This document shows positions 1 to 64,000 of a DNA stretch of 64,000 nucleotides, one piece after another. Positions within the stretch are counted from its first letter, which is position 1; each line of letters opens with the position of its first letter. The stretch is from IMG/VR virus record IMGVR_UViG_3300022602_003048, positions 29,538 through 93,537 of that record, one strand, 5' to 3'. The notes beneath the pieces were generated by a model that was not told where the DNA came from, ran no database searches, and saw nothing but the letters and a program-made list of their open reading frames with translations. Position numbers and translations under genes: made by a program. The stretch comes from a virus.

Positions 1-180
1 TCTCACTGCTTCTTTCTGCATCTTATCCAGCAGTCGGAGCAATAACAGATTCATATTATGGGACAGCTCTTCGGCTTCGTTTATGGGTAATGTTATGACC
101 TTGCTGTTGCTACGCTTGGCCATCTTGACCTTGTTTATGAAATCTTCTAGTATCAGAGTAGATATGTTATTTGTTGACAT
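1..180 (-). CDS. hypothetical protein, N-terminal 60 residues only
   Basis: The reading frame begins at an ATG at 180 and runs off the left edge of the window, so only the N-terminus is seen. Its start overlaps the stop codon of the next gene upstream (167..634) by 14 bases, which suggests translational coupling. The visible part is helical-looking, rich in Leu, Lys and Asn, with a Leu run (LLLLRLLDKM) near the window edge and no recognisable motif. I do not recognise the family. The tight overlap and the absence of stops support a real gene. Confidence 0.6.
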   Translation of the reverse strand, partial: MSTNNISTLILEDFINKVKMAKRSNSKVITLPINEAEELSHNMNLLLLRLLDKMQKEAVR

Positions 181-634
181 TGCTAAGCACCTGTTTAAGC
201 TCTAGCTCCGTCTTGAATGGACCTTTATACTCATATCTCTGTACCGTGATTAGCTTTGGACAGAAACTACGTACCCATCCTTTTTCAAAACGGATGGCAT
301 AGTATCCTGCACAGTAAACGCTCTTGCTAGCATCGCTTTTGGTAAACAGCGGCAGCTTCTTTTTAACATCATACATAGGGTTATGCGGTTCACAGTTAGT
401 ACCAAAACCGTAGATCTCGTTATTGATCTTTATGTCTTCTTTCTTAGAAACAGTGAAGAAGTTCTTACCAAACTGTTTCTCCAAGGTCTTTAGATCCTTG
501 AATATCGACTTATTGTTCTTGGCTACTAGGACGAACTTGTTAGTTTCGTCTTTCTGTAGAGTTCCGATGCGTGTTCCTGCGTCTTCGACGATCCAGAACT
601 TGCCATCTATGATTGGTTTAGCTTTTATTTCCAT
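167..634 (-). CDS. conserved phage protein of unknown function
   Basis: This encodes about 155 residues. I chose the ATG at 634 (MEIKAKP...) over the ATG at 658 because GGAG lies seven bases upstream of it and it starts just after the stop of the RNase H gene (639). The longer form would overlap that gene by 20 bases. The protein is basic and mixed alpha/beta, with one CAGYYAIRFE segment near residue 115, and no signal peptide or membrane segment. I do not recognise a catalytic motif. It lies at the end of an rnh-led minus-strand operon. Confidence 0.65.
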   Translation of the reverse strand: MEIKAKPIIDGKFWIVEDAGTRIGTLQKDETNKFVLVAKNNKSIFKDLKTLEKQFGKNFFTVSKKEDIKINNEIYGFGTNCEPHNPMYDVKKKLPLFTKSDASKSVYCAGYYAIRFEKGWVRSFCPKLITVQRYEYKGPFKTELELKQVLSNVNK

Positions 635-638
635 TTTA

Positions 639-1604
639 TCACTCCGGATATTTTGCATTCAGCGGTTCGGCATATGATTGTGCCTGTTCGCTGATCTTTA
701 CTAGATCAAACAATCCACAGAATTTAAGCAGCCTCATGCCTACCTGGTCTACATTTTTAGCTACTGATTTCTCAGAAATAGTCTGCTTGATGATGTATTT
801 GATGTCATCTGGCTGATGTTTAAGATCGATCAATCTACGATTGCGCTCATAATCATCGAGCACACGATGTTCTTCACCATTGTGGTCTACCCAACGCTGC
901 AACATCATATTGTTCCAAGCGAATCCTCTATTTTTGCGATCTTCAAATGCTTCTTCGAGTTTGTTCTTCCTCACCTTGGGATACGCACTAAAAACATTGT
1001 CAGTAGGATCACCCCGCATGCATTTTTCAAACAGCAACCATTCGGGGTTAGGGATTACTTTTGGTTCCTTTGTCTTGTTATCGATGACTATCTTGCCCTT
1101 CTTATCGAACACACCTTCGTGTGTAGTCGTCGTCTCTAGCACGCCGTTATACTGCTTGACGTTCGGAGCAATGAGCTGCACGAAATCGCTGTCTGTAGAG
1201 ATGATAATATGATTGTCGTTAGGATGATTTTCAATCCAACCTGCGATGAGATCATCTGCTTCAAGTCTTGGATTCTGCAGGACTGTGCAATTAGTCTTGT
1301 CTGTGATGAATTCTTTAAACTTATCAAAGGTCTCCCAAAACAGCCTATCTTCTTCTGCTTCTTTTTCTGTGAGAGCTGCTCGTGCTTCTGTGCGATTACG
1401 CTTATAGGGCGCATAATAGTCTTTGCGCCAGCTGCGTCCTTCTAAGCAGAACACGACATGATCGCCTTTGAAATCCTGCCAAGCCTTCTTGATGCTAGCC
1501 AGTGTAACATGTAGTGCCATGCCAATCTTTATGTCAGCGTCACCTCGCACGACATGTCTAGCGCGGAAGAAAGTATTAGCTGTATCTACTATGATGTAGT
1601 TCAT
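639..1604 (-). CDS. rnh: RNase H / 5'-3' exonuclease (T4 Rnh-like, FEN-1 family)
   Basis: This is a flap-endonuclease-type nuclease that removes RNA primers during lagging-strand synthesis in T4-type phages. Acidic metal-binding residues are in the expected order: D7 (IIVDTANT), E115/D117/D118 (LEADDL), D138/D140 (STDSD) and a GDPTDN segment at 198-203 matching the H3TH region. The basic stretch RKDYYAPYKRNR (60-71) is typical of the family. At 321 residues it is close to T4 RNase H (305). Its start overlaps the stop of the upstream small gene (ATGA), so the two are translationally coupled. Confidence 0.93.
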   Translation of the reverse strand: MNYIIVDTANTFFRARHVVRGDADIKIGMALHVTLASIKKAWQDFKGDHVVFCLEGRSWRKDYYAPYKRNRTEARAALTEKEAEEDRLFWETFDKFKEFITDKTNCTVLQNPRLEADDLIAGWIENHPNDNHIIISTDSDFVQLIAPNVKQYNGVLETTTTHEGVFDKKGKIVIDNKTKEPKVIPNPEWLLFEKCMRGDPTDNVFSAYPKVRKNKLEEAFEDRKNRGFAWNNMMLQRWVDHNGEEHRVLDDYERNRRLIDLKHQPDDIKYIIKQTISEKSVAKNVDQVGMRLLKFCGLFDLVKISEQAQSYAEPLNAKYPE

Positions 1605-1918
1605 ATGATCCTGATTTCTCTGTTTGCTTCACCTTCGTTGACAACAGTTTGGCACAATGCACGGAACCATTTGTCAACGATCTCTTCTTCTGTAACCCCA
1701 GTATAACCTGCTTTGCGCAAATCGTCAATGAAAAAGCTGTTCCAATCTAGCTCAAAATAACCATCTGCTGGATTAGCTCTATCTACTTTGGTATCTAGGA
1801 CCCTTATATAAGGTTCTTTACGTGCAGTAGCCATATCTTTTTCTGATATGAGATCTTGGTTTTCTTTTTTTGGACTTACACTTTGACCAAACATCTTTAA
1901 AAACTTATCTAACATCAT
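1601..1918 (-). CDS. small conserved phage protein, function unknown
   Basis: This encodes 105 residues starting at 1918, between queE and rnh, with a four-base ATGA overlap into rnh. The N-terminal 30 residues are polar and Lys-rich and look disordered. The rest (PYIRVLDTKV... to the C-terminus) looks like a compact acidic alpha/beta fold with an FELDWNSFFIDDLRKAGY segment. No enzymatic motif is visible. Small proteins in this position are common next to RNase H in T4-type marine phages, but I cannot name a function. Confidence 0.7.
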   Translation of the reverse strand: MMLDKFLKMFGQSVSPKKENQDLISEKDMATARKEPYIRVLDTKVDRANPADGYFELDWNSFFIDDLRKAGYTGVTEEEIVDKWFRALCQTVVNEGEANREIRII

Positions 1919-1924
1919 GTCTCC

Positions 1925-2779
1925 TCAGGCCAAGCTAGCATATAAATGTATCTGTAGATTCAGGGTGAATCCATTTTGCGCACAATACTGTGCTGTGTAT
2001 TCGTGATTTCTTTGATTTGCCTTCATATCGAGCAGACCTTCTTCCCAAAAACTGATGACTTCATCTACGGCGCTGCGTTCCTCGATGGTGATATCGTTCT
2101 TTGTGCTACGCATCTGCTTGCTCTTCTGTGGCTCACGATTGTAGATGTTCATGGGACTGATAAACACCTGCTTGCCACTGCCCACGCTAGCATATTCATG
2201 TGCCCAATCTGGGATGCTGCTGTAAGGACTATCTGGATCTGCACTCATGACAAACTTGAGACAATCGGCTCGTTCCATAACATCTGCATTGGGACGCAGA
2301 TACTTGACAGGTTTGCCATCTTTTTCTAGGCATTTAGGACTGCATACCAACGTAGTCGAACTGGGAATATCCTGCCATACTGTGCCATTGCTTTCAATCT
2401 GTGTCCATGCAAAATGATCTTTTATATGATATAGGAAAGCACCTAGGTTTTTTTGCAACATTGGCTCGCCACCAGTTACTACTAATCCGACTTTTTGGCT
2501 AAACCAGTTTGGAATGATATCATCGTGATCATCGAAATAATTGTTTACGACATTCCATATCCTAGCTTCTAGCTCATCAAAAGATAACCAATCGCCGCCA
2601 TCAAAATAAGTATCGCAGAAAGAGCAAGCCAAGTTGCACTTGGCAAGTCTAACGAAAACTGCTGGCTCGCCTCGGTATGGACCTTCGCCTTGGAGTGTGT
2701 AAAAAATACTGGTGACAAAGAGCTTATCACCAGCATCATTGAAATATTTTTGTCCGACAATCTCATTTTTTCCAAACAT
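1925..2779 (-). CDS. queE: 7-carboxy-7-deazaguanine synthase (QueE), radical SAM
   Basis: This radical SAM enzyme converts 6-carboxy-tetrahydropterin to 7-carboxy-7-deazaguanine (CDG), the third step of preQ0 synthesis. The QueE-type 4Fe-4S motif C48-x3-C52-x2-C55 is present (CNLACSFC), preceded by QGEGPYRG (30-37) and followed by TGGEP (101-105), the SAM-binding glycine motif. The length of 284 residues is somewhat longer than bacterial QueE because of an insertion around 180-240. It sits in a block with folE, a phosphoribosyltransferase and dpdA, arguing for DNA modification rather than tRNA queuosine. Confidence 0.93.
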   Translation of the reverse strand: MFGKNEIVGQKYFNDAGDKLFVTSIFYTLQGEGPYRGEPAVFVRLAKCNLACSFCDTYFDGGDWLSFDELEARIWNVVNNYFDDHDDIIPNWFSQKVGLVVTGGEPMLQKNLGAFLYHIKDHFAWTQIESNGTVWQDIPSSTTLVCSPKCLEKDGKPVKYLRPNADVMERADCLKFVMSADPDSPYSSIPDWAHEYASVGSGKQVFISPMNIYNREPQKSKQMRSTKNDITIEERSAVDEVISFWEEGLLDMKANQRNHEYTAQYCAQNGFTLNLQIHLYASLA

Positions 2780-2794
2780 TATCTATGATTCCTG

Positions 2795-3334
2795 TTAGTC
2801 TTTAATATAGTGTATTTGTGCAGATCTGTCAAGTCCTCGTTTCCACCACTCCTCCCATGGAAACACGATCCAGCAGTCGTCTTCGGCTTTGTTCACTTCG
2901 ATAGCATAGAAGTCAACGTTTTCCTTGCTGGCTAAATTGTTTACTAGCACTGCTATCTTCACACGCTCGTGCCACCACATGTTGCGGTCTGGATCCATCC
3001 CAGCTACGCTGCTAAACCAATCATTGCGTATCCAGGCCAATGTATCTCCTGTGTCGTTGATGTCGTCAACGATGAGGACATTTGTGGCATTAGCGACATC
3101 TTCAGGCATCCAACAGTTATGATCGCAATCTATCTCTTCACCGTCACGTAGCTGTACTTTTAAAGTCTGCATCGGAATACCTAGATAATGGCTTAGCATG
3201 ACAGCAGGATTGAGACCACCTCGTGTAAGTCCAACAAGATAATCAGGTTTCCAATCGCTCATATAAATTTGGCTAGCAATAGAGTTTACAGCCTTTTCTA
3301 TATCTTTCCAATTATAGTATATCTTGTTGGTCAT
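2795..3334 (-). CDS. phosphoribosyltransferase (type I PRTase fold)
   Basis: The PRPP-binding loop VLIVDDINDTGDT is at residues 86-98 and the upstream LVGLTRGGLNPA (33-44) is the PPi loop of xanthine/hypoxanthine-type PRTases. At 179 residues it has the size of a XGPRT/HPRT-like enzyme. Such enzymes join a purine base to PRPP. Its position between queE and folE, with an ATGA overlap to the 3331..3804 gene, suggests a role in purine or deazapurine nucleotide supply during modification. Substrate specificity cannot be read from the sequence. A tryptophan-rich C-terminus (FPWEEWWKRG) is distinctive. Confidence 0.85.
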   Translation of the reverse strand: MTNKIYYNWKDIEKAVNSIASQIYMSDWKPDYLVGLTRGGLNPAVMLSHYLGIPMQTLKVQLRDGEEIDCDHNCWMPEDVANATNVLIVDDINDTGDTLAWIRNDWFSSVAGMDPDRNMWWHERVKIAVLVNNLASKENVDFYAIEVNKAEDDCWIVFPWEEWWKRGLDRSAQIHYIKD

Positions 3335-3804
3335 TTCTTTTCTCCTACGACCATGGATTCTAACAGTTTATAATGTTCGTATGCCTTTTTAAGAGCAGCA
3401 TATTTCTCATGCTTTTCAAAATCCGGAATGATGATCAAGAAACGCTCGCGCAAGATACACATCGTTTCTGCTAGTTCGTCTAGATCTATTTCATTTTTAT
3501 CTGTTGATAATTTTGGTTTATCACCACTAATTATTATGTTGGCATTATTATAATTAGTCCAAACAGGGCCACTACTGGTTGAAGTGATGAATGCTCCGGT
3601 TCCCGACGACAAACCTATAGCAGAACCTACAGCACCGATAGTAACTGTCTGTGGATTTGCTGTTAGGGGATAACTAGTCCCTCCGCTGGTGACAGATACG
3701 GTGCCAATGGGCGGAACAGCCCCATACGAGGTGTTAAAAGTACCAGTTCCGCCTCCTCCTCCTCCGCCTGCTCCAGTTGCCATTGTGATATTTGTAAATG
3801 TCAT
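3331..3804 (-). CDS. chimeric protein: Gly/Ser/Thr-rich fibre-like N-terminus plus conserved phage C-terminal domain
   Basis: The 157-residue product has two unlike halves. Residues 1-95 are low-complexity Gly/Ser/Thr with a run of seven glycines, resembling the fibre proteins at 23-53 kb. Residues 100-157 are an acidic helical domain (LDELAETMCILRERFL... LKKAYEHYKLLESM) that I associate with small conserved proteins of T4-type phages. It overlaps its neighbours by four bases on both sides, so it is translated with folE and the PRTase. I cannot assign a function; a virion-associated or regulatory role is possible. Confidence 0.65.
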   Translation of the reverse strand: MTFTNITMATGAGGGGGGGTGTFNTSYGAVPPIGTVSVTSGGTSYPLTANPQTVTIGAVGSAIGLSSGTGAFITSTSSGPVWTNYNNANIIISGDKPKLSTDKNEIDLDELAETMCILRERFLIIIPDFEKHEKYAALKKAYEHYKLLESMVVGEKK

Positions 3805-4487
3805 CGTGGTAGATATCCTTGCTGTAGCTTTATGTTCTCAAAGAACTCATTCTTGGTAGCAGGATCGCTATAAAAAGCACCGCGCAATACTGTGGTCTGT
3901 GTTAGCGAGCTATGTGCCATAATGCCTCGATTCTCACAGCAACCATGCGTGGCTTGTATGTATACAGCAACATCGCTGCTATCTGTTGCCTTCATGATCT
4001 CTCTCGCAATATCATTACAAAGCTCTTCCTGGAGTGTTCCACGACGAGCACACCATTGTGCGATGCGAGTGTACTTACTAAGTCCGATAAGCTTCTTAGC
4101 AGCAATAATGCCGATATAAGATACACCATTTACTGGTTGATGATGATGGCTACACATGCTCTTAAGCTCGCTGCGCACCACTAGCATACCTTCATAAGGT
4201 TCGTTGCTGTTATTTGGAAAGCTAGTAGCATCGGGAGCAGGGTCATATCGACCGCTCATGATCTCCCTGACATACATTTTGGCCAATCGACGCCCTGTGC
4301 CCGTGCTGTTTGGATCATTCTCACGATCGATAACCAAGCTATCTAACACAGCATCAAACCGAGCATGTAACTCATCAATAAGTGGATCAATTTCTTCTGG
4401 TTTTATGTATTTTGAAATATTATCTCCGGCCCAGTAACGGCCCCCGTCTTCTTTTATGCGATTGCGTATAGTTTCTGAAATGCTCAA
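3801..4487 (-). CDS. folE: GTP cyclohydrolase I (FolE)
   Basis: This enzyme converts GTP to 7,8-dihydroneopterin triphosphate, the first step of the deazapurine route. The zinc ligands are visible as C112 and H115 (MCSHHHQP) and C183 (HGCCENRG), the spacing of E. coli FolE. The start is a TTG at 4487 with CGGAG eight bases upstream; no ATG fits better. A strong sigma70-like promoter lies at 4530..4558. At 228 residues it is full length. It heads the operon folE - chimeric protein - PRTase - queE. Confidence 0.94.
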   Translation of the reverse strand: MSISETIRNRIKEDGGRYWAGDNISKYIKPEEIDPLIDELHARFDAVLDSLVIDRENDPNSTGTGRRLAKMYVREIMSGRYDPAPDATSFPNNSNEPYEGMLVVRSELKSMCSHHHQPVNGVSYIGIIAAKKLIGLSKYTRIAQWCARRGTLQEELCNDIAREIMKATDSSDVAVYIQATHGCCENRGIMAHSSLTQTTVLRGAFYSDPATKNEFFENIKLQQGYLPR

Positions 4488-4529
4488 TTTTTTTCTCCGA
4501 TGTTAAAGCAGTGGATTGCTTAAAATATT

Positions 4530-4558
4530 ATTATAGGTTATTTAGGTTCTAGAGTCAA
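4530..4558 (-). promoter_or_regulatory. sigma70-type promoter upstream of folE
   Basis: On the minus strand TTGACT (4553-4558) is followed after exactly 17 bases by TATAAT (4530-4535). The -35 lies inside the last codons of the glycosyltransferase gene. It shares the CTTGACTCT start and a CCTAAATA segment in the spacer with the clamp promoter at 9919..9947. The folE TTG is about 40 bases downstream, leaving a normal leader with a ribosome binding site. Confidence 0.75.
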
Positions 4559-5651
4559 GAATTGCTTTATATAAAGCATTACCTTCGAAAAATTCCATAC
4601 CAGTCCATTTAGCGTGTAGTCTAGCATTTACGTCGGTTGGTTGATTCGTTTCCATCAACCCCTTGATCTTTTCCATCAGATTGTTCTTGTTCTTTTGATA
4701 ACTGTCCCAATCTTTAGTCCATTCGCTAGGATATTTCACCCCCGCACCATCCCACATTTCGCTGTAGCTCAGCCTATCGGGCATCAACGGCAGCGTACCT
4801 ACCAATGCTCCTTCATAGACGCTTATTCCCAACGTCTCTTGTAGATTAGCACTGAATACCAGCTTGCTTTCTGCTAGATGCTGATGATATTCGTCTTTGG
4901 TTAGGGTGTTTTCCTGTGCTACGAACCATTCATATTCTGGCATAGCTTTAGCTAAGTCCTTGAATATTTCCAGCTGCTTCTCTGGTGCCAAGCGATGCGG
5001 GAAGATGATTTTTTGCTTTTTATCAACAAACATGTAAGGTTTCAGGATGTCTTTTAGGTATTCCATAGGCCATCCTACTATCATAATCTTAGGTCCGTTT
5101 AGATTTGTCTGTGTGTTCCATTCGTCGAGTTCATCATCACCAAACAACACATCAACCCCAAAAAGATTACGGAGGAACATGTTAGCATGGAATTGCGTGG
5201 CGAAGAAATTATGGTTATAGCAATAGAACATGCTCGATTCAGCATTGCGTACCCAAGGAACGTCTCCGATTAAACGTCCGAGAAAATCTTGAGGATCATA
5301 GCTGCCGGCATGCCACAGCCCTCCGATCTTGATCTCGATTCCTAGCAGCTCGGCCATGTACTTTAGCTGTATAACAGTAGGATTCCAAGCATCAGTATAG
5401 AGGAAATAGTCTCCATTTTTAACAGATCCATTAGCAAATAATTCTGCTATCTTCAGCATCTGTTGGCTCTTGTAGCTGTTAGTGCCTGCGAAGTTGAGGA
5501 ACGCACCTGGCGTAGTTGCCTGCGGTACATCTCCGCCTGAGATAATGTAAACATCCAGTCCAGCATCTCGCATCTGTTGCGGAAGATGATCCTTCCATTG
5601 TTTTGTGTAACGTGTGTCAACAGCTTCGAGATCAACTAGATATACTGTCAT
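4542..5651 (-). CDS. GT-B type glycosyltransferase
   Basis: This 369-residue protein has a two-domain GT-B look. The N-terminal part contains YLVDLEAVDTRYTKQW and a central GLWHAGSYDP segment. The C-terminal Rossmann half contains KIIFPHRLAPEKQLEIF (about 235-251) and the typical EGALVGTLPLMPDRLSYSEM segment resembling group 1 transferases, where E binds the nucleotide sugar. An AAGG ribosome binding site precedes the ATG at 5651. It could glycosylate DNA, phage or host surface sugars; its place beside folE and dpdA makes DNA or modified-base glycosylation worth considering, but nothing in the sequence proves it. Confidence 0.8.
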   Translation of the reverse strand: MTVYLVDLEAVDTRYTKQWKDHLPQQMRDAGLDVYIISGGDVPQATTPGAFLNFAGTNSYKSQQMLKIAELFANGSVKNGDYFLYTDAWNPTVIQLKYMAELLGIEIKIGGLWHAGSYDPQDFLGRLIGDVPWVRNAESSMFYCYNHNFFATQFHANMFLRNLFGVDVLFGDDELDEWNTQTNLNGPKIMIVGWPMEYLKDILKPYMFVDKKQKIIFPHRLAPEKQLEIFKDLAKAMPEYEWFVAQENTLTKDEYHQHLAESKLVFSANLQETLGISVYEGALVGTLPLMPDRLSYSEMWDGAGVKYPSEWTKDWDSYQKNKNNLMEKIKGLMETNQPTDVNARLHAKWTGMEFFEGNALYKAILDSRT

Positions 5652-5832
5652 CTTTTTCCTTCTTCTCTCTTATTATGACTTGACCGTTATCCTGCACATC
5701 CCACCATAGTTCTGTACCTTCGGTCCACCCCATCTGGCTCAATAGGTCAGGAGGAAAGGGGAGCAGGAGCTCCCCAGTTTTTGGATCTTCTTCTATTTCT
5801 ACTATCCAATTAGTGGTGGCGTTGGTTGGCAA
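5632..5832 (-). CDS. AbrB/SpoVT-like small protein
   Basis: This encodes 66 residues. The pattern LLPFPPDLLSQMGWTEGTELWW then GQVIIREK resembles the swapped-hairpin AbrB/MazE fold (proline, hydrophobic, Gly-W, xxGD/E, then a strand). The start is TTG at 5832 with GGAGG seven bases upstream. It overlaps both the upstream gene and the glycosyltransferase start. AbrB-fold proteins usually bind DNA, so it may be a small regulator, but this tryptophan-rich phage version is not typical and the call is tentative. Confidence 0.6.
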   Translation of the reverse strand: MPTNATTNWIVEIEEDPKTGELLLPFPPDLLSQMGWTEGTELWWDVQDNGQVIIREKKEKDDSISS

Positions 5833-6025
5833 GCCAAGTCCTCCGGTCTTCTTTCCAGTTATTGGTTACACGCTGTCCTCGGCGATAGCGTTCAAAGTGA
5901 CCATAAGCAGTCCTCGGATCATATAGGTGTGCTTCATTGAACACATGTCCGAATTCTCTACAGAAATCTCTATAAACGTCGAGCTCGTCAAATATCTTCT
6001 TGATATCAGGGTATCTAGCAGCCAC
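5810..6025 (-). CDS. small conserved phage protein, GTG start
   Basis: I choose the GTG at 6025: GGAG lies six bases upstream, and the stop of the preceding gene (6036) is just before it. Longer frames starting at 6142 overlap that gene by over 100 bases. The 71-residue product is basic, with RYPDIKKIFDELDVYRDFCREFG and a conserved-looking AYGHFERYRRGQRV segment. No known domain is recognised. It overlaps the AbrB-like gene start by 23 bases, indicating an operon. Confidence 0.65.
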   Translation of the reverse strand: MAARYPDIKKIFDELDVYRDFCREFGHVFNEAHLYDPRTAYGHFERYRRGQRVTNNWKEDRRTWLANQRHH

Positions 6026-6035
6026 TATCTTCTCC

Positions 6036-6404
6036 TTAGTTCTTGCTGTACTTGTTGAGGCAACCATTTTCGCCATCTTCGCTGACTTCGATCCAGACTT
6101 CTCTATCTGGATATCTTGCGATGATTTGATCGTATAGATCATCTGCGATCATCTCGCAGCTCTTGTAGTTTAGTTGCAGCACTCCTTCTACAGTATAGAG
6201 CCTCTGCAACCAACGCTTAAACTGTATGAATTCAACATCTCGATCGTCGTGAAATACCTCAAGGTATACCTTGAAATGGAAGATATGTCTATGTGGAACA
6301 CCTAAAAAAGCGACGTCATCCCAGTCACCTGTTGCTAGCTTGGGATCCGTTACTGCTGCCGGGTAACAATGCACACCTTCTTGTGTGAACGTGACCCAGA
6401 TCAT
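6036..6404 (-). CDS. conserved phage protein, possibly T-fold (QueD/PTPS-like)
   Basis: Starting at the ATG at 6404 (MIWVTF...), this encodes 122 residues; an ATG at 6419 is an alternative overlapping the upstream gene. The order HRHIFHFKVYLEVFHD - DVEFIQFKRWL - KSCEMIADDLYDQI - EVWIEVSEDGENG resembles, at low similarity, the strand/helix order of 6-pyruvoyl-tetrahydropterin synthase/QueD proteins (paired His, D-F-x-x-L/F-K, -xxEN-like helix, terminal E). This is an inference from pattern only. It lies between folE and dpdA, so a pterin/deazapurine role would fit. Confidence 0.6.
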   Translation of the reverse strand: MIWVTFTQEGVHCYPAAVTDPKLATGDWDDVAFLGVPHRHIFHFKVYLEVFHDDRDVEFIQFKRWLQRLYTVEGVLQLNYKSCEMIADDLYDQIIARYPDREVWIEVSEDGENGCLNKYSKN

Positions 6405-6408
6405 TGAA

Positions 6409-6723
6409 CTACTTTTCATTCTTTTTCATTTCCTCAAAATATGTATCGTATGCTATTTTATAATCAGACAGCATCTTTTGCAAGACATCAACGTCCTTGC
6501 GTTTTATGATAGCATCGTGCCACTTTACACCATCGTACCCAACCGCATATTTTATCGCAGCCCATACTCGCTTGTACCAAGGGAGATAGTGGCATGCTTG
6601 TACTTCTACGAAAAACTCAGGCATATCATCTGTACCCCAATCGTAGAAACTATAACGTACGATGTGTTCCGGAGAGTGACATTCACAATCTAGATGTATT
6701 ACACATGATTTATCTTCTTTCAT
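6409..6723 (-). CDS. conserved phage protein of unknown function
   Basis: This encodes 104 residues in the dpdA-folE interval. It begins with an acidic Cys/His segment (CVIHLDCECHSPEH) that could bind a metal. It continues with a beta-rich part and a Trp/Tyr-rich centre (YLPWYKRVWAAIKYAVGYDGVKWHD), and ends with a charged helix. No membrane segment is convincing. Its 3' end overlaps the following gene by a few bases. Function unknown. Confidence 0.6.
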   Translation of the reverse strand: MKEDKSCVIHLDCECHSPEHIVRYSFYDWGTDDMPEFFVEVQACHYLPWYKRVWAAIKYAVGYDGVKWHDAIIKRKDVDVLQKMLSDYKIAYDTYFEEMKKNEK

Positions 6724-6739
6724 TGCCTTTTCCTTTGCC

Positions 6740-7264
6740 TTATTTGATTATCTTATCTTGACCATATACTGACCAATCGTTGAACTTTGATCTATCCATG
6801 AGATCGTGTAGTTGATGTACCCAAACTCCAGGATTAGTAGCATCAAAATCCTTATCATCGATTTTGACACAGGTATTGTAATTCATATTGCTTATATAAG
6901 GAAGTTTCACTGATACCTGCAATATGAATTTGTTGTATTCGCAGAGATATGCTATTAGATCGAGGCTAGCGTTATAATAAGAAACATCCATGTCTAAGGT
7001 AACCCATAGTCCAGAATCTAACAAGTCTTTAGCCATACTCTCCCAGATGGTCAATGATTCATAATTTGTAGCACTATAACTATGGTTAGCACCTAAATAT
7101 ATGTGATAGCAATCGTGTTCCTTGGCAAGATCTACTAACATTTTAGCATCATGTACACCTACTACGAATAGTGTAGGCATACCATGCGCTGGAGTCTTTT
7201 CGACTTCTATGCCCGTGAAGAGCACCACATTGCTTTTAGAACCGTCCTGGTATTCTCTCTGCAT
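6740..7264 (-). CDS. conserved phage protein, alpha/beta, unknown function
   Basis: The 174-residue product alternates strands and helices (VVLFTGIEVEKTP, TLFVVGVHDAKMLVDLAKEH, YHIYLGANHSYS, LWVTLDMDV, KFILQVSVKLP), suggesting a TIM-barrel-like or Rossmann-like fold. There is no Cys motif, so it is not a radical SAM enzyme by itself. Its start overlaps the DUF465-like gene by 29 bases. Located two genes downstream of dpdA, it may belong to the same modification operon, but this is positional inference only. Confidence 0.6.
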   Translation of the reverse strand: MQREYQDGSKSNVVLFTGIEVEKTPAHGMPTLFVVGVHDAKMLVDLAKEHDCYHIYLGANHSYSATNYESLTIWESMAKDLLDSGLWVTLDMDVSYYNASLDLIAYLCEYNKFILQVSVKLPYISNMNYNTCVKIDDKDFDATNPGVWVHQLHDLMDRSKFNDWSVYGQDKIIK

Positions 7265-7451
7265 CTTTTTTGTTTAAATCCTGAGTAATATTAAACATCT
7301 GTTCTTTGAGAAGTAGCTTTTCCTGCTTCATCTTATGAACGGTCTCGTCGTTAGTATAATGATTATAAGCTTCTGTTATCTGTTTGTCAAGCAAATCGTG
7401 TTTCTCTTGGATCTTCTTGTAGTGTGAAATCAATTTTTCTCTATCACTCAT
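7236..7451 (-). CDS. small coiled-coil protein, DUF465/YdcH-like
   Basis: The 71-residue helical protein carries HYKKIQEKHDLLDKQI ... DETVHKMKQEKLLLKEQM. This matches the general pattern of DUF465 (YdcH) coiled-coil proteins: xxxHxxLDxxI, then a loop, then hKxxKLxLKDxh. Its start overlaps the 3' end of dpdA by eight bases, so the two are translationally coupled. DUF465 has no established function. Dimerisation by coiled coil is likely. Confidence 0.6.
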   Translation of the reverse strand: MSDREKLISHYKKIQEKHDLLDKQITEAYNHYTNDETVHKMKQEKLLLKEQMFNITQDLNKKDAERIPGRF

Positions 7452-8997
7452 CTACTAACTCCTCTAGGTTGGTGAGCTTGCCATCATCTAACCCGCTATC
7501 ATCGCGATGATATTCTGCAGGTTCTTCTATCTCAAAGTTCTTGTTGAACATGGTAGAAGAATTCACTGTCTTCTTTCCAGTAGCACCGCGTGTTCCAATG
7601 ACACTGATCCAGAACTTGTTGTATTCTTCAACTAGTTCTAGTGCTTTGTTGCGATCATCAGTTTCAAATATGCGATCCACTACGTCTCGGAAATACTTCC
7701 TATCATATACGGTATTGAATACCATCATGTTAGGGATCACTCCTTGATCATATTGGCGGTTAGCTTCTTGGACAGAATTGATGTGCATCCACACGTTATG
7801 CCCCATCTGTATCGCATAGCTAAAACTATCCCAGCTGGTACGACCTTCCTTGCCGTTCTTGTTTAGGTCTCCGGGCTTATAGATACATACATCCTTTACT
7901 AGAGTGAGATCGGTGATAGGACTATCATTAAACATACTACTCTTTTTGAAGATACCGTCGCCGTTCACAGCAGTACTGAACTTTCGCTGATCGATGGAAT
8001 ATTTCTTGTCGTCAACGCTGGCTTCCATGCGATAGGTCCACTTTTTCATGTGTTCTATTTCAGTCTGCGTATATATCTGTCCATTAGCAGTTGCGAGGAA
8101 CGGACTAGCACAGTCAAAGCTAATGGTTAGCGTGGGATTATGATATTTTCGCACAGCCCGCTGGATGTCTGTAAGTAGGCATGCCCATTCTAGCTTAGAA
8201 GTACCTAGGAAGTGTATCCAATCTTGCTTACCTGATTCTAACAGACCGTCAAAACGAAGGTCTACTAACCTCTTTAGCGTTAGATGGACGTCACACATGT
8301 TCTGGCCTCCCATAGACCATCCGTTAAAATGTTCATTTGGATAGAGCTTTGGGTCGCTGTATTTCTTGACCTGTTGATACCAGTCTTCTGCTTCTGTATG
8401 ATTTTCTCCCTGTAAAACATTTAAAAACTTACAGTTACCGTTGCGATTGCGTATGAAATAATCATTATTGATATGGGTAGCATCTACTGCTTCTTGGTAT
8501 GTGCTGATACCAGTCGCTTTAGCACCTGCAGGACTACGTGCGACCCAGGCCGGTATATCTAATATCATTCCCCAATCCATGAGACCGTCCATCCAAGCAA
8601 GAACCTGTTGCCTTTTCTTGCTGGCTTTTGGACAGTTGGGATCTTTCCAGTCGCCTTCCCATACGCCCTTACCAATCTGGAATCCACCACTATCGCCAAC
8701 GACGATGCTTTCACCGTTGCGAGGTCGGCTGCGGAACATATCATCTTTCTCGCTAGCACGGGTCATGTCTAGATCAGCATGACCTGCTGAATACAGCCCC
8801 CATTTATAATAGAAGTAGCCTTTCTCTGGATCAAAGAAATTTAATCCTTCTACTCCGCTAGTAAAACCTGCGGGCAAGCGGGCTGGATCGACATAATTGC
8901 CAAACCGCTGTTTGCCGATAAATGTTGAATAAAACGAACTTACTGCTGGTAAGAATGTTGCATAATCATTCTGCGCTGTTGTTAAATTTTTGTTCAT
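7444..8997 (-). CDS. dpdA: DpdA-like DNA-guanine transglycosylase (TGT superfamily)
   Basis: This is a 517-residue member of the tRNA-guanine transglycosylase superfamily of the kind phages use to insert 7-deazaguanine bases into DNA. D102 lies in VVGDSGGFQIG (the SDSGGFQ motif of TGT) and D295 in TISFDCASPF matches the catalytic nucleophile. FLNVLQGENH (about 191-200) and GWSMGG (227-232) match the substrate-binding loops. I see no CxCxxC zinc site as in bacterial TGT, in line with DNA-acting versions. It is coupled to a DUF2061 gene upstream (ATGA overlap) and lies in one block with folE and queE. Confidence 0.85.
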   Translation of the reverse strand: MNKNLTTAQNDYATFLPAVSSFYSTFIGKQRFGNYVDPARLPAGFTSGVEGLNFFDPEKGYFYYKWGLYSAGHADLDMTRASEKDDMFRSRPRNGESIVVGDSGGFQIGKGVWEGDWKDPNCPKASKKRQQVLAWMDGLMDWGMILDIPAWVARSPAGAKATGISTYQEAVDATHINNDYFIRNRNGNCKFLNVLQGENHTEAEDWYQQVKKYSDPKLYPNEHFNGWSMGGQNMCDVHLTLKRLVDLRFDGLLESGKQDWIHFLGTSKLEWACLLTDIQRAVRKYHNPTLTISFDCASPFLATANGQIYTQTEIEHMKKWTYRMEASVDDKKYSIDQRKFSTAVNGDGIFKKSSMFNDSPITDLTLVKDVCIYKPGDLNKNGKEGRTSWDSFSYAIQMGHNVWMHINSVQEANRQYDQGVIPNMMVFNTVYDRKYFRDVVDRIFETDDRNKALELVEEYNKFWISVIGTRGATGKKTVNSSTMFNKNFEIEEPAEYHRDDSGLDDGKLTNLEELVDE

Positions 8998-9170
8998 TCC
9001 TTACCCCAATCAATTTTTAACCATATTCTTTCATGTATATAATGAACTGTTGTTAGGATAATATGAATAATAATAGCATCACTTATTCCAGTCCACAACG
9101 CCGTTATTAAAAGAGCTAAAATTCTATAAGTTATAGCTCTAATAATGGTTCTTTTATGTGTTTCTATCAT
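8994..9170 (-). CDS. DUF2061 small membrane protein (58 residues)
   Basis: This short gene starts at the ATG at 9170 and ends at 8994, overlapping the clamp gene stop and the dpdA start by four bases each (ATGA). The sequence ...RAITYRILALLITALW... then a second hydrophobic stretch and VHYIHERIWLKIDWG matches DUF2061, whose hallmarks are KAxTYRIL and YYxHERxW. Two transmembrane segments are predicted at about 10-28 and 30-42. DUF2061 proteins are inner-membrane proteins without defined function; linkage to sliding clamp and dpdA is probably only operonic. Confidence 0.8.
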   Translation of the reverse strand: MIETHKRTIIRAITYRILALLITALWTGISDAIIIHIILTTVHYIHERIWLKIDWGKE

Positions 9171-9898
9171 TTGGTTTGTGCTGGAATGTAATAATTGTAT
9201 TTTGCGATACCGCTATCTACAGTAACCAATGCTACACCGTCGTCGCTAAATTTGACAGTCTTGTCTCCGTCTAGGTTCAGTATACTGATGAACTGTGATA
9301 CCGGATAGCTCCAGTTCTGCCTAAGTTTTCCCGTGATTCCTGTTTGGAACACGAAGCTGCCTTCGTGCGTGTTTGCATCACCGAAGAATATTTTCAAGGA
9401 ATCGTTATCAGTCTTGACCATAAACACAGTTTCTTCAGAATGTGCCGCTGCCTGTAACTTGAGCCTATTGATACTAGCAACTGCTGGCCCAAACTCAACC
9501 TGCCAAGATGCTCCTTTGAATTTCACAGTCTTTAGTTTTTCGTTGATAAGTTCAGTGCCCATGAGCTTGTAATCGTTCTTGAAATCGCCAGCAGCATTTT
9601 CAAAATGTATCATGACTGGACGATTTTCACCGTTGCGCACTTCCCAAACAACTTGGATGTCTGCGCCGTCTTTGTATTCTGGATTCTTTAGATGCAGATC
9701 TAGCTTGTTTAGATCTGGTAATCCAAACGTCCCCTTGAATTCCTTTACTGCGTTGTTTGTTTCTGCTTGCACGATGACCGAACGATTCTCAGCCAATGCT
9801 TCGATATTGGTCTTGTCATCGTCACCTAATATTTTTACTAAATCGATGAAGCCTAATGCGTGTGTATGTGCTACTAAATCTTTAAGAATGTCTTTCAT
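9167..9898 (-). CDS. 45: sliding clamp, DNA polymerase processivity factor (gp45-like)
   Basis: The product of 243 residues (T4 gp45 has 228) resembles T4-type sliding clamps. Typical stretches are KLMGTELINEKLKTVKFK and the C-terminal DDGVALVTVDSG followed by KYNYYIPAQTK. The clamp is a trimeric ring holding the polymerase on DNA and, in T4, also activates late transcription together with gp33/gp55. The start is the ATG at 9898, six bases after GGAG, rather than the ATG at 9910. A strong sigma70-type promoter stands at 9919..9947. Confidence 0.88.
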   Translation of the reverse strand: MKDILKDLVAHTHALGFIDLVKILGDDDKTNIEALAENRSVIVQAETNNAVKEFKGTFGLPDLNKLDLHLKNPEYKDGADIQVVWEVRNGENRPVMIHFENAAGDFKNDYKLMGTELINEKLKTVKFKGASWQVEFGPAVASINRLKLQAAAHSEETVFMVKTDNDSLKIFFGDANTHEGSFVFQTGITGKLRQNWSYPVSQFISILNLDGDKTVKFSDDGVALVTVDSGIAKYNYYIPAQTK

Positions 9899-9918
9899 AT
9901 GAATCTCCATGTGTTATG

Positions 9919-9947
9919 ATTATATTTAGGTTTTGTCTAAGAGTCAA
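9919..9947 (-). promoter_or_regulatory. sigma70-type promoter of the clamp gene
   Basis: On the minus strand TTGACT (9942-9947) and TATAAT (9919-9924) are separated by exactly 17 bases. The promoter begins CTTGACTCTTAGA and ends CCTAAATATAAT, similar to the folE promoter, so both may belong to one early or middle class. The clamp ATG lies about 21 bases beyond the -10 with a GGAG site in between. Confidence 0.75.
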
Positions 9948-9954
9948 GATAATT

Positions 9955-12621
9955 TTAGAACTCAAATAGCTTGTTGAAAGTGTTAGTTTGTTCAGTGCTG
10001 ACCACGTCCCATTCCAAAACTCCGATGAGATTGTCTAGTTTAGCGTCAATGATGGTAGCTTCCATCTCAGCATCATCAAAAGGTAGATCCTTAAACCATT
10101 GGGGTAAGCGCAATTCATCTACAGGATACGCTACGCTGTTGAACCCCATTGGATTGTTTTTCAGCTTACAGACGATGACTTTAGCACCATCGCTGATGCT
10201 CATGGCATAATTATCGCTGTACATCTTCTTGAGCGTGTTCCAATTGATGCTTGCCCGAACGTGACCAGGCATATTTGCTTTTCCTGCCTTAGCTTCTTTC
10301 TTGCTATAGTCAGTAATATTGTTGGCACGTTTAGGGCTTCCCTTCTCCCAACCAGGTCGTCCCTTAAAGGCAGTGCGGAAGTCAGTGATCATCTCCAGTA
10401 TCTCTTCTTCCTTATGACCAGTCAGCACGCTTTCTAATACTTCACTAAGGAAGTTCTGTATAAATTCTGGAGTATCCGAACGCTTGAGATCCAATCCCAT
10501 GGCTTTAATCTTACCAGGTTTATCATTATTATCGTAACGCTTGCCTTCTTTATCGTAATAGAGGACGGCATAGCGTTTCTTAGTGATGAACAGTCCCTTG
10601 ATAGCCACGATCTCTCGCCCAGCCTTGATCACATCACCTCTGCTCTTTGGGCAATGGAACGCATCTAGCATGAACTTAGGGAATGTTCCGTTTACTTCTT
10701 CAGCTATCTGATCATAGAGCTGTATGACATTATCCTTAGACCAAGGTATCACACCTTTATCTATGTCTTTCTTTAGGGTAGTGTATGCTGAGAAATACAC
10801 AGAGTCAGTATCGCCATATATGATGCTCTTGCCTATGTGATCATTTACGCCTGTTATCACTTCGTTCACTTTTCCGGCCATGTGCTTGGCTATGCTCCTA
10901 CCAGTCAGTGTAGTTGACTGTCCGATGCGTTTATCAAAGAATCGGCATCCTGGATTTAGGATAGCACCATATAAGCTGTTGAGATTGATCTTCTTTACTA
11001 ACTGTCGCTTATCCCAGAATTCAGTTTCTATCTTGTTACCGGCGTTTAGTGATTCGCGCATCTTGGCCTGTAGTTCCTTGCGCTCAGCATACCAACGCTT
11101 TAGCAGTCCAGGTATAACCCCCTCAAACTCATAGGTAAAGATAGTACCGTTGGCACTGAGCATCCAGGGTTGGTTGCTGTCATAGATCATCTTATAGATC
11201 TCTGCACCACTCATCACTACGCTTTCGCCGTTTTCCCAGTCAACAGTTATATCAGTAGCCTTGTCTTGAGACATGACTATATCGTATTCCAAACAGGCAA
11301 ACTTACCCTCCCATGCGCTTGCGAAACTCTTTTTATGCACGGTTATCTGTTCGTCTATGTATGCATCTGTGTAGGTCTGGCGCAGTTGTCCAACAATGGT
11401 TTCTGGAGCCATGTTTAGCGCACGGATGGCTGATGGATATAGGCTGTTTAGATCCATTGATCCAATCCAGTCATGCAATCCTTTTTTTGGATATGCGACA
11501 TAGGCGCCTGCTGCCTGTGTGTTCTCGCTGTCATCACGTTTTGGACGATTGGGCACTATCAAGCCACGGCGATGTGCTTCATTGATGATAGCCTGTTCAG
11601 TAACAGCGACAGCACCCATGGTAGTCTGTAGCAGAACCGTGTTAGCATGGGCTAGTTCGTTGCTGAGATCGATGAATTTGAGTTTTTTATCTAATTTATC
11701 TAGCAATGCTACGTCTTGCCTGTTGTATTCGATGAACTTTCGGAAGTCGTTATTATATAGGCTGTCTAGCGTGCCTTCGTATACGGTTTTCTTTTCCCCT
11801 ATCTCCATTTCGCCGATAGCATCGAGTCGATAGGTGTGTCTTTCTTCATAGGTATATTTGCGATACAGTTCTAAGCTATCTAGGTGTACTCTACCTACTA
11901 GGTCGTAGGTAATAAGCTGCCGACCATATTTCTCAAATTCACGCTTTTTTGGAAACTCGTTCCAGAGGCAGAAACGGCGTGTATCTTCTTTGCTCAACAC
12001 TCGTGCTACGCGATTCACAGTGTAGGGAATATCGTAACCTTCGCTGTTCCAACCACTTAGTATGTCTGCATCCTCGATGAGATCTAAGAATGTTTCTAGC
12101 ATATCTGCTTCGCTGTCAAATATGAAACAGTCGTTGAATTCCTCACACTGTTTCTTTGCTTCTTCTACAGACAGTCTCTTTGGGGGTACTGCTAGAGTGA
12201 CTAACCTCTCTAACCACTGCAGATGCACTGTTATGGCAGTGATGCCCATGAACGGATCGCTAGGATCTGCGAAGCCACGTTCTGGATCAAAGTCTGTCTC
12301 GATGTCAAAGAACGCTACGTTCAGCTTCGGAGCATCTAGGTTTAGATAGTTTTCTTCGAGGCAGCGGAAAGCTGGATTGATATCACTTTCATAAAGGCGT
12401 TTGGTTCCGTGTATCTTTAATTCTTTATGGAAATCTTTGAGATTTCGGGCAGTTACTCTACCCAACTTCTCACCGTAAACACTTTCGTGCTTGCCCTTAG
12501 GGTCGGGATAATAAAATATATAACGAGCAGGATATTCTTTATATAATCGTTTGCCGTTTACACGTTCAACTACTTTAACAGATTCATCATCTCTCTTATA
12601 GAGAGCATCTACATAACTCAT
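9955..12621 (-). CDS. 43: DNA polymerase, family B (gp43-like)
   Basis: This is the replicative polymerase with proofreading. Exo I carries D106/E108 (VAFFDIETD), Exo II is at ILSGWNSEGYD (187-197) and Exo III at YNRQDVALLD (299-308). Polymerase motif A is SMDLNSLYPS (388-397), motif B KKINLNSLYGA (543-553) and motif C YGDTDS (602-607). It is 888 residues, close to T4 gp43 (898), unsplit and without an intein. The start at 12621 follows GGAG. The C-terminus (TNTFNKLFEF) ends in a hydrophobic clamp-interacting-peptide-like tail, as in T4 gp43. Confidence 0.97.
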   Translation of the reverse strand: MSYVDALYKRDDESVKVVERVNGKRLYKEYPARYIFYYPDPKGKHESVYGEKLGRVTARNLKDFHKELKIHGTKRLYESDINPAFRCLEENYLNLDAPKLNVAFFDIETDFDPERGFADPSDPFMGITAITVHLQWLERLVTLAVPPKRLSVEEAKKQCEEFNDCFIFDSEADMLETFLDLIEDADILSGWNSEGYDIPYTVNRVARVLSKEDTRRFCLWNEFPKKREFEKYGRQLITYDLVGRVHLDSLELYRKYTYEERHTYRLDAIGEMEIGEKKTVYEGTLDSLYNNDFRKFIEYNRQDVALLDKLDKKLKFIDLSNELAHANTVLLQTTMGAVAVTEQAIINEAHRRGLIVPNRPKRDDSENTQAAGAYVAYPKKGLHDWIGSMDLNSLYPSAIRALNMAPETIVGQLRQTYTDAYIDEQITVHKKSFASAWEGKFACLEYDIVMSQDKATDITVDWENGESVVMSGAEIYKMIYDSNQPWMLSANGTIFTYEFEGVIPGLLKRWYAERKELQAKMRESLNAGNKIETEFWDKRQLVKKINLNSLYGAILNPGCRFFDKRIGQSTTLTGRSIAKHMAGKVNEVITGVNDHIGKSIIYGDTDSVYFSAYTTLKKDIDKGVIPWSKDNVIQLYDQIAEEVNGTFPKFMLDAFHCPKSRGDVIKAGREIVAIKGLFITKKRYAVLYYDKEGKRYDNNDKPGKIKAMGLDLKRSDTPEFIQNFLSEVLESVLTGHKEEEILEMITDFRTAFKGRPGWEKGSPKRANNITDYSKKEAKAGKANMPGHVRASINWNTLKKMYSDNYAMSISDGAKVIVCKLKNNPMGFNSVAYPVDELRLPQWFKDLPFDDAEMEATIIDAKLDNLIGVLEWDVVSTEQTNTFNKLFEF

Positions 12622-12697
12622 TCATTTGTCTCCTATTGCGATTTGTGGCTCGCAAAATACCAATAGCGTGGTTTATGGCCCAACCTACCTTGCTCAC
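12596..12697 (-). CDS. possible 33-residue basic miniprotein upstream of the polymerase
   Basis: A GTG-initiated frame between dsbA-like and the polymerase encodes a small basic peptide (VGWAINHAIGILRATNRNRR...). It overlaps the polymerase start by about 26 bases. GATAAGTA, similar to a late promoter octamer, lies just upstream. There is no clear ribosome binding site, and the frame is short enough to occur by chance. It is listed because the 85-base gap otherwise holds nothing. Confidence 0.22.
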   Translation of the reverse strand: MSKVGWAINHAIGILRATNRNRRQMNELCRCSL

Positions 12698-12706
12698 AGT
12701 TACTTA

Positions 12707-12964
12707 TCAGACGTCCTTGCCTGTGGTAACTAAAATACTCTCTAGTTCTGCGAATTCTTCGTTTACTGCACCCCAGTTACGCTTATACGCGACCGAGATA
12801 GCCTTGTTTAGCAGTGCTGGTTTGATATCTAGTTCTTCTGCTACTGCTTTGACGGTGTCTTTCATACCGCCCTTGAGGTCATCAACTTCCTGCAATACCT
12901 GCACACATTGATCGATAACGCTCAACAATTTTGCTTTTTCTTCAGATCCGTAAGTGCGACTCAT
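12707..12964 (-). CDS. dsbA: DsbA-like double-stranded DNA-binding protein
   Basis: The 85-residue acidic/helical product resembles T4-type DsbA. T4 DsbA is 89 residues, binds dsDNA and affects late transcription. The pattern (coiled N-terminal helix, then ...KDTVKAVAEELDIKPALLNKAISVAYKRN..., then an acidic helix ending in a hydrophobic residue) fits. Sequence identity cannot be judged without alignment. It has its own sigma70-type promoter (12986..13014) and a GGAG site, and lies directly upstream of the polymerase. Confidence 0.55.
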   Translation of the reverse strand: MSRTYGSEEKAKLLSVIDQCVQVLQEVDDLKGGMKDTVKAVAEELDIKPALLNKAISVAYKRNWGAVNEEFAELESILVTTGKDV

Positions 12965-12985
12965 CTATCTCTCCTTATTTTCTAT

Positions 12986-13014
12986 AGTATACAGGAACGA
13001 TGGACTAAGGTCAA
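12986..13014 (-). promoter_or_regulatory. sigma70-type promoter upstream of dsbA-like gene
   Basis: TTGACC (13009-13014) and TATACT (12986-12991) on the minus strand are 17 bases apart. A GGAG ribosome binding site lies between it and the ATG at 12964. Confidence 0.65.
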
Positions 13015-13017
13015 TGT

Positions 13018-13584
13018 TTATGTTAGTCCTATGATCATGTAGCGATCGTATTCTGTTTCTGGATCTTCTAGAGTTATAGTCCCCTCAAACATCAATTCAC
13101 GCAGTGGATAATCTCTCCGGAATTGTTCTAGGCTATCATACTGATTGACCGCACCGAGATCGTTGTTCCTACCCTGAAGAGCTACTAACGTGTTTTTCGG
13201 AATCGCATCAAACCATCCATCGTTTTTCATGTTAGTTGTGCTTGTGTTTATTATCAAGCTCTTTTTAGTCACTTGCCTGTAGTCTAGGTCGTTCGCATCT
13301 TTGAGCATGTCTACGATGCGATCGTGCAGACCTAATTTCTTGGCGAATCGCTTTCCGTCTCTTAATACTCTAGGATCTGTCTCTACGTTTATTATCTTGT
13401 TAAAATCCCAGTGCTTAGATATCAGCATGATGCTGAGATTGCCGTACCAGCTACCCAATATATAAATAACATCAAATCTATCACTTATCTTAGTGATTTC
13501 TTTTATCAACCAGAGTTTGCTAAACACTAGATCTCGTGTAAAACTACCTTCTAAAGTGTTTGGACTGACTTCATTTATCTTCAT
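13018..13584 (-). CDS. SAM-dependent methyltransferase-like protein with capsid-targeting-like N-terminus
   Basis: The 188-residue product has a Rossmann-like core: FDVIYILGSWYGNLSIML (about 37-54) resembles motif I, and IINVETDPRVL (64-74) resembles the acidic motif II after strand 2. The catalytic motif IV is unclear (LIINTSTTNM). It begins MKINEVSP, fitting M-[KNL]-[ILF]-x-E-[VLIF], shared by eight further genes up to 22951. Its ATG overlaps the previous gene by 14 bases. Substrate unknown; a degenerate methyltransferase fold is possible. Confidence 0.6.
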   Translation of the reverse strand: MKINEVSPNTLEGSFTRDLVFSKLWLIKEITKISDRFDVIYILGSWYGNLSIMLISKHWDFNKIINVETDPRVLRDGKRFAKKLGLHDRIVDMLKDANDLDYRQVTKKSLIINTSTTNMKNDGWFDAIPKNTLVALQGRNNDLGAVNQYDSLEQFRRDYPLRELMFEGTITLEDPETEYDRYMIIGLT

Positions 13585-13759
13585 CGTCCCACCGAGTTTC
13601 TATATCTTTTACTATGTCTATGTAGCGCCTGAGAGGATTATTTGATTTCAGTCTCTTATCCTTGGCCAGTGTTTCGAGACCCCGCGCACCCGGACTGACT
13701 GGGTCCTTTATCTGTTTCTTGATATCTTCGACTCCTGGAGATCCCTTGATCTTCTTCAT
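13571..13759 (-). CDS. small basic protein of unknown function
   Basis: I take the ATG at 13759 (MKKIKGSPGVEDI...), which sits one base after the stop of the LamG-like gene; the frame continues upstream to 13789 inside that gene. The 62-residue product is Lys/Asp/Arg-rich, without signal peptide or membrane segment, and looks partly disordered (KDPVSPGARGLETLAKDKRL). It overlaps the methyltransferase-like gene by 14 bases. Function unknown. Confidence 0.55.
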   Translation of the reverse strand: MKKIKGSPGVEDIKKQIKDPVSPGARGLETLAKDKRLKSNNPLRRYIDIVKDIETRWDDEDK

Positions 13760-13760
13760 A

Positions 13761-14519
13761 TTAGATTCCGTAGGTGCTCTTGACAGCATTGTAGTTGGCT
13801 GTAACCTGTGTTTGATTCAATGCTATATTATAGACACGCATCTGATAATAGGTTCCGACGCACGCATCCATTGGAGTGCTTGAGGTTCCTGCGTTTGGAT
13901 GCCTAGATCCAAAATTTAGGCCGGTAGAGGTGCTTCCTGGATTAGCATATAGCGTTTGGCTAGCAGTCTGCAAACTACCGTTGATGTATAGCTTCAAGCT
14001 AGGGGTAGCATCGACGGTAACTATTATCTGTCTTATGTTTCCAGTATTTGCCGAAATGCTGTAAGAATTTGCAGCAGCTGAACCACCTATGCTAAGCAAT
14101 GAAGAGCCGCTCCAATATGCGAGATATCCCTTAGAGGCAGTGTAGCTCTCATTGCCCCACAGCGACGACCAATAGGCTGATGGATTTAAATTTACGATAA
14201 CTTCTACAGTAAAAGGTACTACTAAATTGTATGTGGTGGCTATCATGGCCATATTAGTAATCTGAGAAGGACCTAGTATCAATCCGCCGTTATGCGCAGA
14301 AGTATATGTAGCAGATCCTGTACCTGTTTTTATTATAGTACCATTATTGCCATAACCGCTAACATCAGTCCAAGAAATTCCTGAACTAGGAGCGTTCAAA
14401 AGATTCATGACCAGCCCAGTACTAGTACCGGTCCAGGTATTACCTACCGGTCCTTTGCTAGCTGAAACAACAGTTGCAATCTTGCTGATAGCAGTAGTTC
14501 GGCCTGGCTTACGGAACAT
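13761..14519 (-). CDS. LamG/concanavalin-like domain protein, probable virion decoration or fibre
   Basis: The 252-residue product has a Gly/Ser/Thr-rich N-terminal part (1-35) and then a laminin-G/concanavalin-like jelly roll. Visible marks are SWTDVSGYGNNGTI (a D-x-SGxGNNGT start typical of LamG_3), FTVEVIVNL, a W-rich strand, LKLYINGSLQTAS and the terminal YYQMRVYNIALNQTQVTANYN. This ending (R-x-Y-N-x-AL-x-x-x-Q-V) is highly typical of LamG_3 carbohydrate-binding modules. It likely binds sugars on the virion or host surface. Confidence 0.8.
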   Translation of the reverse strand: MFRKPGRTTAISKIATVVSASKGPVGNTWTGTSTGLVMNLLNAPSSGISWTDVSGYGNNGTIIKTGTGSATYTSAHNGGLILGPSQITNMAMIATTYNLVVPFTVEVIVNLNPSAYWSSLWGNESYTASKGYLAYWSGSSLLSIGGSAAANSYSISANTGNIRQIIVTVDATPSLKLYINGSLQTASQTLYANPGSTSTGLNFGSRHPNAGTSSTPMDACVGTYYQMRVYNIALNQTQVTANYNAVKSTYGI

Positions 14520-14520
14520 A

Positions 14521-14814
14521 TCAAGCCAATTCTGTTATGCTGATATAACCACTAGTGGTAACCTGCAGGAAAGCAATGTAAGTAAAGCCTGTTCCTGTGC
14601 CTACGGCTATGAATTCTATCTGACCAGCTGGAATGATCATGCTGCTATTTGTAGCAGTAACACTAGATCCGCCTAGGGCTATATAAGTATCTGCTTGCAC
14701 AGCTACCCTTATGACGCTAGTTGATGTGCCAAATGCAGCTGAAACTTGGCTGCTGCCTGAAGTAGCAAAGTTCTGCGTAGTGCCTGGTGCGTAGGCGCCT
14801 TTTCTTAGTAACAT
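14521..14814 (-). CDS. small beta-rich structural-type protein
   Basis: This is a 97-residue Ser/Thr/Ala/Gly-rich beta protein (MLLRKGAYAPGTTQ... SVIRVAVQADTYIALGG... MIIPAGQIEFIAVGTGTGF). The SMIIPAGQIEFIAVG stretch is the pattern of small virion proteins of tailed phages that provide a beta-sandwich. It ends right at the start of the LamG gene and has a GAGG ribosome binding site. A virion accessory role is probable but not proven. Confidence 0.65.
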   Translation of the reverse strand: MLLRKGAYAPGTTQNFATSGSSQVSAAFGTSTSVIRVAVQADTYIALGGSSVTATNSSMIIPAGQIEFIAVGTGTGFTYIAFLQVTTSGYISITELA

Positions 14815-14824
14815 ATTAGTTTCC

Positions 14825-15046
14825 TCATTTCTTTATGGGACGACAGTCATTGACCATCTTGCCGCCTTTTTTCTTCAATCCTGCTTTACGATATCCAGAC
14901 CAGCAGTGCGTGTTTCCGTTATCATCGGCTTTCTCGTTGATACCTTCAGATTTGATAGAGAGAGAAGATAACCTTCCGGATAGATTCTCTCCGAGACCGT
15001 GCTTATGGTTTAGTTCTATCGCTTTTTCAAGCTCAGTTATTTTCAT
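14825..15046 (-). CDS. small protein with capsid-targeting-like N-terminus and CW-KGG-VNxC motif
   Basis: The 73-residue product begins MKITELEKAI and ends with a Cys/Lys module, HCWSGYRKAGLKKKGG then VNDCRP. The same module (CW-x-G-x-x-K-x-G-x-K-x-KGG-x-x-VN-x-C-x-P) recurs in the 15346..16572 protein at about 152-180. The two Cys could bind metal or form a disulfide. A GATAAATA late-promoter octamer ends exactly five bases before the ATG, implying a leaderless transcript. Function unknown. Confidence 0.7.
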   Translation of the reverse strand: MKITELEKAIELNHKHGLGENLSGRLSSLSIKSEGINEKADDNGNTHCWSGYRKAGLKKKGGKMVNDCRPIKK

Positions 15047-15341
15047 GCAGATATTTATCTGTTCGCCTGTGATAGGCTAGATACCATCTGACATATCTGA
15101 GTAGTTCGCCGCCATTTGATCTGATCTGTTTTTCGTTATGCTTCTTGATCTTTTTGGCTTTAGAGCTTATCTCTTTTAGGAATCTAGGATCAGAGCTACT
15201 GCGCCACTGGCTAAGGTCCATATATTGTGCTGCTTGGGATTTTAGGTTTGAATATCTAGGCCTATTCTCAACGTCTTCCAACAGATAATCCCAGTCGGAC
15301 CAATCTATCTCAGTCCAACTACTTAAAGTATCGTAGCGCAT
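15033..15341 (-). CDS. conserved phage protein, Trp-rich acidic N-terminus
   Basis: This encodes 102 residues starting at 15341 with an AAGGAG site. The N-terminal 25 residues are acidic and Trp-rich (WTEIDWSDWDYLLEDVE). The remainder is basic with SSKAKKIKKHNEKQ and a C-terminal YVRWYLAYHRRTDK. There is no known motif. It overlaps the start of the next gene and carries the late-promoter octamer for that gene in its last codons. Function unknown. Confidence 0.6.
   Translation of the reverse strand: MRYDTLSSWTEIDWSDWDYLLEDVENRPRYSNLKSQAAQYMDLSQWRSSSDPRFLKEISSKAKKIKKHNEKQIRSNGGELLRYVRWYLAYHRRTDKYLHENN
15052..15059 (-). promoter_or_regulatory. T4-late-type promoter octamer GATAAATA
   Basis: The minus-strand octamer GATAAATA matches TATAAATA at seven of eight bases. 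The ATG at 15046 is five bases downstream, which is where T4 late transcription would start, so the mRNA would be leaderless. It lies within the 3' end of the upstream gene. Confidence 0.55.
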
Positions 15342-15345
15342 TTGC

Positions 15346-16572
15346 TTACTCCTTATGGTGTTTTTTCTGTCCAGAGCGCATGTTAGCCATCCAACGGGCT
15401 AGTTGTCCTTTGCGACCCTTAGCGTGGCTTGCTTTCTCTAGCTCTGACTTGGTGGCGTGCTTTGGGATACCGTGCCTAGCACTATCTCCTGCTCGTCCTG
15501 GACCTTTGCCATCGGCAAAGTTCTCGTTAGTTGGAGCAGAAACTTTTTTCTTGTATACGTATAGTTTGTAACCTGAAGCATCATCGCTAAAAATCTTTTT
15601 CTGTTGGACTGGATCAGTTACAGCCTTAAAACCCATCTGCTCAAAGAATTTTGCTGCCCTATCATATAACTTGATTCTGCTTGGTTCGTTTGATTTTGCA
15701 CCCATGACAATTACTTCGGTTTTAGGATGTCTTGCAATAAAGTGGTTCAAGCAATAGGCAACACCATTGAATATTTTAAAAACAGTATCTCTTTCAGTAC
15801 CAGTTGCAGCATGGGTATCAGGTCTACTCTGCGTTTTATTTTCAAATGCCAATATATAATAATTTTCATTATATTCTTTAAATGTGACTTCGATTTTGGT
15901 TTTACCAACGGTGAAATCATAATCAGAACCGTAACTATCTTCATACACATCAAAGTTCTCTGGCGCTTTGTTTACGTCGATAAATTCTCCGATCACTTCT
16001 TTTTTAGCTATCGCTATAGCTGCTTGCTGTGCGGCATTAGCTGCTTCATCTATGTCTTCATTTGGTACACAGTTGTTGACACGGATACCGCCCTTGATCT
16101 TAGTGCCTTCCTTGTGCTTGCCAGTCCAGCATTTTGGATCTAAACGCTGTTTCGTCTCAGCGATATAAGCCTCAGCATATACTATGAGATCGCGCATCTC
16201 TTCGATGCTCTCGCAGTGCCACTTGCGCAGGCTCTTGTTGATCCTTGAGTTTGGATCATGTGCAGTCTTGGCGCCAGTGCGATGTTTCTTCATGCCACGC
16301 ATGCGAGCACAGAAGCTCTTGCGACGCTTGCTAGCCTTGCTGCCCTTCTTGAGCTTGCTAGGCTTTGTAGTGACTGCTGTCTGTAAATGGCTACCTGGAT
16401 GGCTGCGGCGATAGCTAGCAACGCCCTTCTTGTTGAGGCCGCCGTTCTTGTTCTTGCCTTTCTTGGTCTGCCAAGCTTCTGCTTCGTCTATCGGATCGTT
16501 GCAGCCGCAATCACATTCGGCATTACCTATGCATTCTCTGAGATTTTCTGATAAGATTTCTCTGAATTTCAT
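15346..16572 (-). CDS. multidomain late protein: basic Cys/His N-terminal domain, CW-KGG module, GNAT-like domain
   Basis: The 408-residue protein begins MKFREILSE, a capsid-targeting-like start. Residues about 30-125 form a Lys/Arg-rich domain (GGLNKKGVASYRRSHPGSHLQ... RRKSFCARMRGMKKHRTG... RKWHC) widespread in T4-type phages. Residues about 152-180 hold the CW...KGG...VNxC module. Residues about 205-345 resemble an acetyltransferase-like fold (RIKLYDRAAKFFEQMGFK is GNAT-like), paralogous to the middle of the 20289..21785 protein. The C-terminus is basic (KHATKSELEKASHAKGRKGQ). It is probably a DNA-binding virion or internal protein; activity is unproven. Confidence 0.7.
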   Translation of the reverse strand: MKFREILSENLRECIGNAECDCGCNDPIDEAEAWQTKKGKNKNGGLNKKGVASYRRSHPGSHLQTAVTTKPSKLKKGSKASKRRKSFCARMRGMKKHRTGAKTAHDPNSRINKSLRKWHCESIEEMRDLIVYAEAYIAETKQRLDPKCWTGKHKEGTKIKGGIRVNNCVPNEDIDEAANAAQQAAIAIAKKEVIGEFIDVNKAPENFDVYEDSYGSDYDFTVGKTKIEVTFKEYNENYYILAFENKTQSRPDTHAATGTERDTVFKIFNGVAYCLNHFIARHPKTEVIVMGAKSNEPSRIKLYDRAAKFFEQMGFKAVTDPVQQKKIFSDDASGYKLYVYKKKVSAPTNENFADGKGPGRAGDSARHGIPKHATKSELEKASHAKGRKGQLARWMANMRSGQKKHHKE

Positions 16573-16575
16573 AGC

Positions 16576-17055
16576 TTACCTCTTGACATTCTTCCACATC
16601 GCTGCGGCAGCTACTTTTTCGCCTTTTTCTTTAGAGCCATACTTCTTGGCAGCTTTGTCTGCTATTGCTTTGAATCCTTTACCCTTCTTGCCAATATCTT
16701 TACCTGCATGGGCTTTCTTAGCTACTGCTGATTTCTTCTTCTTGCTGAGACCCGCAGACGGCTTAGATTCTATCAGTTGATTCTCAAGATTACGATGTAG
16801 TGCTTCCATGTATTCCTCGCCTACTGGTTCGTTCGTACCGTATTGTTTTTCATACATCATGTAATCATGCACTGTGTTTAGATAATCTGCTGCTTTAGTG
16901 ATCTTGGCAGCTACCCAGCCCTCTAGATTTTCGCCTGGTTCTATCATCTTGAATAGTTCCATAGCGTTCTTTATAGCATTGTAAAGCTCACCTCTCGCCA
17001 TGCTAGCTTCATGATCGTGTGTTCCGTAATCAGTTGGTTCGTGCATATCGTGCAT
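16576..17055 (-). CDS. conserved phage protein with basic KGFKAIADKAA tail
   Basis: The 159-residue protein has an acidic/His-rich start and a helical domain (MARGELYNAIKNAMELFKMI ... WVAAKITKAADYLNTVHDYMMYE). Its Lys-rich C-terminus (SKKKKSAVAKKAHAGKDIGKKGKGFKA... is split here) ends in KVAAAAMWKNVKR. It is cotranscribed with its neighbours. The basic tail suggests nucleic acid or scaffold contact. I recognise it as a recurring type in T4-like marine phages without known function. Confidence 0.65.
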   Translation of the reverse strand: MHDMHEPTDYGTHDHEASMARGELYNAIKNAMELFKMIEPGENLEGWVAAKITKAADYLNTVHDYMMYEKQYGTNEPVGEEYMEALHRNLENQLIESKPSAGLSKKKKSAVAKKAHAGKDIGKKGKGFKAIADKAAKKYGSKEKGEKVAAAAMWKNVKR

Positions 17056-17064
17056 GGCAATATC

Positions 17065-17322
17065 CTATCTCTTTATGGATGGGCCGCCGAATAGGCTAGT
17101 GCCCTTCATATCTAATGCGTTTACAGCAGTACCCATCTTGGTCTTTGGTTGTACTGCTTTTGGGGGTTTCGGTGCTTTGGTTCCGCTCTTGCCAGGGGAT
17201 CCTGTATAGCTCTTGTTTCCTCGGGCTTTTCCTATAGCTACGTTTGGATTGACGACAGTAGCTATGCTGCCTGCTGAAGTAGCACCTGCTGAAGCATACT
17301 CAAATAACTCTTTTATCTTCAT
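17065..17322 (-). CDS. small Gly/Ser/Lys-rich protein with capsid-targeting-like N-terminus
   Basis: The 85-residue product starts MKIKELFEYASAG, followed by TSAGSIATVVNPNVAIGKAR and a disordered Lys/Pro/Gly-rich segment, ending GTSLFGGPSIKR. It looks like a short internal protein whose N-terminus could be removed after E8 (ELFE). A late octamer GATAAATA is exactly five bases upstream of the ATG, so its mRNA would be leaderless. Function unknown. Confidence 0.65.
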   Translation of the reverse strand: MKIKELFEYASAGATSAGSIATVVNPNVAIGKARGNKSYTGSPGKSGTKAPKPPKAVQPKTKMGTAVNALDMKGTSLFGGPSIKR

Positions 17323-17327
17323 AGAAA

Positions 17328-17335
17328 TATTTATC
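17328..17335 (-). promoter_or_regulatory. T4-late-type promoter octamer GATAAATA
   Basis: The minus-strand octamer is five bases before the ATG at 17322 (spacer TTTCT). It lies between a strong hairpin terminator (17354..17378) and the start of a long run of late genes, so it plausibly starts that transcript. Confidence 0.6.
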
Positions 17336-17353
17336 TCTGAATCAGATAAGAAG

Positions 17354-17378
17354 GTGCGGGAGATTGGATCTCCCGCAC
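17354..17378 (-). terminator. hairpin terminator after the secreted nuclease gene
   Basis: GTGCGGGAGAT and ATCTCCCGCAC form a perfect 11-bp stem with a three-base loop. It lies 24 bases past the nuclease stop (17402) and just before the next late promoter. The tail on the minus strand is only moderately T-rich, so termination efficiency is uncertain; it may also protect the mRNA 3' end. Confidence 0.7.
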
Positions 17379-17401
17379 TGATATATTATTAAAGATCGAT
17401 A

Positions 17402-18238
17402 TTAGTCTTCGGTGCCTGGTGCGCCCTTGCAAGCTGCCTTCTTAGCATCGGCAGTCTTCTTTAGATCCACTGGCCAAACTGCTGCGGCTGGCTTGGTCTT
17501 GTCAGTGCCTGGGGGGACAGGGAAACTGATACCTGTAGCCTGTTCGATGCTAGCGATGCTAACCAAATGTGCTGGTAGATCGATAGGTTGTGAAGCTACC
17601 TGTGGGAAAGTGAAAGCCAGCACCTGTTTGGTATTGTCGTCGATCACGATCTTGTAGAGGAAGTCTGGAACTACGACATTGTCTGCACCGATAGTCTTGC
17701 TCTTGCCCACTGTGTAGATGTTACCTGCATATACTGTGTAGTTATGACCATTTCCATAAGTCCATGCACGCACGTTGCTTTCTAGAGCTTTCCAGATACC
17801 GCGGTTTAGGTTTGGTAACTGTGGACTCATGTTTGACATTAGGAATGATTCGTATTCAACCTGTGTATCCCAGCTCATGTCACCGTCTGGAGCAAGATGT
17901 CCTTGGTCATATCCTGAACCAGCGTAATCAGATGGTTTAGAACCGTTAGCACCAAGGATAGTATCAGCTACGAATGCATTTGTGCGAGGAACACATCCGA
18001 TAGCGTGTTGCGGGGTGAGCGTATATGCTACCCAAGCTGGTATCTTAGCTGCATTGTCGTGCTGTAGGGCATACCCAGTGTGGCATTCCACAACAGTGTT
18101 TGCTTTATTTAGAACCGGCGCACCATATGGTACCTGTGCTGCGCAAGCTGTGATCGGTTGGTTGGGTTTTTGATCCCAAGCAAATACTGCACCTGTGAAT
18201 CCTAGGAACAATAATGCTGATATTACTATTTTCTTCAT
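17402..18238 (-). CDS. secreted DNA/RNA non-specific endonuclease (NUC/NucA family)
   Basis: The 278-residue precursor has a clear Sec signal peptide (MKKIVISALLFLG... cleaved after AFA at about 20). The catalytic motif is DQGHLAPDGD (111-120), a variant of DRGH, where H114 would be the general base and N145 (NLNRGIW) the Mg ligand. Several Cys (32, 52, 82) suggest disulfides, fitting a periplasmic or secreted enzyme. It could degrade host or competitor nucleic acid outside the cytoplasm. AAAGGAG precedes the ATG. A late-type palindromic promoter lies at 18253..18268. Confidence 0.88.
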   Translation of the reverse strand: MKKIVISALLFLGFTGAVFAWDQKPNQPITACAAQVPYGAPVLNKANTVVECHTGYALQHDNAAKIPAWVAYTLTPQHAIGCVPRTNAFVADTILGANGSKPSDYAGSGYDQGHLAPDGDMSWDTQVEYESFLMSNMSPQLPNLNRGIWKALESNVRAWTYGNGHNYTVYAGNIYTVGKSKTIGADNVVVPDFLYKIVIDDNTKQVLAFTFPQVASQPIDLPAHLVSIASIEQATGISFPVPPGTDKTKPAAAVWPVDLKKTADAKKAACKGAPGTED

Positions 18239-18252
18239 GCTATCTCCTTTTG

Positions 18253-18268
18253 CATAAGTATACTTATG
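18253..18268. promoter_or_regulatory. perfect 16-bp palindrome, candidate bidirectional late promoter
   Basis: CATAAGTATACTTATG equals its own reverse complement. Each half is CATAAGTA, close to the late octamer. Rightward, the ATG of the DUF454 gene (18266) is exactly five bases after the octamer, giving a leaderless mRNA. Leftward, the nuclease ATG follows after a leader with AAAGGAG. It could equally be an operator for a dimeric repressor. Confidence 0.5.
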
Positions 18269-18736
18269 ACTATTAAAGTAACAGATATTTATTCCAGAAT
18301 CAAGAATAATCTATCTCTGGAAAATGCAAAAAAAGCACTATGGTTTTCAGCTGGTATCATATTCCTAGGTATAGCTTATCTAGGGACGTTTGTTCCTGGA
18401 TTACCTTGGTCAACTCCGAGCCTGTTAGCTGCATGGTGCTTTAGCAAAAGCAGCAAGCGTTTTCACGACTACATGCTCAACCATAGACTTTTTGGACCGT
18501 TCATAAAGAACTGGAGCAGTGGGAGGGTATTTCCTAAGATCGCTAAGTGGCTCATGTTCTTGAGCATGGATGGTAGTTTAGTGATCATGTGGTTTACAAC
18601 ACATAATGTGAAACTAGTTGTAGGTATGGCAGTGTTTTTTGCTTTGATATTGATTTGGGCAAGTCGTTATCCAGGATCTAAGGAAGAAGCTGATCGCAGG
18701 ATAGCAGCCGGCGAAAAATTAGGTTGGTTTAAGTAG
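18266..18736 (+). CDS. DUF454 (YbaN-like) inner-membrane protein
   Basis: The 156-residue protein matches DUF454/YbaN: FSAGIIFLGIAYLGTFVPGLP, LLAAWCFSKSSKRFHDYMLNHRLFGPFIKNW, then RVFPKIAKW. Transmembrane segments lie at about 25-45 and two near 95-132. It is a plus-strand gene in a minus-strand region, its stop overlaps the 3' end of the HAD gene by 18 bases, and it is divergent from the secreted nuclease. YbaN function is undefined. Possible roles are envelope change or immunity to the neighbouring nuclease; both are speculative. Confidence 0.85.
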   Translation: MTIKVTDIYSRIKNNLSLENAKKALWFSAGIIFLGIAYLGTFVPGLPWSTPSLLAAWCFSKSSKRFHDYMLNHRLFGPFIKNWSSGRVFPKIAKWLMFLSMDGSLVIMWFTTHNVKLVVGMAVFFALILIWASRYPGSKEEADRRIAAGEKLGWFK

Positions 18737-19255
18737 ACTCTTCTTTAATGCCTGTATAGCATCGCCTACGTGGCTGTCTTCGTATTTTATTCCTATACCA
18801 CCAGCAGCTTCCCAAGCACGTATGTTCTTACCAAAATCGTCAATCAGTATGTTAGGAGTGCCATCTGCTTGGGTGGCATGTGCTGCCTTGTTATGTGTGA
18901 TAATCACTTCTTTTGGAGGGAACGCATGCAGATGCTTCTTGACCCACTCTCTCTTCTGTGGCTCGCTGTTTGGATCGCCTGCTAAGGGTGTGCTGCATAT
19001 GTTGTAAGCACCTGCGAATTTCTTCACTGCTCCCAATAGCTTTCCTGCTCCTTGCAAGACCGGTAAGTCGATCCAAAATGTGGGATGATCTCTCACTAGC
19101 TGTAGCTTTGCTTCTGGATTCTCTATGTCCTTGTAGTGAGATTTACCGTCTAGCGCAGCCCATGCTCCAAAGAAATCAGCTAATACTCCATCCATGTCTA
19201 CGTAGACTTCTGGTTTCTTTTCTCTGCCTTCGCTGTCTACTTCGAATATCTTCAT
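18719..19255 (-). CDS. HAD-family 5'(3')-nucleotidase-like phosphatase
   Basis: The 178-residue protein has the HAD nucleophile motif VYVDMDGVLADF (D20, D22). Further along come NICSTPLAG (Thr/Ser motif II), KVI-type IITHNKAAHA (Lys motif III) and ILIDDFGKNI (acidic motif IV). The pattern fits the 5'(3')-deoxyribonucleotidase (NT5C) family, which dephosphorylates nucleotides. It starts MKIFEVDSEG, a capsid-targeting-like N-terminus. The gene is adjacent to the metallopeptidase stop, with its ATG directly after TAG. Confidence 0.85.
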   Translation of the reverse strand: MKIFEVDSEGREKKPEVYVDMDGVLADFFGAWAALDGKSHYKDIENPEAKLQLVRDHPTFWIDLPVLQGAGKLLGAVKKFAGAYNICSTPLAGDPNSEPQKREWVKKHLHAFPPKEVIITHNKAAHATQADGTPNILIDDFGKNIRAWEAAGGIGIKYEDSHVGDAIQALKKSLLKPT

Positions 19256-20077
19256 CTATCCTACCTCTTGGTATTCGATCCACTCGTCTGGAGTGACTCC
19301 TTGTTTCTTTTTAAATGCATCATGCAGCTGCTTTGGTGTTATATCGTTATCTTTGCTTATCTTTTTCATCATGCTATCGATCTCAAAATAGGTATGATCG
19401 CGCTTGTTAGTAGCCAGCAGGTCATCTTCTAGCCTGCTGACTGCTGTGTCTAGAGATTTCTCTAGCTTCTTCTTGGCCTTCTTATCAGCTTCAAAGATAT
19501 TGCACCATCCTTTTGGATCTATGTTTCCTATGACAGCTGTGCATTGATTTGGTTTCTTCCACATAGTGCATAGTTCGCAGTAGTTGTCCTTCTTAGGATG
19601 ATCTTGGTACTTTACAGCACCCTTTGTCTTCCGAGGTTTGGCTACTTCAAACAGTTTTTTGTTGAGTTCTAAACCTTCTCTCAGCGGTTTGATATCAAAC
19701 GCTTCGGGATGTGCTGCATCAAACTTGCGCATGATGATACCTGCGACCGCATGTGCTTCGTTTTCTTGTGGACTTCCATCCTCGCCGCTACGATGATTGA
19801 TCTCGCCCTTGAGATTCTGTTTATAATGTACTAGCTCATGGGCTAGTGTGCGCATGATGTCTAGTATGTGTCTGTTTCCTATCTCTACTAATACTTCATT
19901 TGTGTTGTTAGTAAAACTACCAAAGCTGTGGTGCTTTCGGTGATGTTCACCGTCTATCGCCCATTTGATAGGAGGTAAGTGATCTAGTTCTAGCATTTCC
20001 TTACACAGTATAAGGAAATCTCTGAATAAGTCAATCAGCTGATTTGGATTTGGGCTGTTTACTTCATTTATCTTCAT
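19256..20077 (-). CDS. zinc metallopeptidase-like protein (HELVH), with Cys cluster
   Basis: The 273-residue protein holds the zincin motif HELVH (80-84) inside MRTLAHELVHYKQNLKG, with a likely third ligand in ENEAHAVAG (105-113), a SprT/WSS1-like arrangement. A second domain (about 167-200) has C-E-L-C and two more Cys (NYCELCTMWKKPNQC... WCNIF), possibly metal binding. The C-terminus is a charged helical domain. It starts MKINEVNSPN, another member of the shared N-terminal family. It may process virion or host proteins, or protein-DNA crosslinks as SprT does. Confidence 0.75.
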   Translation of the reverse strand: MKINEVNSPNPNQLIDLFRDFLILCKEMLELDHLPPIKWAIDGEHHRKHHSFGSFTNNTNEVLVEIGNRHILDIMRTLAHELVHYKQNLKGEINHRSGEDGSPQENEAHAVAGIIMRKFDAAHPEAFDIKPLREGLELNKKLFEVAKPRKTKGAVKYQDHPKKDNYCELCTMWKKPNQCTAVIGNIDPKGWCNIFEADKKAKKKLEKSLDTAVSRLEDDLLATNKRDHTYFEIDSMMKKISKDNDITPKQLHDAFKKKQGVTPDEWIEYQEVG

Positions 20078-20292
20078 TTCGTGCGCCCCCTAAACCCAAC
20101 CGGGCGTTCCTGTGTTAGATAAGGCCTGCTAAACCACAGCTGGAACCATTCTGGAGTTCCTGGACGTATGTTATTAGTCTTCATCAGATTGGCTTTTTCC
20201 ATGCCAGTGACAGAGATATTGCTACCTTCATATGGTGTCATGCCCTTGTATTCTTGTATCCCTGCCAGTTTCCTAAGTTCATCTAGATTCAT
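20074..20292 (-). CDS. small conserved phage protein (TGMEKANLMK type)
   Basis: The 72-residue product begins MNLDELRKLAGIQEY (shared N-terminal pattern) and contains SVTGMEKANLMKTNNIRPGT followed by PEWFQLWFSRPYLTQERP. I recall a similar PGTPEWFQLWF segment in other T4-type marine phages. It overlaps both neighbours by four bases, so it is coupled with the nucleotidyltransferase and the metallopeptidase. Function unknown. Confidence 0.7.
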   Translation of the reverse strand: MNLDELRKLAGIQEYKGMTPYEGSNISVTGMEKANLMKTNNIRPGTPEWFQLWFSRPYLTQERPVGFRGRTK

Positions 20293-21785
20293 AATTTGAA
20301 CGCCTTTAGATTTTTTTTGATAGTCCTTGGACCTACGTCTGCTGTGCTGTTTTGCTTTGTTACAATTCCAACTCCTGCAGCTTCTTCGTCGACATTATAA
20401 TCTGTTAGATTAATTGGTCTTATTCTAAAATGAGGTTGAAAATAATATCCTATATTTTTATTCAGATTTTTTAATACTTCTTGTTTTGCTAAGTTATATG
20501 CTTTATCTTTATCTTTAAGTTTTTTATAAAAAGTATAAAAGCTACTATTTTCTTTTATTTGCCTTTCAATAAACTTTTCGAACATAGGAAGAGTTAATCC
20601 AAATTCTTCAATATTATGTTTTTTGTAAATTGCTTCAATTGATAGTAATTGACTATCCTCAGCAACCGCAACATTTGGGAATTCATAAGAAGCATATTTC
20701 TTGTGATAATCAGGATTACTGCTACCACCGAAACGCTTTGCTATAGCGTTATATGCCCTAAGTCGACCTAAATCTTTCTTAGCAGCTTGGAATGAGATAT
20801 TCTTGATCTCAGGATGGCGTTTCATATGATAGATGACGATGGCCTTTACTGTTCCTAGGATTTTTGCTGCGTCAAAAGGATGCTCACCAGTCATCTCTTC
20901 AGAATCATCGCTGGCCCTGTAAAATGTCACATGGCCTGTGCCTGTTCTTTCCTCATAAAATATAGAGACATTGATTTTAGATCCCTTACTAGGGGTAAAA
21001 CTATAGATGGAGACATTATCGCCATCATAACCTTTATACTTGAACTTATATGCAGAATCTAATGTTTCATCTATGTCTTCTGCTGTGCCTCTGGAAGCTC
21101 TGAATATATCCTGTGTCGAAGCATAGTTACCCCATACATCGGCAGCATTGCTGCCTTTCTTTCCAGCAGCACTTAGTGGGCTCTGGTTATCACCTGCTTC
21201 TTTGACTTTCTTGCCCTTCTTGGCAGCAGCATCTGCATAAGGAAGGAGATATTCTGCTACTAGATCAAAGAATGGCTTGCCTGCTATCTTGGTTTCGCTT
21301 GAAACTCCGGCAGCATCGCTAAATGCTTTGCGATCACCCTTTATCACAGCGTCACGCAGGGCTGTAGCACTGCTCAAACGAGGAGTAGGTGTCTGTTCTA
21401 TGTGTGGGAAATCGTAATATCCGTGTGGACCTTCTTTGCCGTTATACTGCATAATGGTCTTAGTGACCCAATCTTCATCAGTTAGGCACTTGAGATTTAC
21501 TTTTCCGTGCTTTTCGTAAACCATGCTAGCCAAGGTAAGCCAACTGATTTCAGCTATTATATGTTTGGCTACGTCGGGCCATATAGCTTCCATGGCCTGT
21601 ACTTTTACTTCATAAGGTAATGGATCCTTTGGGCCAACTGTGCTCTTGTTGGTACCTACGTACCAAACGGGGCTCTTAGCAGCCAATTCCCAAGCGGCCC
21701 TATGTCCCTTGTGTGGTGGATTGAATCTGCCGAAGATTATAGCGACTTCGTTTCCAGTTGACTCAAAAAATTCTCTCAATAACAT
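20289..21785 (-). CDS. cytidylyltransferase-like nucleotidyltransferase with GNAT-like and AT-rich C-terminal domains
   Basis: Start at the ATG at 21785 (MLLREFFESTG), six bases after TAGGA; the frame extends to 21809 but would overlap the previous stop. Residues about 12-165 form an HxGH nucleotidyltransferase (AIIFGRFNPPHKGHRAAWELA ... PTPRLSSATALRDAV), like NadM/NadR or CoaD adenylyltransferases. Residues about 240-360 are paralogous to the GNAT-like domain of 15346..16572. A more AT-rich segment (about 20395-20690) encodes a further helical region, and the tail is GVGIVTKQNSTADVG. Substrate unknown; a capsid-borne enzyme is possible. Confidence 0.8.
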   Translation of the reverse strand: MLLREFFESTGNEVAIIFGRFNPPHKGHRAAWELAAKSPVWYVGTNKSTVGPKDPLPYEVKVQAMEAIWPDVAKHIIAEISWLTLASMVYEKHGKVNLKCLTDEDWVTKTIMQYNGKEGPHGYYDFPHIEQTPTPRLSSATALRDAVIKGDRKAFSDAAGVSSETKIAGKPFFDLVAEYLLPYADAAAKKGKKVKEAGDNQSPLSAAGKKGSNAADVWGNYASTQDIFRASRGTAEDIDETLDSAYKFKYKGYDGDNVSIYSFTPSKGSKINVSIFYEERTGTGHVTFYRASDDSEEMTGEHPFDAAKILGTVKAIVIYHMKRHPEIKNISFQAAKKDLGRLRAYNAIAKRFGGSSNPDYHKKYASYEFPNVAVAEDSQLLSIEAIYKKHNIEEFGLTLPMFEKFIERQIKENSSFYTFYKKLKDKDKAYNLAKQEVLKNLNKNIGYYFQPHFRIRPINLTDYNVDEEAAGVGIVTKQNSTADVGPRTIKKNLKAFKL

Positions 21786-21793
21786 ATCTATTC

Positions 21794-22951
21794 CTAGGTT
21801 GGCGTCCAACGCTTTCGCGGCACGAATTTCACGTTGCCAAACTGCTTGTTCTGGTCAGCATAACGCACACGCCCTTCGCCCTTAGTATCCCATATATCTC
21901 CCTGTGGTCCGTCCACTTGGTCGATGATATCGTCCTTCATCTTCTGTATCTCTTTGACCAGAGTGAACATGGCTTCCAGTGCTTGAGGATGCGCCACTGC
22001 TATCTCTTTTATCTTGGCCTGCTTTGGTCCGCTTACCTTGCTCTTAGAAAGCCACTCGTTGAAACTTTTTGCTCCTAGATTGTCTAGCTGTTTGGCCTTA
22101 GCAGTCTGGTTTACATAGGTATAGATTATATTCTTGAGATCACTCATTCCTGCACGGTCTTCTAGGAAACCGTTTATCTGTGCGCCGTGCTTCCTGACAT
22201 ATGCTTCTACTTGGTCTATCGACTGTGTGTTGATCTTTACTGGTTTAGTGTTGTATACTGGTCCTAGCACTATGAGATTTTGATTGCTGTTGAACTTGCT
22301 GAAATCGCTGATTGGTTTCTGATCGCTATCTGCCATACCAAATTCTGGAAAGAACGCATGCCCTACGACCATCACCTGTGCATTAGCTATCCTCTTACCT
22401 AGCTCGCTGTTAGCACGGACATGGTAACCTGTACCACTCTTGGGGTTAGGAAAGAAGTTATAGACTCCTTGTGCGTCTAACTGCGGACGCTTTAAGAACA
22501 GTCCGTCTGCGTAGACGAACCCAACAAAATCCTTAGGTGTTCCCTTGTTGAATATAGGATATAGGCTAGCGAATTCATCAGCAAACTGATCCCTAGCTTC
22601 TTTCTCTTCTGGAGTCTTTGGTGATCCGCTCTTGTTAGCGATGAAATCTTTTAGATCTTCCGGATTGTCTGTCTTAGCACCTCGGCTCCAACCGTTGTGT
22701 CCTGCCAGTATCAGAGGACCGTTTTTAACCTCACGTCCCCAATATATCTGCGGATTACCGTCCCACTTCATGCGCAGGCTACCAGCACCTTCTTGGGTGC
22801 TCATCTCTTTTATGTGTGCTAGTGCTTCGCCAGCACCTTCGGTACCATGGAAGAAGACTAAGTCTTCGAGATGATTGAACGCACGACCTAGCTTCTTAGC
22901 AGGTGCAGCTTCCTCAGCTTCTCTGATACCAAACAGTTCATTCAACAACAT
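21794..22951 (-). CDS. nucleotidyltransferase/ligase-like protein with KxDG motif
   Basis: The 385-residue protein begins MLLNELFGIREAEEA (shared N-terminal pattern with an I-R-E site). Residues 60-72 carry RMKWDGNPQIYWG, resembling the KxDG adenylation motif of ATP-dependent DNA/RNA ligases. Further strands such as FVGFVYADGLFLKRP and AQVMVVGHAF could be motifs III/IV. The C-terminal half is helical and Lys-rich. I regard it as a covalent nucleotidyltransferase-like fold by motif only; ligase activity is unproven. A late octamer lies 24 bases upstream with an AAGGAAG site. Confidence 0.65.
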   Translation of the reverse strand: MLLNELFGIREAEEAAPAKKLGRAFNHLEDLVFFHGTEGAGEALAHIKEMSTQEGAGSLRMKWDGNPQIYWGREVKNGPLILAGHNGWSRGAKTDNPEDLKDFIANKSGSPKTPEEKEARDQFADEFASLYPIFNKGTPKDFVGFVYADGLFLKRPQLDAQGVYNFFPNPKSGTGYHVRANSELGKRIANAQVMVVGHAFFPEFGMADSDQKPISDFSKFNSNQNLIVLGPVYNTKPVKINTQSIDQVEAYVRKHGAQINGFLEDRAGMSDLKNIIYTYVNQTAKAKQLDNLGAKSFNEWLSKSKVSGPKQAKIKEIAVAHPQALEAMFTLVKEIQKMKDDIIDQVDGPQGDIWDTKGEGRVRYADQNKQFGNVKFVPRKRWTPT

Positions 22952-22975
22952 TACTGATAAACTTCCTTATTGGAA

Positions 22976-22983
22976 TATTTATC
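22976..22983 (-). promoter_or_regulatory. T4-late-type promoter octamer GATAAATA
   Basis: The minus-strand octamer lies at the end of the 22982..23197 gene. The ATG at 22951 is 24 bases downstream with AAGGAAG in between, so this late transcript has a normal leader. It heads the run of genes with capsid-targeting-like starts. Confidence 0.6.
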
Positions 22984-23197
22984 AATCCAAGTGTACTGTA
23001 AAGTACTGTCCATTATGTGCCCCTCGATAGGGGATGGTCTCGTCAGCACGTACCATGAAGATCTCGATCTTGGTGCCCTGTGGACGCACAGTCATCTTGG
23101 TTTTGTCCTTGCTCAATATATCAGCAGAGATCTTTTGACCAGTTTCTGGATGTACAAGCGTGCATTTAGTCTTGTTTGGAACCTTGGTTGACTTCAT
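22982..23197 (-). CDS. small beta-rich protein of unknown function
   Basis: Start at the ATG at 23197 (MKSTKVPNK...), six bases after GGAG, rather than at 23209. The 71-residue product is a small beta protein (KCTLVHPETGQKISADIL ... KMTVRPQGTKIEIFMV ... YFTVHLD), OB- or SH3-like in look. It has its own sigma70-type promoter at 23219..23247, so it is probably expressed before the late genes. Function unknown. Confidence 0.65.
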   Translation of the reverse strand: MKSTKVPNKTKCTLVHPETGQKISADILSKDKTKMTVRPQGTKIEIFMVRADETIPYRGAHNGQYFTVHLD

Positions 23198-23218
23198 GAT
23201 ACTCTCCAATTTTGTTTA

Positions 23219-23247
23219 AGTATAACACAAAATCAGAGGATCGTCAA
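23219..23247 (-). promoter_or_regulatory. sigma70-type promoter
   Basis: TTGACG (23242-23247) and TATACT (23219-23224) on the minus strand are 17 bases apart, followed by GGAG and the ATG at 23197. It lies in the short gap after the large fibre gene. Confidence 0.65.
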
Positions 23248-23250
23248 CCT

Positions 23251-26200
23251 TTATGCCCAGGTACCTACACTGGTATTGGCACCACTTGCGCCGATCGGCC
23301 ATATCTCTATAGTAGCACCTGCCTGCACGTATGAGCTAGACCCTGGGGTTTGGCTGTTAGAGAATCCAAGTTGTGGTATCACTGTACCACCTGTGGTTAC
23401 ATCTATACTGCCATCTATGATAAGGTTGTAGTAAGCAGTACCGCTTATGCTATTTGACACAGTGACTAGGGTAGTGAATCCTGTGGTGATGTGGTTGCTC
23501 ATCTGATAGACCTGGGTCGGAGTTGTTTGACCGCTGCTGCATGCTGGATTTACGATGTAGGTATGCTGTGCCAATGTTGCGGTCCCTGCCAGTGCATACT
23601 GTATGCCGCTCGAAGTCCTTACTCCGCTTGACGCATATATTGTGCAGAGTATGCGATACTGATAACGTGTTCCGCTGCTCAAAGTCACACCAACACCTAG
23701 CAGGCTCTGTGTGCTAGATTGGTTAGCTAGAGAATAGTTAGCGTTTAACACATAGTATTGCAAGGACGGTAATATACCACGCTGTGCTCCTTGTGGTGTG
23801 AAATATAACGCCTTGCCATCATATTCTGTAGCACCAGCTGAGGCACTGGTTAGGTTAGAACCAGCCACGAATGTCAGCGGATCGACGCTGTTGGTTCCTG
23901 CTGACAGTGTGACCGGACCTGGGAAAGTAACTGCGCTAGGCAAGCTGATCGTTACTGAACCCGTGCTAGCTGAAACTGATATCTGGTTAGCTGTCCCTGC
24001 TAAGCTGGTTACTGCTGTCTGCAGAGGAGTGAATCCTAATGCTGTAGTGACTTGGCTGGATGAGAGTGAACCGCTATAGGTTCCTGTTATGCTAGCTGCT
24101 GTACCGCTAACGTTACCGGTAACGTTACCGGTCAAGTTACCAGTGAAGGTCGTAGCACTCACGCTGGTCAGCCCGCCTAGAATGGTTGATGTAGCACCTA
24201 GTGAGATGCTGGTAGAACCTATAGTAACTGAGCTGTTAGTGAGCTTGCTGTTGGCGATGCTGCCTGCTAACATGGCGTTTGTTACAGTGCCAGTGTCATT
24301 GGATGTTATTATGCCAGTCACTGAACCGGTGTATCCGTTGACAGCGAGGACGCCATTGTTGGTTATAGTAACATTGCCTGTGCCTGAGCTAACTCCTATA
24401 CCTAGTCCTGCTACAGCAGAAGTAACACCTGCGTTCGTCAGTGTACCGCCACCAGTGACTGCTAGTCCTGTGCTGACTATCACACTACCGAGCGTTGAAG
24501 TAGTCGCTGCTATGTTTGGACCAACCGATCCAGTATAACCTATGTTGCCCTGCGATCCCGCATAGCCGACTGTTCCCTGCGATCCAGTGTAACCGAACGA
24601 TCCCCAATAGCCCTGCGAGCCTGTGTAACCATAGGAACCAGTAAATCCGAATGATCCAACAAAACCTAGATTGCCCTGAGAGCCTACATATCCGACTGCG
24701 CCTAGTGATCCTGTATAACCTATGGTTCCTTGCGATCCCGCGTATCCACTACCAGTATAACCTGTGGGTCCTACGATAGCACCAACATCGGTCCATGCAG
24801 CACCACTCCATACATATAAGTGGCCGCTAGCAATGACTATGTATCCGTCGCCGACAGTGTTGCCGCTGGCTGGGAGAGCACCTACGGTAGCTACAGATCC
24901 CTTGAGTGTAGTGTTTGTTCCCTGTGCGCCCTGTGGACCTTGTGATCCTGCATAGCCTACAGAACCCGCATAACCTGTGAATCCTATAGAACCAGTATAA
25001 CCTGCGACACCAAATGATCCAGTGTACCCGCTGATTCCCTGTATGCCCTGTGATCCAGTAAAGCCAACGCCTTGCATGCCCTGTGGACCCTGTGAACCAG
25101 TATATCCGATAGATCCAAATGACCCGGTGTATCCTACAGCACCAGCTGCGCCAGCTGATCCTAGATAGCCTCTAGAACCAGTATAACCTATTGGAACAGT
25201 GCTGCTGACCGTGATAGTGCTTCCTGCTGTGGTCATAGACACACCGCTACCTGCAGTGAATGTTAGGGTATCGTTGTTAGAGATAGCAGTGATAGTGCCC
25301 TGTCCGGTCACGAATACGTTTTTGAATATGTTCTGCTGCGAACCTCCGTCTGCGTTGGTCAATATTATAGATCCACCGAGCGACACAGTGCCACCGCCCG
25401 ATAGGCCAGAGCCAGCAGTTACAGTCACTGAGCTGTTGGTTAGCTTGCCGTTGGTAATGCTGCCGGCTAGCATTAGGTTAGTGACCGTACCTGTATCAGT
25501 GGTATAGACACCGTGTGTCACTGTTCCGGCATTGCCAGAGACGTTGCCTGTCACGTTTCCGGTCACGTTACCTATGACATTACCATATACAGATCCAGTG
25601 AATCCAGTTGCCGTGACAGAACCTGCCACGTTTAAACCTGTATCGCTGATAATAGCACGTATGTTAGTGCTTAGTGTCCCCCCGGTGTGGAACTTTATTA
25701 CAGCACCTGCTGTGCTAGTACCTATCGTTAGGTTACCGTTAGCATTGTATAGATAAGCGTCATTAGCTCCACTGACTGTCCAACCCACACTGGTGCCATT
25801 ATAAGTACTGGAATTGATACCCATGTCTATGAAATAGCTGCTATCGTCGCCTAGGTCGTTGCTAGCTACGAAATCTGTGCTTGCGTTGGTACCATTGCTG
25901 TGGTTCTGCTGTACCAGCTGCACGTAAGAATTAGCATTTTCATCTATCTGTAGGAAAGCGTTCGGGTAAGCAGATCCAACGTAAGCAGTACCGAACCTAG
26001 CAGTATTAGAAACGCTGATAGTGTTAGCAGATAAGCTGCCTGTGTCTACTTCGCTGGCTACTTTTATGCCAGCAGTTCCTAGATCCCAGTAGTTGTTGGT
26101 CAGATTGTAGAGTATCTGTTGCGCGAACGGACTGGCGCCTAATATGATACCACCGCCGTCTATCTGGCTCGCACCTGTTGATCCTGTAGCTAGATATAGT

Positions 26201-28173
26201 ATCTTACCGGCTATTGTTGAGCTGGTGTTTACTGTGCTGGTCCCATTGACAGTGAGATTGTTCACTGTTAGGTTGTTGAATGTTGGATTGGCAGTAGAAT
26301 CTATGTTCTGTGGCAAGCTAAGCGTTAGGTTCTTGTTACCGGCGTCCGTGACATAGATTTGTGCCTGCGTACCGTACACATTCTGAACGCCCGTAGCGTT
26401 CATCGTGATGTTACCTGTAGTTCCGCTTTGGTACAGGCCGGTGCCCGCAGTGATGCTGGTTACTACATTTCCTGTGATCTGGTTGGCGCTTACGGAACCA
26501 GTCCACGCAGTAGTTTGCCTAGTGCCATCTGACCAAGTGATACCTCCGCTGCCTCCCTGTAGAAGGGTGATGCCTGTGGTGTCTATGGTTAGGGTGTTGT
26601 CCTGTATGGTATTCGTGCCTACTGGTGTAAGGTTTATGGCAATCTTGCTGCCTTTGGCTGAATCTGTGTAATTTTCAGCAGCAACAACGCTGATGTTTCC
26701 GACACCCAGACTATTAAAACCAGTCGCACCATAACCATTTCCGGCTATCCTCATCAGCGTGTCGCCTATCTGCGTAGCTGATGGAGCACTAACAGTACCT
26801 CGGGCCATGCGCCCTGCTATGACATTATATGTTCCTGCGCCATAGGCGTCAACGATTAGCCTAGCAGACTGTCCTGTTTGGTTGATCCAATGTGTGAGCG
26901 TTCCAGCATTGCTCAATGGAGTACCGCTTTGGCCGCTTCCATAGATCTTTAGAGGGCTGTCATTTGCCCCAAATGCTGTTGAGATGACAGTGAAATTACC
27001 GCTGTTGACCGTAGTGCTTCGGTTGATGATGAAACTGCCAGTGGCTTCGATACTGCCTAACAATATGTCCTGCGATGTATCTACTAATCCAATCTTGTTG
27101 CCGTTGAAGAGGAAATTACCGACCTGGAGTCCATCGCCACCTTGTACATATAGGTTACCATCGCGGGCTCCTATGGCTATATCTGTTCCTAGCGTCTCGT
27201 CTAACACGTAGATCGTGCCAGCACCTAACCATATTTCCCTGAATCTCCTGGCGGGACTACCTAGCCTCCATTGGTCTGTGGTATAGGGTAGGATATCGTT
27301 GTGAGGCACGATATTACCACCAGGTCCCGCATTTAGCGTGATATCTGTGTTGGCCTGTGTCTGTATACTCAATCCAGCGTTGACGATTGACCGTGCGGTG
27401 GTTACTGTAGTGCCTGCAGCAGGCGCGGTCGCTGTACCAAAATCAGTGTTAACTATCACATAGGTAGCATATGAATTGCTACCTACATAGACTACTGTGC
27501 TGTTCGTAGGGATACCGGCACCTGCTATTATATCTCCGACCTGTAGTATGGGTGAGGGAGTAGTAGTGAAAGAATAGACAGTCCAAGGAGCTATTATACC
27601 GTTGGGTATCCCATACTGTCCCACGGTCAATGCTGTAGTAGAACTGTGGTCTATCACTGCTGCTAATGTTAGGTTGGCTATGTTGGCTACTATCTGGCTG
27701 GTGTCGCTGATCAGCGTACCCGCCGGTATCTTGACGCCATTGGTTGATAGATATCCCGAGCCGTTGGGATTTATCACTATGTCGCCGTTGACATCATTGC
27801 CTGTTATGGTTTGGTCTACGATGGTTAGATTGCCTAGATTGTTGAAGTTGCTGGTAGTGAGATAGCCAGCATCATTGAAGAAAGCACTCACATTGGTAGG
27901 GATCGCTGCTACAGATATAACACCATTGCTGTCGATGTTGATGTTAGAACCTATCTTCACGCCGCCTAGTGTTGAACTGGTAGCCTGTGGCAGCGTGTAA
28001 GCCATAGCGATGCGATTGGTATTGTCTGTGAGCTGGCTAACATCGGTAGGTATGTTCGAAGTAGCAGCGTAAACCTCACCAAAGTTCTGGTTGATCTTAT
28101 CAAAGGCAGAGTATAAACCTTCTCCATCTCCTGCTAGCGGTCCTGAACCTATGTTGATTATCTGTTTTGTCAT
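23251..28173 (-). CDS. large tail fibre/structural protein with collagen-like region
   Basis: This encodes 1640 residues. The N-terminal 35 residues (QIINIG...GDGEGLYSAFDKINQNF) are shared with two other fibre genes (44256..45005 and 45032..52927) and probably anchor the protein to the tail or baseplate. The body is Ser/Thr/Gly/Asn-rich beta structure with GNVTGN repeats. A collagen-like Gly-X-Y region (two blocks, about 25195-24525) is interrupted by one domain (TVGALPASGNTVGDGYIVIAS...WSGAAWTDVG). The C-terminal part is a beta domain, likely the receptor-binding tip. SD AAGG precedes the ATG. Confidence 0.85.
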   Translation of the reverse strand: MTKQIINIGSGPLAGDGEGLYSAFDKINQNFGEVYAATSNIPTDVSQLTDNTNRIAMAYTLPQATSSTLGGVKIGSNINIDSNGVISVAAIPTNVSAFFNDAGYLTTSNFNNLGNLTIVDQTITGNDVNGDIVINPNGSGYLSTNGVKIPAGTLISDTSQIVANIANLTLAAVIDHSSTTALTVGQYGIPNGIIAPWTVYSFTTTPSPILQVGDIIAGAGIPTNSTVVYVGSNSYATYVIVNTDFGTATAPAAGTTVTTARSIVNAGLSIQTQANTDITLNAGPGGNIVPHNDILPYTTDQWRLGSPARRFREIWLGAGTIYVLDETLGTDIAIGARDGNLYVQGGDGLQVGNFLFNGNKIGLVDTSQDILLGSIEATGSFIINRSTTVNSGNFTVISTAFGANDSPLKIYGSGQSGTPLSNAGTLTHWINQTGQSARLIVDAYGAGTYNVIAGRMARGTVSAPSATQIGDTLMRIAGNGYGATGFNSLGVGNISVVAAENYTDSAKGSKIAINLTPVGTNTIQDNTLTIDTTGITLLQGGSGGITWSDGTRQTTAWTGSVSANQITGNVVTSITAGTGLYQSGTTGNITMNATGVQNVYGTQAQIYVTDAGNKNLTLSLPQNIDSTANPTFNNLTVNNLTVNGTSTVNTSSTIAGKILYLATGSTGASQIDGGGIILGASPFAQQILYNLTNNYWDLGTAGIKVASEVDTGSLSANTISVSNTARFGTAYVGSAYPNAFLQIDENANSYVQLVQQNHSNGTNASTDFVASNDLGDDSSYFIDMGINSSTYNGTSVGWTVSGANDAYLYNANGNLTIGTSTAGAVIKFHTGGTLSTNIRAIISDTGLNVAGSVTATGFTGSVYGNVIGNVTGNVTGNVSGNAGTVTHGVYTTDTGTVTNLMLAGSITNGKLTNSSVTVTAGSGLSGGGTVSLGGSIILTNADGGSQQNIFKNVFVTGQGTITAISNNDTLTFTAGSGVSMTTAGSTITVSSTVPIGYTGSRGYLGSAGAAGAVGYTGSFGSIGYTGSQGPQGMQGVGFTGSQGIQGISGYTGSFGVAGYTGSIGFTGYAGSVGYAGSQGPQGAQGTNTTLKGSVATVGALPASGNTVGDGYIVIASGHLYVWSGAAWTDVGAIVGPTGYTGSGYAGSQGTIGYTGSLGAVGYVGSQGNLGFVGSFGFTGSYGYTGSQGYWGSFGYTGSQGTVGYAGSQGNIGYTGSVGPNIAATTSTLGSVIVSTGLAVTGGGTLTNAGVTSAVAGLGIGVSSGTGNVTITNNGVLAVNGYTGSVTGIITSNDTGTVTNAMLAGSIANSKLTNSSVTIGSTSISLGATSTILGGLTSVSATTFTGNLTGNVTGNVSGTAASITGTYSGSLSSSQVTTALGFTPLQTAVTSLAGTANQISVSASTGSVTISLPSAVTFPGPVTLSAGTNSVDPLTFVAGSNLTSASAGATEYDGKALYFTPQGAQRGILPSLQYYVLNANYSLANQSSTQSLLGVGVTLSSGTRYQYRILCTIYASSGVRTSSGIQYALAGTATLAQHTYIVNPACSSGQTTPTQVYQMSNHITTGFTTLVTVSNSISGTAYYNLIIDGSIDVTTGGTVIPQLGFSNSQTPGSSSYVQAGATIEIWPIGASGANTSVGTWA
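24525..25195 (-). repeat. collagen-like Gly-X-Y repeats in the fibre gene
   Basis: The encoded protein reads as triplets such as GYT-GSQ-GPQ, with Tyr/Phe-Thr and Ser-Gln/Phe preferred after Gly. There are two tracts, roughly 24920-25195 and 24525-24770, separated by a non-repeat domain. At DNA level the units vary, so it is a coding repeat, not a satellite. Confidence 0.8.
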
Positions 28174-28183
28174 TTATGGCACC

Positions 28184-28600
28184 TTAGTGATTGAGCAATA
28201 TCTGTGTTATGGTACCCTGGGTCCAATTAGTAACATTGGCGCGGATCCATATGAAATTACCTACGAAATTGTAAGAAGTTACTGAAGTAGTCGCTGAAAC
28301 GTATGTTAGCAGGCTAGCGGGGCTGAGCCTCAGCACTAGTCCTGTCGTGTCAACTGAGAATCTATCTTGCGAAGATAATGGGATGTTTACCCAATCTCCC
28401 GCACCGGGCGAAGCAGCTAGTGTGCCCTGTATGTTTATGCTGCCTATGAAATTGGCTAACTCTATCTGTACGGTATGGGTACCATCGCCCCATCCGTAGT
28501 AACCATCTCCCTTGAAAGGATCTCCTACGAGCGTGGTAGGACCTGTACCCATCGTAGGGTAGCTGGTGCTGGGAACTATAACATCGCTGATTGCTGGCAT
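28184..28600 (-). CDS. probable structural protein adjacent to the fibre
   Basis: The 138-residue beta-rich protein (MPAISDVIVPSTSYPTMG ... FKGDGYYGWGDGTHTVQIEL ... INIQGTLAASPGAGDWVNIPL ... FIWIRANVTNWTQGTITQILLNH) resembles small virion proteins with a sandwich fold common beside fibres in T4-type phages. A late-type promoter inside an inverted repeat and AGGAAG precede it. It is cotranscribed with the fibre gene. A fibre accessory or virion decoration role is likely. Confidence 0.7.
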   Translation of the reverse strand: MPAISDVIVPSTSYPTMGTGPTTLVGDPFKGDGYYGWGDGTHTVQIELANFIGSINIQGTLAASPGAGDWVNIPLSSQDRFSVDTTGLVLRLSPASLLTYVSATTSVTSYNFVGNFIWIRANVTNWTQGTITQILLNH

Positions 28601-28610
28601 TTCTGATCTT

Positions 28611-28637
28611 CCTGTCGTGTATATTTACCACGACAGG
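28611..28637 (-). promoter_or_regulatory. inverted repeat with a late-promoter-like octamer in the loop
   Basis: CCTGTCGTG and CACGACAGG form a perfect 9-bp stem. The nine-base loop on the minus strand reads GTAAATATA, so the octamer GGTAAATA overlaps the arm and loop. It sits between the stop at 28662 and the structural gene at 28600. It may act as terminator of the upstream gene, as an operator, or both. Confidence 0.5.
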
Positions 28638-28661
28638 GCTTATGCAGACCAGCGCCTCAGA

Positions 28662-28949
28662 TCATTTGTATTTTTTAGCGGGTTTTATGCGATAGGCCTG
28701 TGCGAAGCGAGGAACGTCCATGCCCTCGATAGTCATGATGTCTTCAAAATCCGCATGCCTCTGCTTGCCTCCCTCGAAAATAGCCGTGATACCAGTAGGA
28801 TCTATGCTGTGTATCGTGCCAAACTTTTCGCGTGTGACAGGTATGTGACCGAACGCATTGACTGGAACCCTTGCGCTCACAGTCATACCTACGTTCAAGA
28901 AACGCTTATCTGCCAGCAGTTTAGCTAGATTTATCATGTTATTAGACAT
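28662..28949 (-). CDS. small conserved phage protein, beta-rich
   Basis: The 95-residue product has a short helix and then a beta domain (FLNVGMTVSARVPVNAFG ... TREKFGTIHSIDPTGITAIFEGG ... RHADFEDIMTIEG), SH3-like in outline. Its ATG overlaps the end of the preceding gene (ATGTCTAA). Function unknown. Confidence 0.65.
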   Translation of the reverse strand: MSNNMINLAKLLADKRFLNVGMTVSARVPVNAFGHIPVTREKFGTIHSIDPTGITAIFEGGKQRHADFEDIMTIEGMDVPRFAQAYRIKPAKKYK

Positions 28950-29646
28950 TTGCTTCTTCCTGTTGTTTGAGTTCTTCTTCTGTTATCATCCTTATCACTT
29001 CTTTAATAATGGGATCTGCTACTAATCTCATCATCAAGAGGTACTGTTCGTCCTTGATGTATAGATAATTCTGATAGAACCAACGCTTATCCGGTTCTCT
29101 CAGGTACTGCCTAAACCCATGAGTTACGTGTTTGAACTTATCTGGATGCCTCTCTAATAGATTGTATATGGACTGTTTGTTGGTGTATGGCAGACTAGTC
29201 TTTGGGTTGGTCAGCATGAGCTTGTAGCGGCAATCGTGTGTCAGCTGTTTCTTTATCATAGTCCTTTCGTTGGACAATAGATAATCTAGAGCCTGATTAT
29301 CAACTGGTTCATAGAATTCTTGGAAACAGTCCTCGGGGAGGACAGCTAGTGCCCGGTCTAAGAAACTGCGATCCTTGAAGAACAGGCTGAATCTGTATCC
29401 TTCTATCCTAGTGCGCAGCTCATTACGATCATATCCTGATAACAGATCAAAGAGATTGGACACAGCAGCTTGGTTCCTCCAAGCTGCTTCTCTAACTCGT
29501 CCGGCCGGTGGTTTCTTGTGCTTCTTTACCTGCTCAAATTCATGAGCAGACAACAGCTTTGCGCACATAGCCCATGTTGATCCTATGACCAATTTGTAGG
29601 GGAAGATCCTATAATATAGGCTCTCAGACTTGTGATAAGACAGCAT
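28942..29646 (-). CDS. conserved phage protein, helical, unknown function
   Basis: About 234 residues from the ATG at 29646 (29652 is an alternative; neither has a clear ribosome binding site, and the frame overlaps clpA by about 23 bases). It is rich in aromatic and basic residues, with YYRIFPYKLVIGSTWAM near the start and several helical segments; the C-terminus is acidic (ITEEELKQQEEANV). No motif is recognised. Coupling to clpA could mean an adaptor or substrate-delivery role, but that is positional only. Confidence 0.6.
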   Translation of the reverse strand: MLSYHKSESLYYRIFPYKLVIGSTWAMCAKLLSAHEFEQVKKHKKPPAGRVREAAWRNQAAVSNLFDLLSGYDRNELRTRIEGYRFSLFFKDRSFLDRALAVLPEDCFQEFYEPVDNQALDYLLSNERTMIKKQLTHDCRYKLMLTNPKTSLPYTNKQSIYNLLERHPDKFKHVTHGFRQYLREPDKRWFYQNYLYIKDEQYLLMMRLVADPIIKEVIRMITEEELKQQEEANV

Positions 29647-31873
29647 CAGCATCAGTTATTGCTCCAATTTCAAGTATAACATCATCGTTGCTAGCGTCAA
29701 CCGTCACAGTTCCGCCACTCTTCAGCTTACCAAACAGCAGTTCACGGCTCATTGGTTTCTTGATCTCTTGATCGATGATGCGTGATAGCGGTCTAGCACC
29801 CATCTTTGGATCAAATCCTCTCTTGATCAGCAGATCGATCCCATCTAAGGTCAGCACTACCTTGACGTTTTTCTCTCTCACTAGGTCATTCAGTTCTTTC
29901 ACGAACTTGTAGACGATCATAGTCATGCTTGATTTGCTTAGCTTATTGAATTTGATGATACCATCGAGCCTGTTGCGGAATTCTGGAGCAAAGAAAGATT
30001 TCATAGCATCGTCGCTGTCGTTATAACGATCCTCTGACGAGAATCCGATAGTCGCACGTTCTGCGTCCTTAGCACCTAGATTGCTGGTCATTATCAGTAT
30101 CAAATTCCTGCAATCTGCTACCTTACCATTGGACCCTGTCACTTGTCCGTTATCCATGATCTGCAACAGTACGTTGCTCACGTCTGGATGTGCTTTTTCT
30201 ATCTCATCCAGCAGCAGCACACAGTTGGGGCTTTCCTGTATCTTGGTGATCAGCTGTCCTGCATTGTCATCAAACCCCACATAACCCGGAGGTGAACCTA
30301 TCAGCTTGGCTACACTGTGCTTTTCTTGGTACTCACTCATATCAAAACGAATCAATTTTACTGCTAGATTGTCCGCCAGCTGCTTAGCTGTCTCAGTCTT
30401 GCCACAGCCAGTGGGTCCAACGAACAAGAAGCTACCGATAGGCTTAGTAGGACTCTTTAATCCTGCGCGGGCGATAAAGATCTTGTCCAGCACATCGTTG
30501 ATGGCGGTATCTTGTCCAAACACTTTAGACTTCATGTTGCTTTCTAACATTGACAACCCTTCGCTTTCGGTCTCAGCTACAGCTTCGACCGGTAGCTTGA
30601 CCATCTTGCTCAGTTCAAACTCGATATTTGACTTGCGTACCACACGCTCTGAATTAGGATCTAGCTTGAAACGGCTGCAGGCTAGATCGATGAGATCGAT
30701 GGCCTTATCGGGCAGCTTCTTGTCAGTGAGATATTTCACAGACAGTTTTACTGAGTTTTCCAACGCTTCATCTGTGATTTCAGCGGCATGAAATTTCTCA
30801 TAGTACTTGCGTATGCCCTTTAAGATATCGATAGTGACTTCCGTGCTGGGTTCGTCGACTGTGACACGCTGGAACCGACGCATCAGCGCACGATCCTTCT
30901 CAAAGTGCTTGCGGTATTCCTCCCACGTAGTGCTAGCGATGACCTTGATAGCACCCTTGCTGAGCGCAGGCTTTAGCATGTTGGCCATATCGTTGGGATT
31001 ATTGCTGCTTGATCCTGCTCCGTTCATCATGTGTGCTTCGTCAATGAACACGACAGCCTTGCCTTTTTTCTCGATGGCTTTGATGACAGCTTTGAGTCGC
31101 TCTTCAAACTCACCACGATACTTAGATCCAGCCAGCAGTGATCCAATATCTAGATTGTAAAGCGTATGTTCATGCAAAAACTCCGGTATGTCACCGTTGA
31201 CGATCTTATAGGCGAGACCCTCTGCGATAGCGGTCTTACCGACGCCTGGGTCACCGACCATGATCACGTTGGCCTTGTTGCGGCGTCCTAGCGCAAGCAC
31301 TATGCTTTCGATCTCAATATCTCTACCGATCACCGGATCGATCTTGTTCTTCTCTACCTGCTGGTTTAGGTTAGTAGTATACTGTGCCAGCATCTTGTCT
31401 ATCTGGTTGCCGGAGAAATTCTCTTCGTCTACGCTGATAGTTTCTGTATCAACATATTCAGCGAACTGCGCTTTAGTGAAGCCTGCTTTGTTTAGATAGA
31501 AAACAGCGTGGCTTTTCTTCTCGCTCAGTATGCTGAGCAGTAGGTCGTTCACTTCGATCTTCTGCCTGCCATTGAACAGCACTTGTGTGAAAGCACGATT
31601 CAAGCAGCGTTCTACACTAGCGGTCTTCTGCGGTTTAATTTTCTTGCTGCTCCCAACGATAGATACAAGGTTGTTCCTGATGAAATGATCTAGATTGGCA
31701 CGCACATAATTTAGATCACTGGGATAGTCCTTGATGAATTCTACAAATTTTTCATCAGTGAGTATAGCTAGAGTTAGATGTTCTATAGTGAGATATTCGT
31801 GCATAAATGATGCAGCTATCTCTAATGCTTTCTCGAAAACGTTCTGTAGCTCTTCGCTTGGTTCTAGCATCAT
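29624..31873 (-). CDS. clpA: ClpA-like AAA+ unfoldase with ClpP-docking loop
   Basis: The 749-residue protein has the full ClpA plan (E. coli 758). There is an N-domain with two Clp repeats (1-145). D1 has Walker A GDPGVGKT (207-214) and Walker B VVFIDEAH. D2 has Walker A GPTGCGKT (486-493) and Walker B LLLDEIEKAH. The tripeptide IGF at 609-611 lies where ClpA has its IGL ClpP-binding loop. No ClpP is encoded in this window, so it probably uses host ClpP to degrade chosen proteins. There is GGAG before the ATG pair at 31873. Confidence 0.93.
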   Translation of the reverse strand: MMLEPSEELQNVFEKALEIAASFMHEYLTIEHLTLAILTDEKFVEFIKDYPSDLNYVRANLDHFIRNNLVSIVGSSKKIKPQKTASVERCLNRAFTQVLFNGRQKIEVNDLLLSILSEKKSHAVFYLNKAGFTKAQFAEYVDTETISVDEENFSGNQIDKMLAQYTTNLNQQVEKNKIDPVIGRDIEIESIVLALGRRNKANVIMVGDPGVGKTAIAEGLAYKIVNGDIPEFLHEHTLYNLDIGSLLAGSKYRGEFEERLKAVIKAIEKKGKAVVFIDEAHMMNGAGSSSNNPNDMANMLKPALSKGAIKVIASTTWEEYRKHFEKDRALMRRFQRVTVDEPSTEVTIDILKGIRKYYEKFHAAEITDEALENSVKLSVKYLTDKKLPDKAIDLIDLACSRFKLDPNSERVVRKSNIEFELSKMVKLPVEAVAETESEGLSMLESNMKSKVFGQDTAINDVLDKIFIARAGLKSPTKPIGSFLFVGPTGCGKTETAKQLADNLAVKLIRFDMSEYQEKHSVAKLIGSPPGYVGFDDNAGQLITKIQESPNCVLLLDEIEKAHPDVSNVLLQIMDNGQVTGSNGKVADCRNLILIMTSNLGAKDAERATIGFSSEDRYNDSDDAMKSFFAPEFRNRLDGIIKFNKLSKSSMTMIVYKFVKELNDLVREKNVKVVLTLDGIDLLIKRGFDPKMGARPLSRIIDQEIKKPMSRELLFGKLKSGGTVTVDASNDDVILEIGAITDADAVLSQV

Positions 31874-31877
31874 AACA

Positions 31878-32378
31878 TTATCTCCAATTCTTCTTCATCT
31901 TTTTGAGGGCCATTTCTATCTTCAGCTTGCTTACCCTATTAGTAAAGCATATGCCATCTAGGTGGTCTATCTCGTGCTGCACTACTTTTGCAACATAACC
32001 ATCTACCCTTACATCGTTCCATAAACCTCTGCTATCTTGATAGGTCATCTCAACCCATATAGGTCGGCTTACCTTTAACCATAGTCCAGGGAAGCTGAGA
32101 CAGCCTTCTCTATCTAGAGAAGTTTCTCGACTGGTACCAGTAATCATTGGATTGAAGAACGCCTGAGGTTTTGGAAATCCATCTATACCGTTAGATCCTA
32201 TGACGAAGACTCTGCTCTGTATATCGACTTGGTTGGCAGCAAGCCCTATACCTCTGTTTTCATGCATGACAGCGAGCATGTCGTGCTCTAACTGTTCAGG
32301 GTCTAGGTCTCCGTCAAATGTGAATTCCGTGAGTCTCTGGTGGAGGAGTGCGTGTGGTTCATATTTTAATTCTAGCAT
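31878..32378 (-). CDS. def: peptide deformylase
   Basis: The 166-residue protein has all three PDF motifs: GIGLAANQ (43-50), EGCLS with metal ligand C93 (91-95), and HEIDH (135-139). It removes the formyl group from nascent proteins; phage versions are known from marine phages. It lies directly upstream of clpA, fitting a control of N-terminal processing and degradation. Its ATG (32378) falls six bases after the -10 of a sigma70-type promoter, so the mRNA looks leaderless and there is no ribosome binding site. Confidence 0.95.
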   Translation of the reverse strand: MLELKYEPHALLHQRLTEFTFDGDLDPEQLEHDMLAVMHENRGIGLAANQVDIQSRVFVIGSNGIDGFPKPQAFFNPMITGTSRETSLDREGCLSFPGLWLKVSRPIWVEMTYQDSRGLWNDVRVDGYVAKVVQHEIDHLDGICFTNRVSKLKIEMALKKMKKNWR

Positions 32379-32384
32379 AACATT

Positions 32385-32413
32385 ATTATATAACAGAACC
32401 CAAGTTTAATCAA
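32385..32413 (-). promoter_or_regulatory. sigma70-type promoter giving a leaderless def mRNA
   Basis: TTGATT (32408-32413), 17 bases, TATAAT (32385-32390) on the minus strand. Six bases separate the -10 from the ATG at 32378, so the expected start is the A of the ATG. Confidence 0.65.
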
Positions 32414-32416
32414 CAG

Positions 32417-33286
32417 TTATCTGTTAGACCCGCGGACTTTGTTTGCCAAATCGTTTACCATAGATATCAGCTGCGGATCTTTTATCACAGGAGTCTTCAC
32501 GTTCACCGTCACGATCATGTGTCCTCTGAGATTGGTAAACTTTACACTAGGAAAACCTATGTCATGGCAGCTGTATTTCCTACCGTGCTGTGTTCCTGGT
32601 TGTATGACGATCTCTATGTTAGTTCCGTCTATGTTCTTGATCGTTTTCTTGCAGCCCAGCATAGCTTCAAAGATGTCAATCTCTGTAGCAGTGACTAGAT
32701 TTAGATCTTCTCTATGGAAGTAAGGATCTTTTTCTACTTCTATAATGACTGTTAGATCGCCGCGCCTCAGGGTAGGTATGCTATCGTCACCGTACTCTGA
32801 TACCTTTAGCGTCATACCATTTTCAACACCTGGCGGTATGTGCAGGGTAACTTTTTCATCGCGTCCGCTCGGGAGCCTATAGGTTATGTCAATGTTTTTA
32901 CCTAGATATGTGTCTTTTAAACTAACACGGCATTTTAAGTTTAGATCTCTGTTCCTCTGCGGCATGTTATTGGTGCGGAAGGTGAATCCAAAATTGCCCA
33001 TGATGTCTTGGAACTCTGGCGGCATATTTCCGAAAGGATTGAAGCCAAAATCATGGAAATTGCCACCAGTGTGTGCATGGAAATGCTGCTGGTTATGGCC
33101 ACCGTGATCGTACATCATCTTCTTCTCAGGGTCGCTGAGTGTGTTATATGCTTCGTTTAATTCCTTGAATTTAGCTTCATCACCTCCGCGATCGGGGTGG
33201 TGCTTCATAGCCATCTTCTTAAATGCTGATTTAATCTCTTCTGGACTTGCGTTCCGTCCAACACCTAACGTATCATAATAGCTCAT
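32417..33286 (-). CDS. dnaJ: DnaJ/CbpA-type co-chaperone
   Basis: The 289-residue protein has an N-terminal J domain with HPD at 30-32 (MKHHPDRGGDEAKFKELNEAY) and a Gly/His/Phe-rich linker (GGHNQQHFHAHTGG). Two C-terminal substrate-binding domains follow (IPPGVENGMTLKVSEYGD ... RRGDLTVIIEV ... EAMLGCKKTI). It lacks the Cys-rich zinc finger, so it is CbpA-like (class II). It would direct host DnaK. A late-like octamer AATAAGTA ends five bases before the ATG, another leaderless arrangement. Confidence 0.94.
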   Translation of the reverse strand: MSYYDTLGVGRNASPEEIKSAFKKMAMKHHPDRGGDEAKFKELNEAYNTLSDPEKKMMYDHGGHNQQHFHAHTGGNFHDFGFNPFGNMPPEFQDIMGNFGFTFRTNNMPQRNRDLNLKCRVSLKDTYLGKNIDITYRLPSGRDEKVTLHIPPGVENGMTLKVSEYGDDSIPTLRRGDLTVIIEVEKDPYFHREDLNLVTATEIDIFEAMLGCKKTIKNIDGTNIEIVIQPGTQHGRKYSCHDIGFPSVKFTNLRGHMIVTVNVKTPVIKDPQLISMVNDLANKVRGSNR

Positions 33287-33291
33287 GACAA

Positions 33292-33299
33292 TACTTATT
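33292..33299 (-). promoter_or_regulatory. late-type promoter octamer AATAAGTA before dnaJ
   Basis: The minus-strand octamer has a five-base spacer (TTGTC) to the ATG at 33286. The sequence differs from TATAAATA at two positions. Confidence 0.45.
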
Positions 33300-33318
33300 C
33301 CACTGTTTTTTGCTCTAA

Positions 33319-34050
33319 TTATTTCTTGAGTTCAAAAACCATCACAGTGTTATCATTTTCAAACACGAAATGGTCTCCGTATTTGGTAATATTATAGTCA
33401 CCGAAGTATTTTGTCAACCATGTAGTTTCAGCAGTCGCAGATTCATCTACACGTATGTTGCCTGCTAGTTTGTTTAGTATATCAGTTCTCGTACCGTGTT
33501 CGATCATTTTCATCTTGATAGGACTGTTGAAAGATCTCTTAAATATCAGATCACCGTTTTCTATCAGCAGATAGTCTAGTGGGCTCTGGCGGAAGAAAAA
33601 CCTAAGCTCGTTCTCAAATATGTCTCCCATCTTGGCCTTGTATTCGTCCGGAGATTTAGGTATAACATCTCGCAGGTCTCTGAGAGGTTTGCTTTGATAA
33701 TCTCTATAGTAACGGAATCGCCAATCATCTATGCCTGAAAGCTCAGATAGCCCATACAATATTTCGTCTATCTGTTCAGCTACTTTCCTGTCTCTTTCGA
33801 GTTCTACGAACACTCTATACGTGTTTCTAGAAACTTCACCTTCGCTAGAATCTGCATCTATCACAGCTTCGTAACTTTTCTCTATAAAGTTTTCTAGATC
33901 TTTGGCAGGCTGACGTCCTGTGACTTCGAAGCTGAGCACTGCTATATCTTCGTCGTTGCCCATCTTGCTTTTGTATGCATCTACTTCAAAAGTTGGATCG
34001 ATGAGATCTGTTAGGTCTCCGGAACTAAGCCCTTCACGCAGTTGGTTCAT
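33319..34050 (-). CDS. conserved phage protein of unknown function (paired with next gene)
   Basis: The 243-residue protein starts MNQLREGLSSGDLTDLIDP, with FEVDAYKSKMGNDEDIAVLSF and ENFIEKSYEAVIDADSSEGE. I recognise this general type from T4-like marine phages, always unnamed. It looks alpha/beta with acidic character, a central DDWRFRYYRDYQSKPL segment and a C-terminal beta part. It overlaps the next gene by 17 bases; a late octamer precedes that gene. It is possibly virion-associated, without proof. Confidence 0.65.
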   Translation of the reverse strand: MNQLREGLSSGDLTDLIDPTFEVDAYKSKMGNDEDIAVLSFEVTGRQPAKDLENFIEKSYEAVIDADSSEGEVSRNTYRVFVELERDRKVAEQIDEILYGLSELSGIDDWRFRYYRDYQSKPLRDLRDVIPKSPDEYKAKMGDIFENELRFFFRQSPLDYLLIENGDLIFKRSFNSPIKMKMIEHGTRTDILNKLAGNIRVDESATAETTWLTKYFGDYNITKYGDHFVFENDNTVMVFELKK

Positions 34051-34579
34051 TGGTTATATCCTGGACTGGTTGATCTAGAGCTGCACTAGCGCCGCCTTTG
34101 CCTGGCATGGTATCTAGTTCCTGGTAGATGCTTTCGAGGTCGACTTCGCTGTCTTGAGAACCTCGTATAGAACCCTTGAACACTTCAAACATCAGTTCCT
34201 TTGGCATCTTTATGGTTACTATCCATATAGGGTGTTTGTCGAGTATACCCTTCTTGCTCTTTGGACGGAAGTCGCTTGGCTGTTTGATCTTACGAGGCTG
34301 TTCTAAGAAATCTTTGAGATATGATATTTTGCAGTTGTAATCTAGCAGCATCTTTCCGCCCATTGGATCCGGCATCTTTTCTTTGGGCCACATGAAGCTG
34401 CATTCGACCCAGTGCCTCGATATTTTTGGACCTCTAACTAGCTCACCATCTTCCCAGTTCTTGAATACATATAGGTTTAATTCATCTAAGACACGTTCAA
34501 AATCCTTGAGGATCCTGAGACCGTTGTTGCTATCATAGATGGTGGATATGTTCTTTATTATGTCAATATGATTGGGCAT
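34034..34579 (-). CDS. conserved phage protein of unknown function
   Basis: The 181-residue product (MPNHIDIIKNISTIYDSNNGLRILKDF... starts a helical domain) has HWVECSFMWPKEKMPDPMGG and KHPIWIVTIKMPKELMFEVF, strand-like segments. The C-terminus is Gly/Ala/Asp-rich and likely flexible. It is coupled with 33319..34050 and driven by a late-type octamer (34601..34608), so probably made late. The pair may form part of the virion neck or tail, but no homology is recognised. Confidence 0.65.
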   Translation of the reverse strand: MPNHIDIIKNISTIYDSNNGLRILKDFERVLDELNLYVFKNWEDGELVRGPKISRHWVECSFMWPKEKMPDPMGGKMLLDYNCKISYLKDFLEQPRKIKQPSDFRPKSKKGILDKHPIWIVTIKMPKELMFEVFKGSIRGSQDSEVDLESIYQELDTMPGKGGASAALDQPVQDITNEPTA

Positions 34580-34600
34580 TAGTGTCTCGCTTGTATGAAT

Positions 34601-34608
34601 TATTTATC
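34601..34608 (-). promoter_or_regulatory. T4-late-type promoter octamer GATAAATA
   Basis: The minus-strand octamer lies 21 bases before the ATG at 34579. It is placed back to back with the phoH leader on the plus strand. Confidence 0.55.
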
Positions 34609-34650
34609 GTTCAAAAACTTTATATAACCACTTGTGATCTTGACACAGCA

Positions 34651-34658
34651 TTTAAATA
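34651..34658 (+). promoter_or_regulatory. candidate late-type promoter TTTAAATA in the phoH leader
   Basis: TTTAAATA matches TATAAATA at seven of eight bases, about 70 bases upstream of the phoH start. TTGACA lies at 34640-34645, but no good -10 follows at 17 bases. A short stem AGGAC/GTCCT followed by a T run lies downstream in the leader and may be an attenuator. Weak evidence. Confidence 0.3.
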
Positions 34659-34726
34659 CTTGTGTAGGACGACTGGTCCTCATTTTTGGACAGATCGTTC
34701 TTCGGCAATATGAAGGAGAAAAGCAT

Positions 34727-35458
34727 TTGTCTAGACAGCGAGCTAATAAGAAGCAGCAACAATCTACCCGTTTTAATAATAACGTAATTGATTTCCAACA
34801 ATACGTACCTCCAAAAAAAGCACAAGTAAAGATAATTCCACGCAATAGAGCACAAGAGAATTACTTCCTAAAGCTACAAGATCCAAACAAGACAATGCTA
34901 TTTGCTGTAGGACCTGCGGGTACTGGTAAGACCCTATTGGCTACACAGATGGCTATTAAACTGTTGAAAGAAGGAGAGATAGACAAGATCATAGTTACTA
35001 GACCAGCAGTCAGTGTTGACGAACAACATGGATTCCTCCCAGGAACACTAGAAAAGAAGATGGAGCCATGGACACGTCCGATATTTGATGTGTTTAGCGA
35101 ATATTATTACGCAAAAGATATACAGAATATGCTGCTAGAAGGAGTGATAGAAGTCAGTCCGCTTGCATACATGAGGGGGAGAACGTTTAAGAATGCTTTT
35201 ATATTAGCCGATGAGATGCAGAATGCCACACCTAATCAGATGAAGATGCTGCTGACTCGCATAGGTGAGAACAGTCGCATGGTAATCACTGGTGATCTAA
35301 AACAAGCTGACCGATTAGAGGATAACGGGCTGATCGAATTCATCCGCCTGCTCACTTCACACAAAGATCTCAAACATGTTGACATAGTCAACTTTGGACA
35401 GAAGGACATTGAAAGACATCCTGCGGTCAAGGAGATATTAGAGATATACGGCGATTGA
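34727..35458 (+). CDS. phoH: PhoH-like ATPase
   Basis: The P-loop ATPase has Walker A GPAGTGKT followed by TRPAVSVDEQHGFLPG, the Walker B-like ILADEMQNATPNQMKMLLTR and sensor MVITGDLKQAD, all typical of PhoH. I choose TTG at 34727: GGAG lies eight bases upstream, giving 243 residues and a start (SRQRANKKQQQ) like other phage PhoH proteins. The frame also extends to an ATG at 34634 without a binding site. Role in phages is not settled. It is plus-strand and convergent with the clamp loader. Confidence 0.92.
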   Translation: MSRQRANKKQQQSTRFNNNVIDFQQYVPPKKAQVKIIPRNRAQENYFLKLQDPNKTMLFAVGPAGTGKTLLATQMAIKLLKEGEIDKIIVTRPAVSVDEQHGFLPGTLEKKMEPWTRPIFDVFSEYYYAKDIQNMLLEGVIEVSPLAYMRGRTFKNAFILADEMQNATPNQMKMLLTRIGENSRMVITGDLKQADRLEDNGLIEFIRLLTSHKDLKHVDIVNFGQKDIERHPAVKEILEIYGD

Positions 35459-35462
35459 GCTG

Positions 35463-36383
35463 TTAGGTTAGTGCAGCTATACGGATCAGTGTAGCAGCAA
35501 GGTTTATCTCAGGGTCGGCCACGAAACTGTGGTCGACTAAACCTTGCTTTATTATCAAGATAGCTTTATCCTGTATAGACTCATCCTCGCTGATTAGTTC
35601 TAGGTTATCATATAACCAACGATAGATGTCCTCCATCTCTTCGGCCCTAGCAGTTTTGCAAACCATCTTACGGGCTTCGTTGATCTTTCCGTCTTTAAAA
35701 AGCTGCACCATGTCAAGGCGCCAGTCTGCTTCATTTTTGTCGTTTTTATCCGGCGCAGTGAGCTTACCCGTCCCAGAATTCATCTGCACCATATTGATGC
35801 ATTTCCTCAAATCTGGATACGTGGCCTTGACATAGGTGTCTAACGTATCGAGGTCTACCTCAATCTCTTCATTTACTAAGATAGTAGCTACCCTAGCAGT
35901 AAACTCATCCTTATCTACAGTTTCAATATGGAAGCCCTGGCACCTGCTGTGTAGGGCAGGGATGATCCTGTTTGGATAGTTACAGGTCATTATGAATCTA
36001 ACCGTGTGATGATATTCTTCCATCACACCGCGCAGTGCTGCCTGCGCATTGGGACTGAGATAATCTGCTTCATCTAACATCACGACTTTGAAGTCACCGA
36101 ATGGGATCATGCGTGAGAAGCTGACGATCTTGTCTCTTACAGTGTCTACATTGTTCTCTCGGCTAGCATTTATTTCCAAGATATCGTACGGATTGATATC
36201 CATCTCGTTCAACAGCATCTTAGCTAGTGTGGTCTTACCAATGCCTGCCGAGCCACTAAACAGCAGATGCGGTATAGATCTGCTCTTGATCCATGATTCT
36301 ACCTGTTGGCGTTGTGTGTCGTCTCTGAACACATAGCCATCTATAGTCTTAGGGCGGTATTTCTCAACCCACAGCTCTTTCAT
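35463..36383 (-). CDS. 44: clamp loader ATPase subunit (gp44-like, RFC small subunit)
   Basis: The 306-residue AAA+ protein has Walker A GSAGIGKT (44-51), Walker B VVMLDEAD (DEAD at 104-107) and the SRC motif (146-148). The start WVEKYRPKTIDGYV is the RFC-type N-terminus. It loads the gp45 clamp; T4 gp44 (319 residues) works with gp62, which I do not see in this window. It overlaps the FlbD-like gene upstream (ATGA) and its stop is five bases from the phoH stop (convergent). Confidence 0.95.
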   Translation of the reverse strand: MKELWVEKYRPKTIDGYVFRDDTQRQQVESWIKSRSIPHLLFSGSAGIGKTTLAKMLLNEMDINPYDILEINASRENNVDTVRDKIVSFSRMIPFGDFKVVMLDEADYLSPNAQAALRGVMEEYHHTVRFIMTCNYPNRIIPALHSRCQGFHIETVDKDEFTARVATILVNEEIEVDLDTLDTYVKATYPDLRKCINMVQMNSGTGKLTAPDKNDKNEADWRLDMVQLFKDGKINEARKMVCKTARAEEMEDIYRWLYDNLELISEDESIQDKAILIIKQGLVDHSFVADPEINLAATLIRIAALT

Positions 36384-36586
36384 TCATCACCTATCAGTTT
36401 CATAATTTCCCGAGGACTCTCAGCAACATTCCATGCTTCTCCCTTTGGACCGCCCCATACCACGGTGACTAAACTGCCACCGTCTCCCCTAGGCATTTCA
36501 TAGATGGTGACTATCCAATCGACATTTATATAGATTGGATTACCAACATAGTCTCCTACGGTATTTGTGAGCTTGATAAATTTCAA
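36380..36586 (-). CDS. FlbD-like small protein
   Basis: The 68-residue product (MKFIKLTN... G-x-PIYINVDWIVTIYE ... VVWGGPKGEAWNVAESPREIMKLIG) matches the pattern of FlbD-family small proteins: IxLTx..., YINxxxIxxI, then VxESPxEI. The start is a TTG at 36586 with GGAG eight bases upstream, overlapping the stop of the gene before it. In bacteria FlbD lies in flagellar operons; the phage role is unknown. Confidence 0.6.
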   Translation of the reverse strand: MKFIKLTNTVGDYVGNPIYINVDWIVTIYEMPRGDGGSLVTVVWGGPKGEAWNVAESPREIMKLIGDE

Positions 36587-36942
36587 CGCATCATCTCCAT
36601 GCTTACTATCCTAGTAAACGATTCTGTAAAATCCTTCTCAGTTGAAATCACATACATTCTATTATCGTGCCTATCTTTATGTCTATCATATCTGCGGAAT
36701 TCTACTATATGCCCACCAGTCGCACCGTAGAGTCGGATGCTCAATCCTTCAACGTTGAACCCAGGTTCTTCAACAGCGGCAATAATTCTAGGTGGCATAG
36801 GTTGATTTGAAAACTGAGAACGTTCCCAAGACTCTTTACACTTGCGGTCAAACCAACGTGTAAACCATCCTAACTTCTTCTCTTTATTGTAATATGTATC
36901 ACCTGCTTCTGCTCCTGTTGATACTGCATACGATCCGCTCAT
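36583..36942 (-). CDS. conserved phage protein, unknown function
   Basis: Start at the ATG at 36942 (MSGSYAVSTGAEAG...), eight bases after GGAG; upstream frame belongs to other genes. The 119-residue product has an aromatic/basic segment (GWFTRWFDRKCKESWERS) and a beta part (LSIRLYGATGGHIVEFRRYDR ... RMYVISTEKDF). It overlaps the small membrane gene before it by four bases. No known family. Confidence 0.6.
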   Translation of the reverse strand: MSGSYAVSTGAEAGDTYYNKEKKLGWFTRWFDRKCKESWERSQFSNQPMPPRIIAAVEEPGFNVEGLSIRLYGATGGHIVEFRRYDRHKDRHDNRMYVISTEKDFTESFTRIVSMEMMR

Positions 36943-37097
36943 TTGCGATTCTCCTGTCCTATAGCACTTAGTATTAAAAATATATACAAGATAGGCCAAG
37001 CCCAACCCGTTAGTTGTCCTGTGATGTGCAAGATCATCAGGCTGACACCAGTTAGCCCCATCGTACCTATTCCGGCACTGGCATTAGTAAACTTCAT
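36939..37097 (-). CDS. small membrane protein, 52 residues
   Basis: An ATG at 37097 with GGAGG seven bases upstream starts MKFTNASAGIG..., followed by two hydrophobic stretches (MGLTGVSLMILHITG and WAWPILYIFLILSAIG) that can span the membrane. A longer frame in the same phase exists but is covered by another gene. It overlaps its neighbours by four bases on each side. Function unknown; holin-, spanin- or superinfection-type roles cannot be told apart. Confidence 0.7.
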   Translation of the reverse strand: MKFTNASAGIGTMGLTGVSLMILHITGQLTGWAWPILYIFLILSAIGQENRK

Positions 37098-37252
37098 ACT
37101 AATTCCTCCAATATCCCCAATAGTTCTGCGACCACAAGATAGATACCTGCCGTCGCGACCCAACCGAATACCAACATACCACCAGCTGCGATACGGAATG
37201 CACTCTTGACAAAGCTGATGATCTTGTGTTTTAAGGGATCGGGGTGCTTCAT
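37094..37252 (-). CDS. small membrane protein, 52 residues
   Basis: An ATG at 37252 with GAGG upstream starts MKHPDPLKHKIISFVK, then one long hydrophobic stretch (AAGGMLVFGWVATAGIYLVVAELL). The stop overlaps the next small membrane gene (ATGA) and the start overlaps the MazG-like stop (ATGA). Two such coupled tiny membrane genes suggest a two-component membrane complex. Function unknown. Confidence 0.7.
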   Translation of the reverse strand: MKHPDPLKHKIISFVKSAFRIAAGGMLVFGWVATAGIYLVVAELLGILEELV

Positions 37253-37683
37253 AGATCGCCCTCTTTGCGGTTTTCGCTATAATATGCATCAAACTTTCCG
37301 CCAGGATAACGTGCTTCTAACTTGCGCACGTTCTCTTCAATCACCTCGTTAGGATCGAGGTTTAAAGCACGACAAGCATTGATCCAATACCACATAACAT
37401 CACCTAGTTCTCGTTTCATATGGAACACATTATCTTCATTCAACGGTTTACCTTGGAAAATCATTTTCTTGATTATCTCGTTAAACTCACCAACTTCGCT
37501 GCTCAGACCGATACTTGCTGTTATGAGCAAGCTAGGGTTCACTTCTAGGTTTTGTCGATTGCTCTCTGTGAACAGATCGCCTAATCTAGCAACCATTACA
37601 TCTAACCGATTGCTTTCATCGCTAGTCACTGCTTTAACGAAATCACTATATCTGTTTAGGTCAATCTTTTGCAAAGTAGGCAT
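37249..37683 (-). CDS. MazG-like nucleotide pyrophosphohydrolase
   Basis: The protein of about 144 residues carries the all-alpha NTP pyrophosphatase motif: LSSEVGEFNEIIKKMIF (EVGEF-xx-E) and ELGDVMWYW (E-x-x-D). It would hydrolyse (d)NTPs or alarmones such as ppGpp; phage MazG proteins have been suggested to alter host nucleotide pools. The start is uncertain: ATG at 37683 or 37701, both inside the end of the GroES-like gene. Confidence 0.85.
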   Translation of the reverse strand: MPTLQKIDLNRYSDFVKAVTSDESNRLDVMVARLGDLFTESNRQNLEVNPSLLITASIGLSSEVGEFNEIIKKMIFQGKPLNEDNVFHMKRELGDVMWYWINACRALNLDPNEVIEENVRKLEARYPGGKFDAYYSENRKEGDL

Positions 37684-38002
37684 CCTTTGGCTTCTCATCA
37701 CTTATCATCATAATAGCATCAGCATCTATCCTTCGCAACATAATTGTTGAGCCATCCTCTTTTTCTAGCTCAAAACCACGTGTCCAACGACCGTGTTCTA
37801 TCAATACCCAATCTCCGACTGAAACGTCTTCTTGGTCTCTACCTATGGCATAGACTTTACCCCATCTAGGTTTTACACCGATGGACTTTCCGTCGTCGTC
37901 TGGGATGATCACACCGCTAGCAGTTTTCTGTTCACCGAAGTACATATCACTGACTATAATTCCTTTTTTGATGGGAGTTATAGATTTGATCGCCTTGTGC
38001 AT
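37661..38002 (-). CDS. 31: GroES-like cochaperonin (gp31-like)
   Basis: The 113-residue protein has the GroES fold pattern: KGIIVSDMYFGEQKTASGVIIPDDDG with the mobile-loop region SGVIIP, GKVYAIGRDQEDVSVGDWVLIEHGRWTRGFEL and a C-terminal strand. T4 gp31 replaces GroES in folding the capsid protein; this protein likely does the same. AGGAG precedes the ATG. Its end overlaps the MazG-like gene. Confidence 0.85.
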   Translation of the reverse strand: MHKAIKSITPIKKGIIVSDMYFGEQKTASGVIIPDDDGKSIGVKPRWGKVYAIGRDQEDVSVGDWVLIEHGRWTRGFELEKEDGSTIMLRRIDADAIMMISDEKPKDAYFAKD

Positions 38003-38005
38003 GAA

Positions 38006-38350
38006 TTATTCTCCTGTGCGTTTACGCTTAGTGATATCAGCAGGAACTACTGCATCATCGAAGTTTTCTGAAACTAGCTCGTCGATAGTTTTATCGTTTG
38101 TTGCGACTGTTTCTGGTACCACTACATTTGGTCGCCTCTTTATCACTTCATCAGGGACAGCATTTGGGTTGTTCCTATAATACTCAGCTAATATATCTTC
38201 ACGCTTGCGCACGATCTTTCCGCCCGGACCTAGCTCGTCTCCACGAGCATTTACACGCACATTTCCTATAGCTGGAGTTAGTTCATTTTTGGTAGCCAGA
38301 TTCTCTAGATCGACTATCCTACCCTGCATGGTTTTATATGTTTTCTTCAT
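38006..38350 (-). CDS. conserved phage protein (NARGDELGPGGKIV type)
   Basis: The 114-residue product (MKKTYKTMQGRIVDLENLA ... ELTPAIGNVRVNARGDELGPG ... KIVRKREDILAEYYRNNPNAV, then an acidic/basic tail) belongs to a type I recognise from many T4-like marine phages, always without function. The Gly-rich NARGDELGPGGK loop and the charged C-terminal tail suggest a structural or nucleic-acid-linked role. AGGAG precedes the ATG. Confidence 0.7.
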   Translation of the reverse strand: MKKTYKTMQGRIVDLENLATKNELTPAIGNVRVNARGDELGPGGKIVRKREDILAEYYRNNPNAVPDEVIKRRPNVVVPETVATNDKTIDELVSENFDDAVVPADITKRKRTGE

Positions 38351-38359
38351 CTTGTTCTC

Positions 38360-38887
38360 CTATCTTAAAAATTCACTAATATCTAAATCATATTTAAGTG
38401 AGTCTATTTTGTGTATGCCTAAAAGATAAAGACAGTAGCTGGCTACACTTGATCCTCTACCTACGCCCCATAATATATTGTTTTCTCGCATGATGTCAAC
38501 CAAATATTTCAAGAAACGCAACACATCTATCATATTCCTCTCTCGGAACAGCATCAGTTCCTGTGTTACCCTCATCATCTCCTCGTCGGTATTTGCCGCA
38601 TTTATCAGGAACAGGTCTATGTCCATGTTTTTATATTCATCAGGCATGAACCAATTGGATTGATTTGATCGATCGAAATCTTCTTTAGTTGGATTATTTT
38701 CGCTTTGTGGAACAGGAAGTGGCCAATCAGAAAGAGAATTGTTCTCTAAGAATTCTAGATATCTCAAATAATCTTGGTCATCGAATGATACTCGAGCGTT
38801 AGCAATCTTATCAATATTGCCTTTATAGATCTCTCTTATAAGATTTGATCCAGTAAAAGTTATACGACCTAGGTCGTCAATCTGCAT
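38360..38887 (-). CDS. protein with a DNA polymerase III alpha-like GRGSS segment
   Basis: The 175-residue protein (ATG at 38887; GTG at 38896 possible) ends with NILWGVGRGSSVASYCLYLL followed by GIHKIDSLKYDLDISEFLR. This closely follows the DnaE palm start ([32 protein letters not shown]). The rest of DnaE, including the catalytic aspartates, is absent, so it cannot polymerise by itself. It may be a domesticated fragment in a regulatory or structural role. It overlaps the upstream gene. Confidence 0.65.
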   Translation of the reverse strand: MQIDDLGRITFTGSNLIREIYKGNIDKIANARVSFDDQDYLRYLEFLENNSLSDWPLPVPQSENNPTKEDFDRSNQSNWFMPDEYKNMDIDLFLINAANTDEEMMRVTQELMLFRERNMIDVLRFLKYLVDIMRENNILWGVGRGSSVASYCLYLLGIHKIDSLKYDLDISEFLR

Positions 38888-39530
38888 CCTTGCCACCTGT
38901 TATTATCTGGAACTTTTTGGTCGCTTTTTTTAATTGTTCCGCTTCTGCTAGCTCTTCTTTAAACATTTCTTCCCAAGTAAAGTCTCCTTCGTATATACCA
39001 TCATCTTTTATTAGGTCATATGTGGCTGCGTCTTTGCGTAACCACCAAGGCAAGAGTTTTGTGTCCTTATCGCCCCACCATTCTTCTTTGGTCGGCAACA
39101 GTATAGATAGTTCAGGACTGTCGGAGTCGAACGTGAATCGTATGTTATTTCCTAGTTCGCTAGATATGACTATGTGTGATATTTCTAGATCATCTCCTAC
39201 TATGGCTATCAGTTTAGACAGCATCAAACAGCCCATAGTCTGATCGTTTGCTTTTCCCGGAACCATGATAAAATTATTAGTAACTAAGTTAGACAGCTCA
39301 CTGCTGTAGTCTTTTTGATCTAGTATCACTGCGCCGTTCATCAGTGTCTTGAAGAACATCTCTATCTTTTCTATAGCAATGTCATTTAGTATAGGATTTT
39401 CAACAACTGGGTTGAAACCAACAGTTATATTGAAGTCATTCAATAATAGTAATTTGTCAACATATATCAGACAGGTAAGTGTAGTCGGCCATTCATGTGG
39501 TGCCGCACTAATCGACGTTGATGAGCTCAT
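38877..39530 (-). CDS. conserved phage protein, unknown function
   Basis: The 217-residue protein is acidic and alpha/beta (TLTCLIYVDKLLLLNDFNI ... YDLIKDDGIYEGDFTWEEMF). It has an EEWWGDKDTKLLPWWLRKD aromatic segment and ends in a Glu/Lys helix. The start overlaps the preceding gene by 23 bases and has no clear ribosome binding site, so the true start may be later. No motif recognised. Confidence 0.6.
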   Translation of the reverse strand: MSSSTSISAAPHEWPTTLTCLIYVDKLLLLNDFNITVGFNPVVENPILNDIAIEKIEMFFKTLMNGAVILDQKDYSSELSNLVTNNFIMVPGKANDQTMGCLMLSKLIAIVGDDLEISHIVISSELGNNIRFTFDSDSPELSILLPTKEEWWGDKDTKLLPWWLRKDAATYDLIKDDGIYEGDFTWEEMFKEELAEAEQLKKATKKFQIITGGKDAD

Positions 39531-39744
39531 CTAGATCATTTTCTCCATTCTCAGCAGCTCTCTTGGCTTTTGCCAGAGACCTTTCTTGCATCTCGGCCTT
39601 ATAACTGTCTAATAATAACACAATCTGACCTGTAATGCTAGGAGAAAAACGCATAGCTTGGAAGTATTTTTTGGTGAGTTCCTGCACCTTTTCGTCCAGT
39701 TCTTTATCAGATATAGCAGACAAGTCTGGAGTAAAAGGATGCAT
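39508..39744 (-). CDS. small conserved helical phage protein
   Basis: The 78-residue product (MHPFTPDLSAISDKELDEKV ... KYFQAMRFSPSITGQIVLLL ... MQERSLAKAKRA) is mostly helical with a charged C-terminus. Small proteins beginning MHPFTPDLS are, to my memory, common near tail genes in T4-type phages. It abuts the stop of the following structural gene. Function unknown. Confidence 0.65.
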   Translation of the reverse strand: MHPFTPDLSAISDKELDEKVQELTKKYFQAMRFSPSITGQIVLLLDSYKAEMQERSLAKAKRAAENGENDLDELINVD

Positions 39745-40595
39745 TATGAGAAGGTTCCAAAATTACGCATGAATACAACGCTACCGCCGTTATATGTAGT
39801 AAATTCAAAACCTGTATATGAGCTAGAGCTAGAAACTTGGAATACCGGTGTAGGAGTAGAGATGTTAGCAACAGCACCTGCTACCGGAACAGATCCGCCT
39901 GTTACAGTATAGGTGATGCTGGTTGAATTGATTATGCTAGCCACCACACATGAACTCGGTGTTCCGTTGTACAATGCGCCCGTCTGGCTGATTGCTGTTA
40001 TAGTTGATCCTACAGTGAGCTTTGAAGTGTCAATCATGTTTGTGATAGTAGCAGTCCAAGGTCCTGTTCCGGAGATAGAACCAACAGTTCCTGTTGTGCT
40101 AACTCGAGTAACTGCTGCGTCCTTTAGAAGTGACCCACCATTACCGACTACGAAATTAAAAGTCCTAGGTGTTGAATCGTTATTGTTTACTAATATCCTC
40201 ATAGTAGCTTCGTTAGCAGCAGGAAAACCAGTTCCAGCGGTAGAGTTGTTAGGTAACAAGGTAAACTGTACACTACTAGCAGGTGAGCCTAGCGAGAATG
40301 TCTGTAGTGCGCCCTGTGTGTAATCTAGATTAGTAGCGGATATTACTATGCCTCCAGAATAAAGTCCTTCGGTGTAATTTAATAGATTGACACTGGTTAT
40401 TGTGTTGTTATTGAAATTAGTCGAAGTAGCATTCGTAGTAGCAGCAGTTGATTGCAGAGCAGATATCTCACCAGCTGCGGTTTCTAATCCATTCTTTATA
40501 TAGAGGAAAATATCTCTGAAACCCTGGCTATCGTTATCAACACCAGCTACTGGATATGTAGCATCTATACCGCTGTAATTTATCTGACTAGTCAT
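39744..40595 (-). CDS. structural/fibre-type protein
   Basis: The 283-residue protein begins MTSQINYSGIDATYPVAGVD then NDSQGFRDIF...IKNGLETA, a head resembling attachment domains of virion fibres. The body is Ser/Thr/Asn/Gly-rich beta structure (GLYSGGIVISATNLDYTQG ... TGFEFTTYNGGSVVFMRNFG). It overlaps the end of the 1208-residue gene by eight bases and belongs to the tail/fibre operon. It is probably a virion protein. Confidence 0.75.
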   Translation of the reverse strand: MTSQINYSGIDATYPVAGVDNDSQGFRDIFLYIKNGLETAAGEISALQSTAATTNATSTNFNNNTITSVNLLNYTEGLYSGGIVISATNLDYTQGALQTFSLGSPASSVQFTLLPNNSTAGTGFPAANEATMRILVNNNDSTPRTFNFVVGNGGSLLKDAAVTRVSTTGTVGSISGTGPWTATITNMIDTSKLTVGSTITAISQTGALYNGTPSSCVVASIINSTSITYTVTGGSVPVAGAVANISTPTPVFQVSSSSSYTGFEFTTYNGGSVVFMRNFGTFS

Positions 40596-43500
40596 TTATA
40601 ACCTCTCTCGCTGGAAACATGATATATTTAGCTCCCACCTCACCAGTGACACTGTCAACTATGGCCCTGTCGATGGTTAGATCTATCAATTTAAAATCAA
40701 ATCCAGAATTTTCTATGTTCAATATTATGTTGTCTGCTGCTCCAGGCAAGCAATAGCAGAGTACCATCGCCTTGGTAAATCCCTGTGCCACTCCACTGTA
40801 TGATTGCGGAGTACGCATCCACAGTGGCATGAAATTCCTCTCAGTATCACCGACTGATGCTACATTATTCCTTATATTAGTAAAGCTATTAGCAAACACT
40901 GAACTCTTGTTTATATCGCTCACTAGCTGTCCAGTGAAATCTACGCTCATAACCTTATCTTGTAGCTGCACTATAGGAAGACGATCGAGAGACATAGCTG
41001 CTGTCCTGTTACCGGTTAGGTCGCCATCGGCTACATCTCTCCTAGATTGATTTACAGTAATTGGATGGTTTAGTAGATTGGTTTTGATCTCTAGGATAGT
41101 ACCCTCATCTGTTTCTAGATTATCTATTATTTCTAGATACACAGCTTCATATACCGTAGTATTGGTGGTTATGTCAGTAGCTATTCCTTTTTTCAGATTT
41201 CCTACACGTAATCTTTTCCTAGAACTGCGTCCAAACGCCGAAACGTAGCCAGCAGCTGATTTGGTTTCGATTCCAGGATAGAGCAGTATCTTTAGATCAG
41301 CCTGAACGCCAAATTCTGGATCGCTTGGTCTATACAGCTTCGAAGGTTCAAATATAGAGGTATCGATAAACAGATTAGCCAATTTAGACCTCATGTCTGC
41401 ACTGAGAAAAGGTTTGACATATATGTTGCTGTACAAGCGATCGTTAGGAGTAACGACCTTTAGCGTGAATATCTTAGTTGCGCTAGATTCGTTAAACTGG
41501 TCGGTCGCTAGTATTATGAATTTATAGCTGCGATCTACAGTCGTTGTCAAACCATCTAATATCATGGTATTGTTATCGAAGGTAGTCAACCCCGGACTCG
41601 ACTCTGTAGCGAACTGTGTTACTTTGCCTTGTATAGTTCCATCTCTACCTAGCGTTAGCCCGGGAGGTAATGCACCACCTGCTAATTCGTATGCTAGCAC
41701 AGCATTGCTTATCGTAGTAGTTGCTGATACAGAGAGAGTGCTGTTGAAATTAGCAGCGATAGTTCCGAGATCGCCGCCAGTGACGAATCTTATGTTGCTA
41801 TCAACTTCTCCGAGTATATCTACATTGAACGTGCGATAGCTACTGATAGTATCCCCAGTCTGGGGATCATATCTAACAGCTATAATAGTGAATTTATAAT
41901 TTTTAGTGACAGCTGTCTGATAAGGAACGTCCCCATATATAGAACCACTTAGTTGATCTAGCTCCATGTCAGGAGGTAGCGTGCTGATAGTACCCATCCT
42001 CAGCACGACTCCTTTGGTGTTTCCTAGATCCGTTGGACTGTTCCAGCTAATAAGCAAGGTCTTAGTGCTAGGCGACCAACCGATCACTACGGCTTCTATA
42101 GGTATTCCTACTGCGTCTACATGATATCCTACCTCTATGGTTCCTGTTACTTTTGTTGGATCGACAGTTAGAGACGCGGTTGTGTTGACTGCATATATGG
42201 TAGCATTGCTAATAGCTGATGCTACACCTGTCGATATCGTAAATGTGGTACCATTTAGGTCGATATTGGTAATAGTAGTTCCGCTGACGAAAGATCCATT
42301 GCCCTTGATAACATACACACTCATACCCACAGATAAGTTGGCAGTACTAGTTACTGTTATTGTTGTACCTGTACCTGAGGCATTTGTTAGCGTAGTGTGG
42401 TTTCCAGTCGACCAAGATACTCCGTTAGCTATAGCTTCATTATTGTTTGGTGCCTGCACGAAACCTATAGTGCCTTGCAGTGTTGATGATACATATACCC
42501 TCAAAGGAATAGTAATGTAATTGTTAGCACGCCTCGATCCTAGATACTGTGGAGTTATCCACACAGGCTTACGCAGGAATGTATCGTCAGCCGTGAATAT
42601 CCCAGTGCCTGCTTTCATTATAGTATCATCTGCGCGGAGATGATCATCGCTAACAACGAATATCCTGAACGTCCTATCTACGTAATTCCTACCGTCGCTT
42701 GCCCTCACGATGAAAGAGTAGTATTGGTTCAGCTTTTTAGGAGCACGTATAGCATCGCTGTAATCGTAGGTCTGATTGTCATAGAAGAAACTGTCATAAC
42801 CGTCGTATGGTGCGACTCCGTAATCGTAGTTGTATTTGTCGTACAGAGTAGTATCAAACGTTCCATTGGTAGTATCTCCAGCAGTGACAGCCAGGACTGG
42901 CTGGGTAAACCCACTCAGCAGTCCAGATTCAGATAGCGTTATGCCTGGTGGTAGTTCCCCTCCGTTGGGTGGTATATAGAAACTAAAAGAGTGACCCAAC
43001 GGTAGTGATTGGTAAACAGCTGACAGTTGGAAGTCTATCGGACTGTTATCTAATATCCAATATGATCCGTTGACTCCTACAGGCAGATCTCCTGCAGGAG
43101 TTTCCCATTCTGGAAGTGTTGGACCAGTTACTGTTATGGTAAAAGTACGATCAGTTATTCCATCTAGATTCTGTGCCCTCAGCACGAATCTAAAGTCAGT
43201 AATATCAAAAACATCGTAGGGTGTTCCGATTATAGAATCGCCGGAGATCCTCAGACCACCGGGTAACTCTCCCGAAATAACAGATATGTTTATGGTTCCA
43301 GGAAATGCAAACCCACCGTTAGGCAAGATAGGAATTCCAAAATATTGTGGACCAATGATGTACGGATATACAGGTCTGCTAGTGTCAGCAGGATCAACTG
43401 TGACGAAATAGGCCTGCACACCCTGAGGATATTCTGGAGTTTTGCAGAAACGGCTGTTGTATTGGTCGAGATCTCCGTATCCTGACACATATTCGAAATC

Positions 43501-44214
43501 TTCTATGAATGTTCCATCTGGATCTGTGCCATTAGCTCGCTGTGCGGTCTTCAACACATAGCTGCTGGTCATTATCTTGATGCTGCTGTTCATATCATCG
43601 AACTGTGAATAACCATATGGTCCATAGATAGGTAACCCGTCAAACGCATATCCTATTATAGGGCTGTGTGCGCTTGGGTTCTTGGTATAGACTAATGCAG
43701 GATCGGCTTGGTAGTAGAATTTGCGATCTGAACCGACGATGCCCGAACCGTCAGTGAAATAGTCCTGAACGGGATATATTACGGAATTTTCTGTGTAGAC
43801 AGTGCCATTAAAGCTGTGGATCTTTCCCGAATTAGGAGAGATGAATGGCACACCATCAATCGCTACCCCTATCTGTCCTAACGCAGCAGTTGGTGTATTA
43901 GACGTAGCAAGCAATTTGATCCTAGGAAACTGGAAAACGTAAGACTGTGCTTGGGGTGAATATGTGTTGTATCCTGTCGGTGCACCTATCCATGCTGTTT
44001 GCGCTAATCCGTTGCTTTTTATGAAAACATAGTCAACATTAGCATATACCTGTGTGTTAGATTTAAACTGCGCTGCCTCGATGGTAGCTATATTGTCTGA
44101 ATCTAAAACTAGTGGATCGTTAGGATCTGTGAATTTTATAGGAGCTAAAACCGTCCTCTCGGGAAAAGTGCCGAGACTAGTGTTAGATTTTATTGTCCAG
44201 GATGGTTTCGCCAT
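40588..44214 (-). CDS. large virion protein with YHYH and Ig/cadherin-like domains
   Basis: The 1208-residue protein has a YHYH-type domain near 170-230 (NPSAHSPIIGYAFDGLPIYG followed by PYGY), then repeated Ig-like/cadherin-like units whose ends read RTFTITV, RTFRIFV, RTFNVDI and KIFTLKV. Each starts after a PPGITL/PPGLTL-type loop, a pattern of putative-Ig repeats. One insert (about 660-700) is shared with the 2631-residue fibre. A late octamer GATAAATA lies 21 bases upstream with AAGG. It is a likely long fibre or host-adhesion protein. Confidence 0.82.
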   Translation of the reverse strand: MAKPSWTIKSNTSLGTFPERTVLAPIKFTDPNDPLVLDSDNIATIEAAQFKSNTQVYANVDYVFIKSNGLAQTAWIGAPTGYNTYSPQAQSYVFQFPRIKLLATSNTPTAALGQIGVAIDGVPFISPNSGKIHSFNGTVYTENSVIYPVQDYFTDGSGIVGSDRKFYYQADPALVYTKNPSAHSPIIGYAFDGLPIYGPYGYSQFDDMNSSIKIMTSSYVLKTAQRANGTDPDGTFIEDFEYVSGYGDLDQYNSRFCKTPEYPQGVQAYFVTVDPADTSRPVYPYIIGPQYFGIPILPNGGFAFPGTINISVISGELPGGLRISGDSIIGTPYDVFDITDFRFVLRAQNLDGITDRTFTITVTGPTLPEWETPAGDLPVGVNGSYWILDNSPIDFQLSAVYQSLPLGHSFSFYIPPNGGELPPGITLSESGLLSGFTQPVLAVTAGDTTNGTFDTTLYDKYNYDYGVAPYDGYDSFFYDNQTYDYSDAIRAPKKLNQYYSFIVRASDGRNYVDRTFRIFVVSDDHLRADDTIMKAGTGIFTADDTFLRKPVWITPQYLGSRRANNYITIPLRVYVSSTLQGTIGFVQAPNNNEAIANGVSWSTGNHTTLTNASGTGTTITVTSTANLSVGMSVYVIKGNGSFVSGTTITNIDLNGTTFTISTGVASAISNATIYAVNTTASLTVDPTKVTGTIEVGYHVDAVGIPIEAVVIGWSPSTKTLLISWNSPTDLGNTKGVVLRMGTISTLPPDMELDQLSGSIYGDVPYQTAVTKNYKFTIIAVRYDPQTGDTISSYRTFNVDILGEVDSNIRFVTGGDLGTIAANFNSTLSVSATTTISNAVLAYELAGGALPPGLTLGRDGTIQGKVTQFATESSPGLTTFDNNTMILDGLTTTVDRSYKFIILATDQFNESSATKIFTLKVVTPNDRLYSNIYVKPFLSADMRSKLANLFIDTSIFEPSKLYRPSDPEFGVQADLKILLYPGIETKSAAGYVSAFGRSSRKRLRVGNLKKGIATDITTNTTVYEAVYLEIIDNLETDEGTILEIKTNLLNHPITVNQSRRDVADGDLTGNRTAAMSLDRLPIVQLQDKVMSVDFTGQLVSDINKSSVFANSFTNIRNNVASVGDTERNFMPLWMRTPQSYSGVAQGFTKAMVLCYCLPGAADNIILNIENSGFDFKLIDLTIDRAIVDSVTGEVGAKYIMFPAREVIND

Positions 44215-44235
44215 GATAAATTTATCCTTATGATA

Positions 44236-44243
44236 TATTTATC
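44236..44243 (-). promoter_or_regulatory. T4-late-type promoter octamer GATAAATA
   Basis: The minus-strand octamer lies 21 bases before the ATG at 44214, in the gap after the 249-residue fibre gene. AAGG lies in the leader. Confidence 0.6.
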
Positions 44244-44255
44244 GTGTCCCAAGCA

Positions 44256-45005
44256 TCATATAGAACCGTTGTCTACTATAATCTGAACCGGAGATTGGAA
44301 TGTACCCATGTCTATATTGGTACCTAATTTTAGATAAGATATGAAATCTGTGACAACGGGTATCAGGCCGCCCATGTCAAATGATTGAGAAGCCAAGCTC
44401 AAGGATCTAATATCAATACCGTACACTAGACCAGTTACGTTTCCAGTCAGGTTGCCAGTAACATTACCACTTAGATTACCAGTGACATCTCCAGTTACCG
44501 GACCTACGAAACTACCAGCCGTTATCGTACCAGAACCTGATATGTTATGTGTTCCAGTATTTAGGTTTCCACCTAGCTGTGGTGATAAATCTGCCTGTAC
44601 AGTGAAGGTATTGTTTATGGTGACTGTGTTTCCAGAAACAGAAGTGCTGGCGTTAGTCCCACCTACTATGTTTAATACAGATCCTGATGATGCTGTAAAT
44701 GATCCGGTAGATCCAGTTACTACGCCGATGCTGCCTGCGCTATTAGCTATTACTAGCTCGTTGTTGGTTCCGGAGACAGTGATGTTTATCCCAGATCCTG
44801 CGCTCAAGGTCCTAAAGTCTAGATTTACACCAGTCTTTCCCTGGAAGACACCTAGACCGGTACCTACGTTAGTGCCGGTATTGTCCTGAGCCTGGAGCAG
44901 ATCTATCTGCTGGAAATTATCATTTACCTTGGTAAAGGCTGTGCGCAGATCATCGCCTGTGCCGTCATTTGGATAGTTACCTAGGTTGATAGTCTGTAGA
45001 GCCAT
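44256..45005 (-). CDS. short fibre-type protein sharing the fibre head domain
   Basis: The 249-residue protein begins MALQTINLGNYPNDGTGDDL and continues RTAFTKVNDNFQQIDLL, the same head as the two giant fibres. It then has Gly/Ser/Thr-rich beta sequence with GNLSGNVTGNLTGNVTG repeats and ends in a short acidic tail. It looks like a trimmed paralogue, perhaps a short fibre or adaptor. AAAGGAAC precedes the ATG, with a late octamer 15 bases upstream. Confidence 0.78.
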   Translation of the reverse strand: MALQTINLGNYPNDGTGDDLRTAFTKVNDNFQQIDLLQAQDNTGTNVGTGLGVFQGKTGVNLDFRTLSAGSGINITVSGTNNELVIANSAGSIGVVTGSTGSFTASSGSVLNIVGGTNASTSVSGNTVTINNTFTVQADLSPQLGGNLNTGTHNISGSGTITAGSFVGPVTGDVTGNLSGNVTGNLTGNVTGLVYGIDIRSLSLASQSFDMGGLIPVVTDFISYLKLGTNIDMGTFQSPVQIIVDNGSI

Positions 45006-45020
45006 TTTTGTTCCTTTTGA

Positions 45021-45028
45021 TATTTATC
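45021..45028 (-). promoter_or_regulatory. T4-late-type promoter octamer GATAAATA
   Basis: The minus-strand octamer is located just after the stop codon of the 2631-residue gene and 15 bases before the ATG at 45005, with AAAAGGAAC in the leader. Confidence 0.6.
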
Positions 45029-45031
45029 GGA

Positions 45032-48000
45032 TTAGTGCTTACCTACCAGTACCTCAATGACTCCGATCTTATCTGAATCGTAATCTTCTAGTGCCTTACC
45101 GATTATGCTGCCCAACACTGGATTTTCATCTGCACTAGCTACACCAGCAAACAGACCAACTGTTAGGATGTCGCCCTTTGAGATCTTACCGATGACTTTG
45201 CAAGGAACGCGGCCTGTCAGCGCCACTACTACTGGATGCTCTGCGACTAACTTGCTGTTCATCAAGTGTGCTGGATTGGTCGAAACTACCCCTGCTACTT
45301 TGGTTGTCCTTAGTCCCTTAGCTATAGTGACTTCAAACTCGCCACCGATCATTACCACTGTTCCTGGCTCATAATCCTTATCACCTGCATACATCTCTGC
45401 CAAGTCAGCGTAGTCTGCTGATGTAGCAGTACCATAGACAGTTCCCCATGATAAGCTATTACTGCCTAGGTTATAAGTAGCATTAGCTAATGGTAATATG
45501 TTTTGTGTATTTAAATCACCACCGTTTATGTCAATATGGTTAGCACGCAGCATCACGTGATTATTGGTATTGAATCCTATAGCAAAAACCCTATTATCGC
45601 TGACTCCGTATGACCAAGTAGTGTTATTTGTTGTGTTAGTCCAAGTTAGTAGTTCGGCACTATCTACCGTGCTAGGATTAGCAGCAAAATTAGTAGTGAA
45701 ACTCAAACCTGGATTAGTAGTTCCGCTGCTGATGCTCAGTGAACTGAGTGTTGGGATATCACTAGCTGAGATAGTGCCCCAGATTGGCGCAGCACCATTG
45801 GTTCCATCCCCCGTCTGTACTAAGAATTTCTTAGTAGTAGTAGTGTTTGGCGATAAAAGTGTAGTCGTGTTGGCATTGCTCTGATATGGGATGCTACCTA
45901 ACTGTGTAGTGTTGTTTCCACCGACTAGATTGTTTACAGCAGGAATGTCAGCAGCTACTAATGCACGGAACGCTGCTGTGGTAGGAGTACCACTCGCTGC
46001 TCCAGCATAAACTTGATTGTTGGCCACCGTACCTGCGATTCCGGTTGCTGTGCCATTCAGCGTAGCTGTTATGGTTCCTGCGCTAAAGTTACCACTGCTA
46101 TCTCTCGACACTATGGTGCTTGCTGTATTGGTGCTACCAAAAGCTACACCCGACGGAGCTGCTGAGACTGATCCGTTATTGCCTAGCACTAGCCCAGTAC
46201 CGAGATTTTGCAGATTGCTGAACTGTATGCCGCCCGCAGCTATCTGTACTAACCCACTGGTGACTGTGAAGTTTGTTGGATCATATATGCTGAGTCCTTT
46301 GCTAGGTGTGCTTCCTGGAGCAGCATTGGCAGTCATAACAGTTGATGCGACGGTCTGGCTAGCACTCACTGTATAGGTACCAGCAGCGCCAGAACCTGAA
46401 CCTAACGCTGTGATGATAGTGCCTGCAGTAATACCAGTACCTAGCAGCGTCTGTCCGACAGCTATAGTACCTACTGGTGCCGGTGATGCTGCAACAGTTA
46501 GCGTAGTCCCAGATATAGCACCGGTGAAGTATACAGCAGTACCAAAAGAATACATTATAGTTGCGGAACTGACTGTTTGAGATATGCTTATGGTGTATGT
46601 ACCAGCACCACCGGTTCCTGATCCTAGCGAGGTTACCACAGTACCTGGAGCAACACCTGATCCTGTTATAACCTGTCCCACAGTGATAGTTCCGACAGGT
46701 GCCGGAGTAGTCAGGCTACCAGCAGTACCTGTAGCCACTGTTAGGGTAGTACCAGATATAGTACCCGTGAAATATATGCCCGTAGTGGCGTCGTTTATGG
46801 AAAGCTTTGACTGAGATATAGCAGCAGATGGGCTAACCATGCTGTTTGTTATCCTGCTAGGACCTATCGAGCTGGTTGCGGCAAATGCGGTAGCTGAACC
46901 AGTATAACTAACTGTGAATGCACTAGTAACATCACCAGTCTGGCTAGCACTCACCCATTTGGATCCTAGATAACCTAGTATGTTGTTGGTAGCAGTCGTG
47001 CCCGAATTTACGTCGTTGAGTGTAGACAGGCTAGTGTGTGCATCTACGTAGCTCTTAGTAGCAGCATCTGTTGAAGTGGTTGGAGTAGGTAATCCTGTAA
47101 TAGGATTACCATTCATGCCTATCGAGCTTGGTATGACCGCAGTGCCTATCTGTGAAGTTCCTGCTCCTGCAGCTATGTCTGAACCTGCATTAGCATAAGT
47201 GAACGTGTTAGCAGTGACCGGAGTGACTGCTACACTAGTAACCATGCCCATGATCCCTGTCGCAGTGGTTAGGGTTACATTAGCTCCCCCTGATGTGAGG
47301 CTTACAGTGATAGTACCACCAGTCGTGCCGCTCACTGCTGTAACATAGTATGTCACACCCGCTGTTATACCACCAAATGTGGTTCCTGAGAATACCACGG
47401 CATTGCCTACGGCAGTACCTACGGTAGTAGAAACTGTTATAGTATTTGCAGTAGCAGTAGTAGCAGTAGCGTTGGTAGTTCCTGTGTTGAATCCTGTAGT
47501 TGATATGCCTGATATAGTCACTAACGCATTCAACGCTAACGCATGTGGTTTTTCTGTGGTCACAGTAGCCACACCAGAAGCCCTGGCTATATTCATTATA
47601 GCTATGCTAGTAGTGCTGCTCATCGTGAACATATCCATAGTGCGTGCATATCCATAAGCGTTCACACGTCGAATATCGTTGTCTACATAGTTCTTGGTAG
47701 CAGCATCGGAAGAGATAGTTGGATCTGCTAGATTGTTGATCTTGAAACTGCCCATGTTCATCGCAGCAGTCGCAGCCAACGACCCGTTCCTTGGCATGAA
47801 TCCTGGACCTATAGCTGTAACTGTTGATGTGCTGCTGCTTGGATCTATCCCTAATCTATTGTTGATGTATCCTATAACAGCTGTCTGCACAGGAACTGCC
47901 TGTGAACTGTTTTCTAGCATCTGTGGATCAGTGCTGAATTCGTTTACCGCAACACCCTTGCTGAAACCCAAACCTGATATATTAGAAAGAGATATTGAAG

Positions 48001-51000
48001 AACTTAAAGTTACTATTCCAGTTCCCTGCTGTACGGAAAAATACTTGCCAACACTGAAGTTACCATCTTGGTCAGTTATGGTATAGTATACACGACCCTT
48101 ACCTATTTCTCTCACTTGGTTAGCAGAAGTAGGTGCGTTTACGGGTGGTCCATATATGTCATTAGGTATGTTAGAATCGGCATAACTGCCAGTACCGATG
48201 TTTACGAGATCTGTGTTGGTAGCTCTTAGCACTGATATCTGATAGTTTATCTGTGCGCTAGCACCTGCTTGGAATCCGGCATATAGAGTAGGAGCGACAT
48301 TGTTATAGCTTACGTTGTAGAGAGTAGCAGTTAGCGCAGGTGTTACTGTTATGGTGCTCCATGGGTTTCCGCCTGATGGTGCAGCATATGTGGATACAGT
48401 GTGCAGCGATGTACCCCAGGCAAACTGTAATCCAACCAATGATGAGCTGCCGCCCACTATCCTTATGGTAGTGTCGCCTGATTGTCCCGTGCCCGTCGCG
48501 CTACCTGCGGTAGGATCGACTGTTATAGTAACGTAGCTGTAGGGAGCAGAAGTTGTTAGTATCGAATCTCCAGAAACGATTCCGTTTAAACCTGTTCCAT
48601 TATTGCGTCCTATAACGCTATAGACGTTGCTGTCTCCTGAGAATTGCAGTGCGCTAGTCGGTCTAGTAGTAGTGACTACGCTCACTCCAGTGAATTCAAA
48701 ATTTTCTAAGCTCTGTACTATTATGCTAGTTGTATTTGGAACTGTCGCAAGCAGGCCGTTTCCGTTACTTCCGGGTAATAGTCCGGTAGTGCTTAGATTT
48801 AGTGCATAGACATACTGCTGGAAAGTAGGATTGCCGGCGTAGTTTGCGGTCAGTGTTGAGCTCAGTGTTATAGTAGACGCGACAGAGTTTATGCTAGTGA
48901 TAACAGCAGCAGTAGTCGGTGTACCGGATACGCTCATACCTATCATCAATCCAGTAGTAGTCGCTACACTCAAGACATTTGATCCTGAGGTTCCCGAAAC
49001 GTGTATGCTGGTTATAGCAGTACCGCCAGCGGTTGCTGTCTTTGTGGCACTGTTCACAGTGTAGTTGGTTACAGTAGAAGTTCCAGTAGGAGTGTTAGCA
49101 TGTACTATCTGTATGTTGCTAACATTGAATATAGGTCTGTTCACATTATTCACATATAGAGTGAAGCTACCTGCTGCGTTTGTATAAGTGCCATTAGTAA
49201 ATGCGTTTACTACCTGGAAGAGCGGATATGTTAGTGTTACTGTGTTAGGAACTTCTATCGGGCTCGAACCTTCGGAACTTAGTGCATAAACACCATAGGC
49301 ACACGAGCTATTTAAGCTGCGTATCTGTGCGCCATTTATGGCATAATATGCCCTGTAAGCATAATAGGCAAACAAGCTAACAGCTTCGATCACAGCACCA
49401 TTAGTACCAACGACACCATAGCCCATATCATTTATCTGTGTGAAATCGCTAGCCAAGCATGATCTATTGCCTGCTGTCTGTAGTTCTATAGCTGTTGATG
49501 GAGTTAGTACGTTAGAACCTGATCCAGTATATGACTGTGAATCTGGAGTGTTTAGGTTTAAGTTTAGCGTAGCAGTGCCACCTGTGCTGCCATTCCATGC
49601 GACATAGTTGCTGACAAAATCGACCTCAAATCTAATGCCGCTAGCGATAAACGAGAAAGGAATCTGTGGTGCCCGAACGTTCAATCCGCTCACGTTGATC
49701 GTATATTGGTCAGTCCTTGTGGCTATAGTTGCCTGCAGGTTGCCAGTGAACGCATCGATATACATCCCTCCTGAGAATACCTGTGCATTTATGCTCCTAG
49801 AAAAGGAAGAAGCTTGCTGTATGTAAGGTGACTTAGTGAGTATCTGTCCAATAGGATCTAGGACGATCATGAATCCACCGTGTCCTTGGGCACTCAGCTG
49901 AACTATCCTATTAGCATCATTCAGCATGAACACATCCATGTCTTCGTTATTTTTTGGAGGATTGAATGATGAATCTTGATTTATCACATCATTGATGAGT
50001 TGGAATAGATTCTGCGAAGCAGTGATAGATGCATATTCTGGAGTGGTTATCGTGTAAGTGAATGCAGCACCCGTAGTGGTACCATTCAATACATTATAAG
50101 TGAAGGTAGCACCAGTCACCGATCCTGTGCTGATGTTTAATGGACTATTGCCAGCTACTGCATTAGCATAGCTGGCATATAAAGAAGCTGAAGTTGAAGT
50201 CGTTGAGCCTAGATAATAAGTTTGGCCACTAGCGATAGTGATACCATTGATAGTCATCGAACCTGTGACAGTACCACCTATAGTGACAGATGTTCCTGCA
50301 GGTAGGGCCAATCCCGTCGATGAGAAACTTATAGTAGTTGGCGACCCATAAGTGACCGCTGAAATGGTTCCGGAAGTGCTGCCTATAGCTAGTGGGCTCA
50401 CAGAATTTATAGCGTTAGAATAGCTAGAATAGAGCGTAGCGGTAGTTGCAGTAATCGGATAACCGATATAGTATGTTTGGTTCGCAGCGATAGCTACTCC
50501 GCCTATAGTCATGCTACCTGTTATGCTTGATCCACTTATTGTGATACTAGTTCCTGCAGGCAGCGCCGAAATAGTAGTCGAGAAACCTATACTGTTTGTT
50601 GAATTGTAGGCTACTGATGATAGCGTACCGTTAAAAAATAGCTGTTGCACTGCGCTCTGATATAGCTGTGCAGGTGCTGATCCATTCAGCACAGAAGACA
50701 CGAGAGATCCTATCCTAGTGATAGTAGCTACTGTCTGTGCTAGATGACCTTCGTTAGCCAGCAGCGTATTACCAGAGGTAGTGAAAAAATACTTAGAAGC
50801 AGGATGCAGTGTCTTGTAGTAGCTACCATATAATAGATCATAACCTATGTAATCTATTATCAACCCCACATCCGATGCAAATGTTGTGGTATTATATGGA
50901 TAAGAACCTACCATTGATCCTGTAGCATTAGCTAAAGCAAAAGCAGCTCCTCCTGACGTAGTCGACACAGTGAAGTGCGTAGAATCTACGATGGTCTTCA

Positions 51001-52927
51001 CGTAATAGGTGGTACCAGCGACTATGTTTCCAAAAGTAGTTCCAGTGAAAACGATAGGCATGTTAGCATTTAGATATGTGGTACTGCTAGTAGTTAGATA
51101 ACCAGTTGCTGATGCTGATGCAGTCACCGTTACGGGATACACTGAAGCGATATAAGCCATTATCTCAGCGATAATAAACGATCTATTTGAGTTTAGTACC
51201 CTTTGTGCATTGTAGAAAGAACCTAGATTGGAAACAGTCTTGCTATACATGCTCTTGGTAGGATCTGTTAGATAATGATATCCGAATAGGCTGCTGCTGT
51301 TTGCAGCTAGATTTGCCTTGCCATAGTTGCTGCTTTTAGTGAGTCCATCTATTAGATAATCTCTCCTGAAGAAAGTATTGCCCCATAAGCTTGCGCTCCT
51401 CCCTAATCTCGGCCTAACGATTACACGCCTAGTATCATCGCCTGACAATGTCACATTATTTGGCACACGTAATGGGTAACTTTCGTAGTACTCGCCGCTC
51501 TCTATCCTCACAGTAACCTGTGCAGTAGGCACAGGTTGACCATATTGCAGTGTCTCACCTGCTTGGAAATTGGTCGTAGATAGGTAAGATACCTGATAGG
51601 TTTCAGTATTAGATACGGAATTTATAGTGCCTATATAATCTATAACAGCTAATGCACCGCTAGTAGTACCTAATAATAGCAGTCCTGCACGTACATCAAA
51701 GTTAGCAGTCGCACCTGAACCGCTAACTTTCCTCATGTCAGTTCCGGCACCACCGTTAGTGATAGTCAAGGTAAACTGTGTTCCACTGTTTACACCATAT
51801 ATCGTAGCGCCAGAAAGAGCAGTAGTAGGAGCTTGGCTTACAACAAATGTAACACCGTCCAGGTTTATAGCAGTTACTACAGTATTTGCAGCAAACGCTC
51901 CGGTGCCTGATGCTACATACACAACCATGCCGGTAACTAACCCGATTGTGCTTGATACGGTTATAGTAGTGCCCGAACCACTACCGCTTGTTAGATTAGC
52001 ATAATAGTTAGCTGGAACTGTTGACACGACAGATGATAGAGAAGCTCCTCCTCCGTAGTAGACCGGCTTCTGGTATATTCCGAGCTCTTGTGTTGATGCT
52101 GTTATGATCCTAGCAGCAGCCTGTAAAGCTGCTCCTATGGTCATGTAGGCATAGGCAGGCGCCCTACCTTTCTTGTATTCTGGTATATTGTAATTGAAAT
52201 CGTTTCCGCTAGTTGCACTAACGAATAGATTTACCTTGCTGTAGTTAGTGTTTATATCAACATAATTTTTAGTAGCAGCAGTCGAAGGTAAACTAGTATC
52301 TGTTGGATCAGATGCCAGTATGAGAGAACCAATCATGGTATCTCCTGATTTACCTATCACTTCTTGTTTTTGGGGTACCTGTGTACCACTGGCGCCTGCA
52401 GGAACGCTTAGTGGTCCGTTCATAACGTCACCGCTCATGTTCACGTAGGTATCATCGGCGTAACCTTTGTTTACAGCCAATGATCTAACGTTCACAGCAG
52501 GATTGGCAACTAGGAAGGCAGTAGCATTAGTACCACCGGGTGAGTCTATGTCAGATATAGCATATCCGTTACCATCTAGATTATTTCCAAGCTTTGGGTG
52601 TATGTCAGATACTAAACTAGAACCAGTAGATATCAGTGTTATCTTGTTAGGATCGGTATTATCTATCTGTATACCAGTACCTGCTGTTAGGACCTTTGAT
52701 AGTATAGTGGTGCCCGCATCATTGACGATGAACATAGAATCAGATACTAGATGTCCGTCCCTAGCCTTGTCGTATTCGTTTAATGAAGTGAAAGATATAC
52801 CATCTCCCTGACCGAGGGTAGAATAGAGCTCATTGAAATTTTCATTTGTTTTGTTGAACGCATCTCTTATAGCATCGCCGGTAGCATCATTGCCTTCGAC
52901 CCCAATATTGATTATCTGTCTTACCAT
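45032..52927 (-). CDS. giant tail fibre protein, 2631 residues
   Basis: The head ([20 protein letters not shown] and on to [12 protein letters not shown]) is shared with the two other fibres. The body is a long chain of Ser/Thr/Gly/Ala-rich beta modules, several duplicated (46330-46790 and 50110-50630). The C-terminus ([20 protein letters not shown] then [11 protein letters not shown] and on to VIEVLVGKH) resembles the tip/chaperone-like domain seen at the end of many phage fibres. GGTGGAG precedes the ATG at 52927. It probably forms a trimeric long tail fibre; receptor unknown. Confidence 0.85.
46330..46790 (-). repeat. internal tandem duplication in the giant fibre
   Basis: Two adjacent units each encode ISGTTLTVA...APVGTI-VGQ-L-G-GI-AGT--T-LGSG-G-AGTYT-S-SQTV. 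They differ at many codons, so the duplication is old. The units are about 220 bases each. Confidence 0.7.
50110..50630 (-). repeat. second internal duplication in the giant fibre
   Basis: Two units encode ALPAGTS-TI-G...GSMTI-G--IA--QTYY-G---T---LY-SY-NA--- segments in succession. They suggest growth of the fibre by module duplication. Confidence 0.65.
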
Positions 52928-52939
52928 CTTGTCTCCACC

Positions 52940-53293
52940 TTATACAGCAATGCTAGTACCGCAACCACAGCTGCTTTTAGCCATCGGATTGTTCACAACC
53001 AACTGGCTACTAATAAAATCGTTTTTGTAATCTATAACGCTGCCTAAAATGTACATCTGGCTGACACCGTCTACTATGAGTGTCTTCCCTTCACCTAAAG
53101 AAATCATCTCATCGATATCAGGAGACCCCTTTTTGGAATAAAGATCGTCATCAGCAGGTTCCCAGAAATACTCAAATCCTGCGCAACCTCCGCCTTTTAA
53201 TCCAAACACTAGATAGGGTTTATCCATCTTTTTTAAGGTGTCTCTTATATGCGTCCTGGCAGATTCTGTTATAGTGATCATGTTGTTTTTCAT
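52940..53293 (-). CDS. IscA/HesB-type iron-sulfur assembly protein
   Basis: About 117 residues from ATG 53293 (53281, MITITESA, is an alternative). The A-type carrier signature is present: GLKGGGCAGFEYFW and the C-terminal SSCGCGTSIAV, giving three conserved Cys. The frame extends to 53368 but contains a late promoter (53304..53311), so that start is unlikely. It would carry Fe-S clusters or iron, useful for QueE and other Fe-S enzymes. The leader after the octamer is only about ten bases. Confidence 0.9.
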   Translation of the reverse strand: MKNNMITITESARTHIRDTLKKMDKPYLVFGLKGGGCAGFEYFWEPADDDLYSKKGSPDIDEMISLGEGKTLIVDGVSQMYILGSVIDYKNDFISSQLVVNNPMAKSSCGCGTSIAV

Positions 53294-53303
53294 CTCTTTA
53301 TGA

Positions 53304-53311
53304 TATTTATT
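53304..53311 (-). promoter_or_regulatory. late-type promoter octamer AATAAATA before iscA-like gene
   Basis: AATAAATA on the minus strand lies ten bases before the ATG at 53293, with AAAGAG in between. A second octamer GATAAATA lies further upstream at 53346-53353. Confidence 0.55.
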
Positions 53312-53345
53312 CAATGCAATAATAAAGAATTTTTTTGGCCTACCA

Positions 53346-53353
53346 TATTTATC
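53346..53353 (-). promoter_or_regulatory. second late-type octamer GATAAATA before iscA-like gene
   Basis: GATAAATA on the minus strand, about 53 bases upstream of the iscA-like ATG. It abuts the plus-strand octamer-like ACTAAATA that precedes the 53389 gene. Confidence 0.45.
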
Positions 53354-53361
53354 ACTAAATA
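53354..53361 (+). promoter_or_regulatory. weak late-type octamer ACTAAATA
   Basis: ACTAAATA is 27 bases before the ATG at 53389, with AAAGGAG in the leader. It matches TATAAATA at six of eight positions. Tentative. Confidence 0.35.
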
Positions 53362-53388
53362 TTTTCACCTAAATAAAGGAGAAAATTT

Positions 53389-53697
53389 ATGGAAGCTCTA
53401 GTCGGAGTTATTCTTGTAGCAATAGTTGTCTACGCCGGGTATAAATTATTAGCAAAGAAGGAAGAAGCTCTTCCTGAAACAGTCGCTGAAGCTAAAGCAG
53501 CAGAAGCCAAGGTAGAAACTGTTGCAGCAGTTGCAGAAATCAAGGCATCGGCTGAAGTTGCAGCACCGGTTGAAATTACAGCGCCAGCAAAGAAGGTACG
53601 CACTGCGAAACCAAAGGCTGAAAAGGCAAAGCCAGCATCGAAGGCAAAGCCAGAAACTGTTGCTAAGAAAGCCGGTCGTCCTAAGAAGACTGCTTGA
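53389..53697 (+). CDS. membrane-anchored Ala/Lys-rich protein with GRPKK tail
   Basis: The 102-residue protein has one N-terminal transmembrane segment (LVGVILVAIVVYAGYKLL, about 4-21). A long Ala/Glu/Lys-rich region follows and ends AKKAGRPKKTA. The C-terminal part (KKVRTAKPKAEKAKPASKAK) resembles histone H1-like tails, and GRPKK is AT-hook-like. It could tether DNA to the membrane. AAAGGAG precedes the ATG. Its 3' end overlaps the uvdE stop by 17 bases on the other strand. Confidence 0.75.
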   Translation: MEALVGVILVAIVVYAGYKLLAKKEEALPETVAEAKAAEAKVETVAAVAEIKASAEVAAPVEITAPAKKVRTAKPKAEKAKPASKAKPETVAKKAGRPKKTA

Positions 53698-54694
53698 TAA
53701 ATTCAGAATAAAGTCGGAGGCTAGCTAGATTCTTAGCCTTTGATTCGCACATGATATCAAAATCATCGAGAAACCCTAGGGCCCACTGATTAGCTGCTGC
53801 ATTCCAGTAGTAGTTAGAATGGGCCCTAAGTTTTTGTTTCTTGTAGCCCTGTTCTAATAGCAGTTGCATATCTGGAGCAGTAGTCAATGAGTGCCCATCC
53901 AAGTCAGTCTCACGAGAGACAGAATAATGTAGAGTAGGCCGAACACCGCGCCAGCTATCCAAAACCCTTCTCGTGCGGTCATCTTTGTGTTGAATGTATT
54001 CCCCTGTCTTGATCCAATGATGGTGGATATCAAGAACGATAGGAACGACATCACTAATAGCGAGACAATCATCAAGTCCATGTGTATTTTCCTCGTTTTC
54101 GATCGTTATGGTATTGCGGGCCTCGGGACTCAATCGGCCTAATACCTTGCGTATACCTTCGTGACCTTGCCTGCCGGCGATATGCACATTACATTTAAAA
54201 TCTTGGAATTTCTGGCCATAGCCCATCCAACGTATCATATCTACATGATATTCAAACTCTTCTATTGAGCGTTCAACAACATCTTCTCGATCACTTGCAA
54301 GAACAGTAAATTGGCCAGGATGAAAAGACAGACGTACATCATTGTGTCTGCTGATTTCTCCAATCCGTTTAAATCCTCGCTCTGCATATGTTTTAACGTC
54401 TGTTCTATGCCAAAAGTAATTCCAATTAGATTCTGTATAAACAGGAAGAATATCGCTACCAAGGCGAACCATACGAAGGGATTCATCTAACGCTCCTACA
54501 CGCTGCACCAATCTATTTACTGCTTCTATGTTATGGGTCATTAGGTCCCATAACTTCTGTTCTGCTACTTCTCGTTTTTGGCGGTTGAGCCAAGCAACAG
54601 TCGTAGTCTTGCAATTTAGTTCTGGATCAGCAGCAATACCCTTAGGAGTATCGTCAGACCATTTACAAGCGAAACCTATGCGTTTAATTGTCAT
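53681..54694 (-). CDS. uvsE: UV damage endonuclease (UVDE/UvsE family)
   Basis: The 337-residue TIM-barrel protein matches UVDE: IGFACKWS near the start, then RLSFHPGQFTVLAS, ITIENEENTHGLDDC and VVPIVLDIHHHW with metal ligands His/Glu/Asp. It incises 5' to UV photoproducts. The ATG at 54694 lies at the predicted transcription start of a weak promoter (TTGACA, 16 bases, TATTAT) inside the end of the glycosylase gene. It is convergent with 53389..53697. Confidence 0.92.
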   Translation of the reverse strand: MTIKRIGFACKWSDDTPKGIAADPELNCKTTTVAWLNRQKREVAEQKLWDLMTHNIEAVNRLVQRVGALDESLRMVRLGSDILPVYTESNWNYFWHRTDVKTYAERGFKRIGEISRHNDVRLSFHPGQFTVLASDREDVVERSIEEFEYHVDMIRWMGYGQKFQDFKCNVHIAGRQGHEGIRKVLGRLSPEARNTITIENEENTHGLDDCLAISDVVPIVLDIHHHWIKTGEYIQHKDDRTRRVLDSWRGVRPTLHYSVSRETDLDGHSLTTAPDMQLLLEQGYKKQKLRAHSNYYWNAAANQWALGFLDDFDIMCESKAKNLASLRLYSEFIKQSS

Positions 54695-55142
54695 AGTTTA
54701 TAATAACATGTTTAGATTGTTTGTCAAGCTGAGGATATCCTAAATAACGACGCAGTTCCTTGTCCTGCGGTTCGAATCTCTCTCCTTTGAAGAAGATGCG
54801 ATAGCTTTCGCTGCCATATCGACCGATGCCATAGAGTTTAGAGGCATCGTCAAAATCCCACCAAACTAGGAAGTCAGCAGTCATCCTACGCAGGCGATTC
54901 TCCCTCACATTCCCCATACCAAGAGGCCAGATGATTTCTTTAACCTCTTCAGGAGTGCTATCCCAAAATGCCGTAGGGTTGGGCCACTTGTGTAGGAATA
55001 TAGGAAGCACTGTTTTAACAGGCTTGCGCCCAGTTTGGTTGAGCATGATGACAGCGACCATATGTTGCCAGATACGATCTGCCCTATCCTCGGCAGGCAG
55101 CTGTTCTTGGACCATCAGGTTGTCGAGTAAAGGCTCAATCAA
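54684..55142 (-). CDS. HhH-GPD DNA glycosylase, MBD4-like
   Basis: The 152-residue protein has VAVIMLNQTGRKPVKTVLPI, EIIWPLGMGNVRENRL, and the helix-hairpin-helix LYGIGRYGSESYRIF. The D in EPQDKELRRYLGY sits where MBD4 has its catalytic Asp. This is the glycosylase core of MBD4, which removes mismatched T/U. No Fe-S Cys cluster is seen. The start is TTG at 55142 with GGAGG nine bases upstream, overlapping the preceding stop. Together with UVDE it forms a repair pair. Confidence 0.82.
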   Translation of the reverse strand: MIEPLLDNLMVQEQLPAEDRADRIWQHMVAVIMLNQTGRKPVKTVLPIFLHKWPNPTAFWDSTPEEVKEIIWPLGMGNVRENRLRRMTADFLVWWDFDDASKLYGIGRYGSESYRIFFKGERFEPQDKELRRYLGYPQLDKQSKHVIINYDN

Positions 55143-55374
55143 GTGTGCGACCCTCCGCTGCTAGACGTAGCAATATCTTATAATTGTCCCAAGCTTTCTT
55201 CACTGCTGGATTGTTCATGCGTACCCAATTTTCCCGTTCAGTCATCGCACGATATTCGCCTGGATCTCGGTAGTATTCTTGAATTTTGAATCCGTCTTCG
55301 GGATCAAATTGATATGTCTTATCAGCAGACAAGTTAGCCTGTTCAGTAAGTTGTTTTATCTTCTGTTCGTTCAT
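55135..55374 (-). CDS. small protein of unknown function before the DNA glycosylase
   Basis: The 79-residue charged helical protein (MNEQKIKQLTEQANLSADKT ... DPGEYRAMTERENWVRM ... KAWDNYKILLRLA) has no recognised motif. Its ATG overlaps the stop of the GIY-YIG gene (ATGA), and its end overlaps the glycosylase start. Function unknown. Confidence 0.65.
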   Translation of the reverse strand: MNEQKIKQLTEQANLSADKTYQFDPEDGFKIQEYYRDPGEYRAMTERENWVRMNNPAVKKAWDNYKILLRLAAEGRTLD

Positions 55375-56231
55375 AGGTAATAATATTCCTTGTTGGCTGG
55401 GTCTTTCAATCTACTATGTAGTTTGTATTCTGATATGTTTAATTCTAACATAGCCTGTTTAAGAGTGTCAAATGTTCTGGACTCGGCAACAATCTTTCTT
55501 GCCCTACCATTTTCACTACCAGCACATTTGCCTTTTCTGCCACGACTACTATTCTCAAACACTGCTTTACGCTTTTCTTCTGTCCAGTTTGCTCTTGTTT
55601 CTAGAGCCTTCAGTCTTGCTAATGCTTCTGTTTCGGGGTCACGATTCTCTACCCCTTTACGGGCTACTTCTTTCCTGCGTTCAGAACCCATACGCTCTTT
55701 ACCTAAACGGGCACTACGCTTTCTATCTTCTGGGTCACGAGCCTTTACACCCTCTACCATCTTGGGTATATTGTTTCGCAACTTCTCTTTTAATTGCCGA
55801 CCCTCTTCGGTCTGATACCATTCTTTAGTTTTGCTATGGACATTATCTAATAATGCTTTCTTTTCTTCTTCTGTCCTATTTGCCCAGACTTGTTTGATTT
55901 GATTACTAAATTCCTGACGGCGTTCTTCTGTCCAACCCGCTTTAGTATCTCCACCTATTACATCTTTGGCTACATTATAGAAGTTATCTGAATAGTAAGC
56001 ATTGACTTTATCTAAATGGAACTTTTCACGCTCTAATAGATACTTTCTATCTTCAACTTCAACATACTCAAGAATGGTTCGTGTAAAGTTTTCTATCCCG
56101 TGCTTCTTTATAGCTCTTTGAAAAACTTTACCAGACCCGATATAGCCATCTTCTGTTGTTCCGGCGTGTGAACCAATATACTTTTTACCGTTAAGCATAT
56201 TGGTCCATTCGTAAATAAATCCATAATACAT
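55371..56231 (-). CDS. GIY-YIG homing-type endonuclease
   Basis: About 286 residues from the ATG at 56231 (MYYGFIYEW..., six bases after AAAGGA). The earlier ATG at 56267 precedes a late promoter octamer and is unlikely. The catalytic domain shows GFIYEWTNMLNGKKYIGSHAG (GIY...KKYIG), R and E further on. The C-terminal part is Lys/Arg-rich with repeated segments (NWTEEKRKAVFENSSRGRKG) resembling DNA-binding modules of Seg-type enzymes. It is inserted between queD and the repair genes; probably a selfish free-standing homing endonuclease. Confidence 0.85.
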   Translation of the reverse strand: MYYGFIYEWTNMLNGKKYIGSHAGTTEDGYIGSGKVFQRAIKKHGIENFTRTILEYVEVEDRKYLLEREKFHLDKVNAYYSDNFYNVAKDVIGGDTKAGWTEERRQEFSNQIKQVWANRTEEEKKALLDNVHSKTKEWYQTEEGRQLKEKLRNNIPKMVEGVKARDPEDRKRSARLGKERMGSERRKEVARKGVENRDPETEALARLKALETRANWTEEKRKAVFENSSRGRKGKCAGSENGRARKIVAESRTFDTLKQAMLELNISEYKLHSRLKDPANKEYYYL

Positions 56232-56256
56232 AGTTCGTCCTTTGCTACTAACTATG

Positions 56257-56264
56257 TATTTATG
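56257..56264 (-). promoter_or_regulatory. late-type promoter octamer CATAAATA before the GIY-YIG gene
   Basis: CATAAATA on the minus strand matches seven of eight bases and lies 25 bases before the chosen ATG at 56231. It supports the shorter start. Confidence 0.55.
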
Positions 56265-56269
56265 CAAAC

Positions 56270-56776
56270 TTACTCAAAACCTTCAAATAAGTCCTCGTTC
56301 CATTCACGATGACCTTCTCTAAATGCCATATTTGACTGGGTTTCACGGACTTCGACTCTATAGCACCAAAGTCTCTGTGCTTCACCGGGCCCCCACATAT
56401 CTGGAATATAGACAGCATTTACATATTTGTAAAGCATATCGCTTAATCCCTCGCAACCTAATTTAGGCAGGATAGTGAGTTTAGCCATCTTCTTTTCTTG
56501 TAGAAGTTTGTATGTTTCAAGTTCCGGGTCATCAGAACTGACCAGAAGGGTATGGTCAAATTTGTCTTCCAGCTGTGCCTTTAGTTCTTTCAGACCGCCG
56601 TAATCAGCAGCCCAATTGCGCACGTCTAAATCATTGGTGCCAAAGTAAAACTTCATGCTAAATGAATAACCATGGATTAGATTGCAGTGGCTATCTGCTC
56701 TCCACTGGCGGTAAGCGCAAGGGAAGGCGTCGTGGTATTCTTTAGTGCTGGTATATTTGTAAACGATCGGTGTCAT
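56270..56776 (-). CDS. queD: 6-carboxy-tetrahydropterin synthase (QueD-like)
   Basis: The 168-residue T-fold protein has AFPCAYRQWRADSHCNLIHG with C31 in the catalytic position, FDHTLL (His of the catalytic triad), GCEGLSDMLYKY, and CYRVEVRET at the end, the QueD substrate-anchoring Glu. Two usual zinc His appear replaced by Tyr (Y22, Y37), with H30 and H35 kept. It converts dihydroneopterin triphosphate to CPH4, the QueE substrate, yet it lies 48 kb from folE/queE. An upstream promoter may be TTTAGA-17-TATATT. Confidence 0.85.
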   Translation of the reverse strand: MTPIVYKYTSTKEYHDAFPCAYRQWRADSHCNLIHGYSFSMKFYFGTNDLDVRNWAADYGGLKELKAQLEDKFDHTLLVSSDDPELETYKLLQEKKMAKLTILPKLGCEGLSDMLYKYVNAVYIPDMWGPGEAQRLWCYRVEVRETQSNMAFREGHREWNEDLFEGFE

Positions 56777-56886
56777 GCTTTCACTCCTATGTCAATATAG
56801 CATAGGCTGCAGAATTTCTAAAGCGGGATGAAGCCCGGAGTGCCGCTGTAATTATTTAACAAGTATAACAAAGTTGACACAGGAAA

Positions 56887-57231
56887 TCAACCTTCTTTTC
56901 TTATGTCGTTTATCTCTCGATGCATTATCTTGATCTCAGCGATAACTTCCTTTAGATTATACTGAGACCTGTCCAATATGGTAGCGATAGTAGCGATAGT
57001 GTATATGATCCATAACCACCACACGACTCCGAACACTAAGAAGAACACTATTATGCCATCTACGATGAGATTCCAATCTCGTTCTCCGGTCATATAGAGA
57101 GCAAGCACGGAAAGCACCAGAACAAAGGGTATGATCTTGGCGAATCTATCCCAGATGATAGCTTGCCAAACTATGAGTTTTGGCGCCGATGCGGAGAAAA
57201 AACTCCTCATTTTTTTGATTGAACGTCTCAT
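56887..57231 (-). CDS. membrane protein with two transmembrane segments
   Basis: The 114-residue protein has a basic N-terminus (MRRSIKKMRSFF) and two hydrophobic segments (IIPFVLVLSVLALYM, about 33-47, and LIVDGIIVFFLVFGVVWWLW, about 55-74). It ends in a charged cytosolic helix (EVIAEIKIMHREINDIRKEG). A perfect late octamer TATAAATA ends five bases before the ATG, so the mRNA is probably leaderless and late. Possible roles include lysis or superinfection immunity; no homology is recognised. Confidence 0.7.
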   Translation of the reverse strand: MRRSIKKMRSFFSASAPKLIVWQAIIWDRFAKIIPFVLVLSVLALYMTGERDWNLIVDGIIVFFLVFGVVWWLWIIYTIATIATILDRSQYNLKEVIAEIKIMHREINDIRKEG

Positions 57232-57236
57232 GCAAT

Positions 57237-57244
57237 TATTTATA
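57237..57244 (-). promoter_or_regulatory. perfect T4 late promoter octamer TATAAATA, leaderless
   Basis: TATAAATA on the minus strand is followed after five bases (ATTGC) by the ATG at 57231, the expected transcription start. Confidence 0.7.
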
Positions 57245-57258
57245 AGCCTATAAATGTC

Positions 57259-58500
57259 TTAAGTATAGGCTTTTAATAGTATGATGTCAGTGTTCATCCT
57301 ACCGTTCATCGCCGTCTCGACACTGTTGATACCTTCATATAGCTTTCGCATCTTGGTCTTGGGCAGTGATTTTGAATCTTTGAGCAGTTCTTCGGGTTTA
57401 CGCACTGTCTTTGCCCTACTCTTGGCTTCGCTGAAATTGATGATTGAAGTACCTTTGATGCTAAGCGCAGCCTTGTCGTTAGCTACATAGCAGCCCAGTT
57501 TGCGTGTCTTGGTGTTAAACACCCAGATTTCCAAAGCCTGCAGGCAGTCTTCTGGTTTCATAGATACCAGCTTGTAGCGATCGTCGCTCAGCTTGTACTT
57601 GAGCTTGGCGATCAACTTCTCTTTGCTGGGTGCCTTCTTGGCACGGACCTTGCGGTTTACCTTTGCCTGTTGGAGGAACATATCGCAAGCAGACAAGATT
57701 TCACCCAGCGCAGTCTGCATGTTCTTTAGCTGTGCCTTTGTATAGCAGCTATAAGCTTCTACGAGCTGCGTATAAGCGTCATCTTTGATCTTAGGAGGTG
57801 CGAGCAGCTCGTCGTAGTCTTCTTTGTTATAGGCGTATTTGTCGCGGATTATACGTGCATGTGCTTGGTTGATACCATTTGACTTAAAATAGTTGATCAC
57901 ATTGAAGCTCTTTGGATCGAATCCTTCAGGATCGGTAATGAATCCTTCTAACCATTCCTCGATCGCTACTAAATGTTCGTAAGTGGCTTCTCTGATGCGC
58001 TCTTGGATAGTTGGGACATACAGTGTAGCAGACTTTTTCTCGTCTGCTTTCTTTTGGGCGAGCAGTTCTCTTCCTTCGGTAATCAAAGGCAGCAAACGTT
58101 CGTTCAGCCATTCTGACGAATCTTGGTCTTCACTTTCTGGGTGCTTTGCGGGCATTCCTCGATTGAGCATAGTAGACAATGCGCCCATAGTAGTTCCGGT
58201 CTTCCAATCGGGCATTTCTTTATAAGCACGGATATCTTCTTTAGAGTATCCATTCTTGCCCATCCATTCGATCACAGCGGGGATCATATCTTTGGCATTG
58301 TTAAAATAGTTGTAATAGTAGTGCCCACGATGCTTCTCTTTGCGGAATTTATCAAAGCTCCACTTTTCCCAGCCCGTCCATTCAGGTTCGGGTCCGGTAT
58401 ATTTCTCATCCATGAACAATGGGTTACGGGCTTTCTTGACTTTCTTAGCCCGTGGAGCCAAACTGATCTTTCCAGTGTCTTTCTTTGCTGCCTTAGCCAT
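57259..58500 (-). CDS. large conserved phage protein, unknown function
   Basis: 413 residues from the ATG at 58500 (GGAG six bases before; 58506 is the alternative). The N-terminus is Lys-rich (KKVKKARNPLF). There is an aromatic segment (GWEKWSFDKFRKEKHRGHYY), a helical middle, and basic RKVRAKKAPSKEKLIAKLKY. It looks like a nucleic-acid-binding, mostly helical protein. It has its own sigma70-type promoter, suggesting early or middle expression. No family is recognised. Confidence 0.7.
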   Translation of the reverse strand: MAKAAKKDTGKISLAPRAKKVKKARNPLFMDEKYTGPEPEWTGWEKWSFDKFRKEKHRGHYYYNYFNNAKDMIPAVIEWMGKNGYSKEDIRAYKEMPDWKTGTTMGALSTMLNRGMPAKHPESEDQDSSEWLNERLLPLITEGRELLAQKKADEKKSATLYVPTIQERIREATYEHLVAIEEWLEGFITDPEGFDPKSFNVINYFKSNGINQAHARIIRDKYAYNKEDYDELLAPPKIKDDAYTQLVEAYSCYTKAQLKNMQTALGEILSACDMFLQQAKVNRKVRAKKAPSKEKLIAKLKYKLSDDRYKLVSMKPEDCLQALEIWVFNTKTRKLGCYVANDKAALSIKGTSIINFSEAKSRAKTVRKPEELLKDSKSLPKTKMRKLYEGINSVETAMNGRMNTDIILLKAYT

Positions 58501-58523
58501 GATCATCTCCTCTTACTTTAGTC

Positions 58524-58551
58524 ATTATATAGCCTTGTTTTGTTTTGTCAA
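58524..58551 (-). promoter_or_regulatory. sigma70-type promoter
   Basis: TTGACA (58546-58551), 16 bases, TATAAT (58524-58529) on the minus strand, upstream of the 57259..58500 gene with GGAG before its ATG. Confidence 0.65.
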
Positions 58552-58586
58552 GCATTACCTGCGCATATTATCCGACCCAAAATACA

Positions 58587-58594
58587 CCTAAATA
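58587..58594 (+). promoter_or_regulatory. weak late-type octamer CCTAAATA before the autotransporter
   Basis: CCTAAATA lies 26 bases before the ATG at 58621, with TTAGGAG in the leader. It resembles ACTAAATA before 53389; both differ from the consensus in the first two bases. Tentative. Confidence 0.35.
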
Positions 58595-58620
58595 TTACCA
58601 TATATTAGGAGAAACACCCT

Positions 58621-61600
58621 ATGAAACGTATAATCTGCGCACTTTTTAGTGCTTTTTTTCTTGCTGGCTTCTTTCAACCGGCTTCTGCACAGCAAGCAGT
58701 TTACAATAGCATTGCAACTGCTTATGTAACAACAACTATCAGCCAGAGCGTGGTATTCGACAGTACCATGCAACAGGGCGGAACCTTCAATTTCTCAGTG
58801 CTAGCACACAACGGCGGCGGCCGTGCAGGACAGAGCGACACTGCCAACGTGAAGATAGAATTCTATAACAGCAGTAACACACTGATAACCAGTGCAAACA
58901 CAAGTTACAGCAATAACTTGCCTAACCCAAATGCACTGGGAGGCAATCCTCAGATCGATCCTGCTGTTCCCTGGACCACTTTGACAGTGAGTTCTACACT
59001 GACAGCAGCACAGGCCGCAAACGTGGCCTATGCAAAAGTCTACATGTATGGCATCGACGGTTCATACTGGGCAGGTGATTACGGTCCCTGGTATCGTGCT
59101 CCAACATTGACACTGGGCAGCAGCAATAACCTGCTGTACAATCCAGAATTCGGTCCCTACAACGGCATCACAGCACAGGGTTGGACAAGTAGTCCAGGCT
59201 TTGGTGCTTGCCAAGGTGCATGGGGTGGTAGCAATGCCTGTATCGTAAACAGCAGTGGTCAGCCTGGTCAGAGCACTGTGGGTCTAGTAGCCAACCAGAA
59301 CGGTGGCGGACCCAGTGCCACAGGTGGAACAACCAGCGGTCAACCTGGTGGTTATAACAGCACAATGAGCACAAGTAATCCCAACGGTGCTCCTGCTGCT
59401 ACAACCAGCACCAATCCAGCTGGAACCACAACCACTTACACATTAGGTCAACCAACTGATAATGCCATCACAAACAATGGAACTATCAACGTCTCAGGTG
59501 CTAATAGTAATGGTATCAATAGCACAAATGCTGTATCAACCACTATCACCAATGCTGGAACCATCACTACAGATAACGGCACTGGTATCAATGCACAGCA
59601 AGGAACCAGCACTTCAGCCAATATCAGTGTTACTAATAGTGGTAGCATAACTGCCAACACCAGCGGCAACACACTGCTGGGCAATGGTTATTCAGCACAT
59701 GGTATCGTGACCAGTTTTAATGGCACTGGCAGCACAGGCACAGCAACAGTCACTAATACAGCAACTGGAACTATCGCTGTTACCAACGGTGACGGTGTTG
59801 TGATGATGGGCTATGGTACTACTATCCTAAACAATGCAGGTAGCATCACCAGCACACCAACTGGTACTAACAGTATGCCAGCAGTGCTCATGGGCAATAA
59901 TGCTACGATCAATAACAACGGTAGCATCACAGGCGATGTTGGTGTGGATTTCATCAACACCACAGCAGGCAGCATCATCAATAATAATGCCGCTGGCACC
60001 ATCACCGGCGGTAGCGGATTAGCTATAGTCAATTTAGGAAACACTAACACCGGTGCTATTATCAACAATGCCGGCACGATCAACGGAGATGTACAACTAT
60101 CAACTAATGGTGTTTTCAACCAGTTCCTAACTGGATCAGTTGCTGGTGCGATCCGTACCACAGATGCTAGCGCAGTAGTCAACATTGGAACCAATGCTGC
60201 TACAGCAACAACTACACTTGCTGGCAACTTAGGTGATCCTGCTAATACAGCAGCACCAGCTGGCACTTATGGTAACTTCCCAAGAGCGTTTACATTCCAA
60301 CCACTTGCGGCGGTAAACATCGGCACAGGCAGCACACTAACTGATAACACAGGCTACACTATCAATGCTACCAACGTAACAAACAATGGCACATTTGTTA
60401 GTGGCGCAGGTACAACAACTATAAATGGAGCAGTTACTAGCAACGGTAACATAAGCACTACATATAACGGTCCAGCATATAGCCAGATCGCTATAAACGG
60501 TGGACTAACACTTGGTTCACAAGCCACTTATACTCCAATAATAGTTGGTGGTCAGACCACTAATGTCACACTAAACAGTCCATACACTAGCATCATCAGT
60601 GCTACTGGTGGAATCACTGGTGCGTTTACTGCAACTAACGGCAGCATTGGCAACATCAACTGGGCACTTACACAAAATGGTAATCAAATCGATATGCTAT
60701 GGACACCTCAGGTTTATGTTACTGGAACAGCACCCGGACAGCCTATAGTAACATCAACATCAACTAATGGTAATACTGTTACAACTACTAGCGTTGCTTA
60801 TGGAACTCCTACACAGACAGCAACTATCGTAGCAGGTACTCCAACAGCTACAGTAGGTGTTGGATTTAATGCAGGCAGGAGCGGTAATGACATAAATGTA
60901 GCGAGGACTATTACAACAACTGTAAGCACTCCTTATACAACAACTGTTACTACAGATACTCCTGTGATCACAACTACTACAAATACTACTCCAGTAACAA
61001 CTGTAGTAAACACAGTTCCAACTACTGTAACTTCGTACAGCGACGGAACAACAACTACAGCTAATGGTACAGCAGTTGTAACATCAACTACTACTAACCA
61101 AGTAACAGCTACTAACGTCACTACTGATCAGATTACTAGTGTATCAACTAATGGTGTACAAGTAATATCACATCCAGAGACTAGCACACAGAAAGTTAGT
61201 GCTACTGGATTTAGCGATGCTGTAGCTGGTAGGAATGCTAATCCATTCCTAACTGATCCGCTATCACAACCAGATGGTAGCTGGTTAGGTCCATATGCTG
61301 CATATCTAAGCACTAGCGGCAGCTATACTAGCGGTGGACTAATGGGCGGACATCAGAAGACTGTAGATAACAATACTTTTGGTTTCGCATTTAGATATGG
61401 TACTGGAACAAGTGATGGATTCTTAAATAATAAAATCACTAACGAATCTTATGATGCAAATGCATATGTGCTAACCAAACAGGACTATGCTTGGTTTAAA
61501 GGTAGCATCGGTGGAGGCGTTGCTAATCATTCAGGAACTGTTTCTATACCACAGTTTGCTCTGATAAACTCCACTAAGTTCCAGCAGACAAACTACTATG

Positions 61601-61965
61601 CTGATCTAACAGTATACAGTGCTAATACATTTGGTGGTGTACGTCCATTAGTTGGTGCTACTGTAAATGCTAGCAACATAGATAATGTAACATCAACGGG
61701 TAGCAGCTTGCTAGCAACAGCACCAAACAAAGGCACAACTACTACAGTCAATCCTTATGTAGGTGCTCGTTACGACTTCACTAACAATGTTGGTGTTGAA
61801 GTACGTGCTACACAGACTAGTCAGTTTGGAACTGTAGGCAGCGTTAGAGCAGTAGCTAAAAAAGAGATAACGAAAAATGTTTATCTCGATGCTAGTGTTG
61901 GCATAGATGCTGGCTCTAAATATACAGCTGGGGTTGCGATGGTTGGTTTAAAGATCAACTTCTAA
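58621..61965 (+). CDS. autotransporter-like outer-membrane protein, 1114 residues
   Basis: A Sec signal peptide (cleaved after ASA at about 23) is followed by a Thr/Asn/Gly/Ser-rich passenger with many N-N-G-S/T-I and N-A-G-T-I units, as in right-handed beta-helix autotransporters. A Thr-rich linker comes next (about 720-870), then a C-terminal domain of roughly 230 residues with alternating amphipathic strands ending in MVGLKINF. The terminal Phe and barrel pattern fit type V secretion. Such a protein in a phage genome is unusual; it may change the host surface. It is not a typical fibre because of the signal peptide and barrel. Confidence 0.8.
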   Translation: MKRIICALFSAFFLAGFFQPASAQQAVYNSIATAYVTTTISQSVVFDSTMQQGGTFNFSVLAHNGGGRAGQSDTANVKIEFYNSSNTLITSANTSYSNNLPNPNALGGNPQIDPAVPWTTLTVSSTLTAAQAANVAYAKVYMYGIDGSYWAGDYGPWYRAPTLTLGSSNNLLYNPEFGPYNGITAQGWTSSPGFGACQGAWGGSNACIVNSSGQPGQSTVGLVANQNGGGPSATGGTTSGQPGGYNSTMSTSNPNGAPAATTSTNPAGTTTTYTLGQPTDNAITNNGTINVSGANSNGINSTNAVSTTITNAGTITTDNGTGINAQQGTSTSANISVTNSGSITANTSGNTLLGNGYSAHGIVTSFNGTGSTGTATVTNTATGTIAVTNGDGVVMMGYGTTILNNAGSITSTPTGTNSMPAVLMGNNATINNNGSITGDVGVDFINTTAGSIINNNAAGTITGGSGLAIVNLGNTNTGAIINNAGTINGDVQLSTNGVFNQFLTGSVAGAIRTTDASAVVNIGTNAATATTTLAGNLGDPANTAAPAGTYGNFPRAFTFQPLAAVNIGTGSTLTDNTGYTINATNVTNNGTFVSGAGTTTINGAVTSNGNISTTYNGPAYSQIAINGGLTLGSQATYTPIIVGGQTTNVTLNSPYTSIISATGGITGAFTATNGSIGNINWALTQNGNQIDMLWTPQVYVTGTAPGQPIVTSTSTNGNTVTTTSVAYGTPTQTATIVAGTPTATVGVGFNAGRSGNDINVARTITTTVSTPYTTTVTTDTPVITTTTNTTPVTTVVNTVPTTVTSYSDGTTTTANGTAVVTSTTTNQVTATNVTTDQITSVSTNGVQVISHPETSTQKVSATGFSDAVAGRNANPFLTDPLSQPDGSWLGPYAAYLSTSGSYTSGGLMGGHQKTVDNNTFGFAFRYGTGTSDGFLNNKITNESYDANAYVLTKQDYAWFKGSIGGGVANHSGTVSIPQFALINSTKFQQTNYYADLTVYSANTFGGVRPLVGATVNASNIDNVTSTGSSLLATAPNKGTTTTVNPYVGARYDFTNNVGVEVRATQTSQFGTVGSVRAVAKKEITKNVYLDASVGIDAGSKYTAGVAMVGLKINF

Positions 61966-61976
61966 TAGATAAGAAT

Positions 61977-62000
61977 AGAGGGCGGATAAGACCGCCCTCT
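61977..62000. terminator. hairpin between autotransporter and small secreted gene
   Basis: AGAGGGCGG and CCGCCCTCT form a perfect 9-bp stem with a six-base loop, 12 bases past the autotransporter stop and 13 bases from the end of the convergent minus-strand gene. It may terminate both, though there is no strong T-run. Confidence 0.65.
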
Positions 62001-62012
62001 AGTTATAGTCAC

Positions 62013-62192
62013 TTACTTCTTCTTTTTCTTAGCTTGCTTTGTGTGTACCTTGACAGTCTTGCACACTTCCTTACCGTGCTGTACATGGCAAACCTTCTTA
62101 GTAGAAGGTTCGGCCGCATAAGCAGGAGCAGCTGATAAGGATACGCTAGCAACAAACATCAAAGCACTTGCGATCATGAGGATCTTTTTCAT
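62013..62192 (-). CDS. small secreted Lys-rich protein with a Cys pair (59 residues)
   Basis: The ATG at 62192 (AAGGAAG upstream) starts a signal peptide (MKKILMIASALMFVASVSLS..., cleaved after AYA at about 26). The mature part is AEPSTKKVCHVQHGKEVCKT and then VKVHTKQAKKKKK. The two Cys may form a disulfide. Mature form is about 33 residues, very basic. Similar KKVCxxxxGKxVCKxVKVH peptides occur, as I recall, in alphaproteobacteria. It lies just downstream of tRNA-Val and may share its transcript. Confidence 0.7.
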   Translation of the reverse strand: MKKILMIASALMFVASVSLSAAPAYAAEPSTKKVCHVQHGKEVCKTVKVHTKQAKKKKK

Positions 62193-62208
62193 CTTCTCTT
62201 CCTTTTTA

Positions 62209-62283
62209 TGGTGGGCGGTGAGGGGCTCGAACCCCCGACCCTCTCGGTGTAAACGAGATGCTCTACCACTGAGCTAACCGCCC
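62209..62283 (-). tRNA. tRNA-Val (anticodon UAC)
   Basis: The cloverleaf folds by eye. The acceptor GGGCGGT pairs with ACCGCCC. The D arm is GCTC/GAGC, the anticodon stem TCTCG/CGAGA with loop TTTACAC (anticodon TAC), and the T arm has loop TTCGAGC. The discriminator A and CCA are encoded. The 5' end overlaps the last ten bases of the 2OG oxygenase gene. It would read GUA/GUG codons. Confidence 0.93.
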
Positions 62284-63011
62284 GTATTATTTACTGATCC
62301 GCCTTGGCCTAGTGTTAGATCTCTGCCTAGTTTCTGTTTCCTATCTTTACTAGTTCCAGTGGTGATGTTTCCAATGTCTAGCGAAGATAGATGACCGTTA
62401 GCATCTGTCCGTATCTCACCTTCGTAGAAGGTGTTGAAACTGAGGCTGACTCTGGTCTCGTTTGATTCGTTTGGATCAACTGAGTGCGAGAGGCTGCTGG
62501 GGAACAGATACAGATCGTAGGTTTTTGGAGTAAAGTAGTAGTAGTCGTAGTTGAACTGATTCCAAGTAGTGATTTGATCTCTTATCATAGCTCTCTGCCC
62601 ATCGGCTCGGTGCACGTTGAAGTTGCCACTCCTCTCATTAGTACGCAGATAAAAGACACCACTTACTATGCTGTTGGGATGTACGTGCTTGTGATGCGCC
62701 GTCTTGGGGGGATTAAAATTTACCCAAGAAAGATGCATCCTCAGTTTTGATTCTCCCTCGCCCAATATTTGTTTGGCGAAATAATCAACATGCAGTTTTA
62801 TTGTCTTCTCTAGGCTAGATCCTGTCTTCAAAATCTTGTTGAACACGTCATTTTCTCTAGTGAAGAAATTCTGCCTCTCGTTTATCAAGAGATTATCTTT
62901 ATCATTTTCTAGCTTCATCAGTTTCTTGATGTCAGCTGATTTGATGTACTCGGATAGATTGATTATATAAAAGGGTGTTGGGAATAAGGTCAGTACTTGT
63001 GCTTCTGTCAT
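62274..63011 (-). CDS. 2OG-Fe(II) oxygenase
   Basis: The 245-residue protein has a double-stranded beta-helix with HHKHVHPNSIVSGVFYLR (His ligands about 109-111), LFPSSLSHSVDPN (H176) and RVSLSFN (R187 for 2-oxoglutarate). Phages of this type often carry such enzymes; the target may be a protein or nucleic acid. The promoter at 63018..63046 places the transcript start at the ATG (leaderless). The last codons run into tRNA-Val, whose bases supply the TAG stop. Confidence 0.88.
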   Translation of the reverse strand: MTEAQVLTLFPTPFYIINLSEYIKSADIKKLMKLENDKDNLLINERQNFFTRENDVFNKILKTGSSLEKTIKLHVDYFAKQILGEGESKLRMHLSWVNFNPPKTAHHKHVHPNSIVSGVFYLRTNERSGNFNVHRADGQRAMIRDQITTWNQFNYDYYYFTPKTYDLYLFPSSLSHSVDPNESNETRVSLSFNTFYEGEIRTDANGHLSSLDIGNITTGTSKDRKQKLGRDLTLGQGGSVNNTGG

Positions 63012-63017
63012 GTTTTT

Positions 63018-63046
63018 ATACTATACGATATGATCAACGAAGTCAA
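63018..63046 (-). promoter_or_regulatory. sigma70-type promoter giving a leaderless oxygenase mRNA
   Basis: TTGACT (63041-63046), 17 bases, TAGTAT (63018-63023) on the minus strand. Six bases then separate the -10 from the ATG at 63011. Confidence 0.65.
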
Positions 63047-63047
63047 G

Positions 63048-63076
63048 GAAAATGGCGGATTTTTTCCGCCATTTTC
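63048..63076 (-). terminator. hairpin terminator after the porin-like gene
   Basis: GAAAATGGCGGA and TCCGCCATTTTC form a perfect 12-bp stem with a five-base loop. It follows the porin-like stop by about 20 bases and abuts the -35 of the oxygenase promoter. The flank lacks a strong T-run outside the stem. Confidence 0.75.
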
Positions 63077-63095
63077 AATGATGAATACTTAGGGA

Positions 63096-63743
63096 TTAGA
63101 ACTTTGCAGTTAGACCAACTTCAAAGGCATCGCCTGTTGCATTGAAGTTAGTTGAAGTGTCAAAGCTACGATATACCTGTGCGTTTACGCTGTAAACTGG
63201 AGTGATATCGTAGGTTACGCCAGTACCTAAACGGTGGCTCTGATATCCATAAGATGAAGTATCAAATGCGCTACGATAGCGATACTGCACAGCGTTCCAT
63301 GTTAGCTTGTCCATTGCCTTGTAGTCTGCTGAACCATATACAGCAAAGTATGGGAAGTTGCCTGTTGAAACGAAACGCTCACCGACACCTACCTTGCCTC
63401 CGAGCGTGACACCGTAGAATGCAGGCAGCTTATAACCAGCCTGTGCTTCTAGATTCTGCTTTAGAGCATTACCAGTATCTTGTGTGGTCTGTGCTACACC
63501 GCCAACGCTGAATCCATTGCCGATGTTGTGTGAATATGAGAGCTTATATACGTCGTCAACCTTTGCGCCAAAATTATTGTCTAAATCCTGGCCGTATGCA
63601 GCAGTCAAGCTGTCATTGCCTGTTGAAGCTGTTGCATCAGCAACTGGAGCAGCTGGTGCCTTGGTCTTGCTTGGCAGATCCGTTGCCGCTGCTGCTGTGA
63701 TCATCGCTACAGATGCCAACAGCGTTACTAGTGTCTTCTTCAT
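63096..63743 (-). CDS. outer-membrane porin-like beta-barrel protein
   Basis: The 215-residue precursor has a signal peptide cleaved near AAA at about 20, a mature start TDLPSKTKAPAAPVA typical of alphaproteobacterial outer-membrane proteins, and alternating amphipathic strands ending in VGLTAKF with terminal Phe. It would insert in the host outer membrane; likely roles are superinfection exclusion or altered permeability. AAAGGAG precedes the ATG. The promoter region at 63768..63798 holds both sigma70-type and late-type elements within palindromes. Confidence 0.82.
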   Translation of the reverse strand: MKKTLVTLLASVAMITAAAATDLPSKTKAPAAPVADATASTGNDSLTAAYGQDLDNNFGAKVDDVYKLSYSHNIGNGFSVGGVAQTTQDTGNALKQNLEAQAGYKLPAFYGVTLGGKVGVGERFVSTGNFPYFAVYGSADYKAMDKLTWNAVQYRYRSAFDTSSYGYQSHRLGTGVTYDITPVYSVNAQVYRSFDTSTNFNATGDAFEVGLTAKF

Positions 63744-63767
63744 TACTTTCTCCTTTAATTTAGATTG

Positions 63768-63798
63768 TATTTATAACATGTTATACCTGACATGTCAA
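63768..63798 (-). promoter_or_regulatory. dual promoter (sigma70-type plus late octamer) with two palindromes
   Basis: TTGACA (63793-63798), 17 bases, TATAAA (63770-63775), the latter within the perfect late octamer TATAAATA (63768-63775). The palindromes TATAACATGTTATA (63772-63785) and TGACATGTCA (63788-63797) overlap the elements and look like operators. Confidence 0.65.
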
Positions 63799-63805
63799 AT
63801 TTATT

Positions 63806-64000
63806 CTAGTCCATCTCGTGATAAAAATTAGATATTATTGCTAATTCTTTATCTATGTCCAAAGAATCTATCCATTCCTTCTTAAAATCCTTGGGCAAGC
63901 AAAAGTAGAATCTCTTTCTCAGTTTCTTCTGTTGCTTATACCAAGCGGTATTAGATACGTATTGTATATAGTTGAAAACCAAAGCAATCGGTATATTAGG
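63806..64000 (-). CDS. hypothetical protein, C-terminal 64 residues only
   Basis: The frame enters from the right edge and ends at TAG 63806. The visible part (VFNYIQYVSNTAWYKQQKKL ... RFYFCLPKDFKKEWIDSLDI ... SNFYHEMD) is basic then acidic, aromatic-rich and helical-looking. No family is recognised. The gap to the porin-like gene is a promoter region. Confidence 0.55.
   Translation of the reverse strand, partial: PNIPIALVFNYIQYVSNTAWYKQQKKLRKRFYFCLPKDFKKEWIDSLDIDKELAIISNFYHEMD

Follow-up and report, generated by a model that had tools for sequence, protein, structure and literature searches.

Why do nine proteins with largely dissimilar bodies, encoded close together in one phage genome, begin with nearly the same few residues? 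The question is raised by the region between positions 13018 and 22951 of the window analysed here, a stretch of 64,000 nucleotides representing positions 29538-93537 of a 93.5 kb virus record (G000:C1) from an uncultured phage. The phage is T4-like, as judged by its replication genes, a family-B DNA polymerase among them, which were noted by eye in the gene list. No DNA-level match to the window was present in the phage collection and no cultured relative of the phage group was found in the searches made. The prohead protease gp21 is absent from the 93.5 kb fragment, on which no gp20-gp23 block, gp23 or head genes were seen; defence-system families gave no match.

The nine genes lie on the minus strand in tightly packed runs, where neighbouring genes are separated by -18 to +79 bases. 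The runs are broken by one divergent DUF454 gene (18266-18736, plus strand) and by an Endonuclease_NS gene (17402-18238), the product of which has a signal-peptide-like start.

Occurrence of the N-terminal motif

All nine starts listed in a preliminary description of this DNA were confirmed on the minus strand, and the genes are named here by these positions. The N-termini are MKINEV (13584), MKITEL (15046), MKFREI (16572), MKIKEL (17322), MKIFEV (19255), MKINEV (20077), MNLDEL (20292), MLLREF (21785) and MLLNEL (22951). The pattern M-[KNL]-[ILF]-x-E-[VLIF], which was set post hoc once the data were known, matches 9 of the 110 genes called across the whole 93.5 kb contig; a pattern scan showed that, as had been claimed, no other gene in the window fits it. 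Shuffling of N-terminal residues 2-16 (200 shuffles) gave a mean of 0.10 matches and a maximum of 2, while none of 537 internal methionines carried the pattern. All nine matches fall within 16 consecutive genes, and 0/200,000 permutations were equally tight. When the unchanged pattern was applied to five related contigs 13 matches were obtained, homologs of the window proteins among them, against about 0.9 by shuffles.

Agreement with the T4 targeting rule

Mutants of the T4 internal protein IPIII indicate that targeting depends mainly on residues 4 and 7, and processing on residues 8 and 10 (PMC9026906). For the IPIII peptide, MKTYQEFIAE, the residues so defined give h-x-x-h-h-x-E. T4 gp24, which is trimmed, starts with MAKINELLRE. 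The T4 spacing recurs, with one residue fewer after the methionine, in MKFREILSE, MRAKEFISE and MKVHEILSE. The rule is matched exactly by the 16572 protein and by many relatives (MRAKEFISE, MKISEIISE); 17322 and 21785 are near-matches in which the x before Glu is missing, and 13584, 19255, 20077 and 20292 do not match. As in the T4 capsid-targeting sequence (CTS; about 10-19 residues), the peptide stands at the N-terminus of unrelated bodies.

The T4 prohead protease gp21 cleaves at [LI]-x-E, a rule fitted by FIAE (IPIII), FLTE (gp23) and LLRE (gp24). Five of the nine window proteins contain a second [LI]xE site, and 21785 has FFE.

Proteins carrying the motif

The 22951 gene (21794..22951, minus strand) encodes a DUF6267 protein of 385 aa (Pfam E 3.7e-15) with the tag MLLNELFGIRE (22919-22951), recognized by the CTS-like N-termini of relatives. 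Its AlphaFold model is confident apart from residues 1-23, which are disordered. The bodies of 46 relatives are 60-72% identical and begin near K-x-LGRAFNHLEDLVF; the residues ahead of the body vary in sequence and length, yet a tag is nearly always kept (MRLRQLFKEA, MRAFEFLNEA, MRANEFLKEA, MRFLEFRTIAEA, MKIAEIITES, MRYQEIIEA, MRAKEFLFEN), the exception being one relative (L041) without a visible tag. K-W-D-G is invariant in the DUF6267 family. A KxDG ligase-like identity was considered and was not confirmed, nothing significant being returned by the AlphaFold model with Foldseek or by a PDB profile search; DNA-ligase adenylation domains matched only at E about 2-4.

The 21785 gene (20289..21785, minus strand) encodes a cytidylyltransferase/NMNAT-like protein of 498 aa (PHROG cytidyltransferase, E 4.3e-13), which supports the nucleotidyltransferase originally proposed. 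Its start is an internal ATG in an ORF that can begin at a TTG at 21809. The tag MLLREFFE (21762-21785) has counterparts in tagged relatives (MKLRQLFEG, MRLRQLFEE, MRIYNLFEG, MKIRELLEA, MLLRELFEA). These homologs were drawn from DUF6267 loci; a contig scan using nucleotidyltransferase peptide patterns retrieved no relative, probably due to the patterns picked.

The 20077 gene (19256..20077, minus strand; tag MKINEV at 20060-20077 by pattern match) encodes a putative zincin-like protein of 273 aa in which HELVH is invariant. CTS-like sequences occur in 33 of 58 distinct N-termini of relatives, for example MRAREFLSEA and MKVRELLTEG. The best matches of its model are the zincins Wss1, selecase and IrrE at non-significant E of 0.08-0.1, the Wss1 match having a probability of 0.98 but E 0.08. 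Of the peptidase proposed earlier, the HELVH motif thus stands and the zinc-peptidase fold is suggested by the model.

The 16572 gene (15346..16572, minus strand) encodes a strongly basic protein of 408 aa with DUF6321 and DUF6934 domains (Pfam E 2.7e-16 and 2.6e-6, respectively). Its tag, MKFREILSE (16546..16572, strict pattern match), is the clearest fit in the window to the T4 h-x-x-h-h-x-E rule, and relatives of its domains carry MRASEFITEA, MKVSEIISES and MRAKEFINED. It matched proteins in 282 phage records, and the matches listed extend over roughly one quarter of its length, corresponding to DUF6321. The 15046 gene (14825..15046, minus strand; tag MKITEL at 15029-15046 by pattern match) encodes a small basic protein of 73 aa with a CWSGYR..KKGGKMVNDCRP module (PHROG phrog_4359, E 1.6e-9), and a relative of the module carries MRANEFITE.

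In two families the tag is often missing from relatives. The 19255 gene (18719..19255, minus strand; possible tag MKIFEV at 19238-19255 by pattern match) encodes an NT5C-family deoxyribonucleotidase-like protein of 178 aa (Pfam NT5C, E 1.5e-12), so that the HAD phosphatase assignment holds; tagged (MKINQIINEG, MKLFELNQN) and untagged (MAHQKFRVYLDMDGV) copies occur on similar bodies, close relatives included. The 13584 gene (13018..13584, minus strand; possible tag MKINEV at 13567-13584 by pattern match) encodes a protein of 188 aa with no Pfam match, and the N-termini of its relatives are MKIKEVNPNTSKGS, MIVDEFTQLAESS and MILESSPLTL. Comparison of N-termini across relatives gave a divided result, the tag being mostly kept in 22951, 21785, 20077 and others and often lacking in these two. 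Because the tag is kept while N-termini diverge, and because tagged and untagged copies coexist on similar conserved bodies, it has the look of a movable tag.

The 20292 gene (20074..20292, minus strand) encodes a protein of 72 aa with the N-terminus MNLDELRKLAGIQE (20251-20292), which is conserved in 12 distinct relatives as [DE]L+KLAGIxE. The motif resembles DIRRLAGL, with which the gp22 scaffold ends; a survey of six contigs located it in gp22 and the 20292 family, plus one looser match. The 20292 N-terminus is probably a different conserved motif and not the same tag as the others.

Among the bodies, the NT5C/HAD assignment is confirmed and that of the cytidylyltransferase supported; several of the nine are small basic proteins (net charge +6 to +26) and not enzymes. 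A methyltransferase-like member, claimed in addition, found no confirmation in PHROGs or Pfam.

The 17322 protein and the capsid cleavage junction

The 17322 gene (17065..17322, minus strand) encodes a small basic protein of 85 aa with a net charge of +11, which had no match in the phage collection; 50 relatives were found in IMG/VR. Its N-terminus reads MKIKELFE-YASAGATSAGSIATVV. The tag MKIKELFE (17299..17322), recognized from relatives, runs straight into residues 9-22 (YASAGATSAGSIAT, 17257..17298, minus strand), which copy the mature gp23 N-terminus and stand directly after the predicted cut. By blastp-short this segment matched gp23 of relatives at E 0.001-0.04, and its counterparts did so down to 2e-5. 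A Glu immediately precedes the capsid-like segment in 25 of 26 distinct tag-like N-termini of the family, the residue two before it being Ile (15), Leu (9) or Val (1); 24 of the 25 distinct relatives with Glu there accordingly have [IL]-x-E before the predicted cut. The [LI]xE rule is that of T4 and is thus independent of the 17322 sequences.

A protease of the gp21 family is encoded by four larger relatives, in which L-[SA]-E forms the end of the gp23 propeptide and [ST]A[ST]AG[AG]TSAGNVATLNR comes next. The protein in the gp67 position of these relatives, between portal and gp21, starts with MILRELF or MLLRELF, which resembles MLLREFFE and MLLNELFG of the window.

Late promoters

The proposal that late-type promoters precede several of these genes was borne out in the NATAAATA form. 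Motif searches located ATAAATA, as a late-type promoter element, 5' of 15046 (15052..15058), 17322 (17328..17334) and 22951 (22976..22982), all on the minus strand. It occurs 60 bases or less upstream of 15 of the 110 genes, where the rate in coding windows would predict about 0, and in two relatives the gene in the gp67 position has it at -12/-13. The TATAAATA version of the late promoter was also tried and was rejected, being not enriched.

Tagged proteins in cyanophage virions

Table 3 of the S-CREM2 report gives 52 virion proteins (PMC10665884). Among these, three enzymes are tagged, namely a SAM hydrolase (MKDFDSFLEE), a kinase (MKRFDAFLTE, annotated start GTG) and a cytidylyltransferase (MKNFSSFLTE), as are the virion proteins gp13 (MKDLHSFLTE) and gp136 (MQTFSMFFSE). 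The pattern h-x-x-h-h-x-E occurs in 7 of 219 S-CREM2 genes, of which 5 were detected by mass spectrometry (Fisher p = 0.009, uncorrected for the several patterns tried), and with the stricter T4 pattern 5/5 were detected (p = 0.0007, uncorrected), one of these, gp17, looking like a chance match. The literal pattern of the window did not predict detection in the tabulated S-CREM2 proteins (1/2, p = 0.42), only the T4-spaced patterns doing so. In the virion Cas9 (gp12) RFASFMAEA lies at residues 18-26, not at the start. The virion-detected S-CREM2 gp160 copies a segment of its own gp23 (AAGATGFTGAAAPEGPVAGY vs AVGADGFTGAAAPGGPNAGF, E 5e-5), without a preceding tag.

Virion cytidylyltransferases start with MRFRQFIIEA in the reported S-SZBM1 proteome (PMC9146016) and with MKKFSAFLNE in that of S-SM1 (T4-GC190; PMC3037559). 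Relatives of the 21785 protein are thus reported from virions of three cyanophages, each with a CTS at its start. Copies are also tagged in P-SSM7, P-SSM2, S-ShM2, S-SRM01 and Melnitz, and are without the tag in S-WAM2 and Atu_ph07. In S-SZBM1 the DUF6267-like neighbour of the cytidylyltransferase is untagged and missing from the virion list, and 2 of 3 clearly tagged S-SZBM1 proteins are not in that list either.

The reports on S-CREM2 and S-SCSM1 left it undecided whether such enzymes are cargo or co-purify. The presence of a CTS on them is an argument for cargo over co-purification, one that we did not find made in the open literature, where no paper tying a CTS to cyanophage virion enzymes was located.

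Proposed function and alternatives

The most satisfactory explanation, to which we assign a probability of about 0.8, is that the shared N-terminus is a T4-type CTS cleaved by the prohead protease, and that the proteins are kept in the head and probably ejected. Late proteins bearing the peptide M-[KR]-h-x-[EQ]-h-h-x-E would dock through it onto the prohead core, and a gp21-type protease would cut the tag after [LI]-x-E. The freed cytidylyltransferase-like enzyme, DUF6267, DUF6321, zincin-like and small basic proteins would stay inside the head alongside the DNA, and would probably be carried into the next host cell on ejection.

This explanation is preferred because the motif occurs in excess, is clustered, persists on divergent relatives and matches T4 spacing and cleavage; because of the tag on the gp67-position core protein, the gp23 junction in the 17322 family and the gp21 family in four relatives; and because of the T4 gp24 start, the tagged virion homologs and the late promoter elements. 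Counted against it were gp21 and gp23 missing from the contig, a tag one residue shorter than that of T4, the second [LI]xE in 5/9, the result of the literal pattern with S-CREM2 mass spectrometry, the S-SZBM1 non-detections and the relatives of 13584 and 19255. Support for capsid targeting as such is strong. For packaging, the support is good in six families and weak in 13584 and 19255. Packaging, cleavage, injection and any host-takeover role in this phage are what we infer, injection by analogy with T4, where the IPs and Alt are known to be ejected into the host (PMC9026906). Of the system that was first proposed, one that packs enzymes and injects them, the capsid-targeting part is favoured by the T4 spacing, the core-protein tag, the gp23 junction and CTS-bearing homologs in virions; the description was too broad in that several of the nine are not enzymes, 13584 and 19255 are weak and 20292 has another motif.

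It is possible, though we think it less likely, that the tag does target the prohead core and that the proteins serve head assembly, as structural components or by condensing DNA inside the head, rather than being injected as enzymes that act on the host. The small size and basic charge of several members, the copy of the capsid N-terminus in the 17322 protein and the sharing of the tag with the gp67-position core protein would suit such a role, whereas several members bear enzyme domains without relation to assembly, and the set of proteins varies among relatives, as would fit host-directed cargo. A docking tag for some other structure or compartment, such as the tail, a replication compartment or a partner protein, is improbable: head packaging in this phage group is read from genes, which leaves room for it, but the same tag is found on the head-core protein, on cleaved T4 gp24 and on the T4 internal proteins, and is joined to the capsid cleavage junction. 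Chance or a translation-initiation bias, with Met-Lys followed by hydrophobic residues, has very little to recommend it, since although the pattern is short and post hoc and Lys is common after Met, the excess over shuffles is 90-fold, internal methionines show none, the genes are clustered, and Glu5, the hydrophobic positions and [LI]xE are conserved among relatives.

Comparison with known systems

The predicted CTS resembles that of T4 (IPI, IPII, IPIII, Alt and the gp24 propeptide) in being a short N-terminal peptide on unrelated bodies; the h-x-x-h-h-x-E spacing and a predicted prohead-protease site at its end are seen in part of the set. It differs in that its first hydrophobic position comes one residue earlier, that it occurs on nine clustered genes, that the bodies behind it are nucleotidyltransferase, nucleotidase, zincin-like, DUF6267 and DUF6321 proteins, and that one family joins it to a segment copied from the capsid N-terminus. 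With the virion enzymes reported for S-CREM2, S-SZBM1 and S-SM1 the present set shares a related tagged cytidylyltransferase, found there in purified virions and here from genes alone; the cyanophage tags keep the T4 spacing and the other cargo of these phages differs. In the giant phages SPN3US and phiKZ many different head-loaded ejection proteins are likewise trimmed by a prohead protease, as is predicted here, but some of the propeptides removed there are longer than 100 residues, compared with about 8-11 (PMC5694885).

If the capsid-targeting explanation is true, the tag offers a mechanism for enzymes that recur in cyanophage particles and that the authors could not tell from contamination. 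A classic T4 signal would thereby become a predictor, readable from genomes, of head-borne phage proteins in a group for which no cultured member was found. The finding also points to candidates for injected effectors, and to a family of internal proteins in which the cleavage junction of the capsid protein is copied. We regard it as about an even chance that aquatic T4-like phages in general load swappable, genome-specific effector enzymes into the head by means of one short N-terminal zip code, which would account for the SAM hydrolase, kinase, cytidylyltransferase and possibly Cas9 of cyanophage virions, and that the members of a small internal family bind the shell or core through a copy of the mature gp23 N-terminus placed behind the cleavage site.

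Tagged proteins and capsid-like segments

Small internal-type proteins carry, directly after Glu, a copy of the segment with which the mature major capsid protein of the same phage group begins. Such copies are located at 17257-17298 (residues 9 to 22 of an 85-residue protein) and in proteins encoded at 86473-86790 and 272732-272971 of two related larger phage contigs (G003 and G004, respectively). Likewise, gp160 of cyanophage S-CREM2 (locus L111, 28342-29235), which was detected in the virion, copies the segment of its own phage's capsid protein.

Several different cyanophage proteins share a second segment, A-x-x-LGL..G.G.[WY].., located after the tag: S-CREM2 gp12 (Cas9) and gp14 (kinase), both at locus L110, and the cytidylyltransferases of S-SM1, P-SSM2 and S-SRM01 (loci L115, L120 and L123, respectively). 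Two of the cyanophage proteins with this segment were detected in virions.

The tagged gene cluster also contains a DNA/RNA non-specific endonuclease (Endonuclease_NS; 17402-18238), the N-terminus of which is signal-peptide-like. On the part of the contig that lies outside the window (1-22300; loci L002, 1-20000, and L003), visual inspection of translations alone suggests an extended series of genes for small-molecule enzymes, among them apparent radical-SAM and 2OG-Fe(II) oxygenase-like enzymes, together with a gene that seems AMP-ligase-like.

A possible head protein and a scaffold-like motif

Near the head genes of the relatives a further protein begins with MKLYEVLLED, MKVHQIVSE or MKVYETKND (G003, 154705-155790; G001, 71612-72790; G004, 174604-175926; G008, 152300-152980). 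It may be another tagged head protein. DELRKLAGI, at the N-terminus of a 72-residue protein (20251-20292), matches DIRRLAGL, the conserved tail in which the gp22 scaffold ends, upon comparison with the gp22 C-termini of G001, G003, G004 and G008. This motif is possibly a second core-binding motif.
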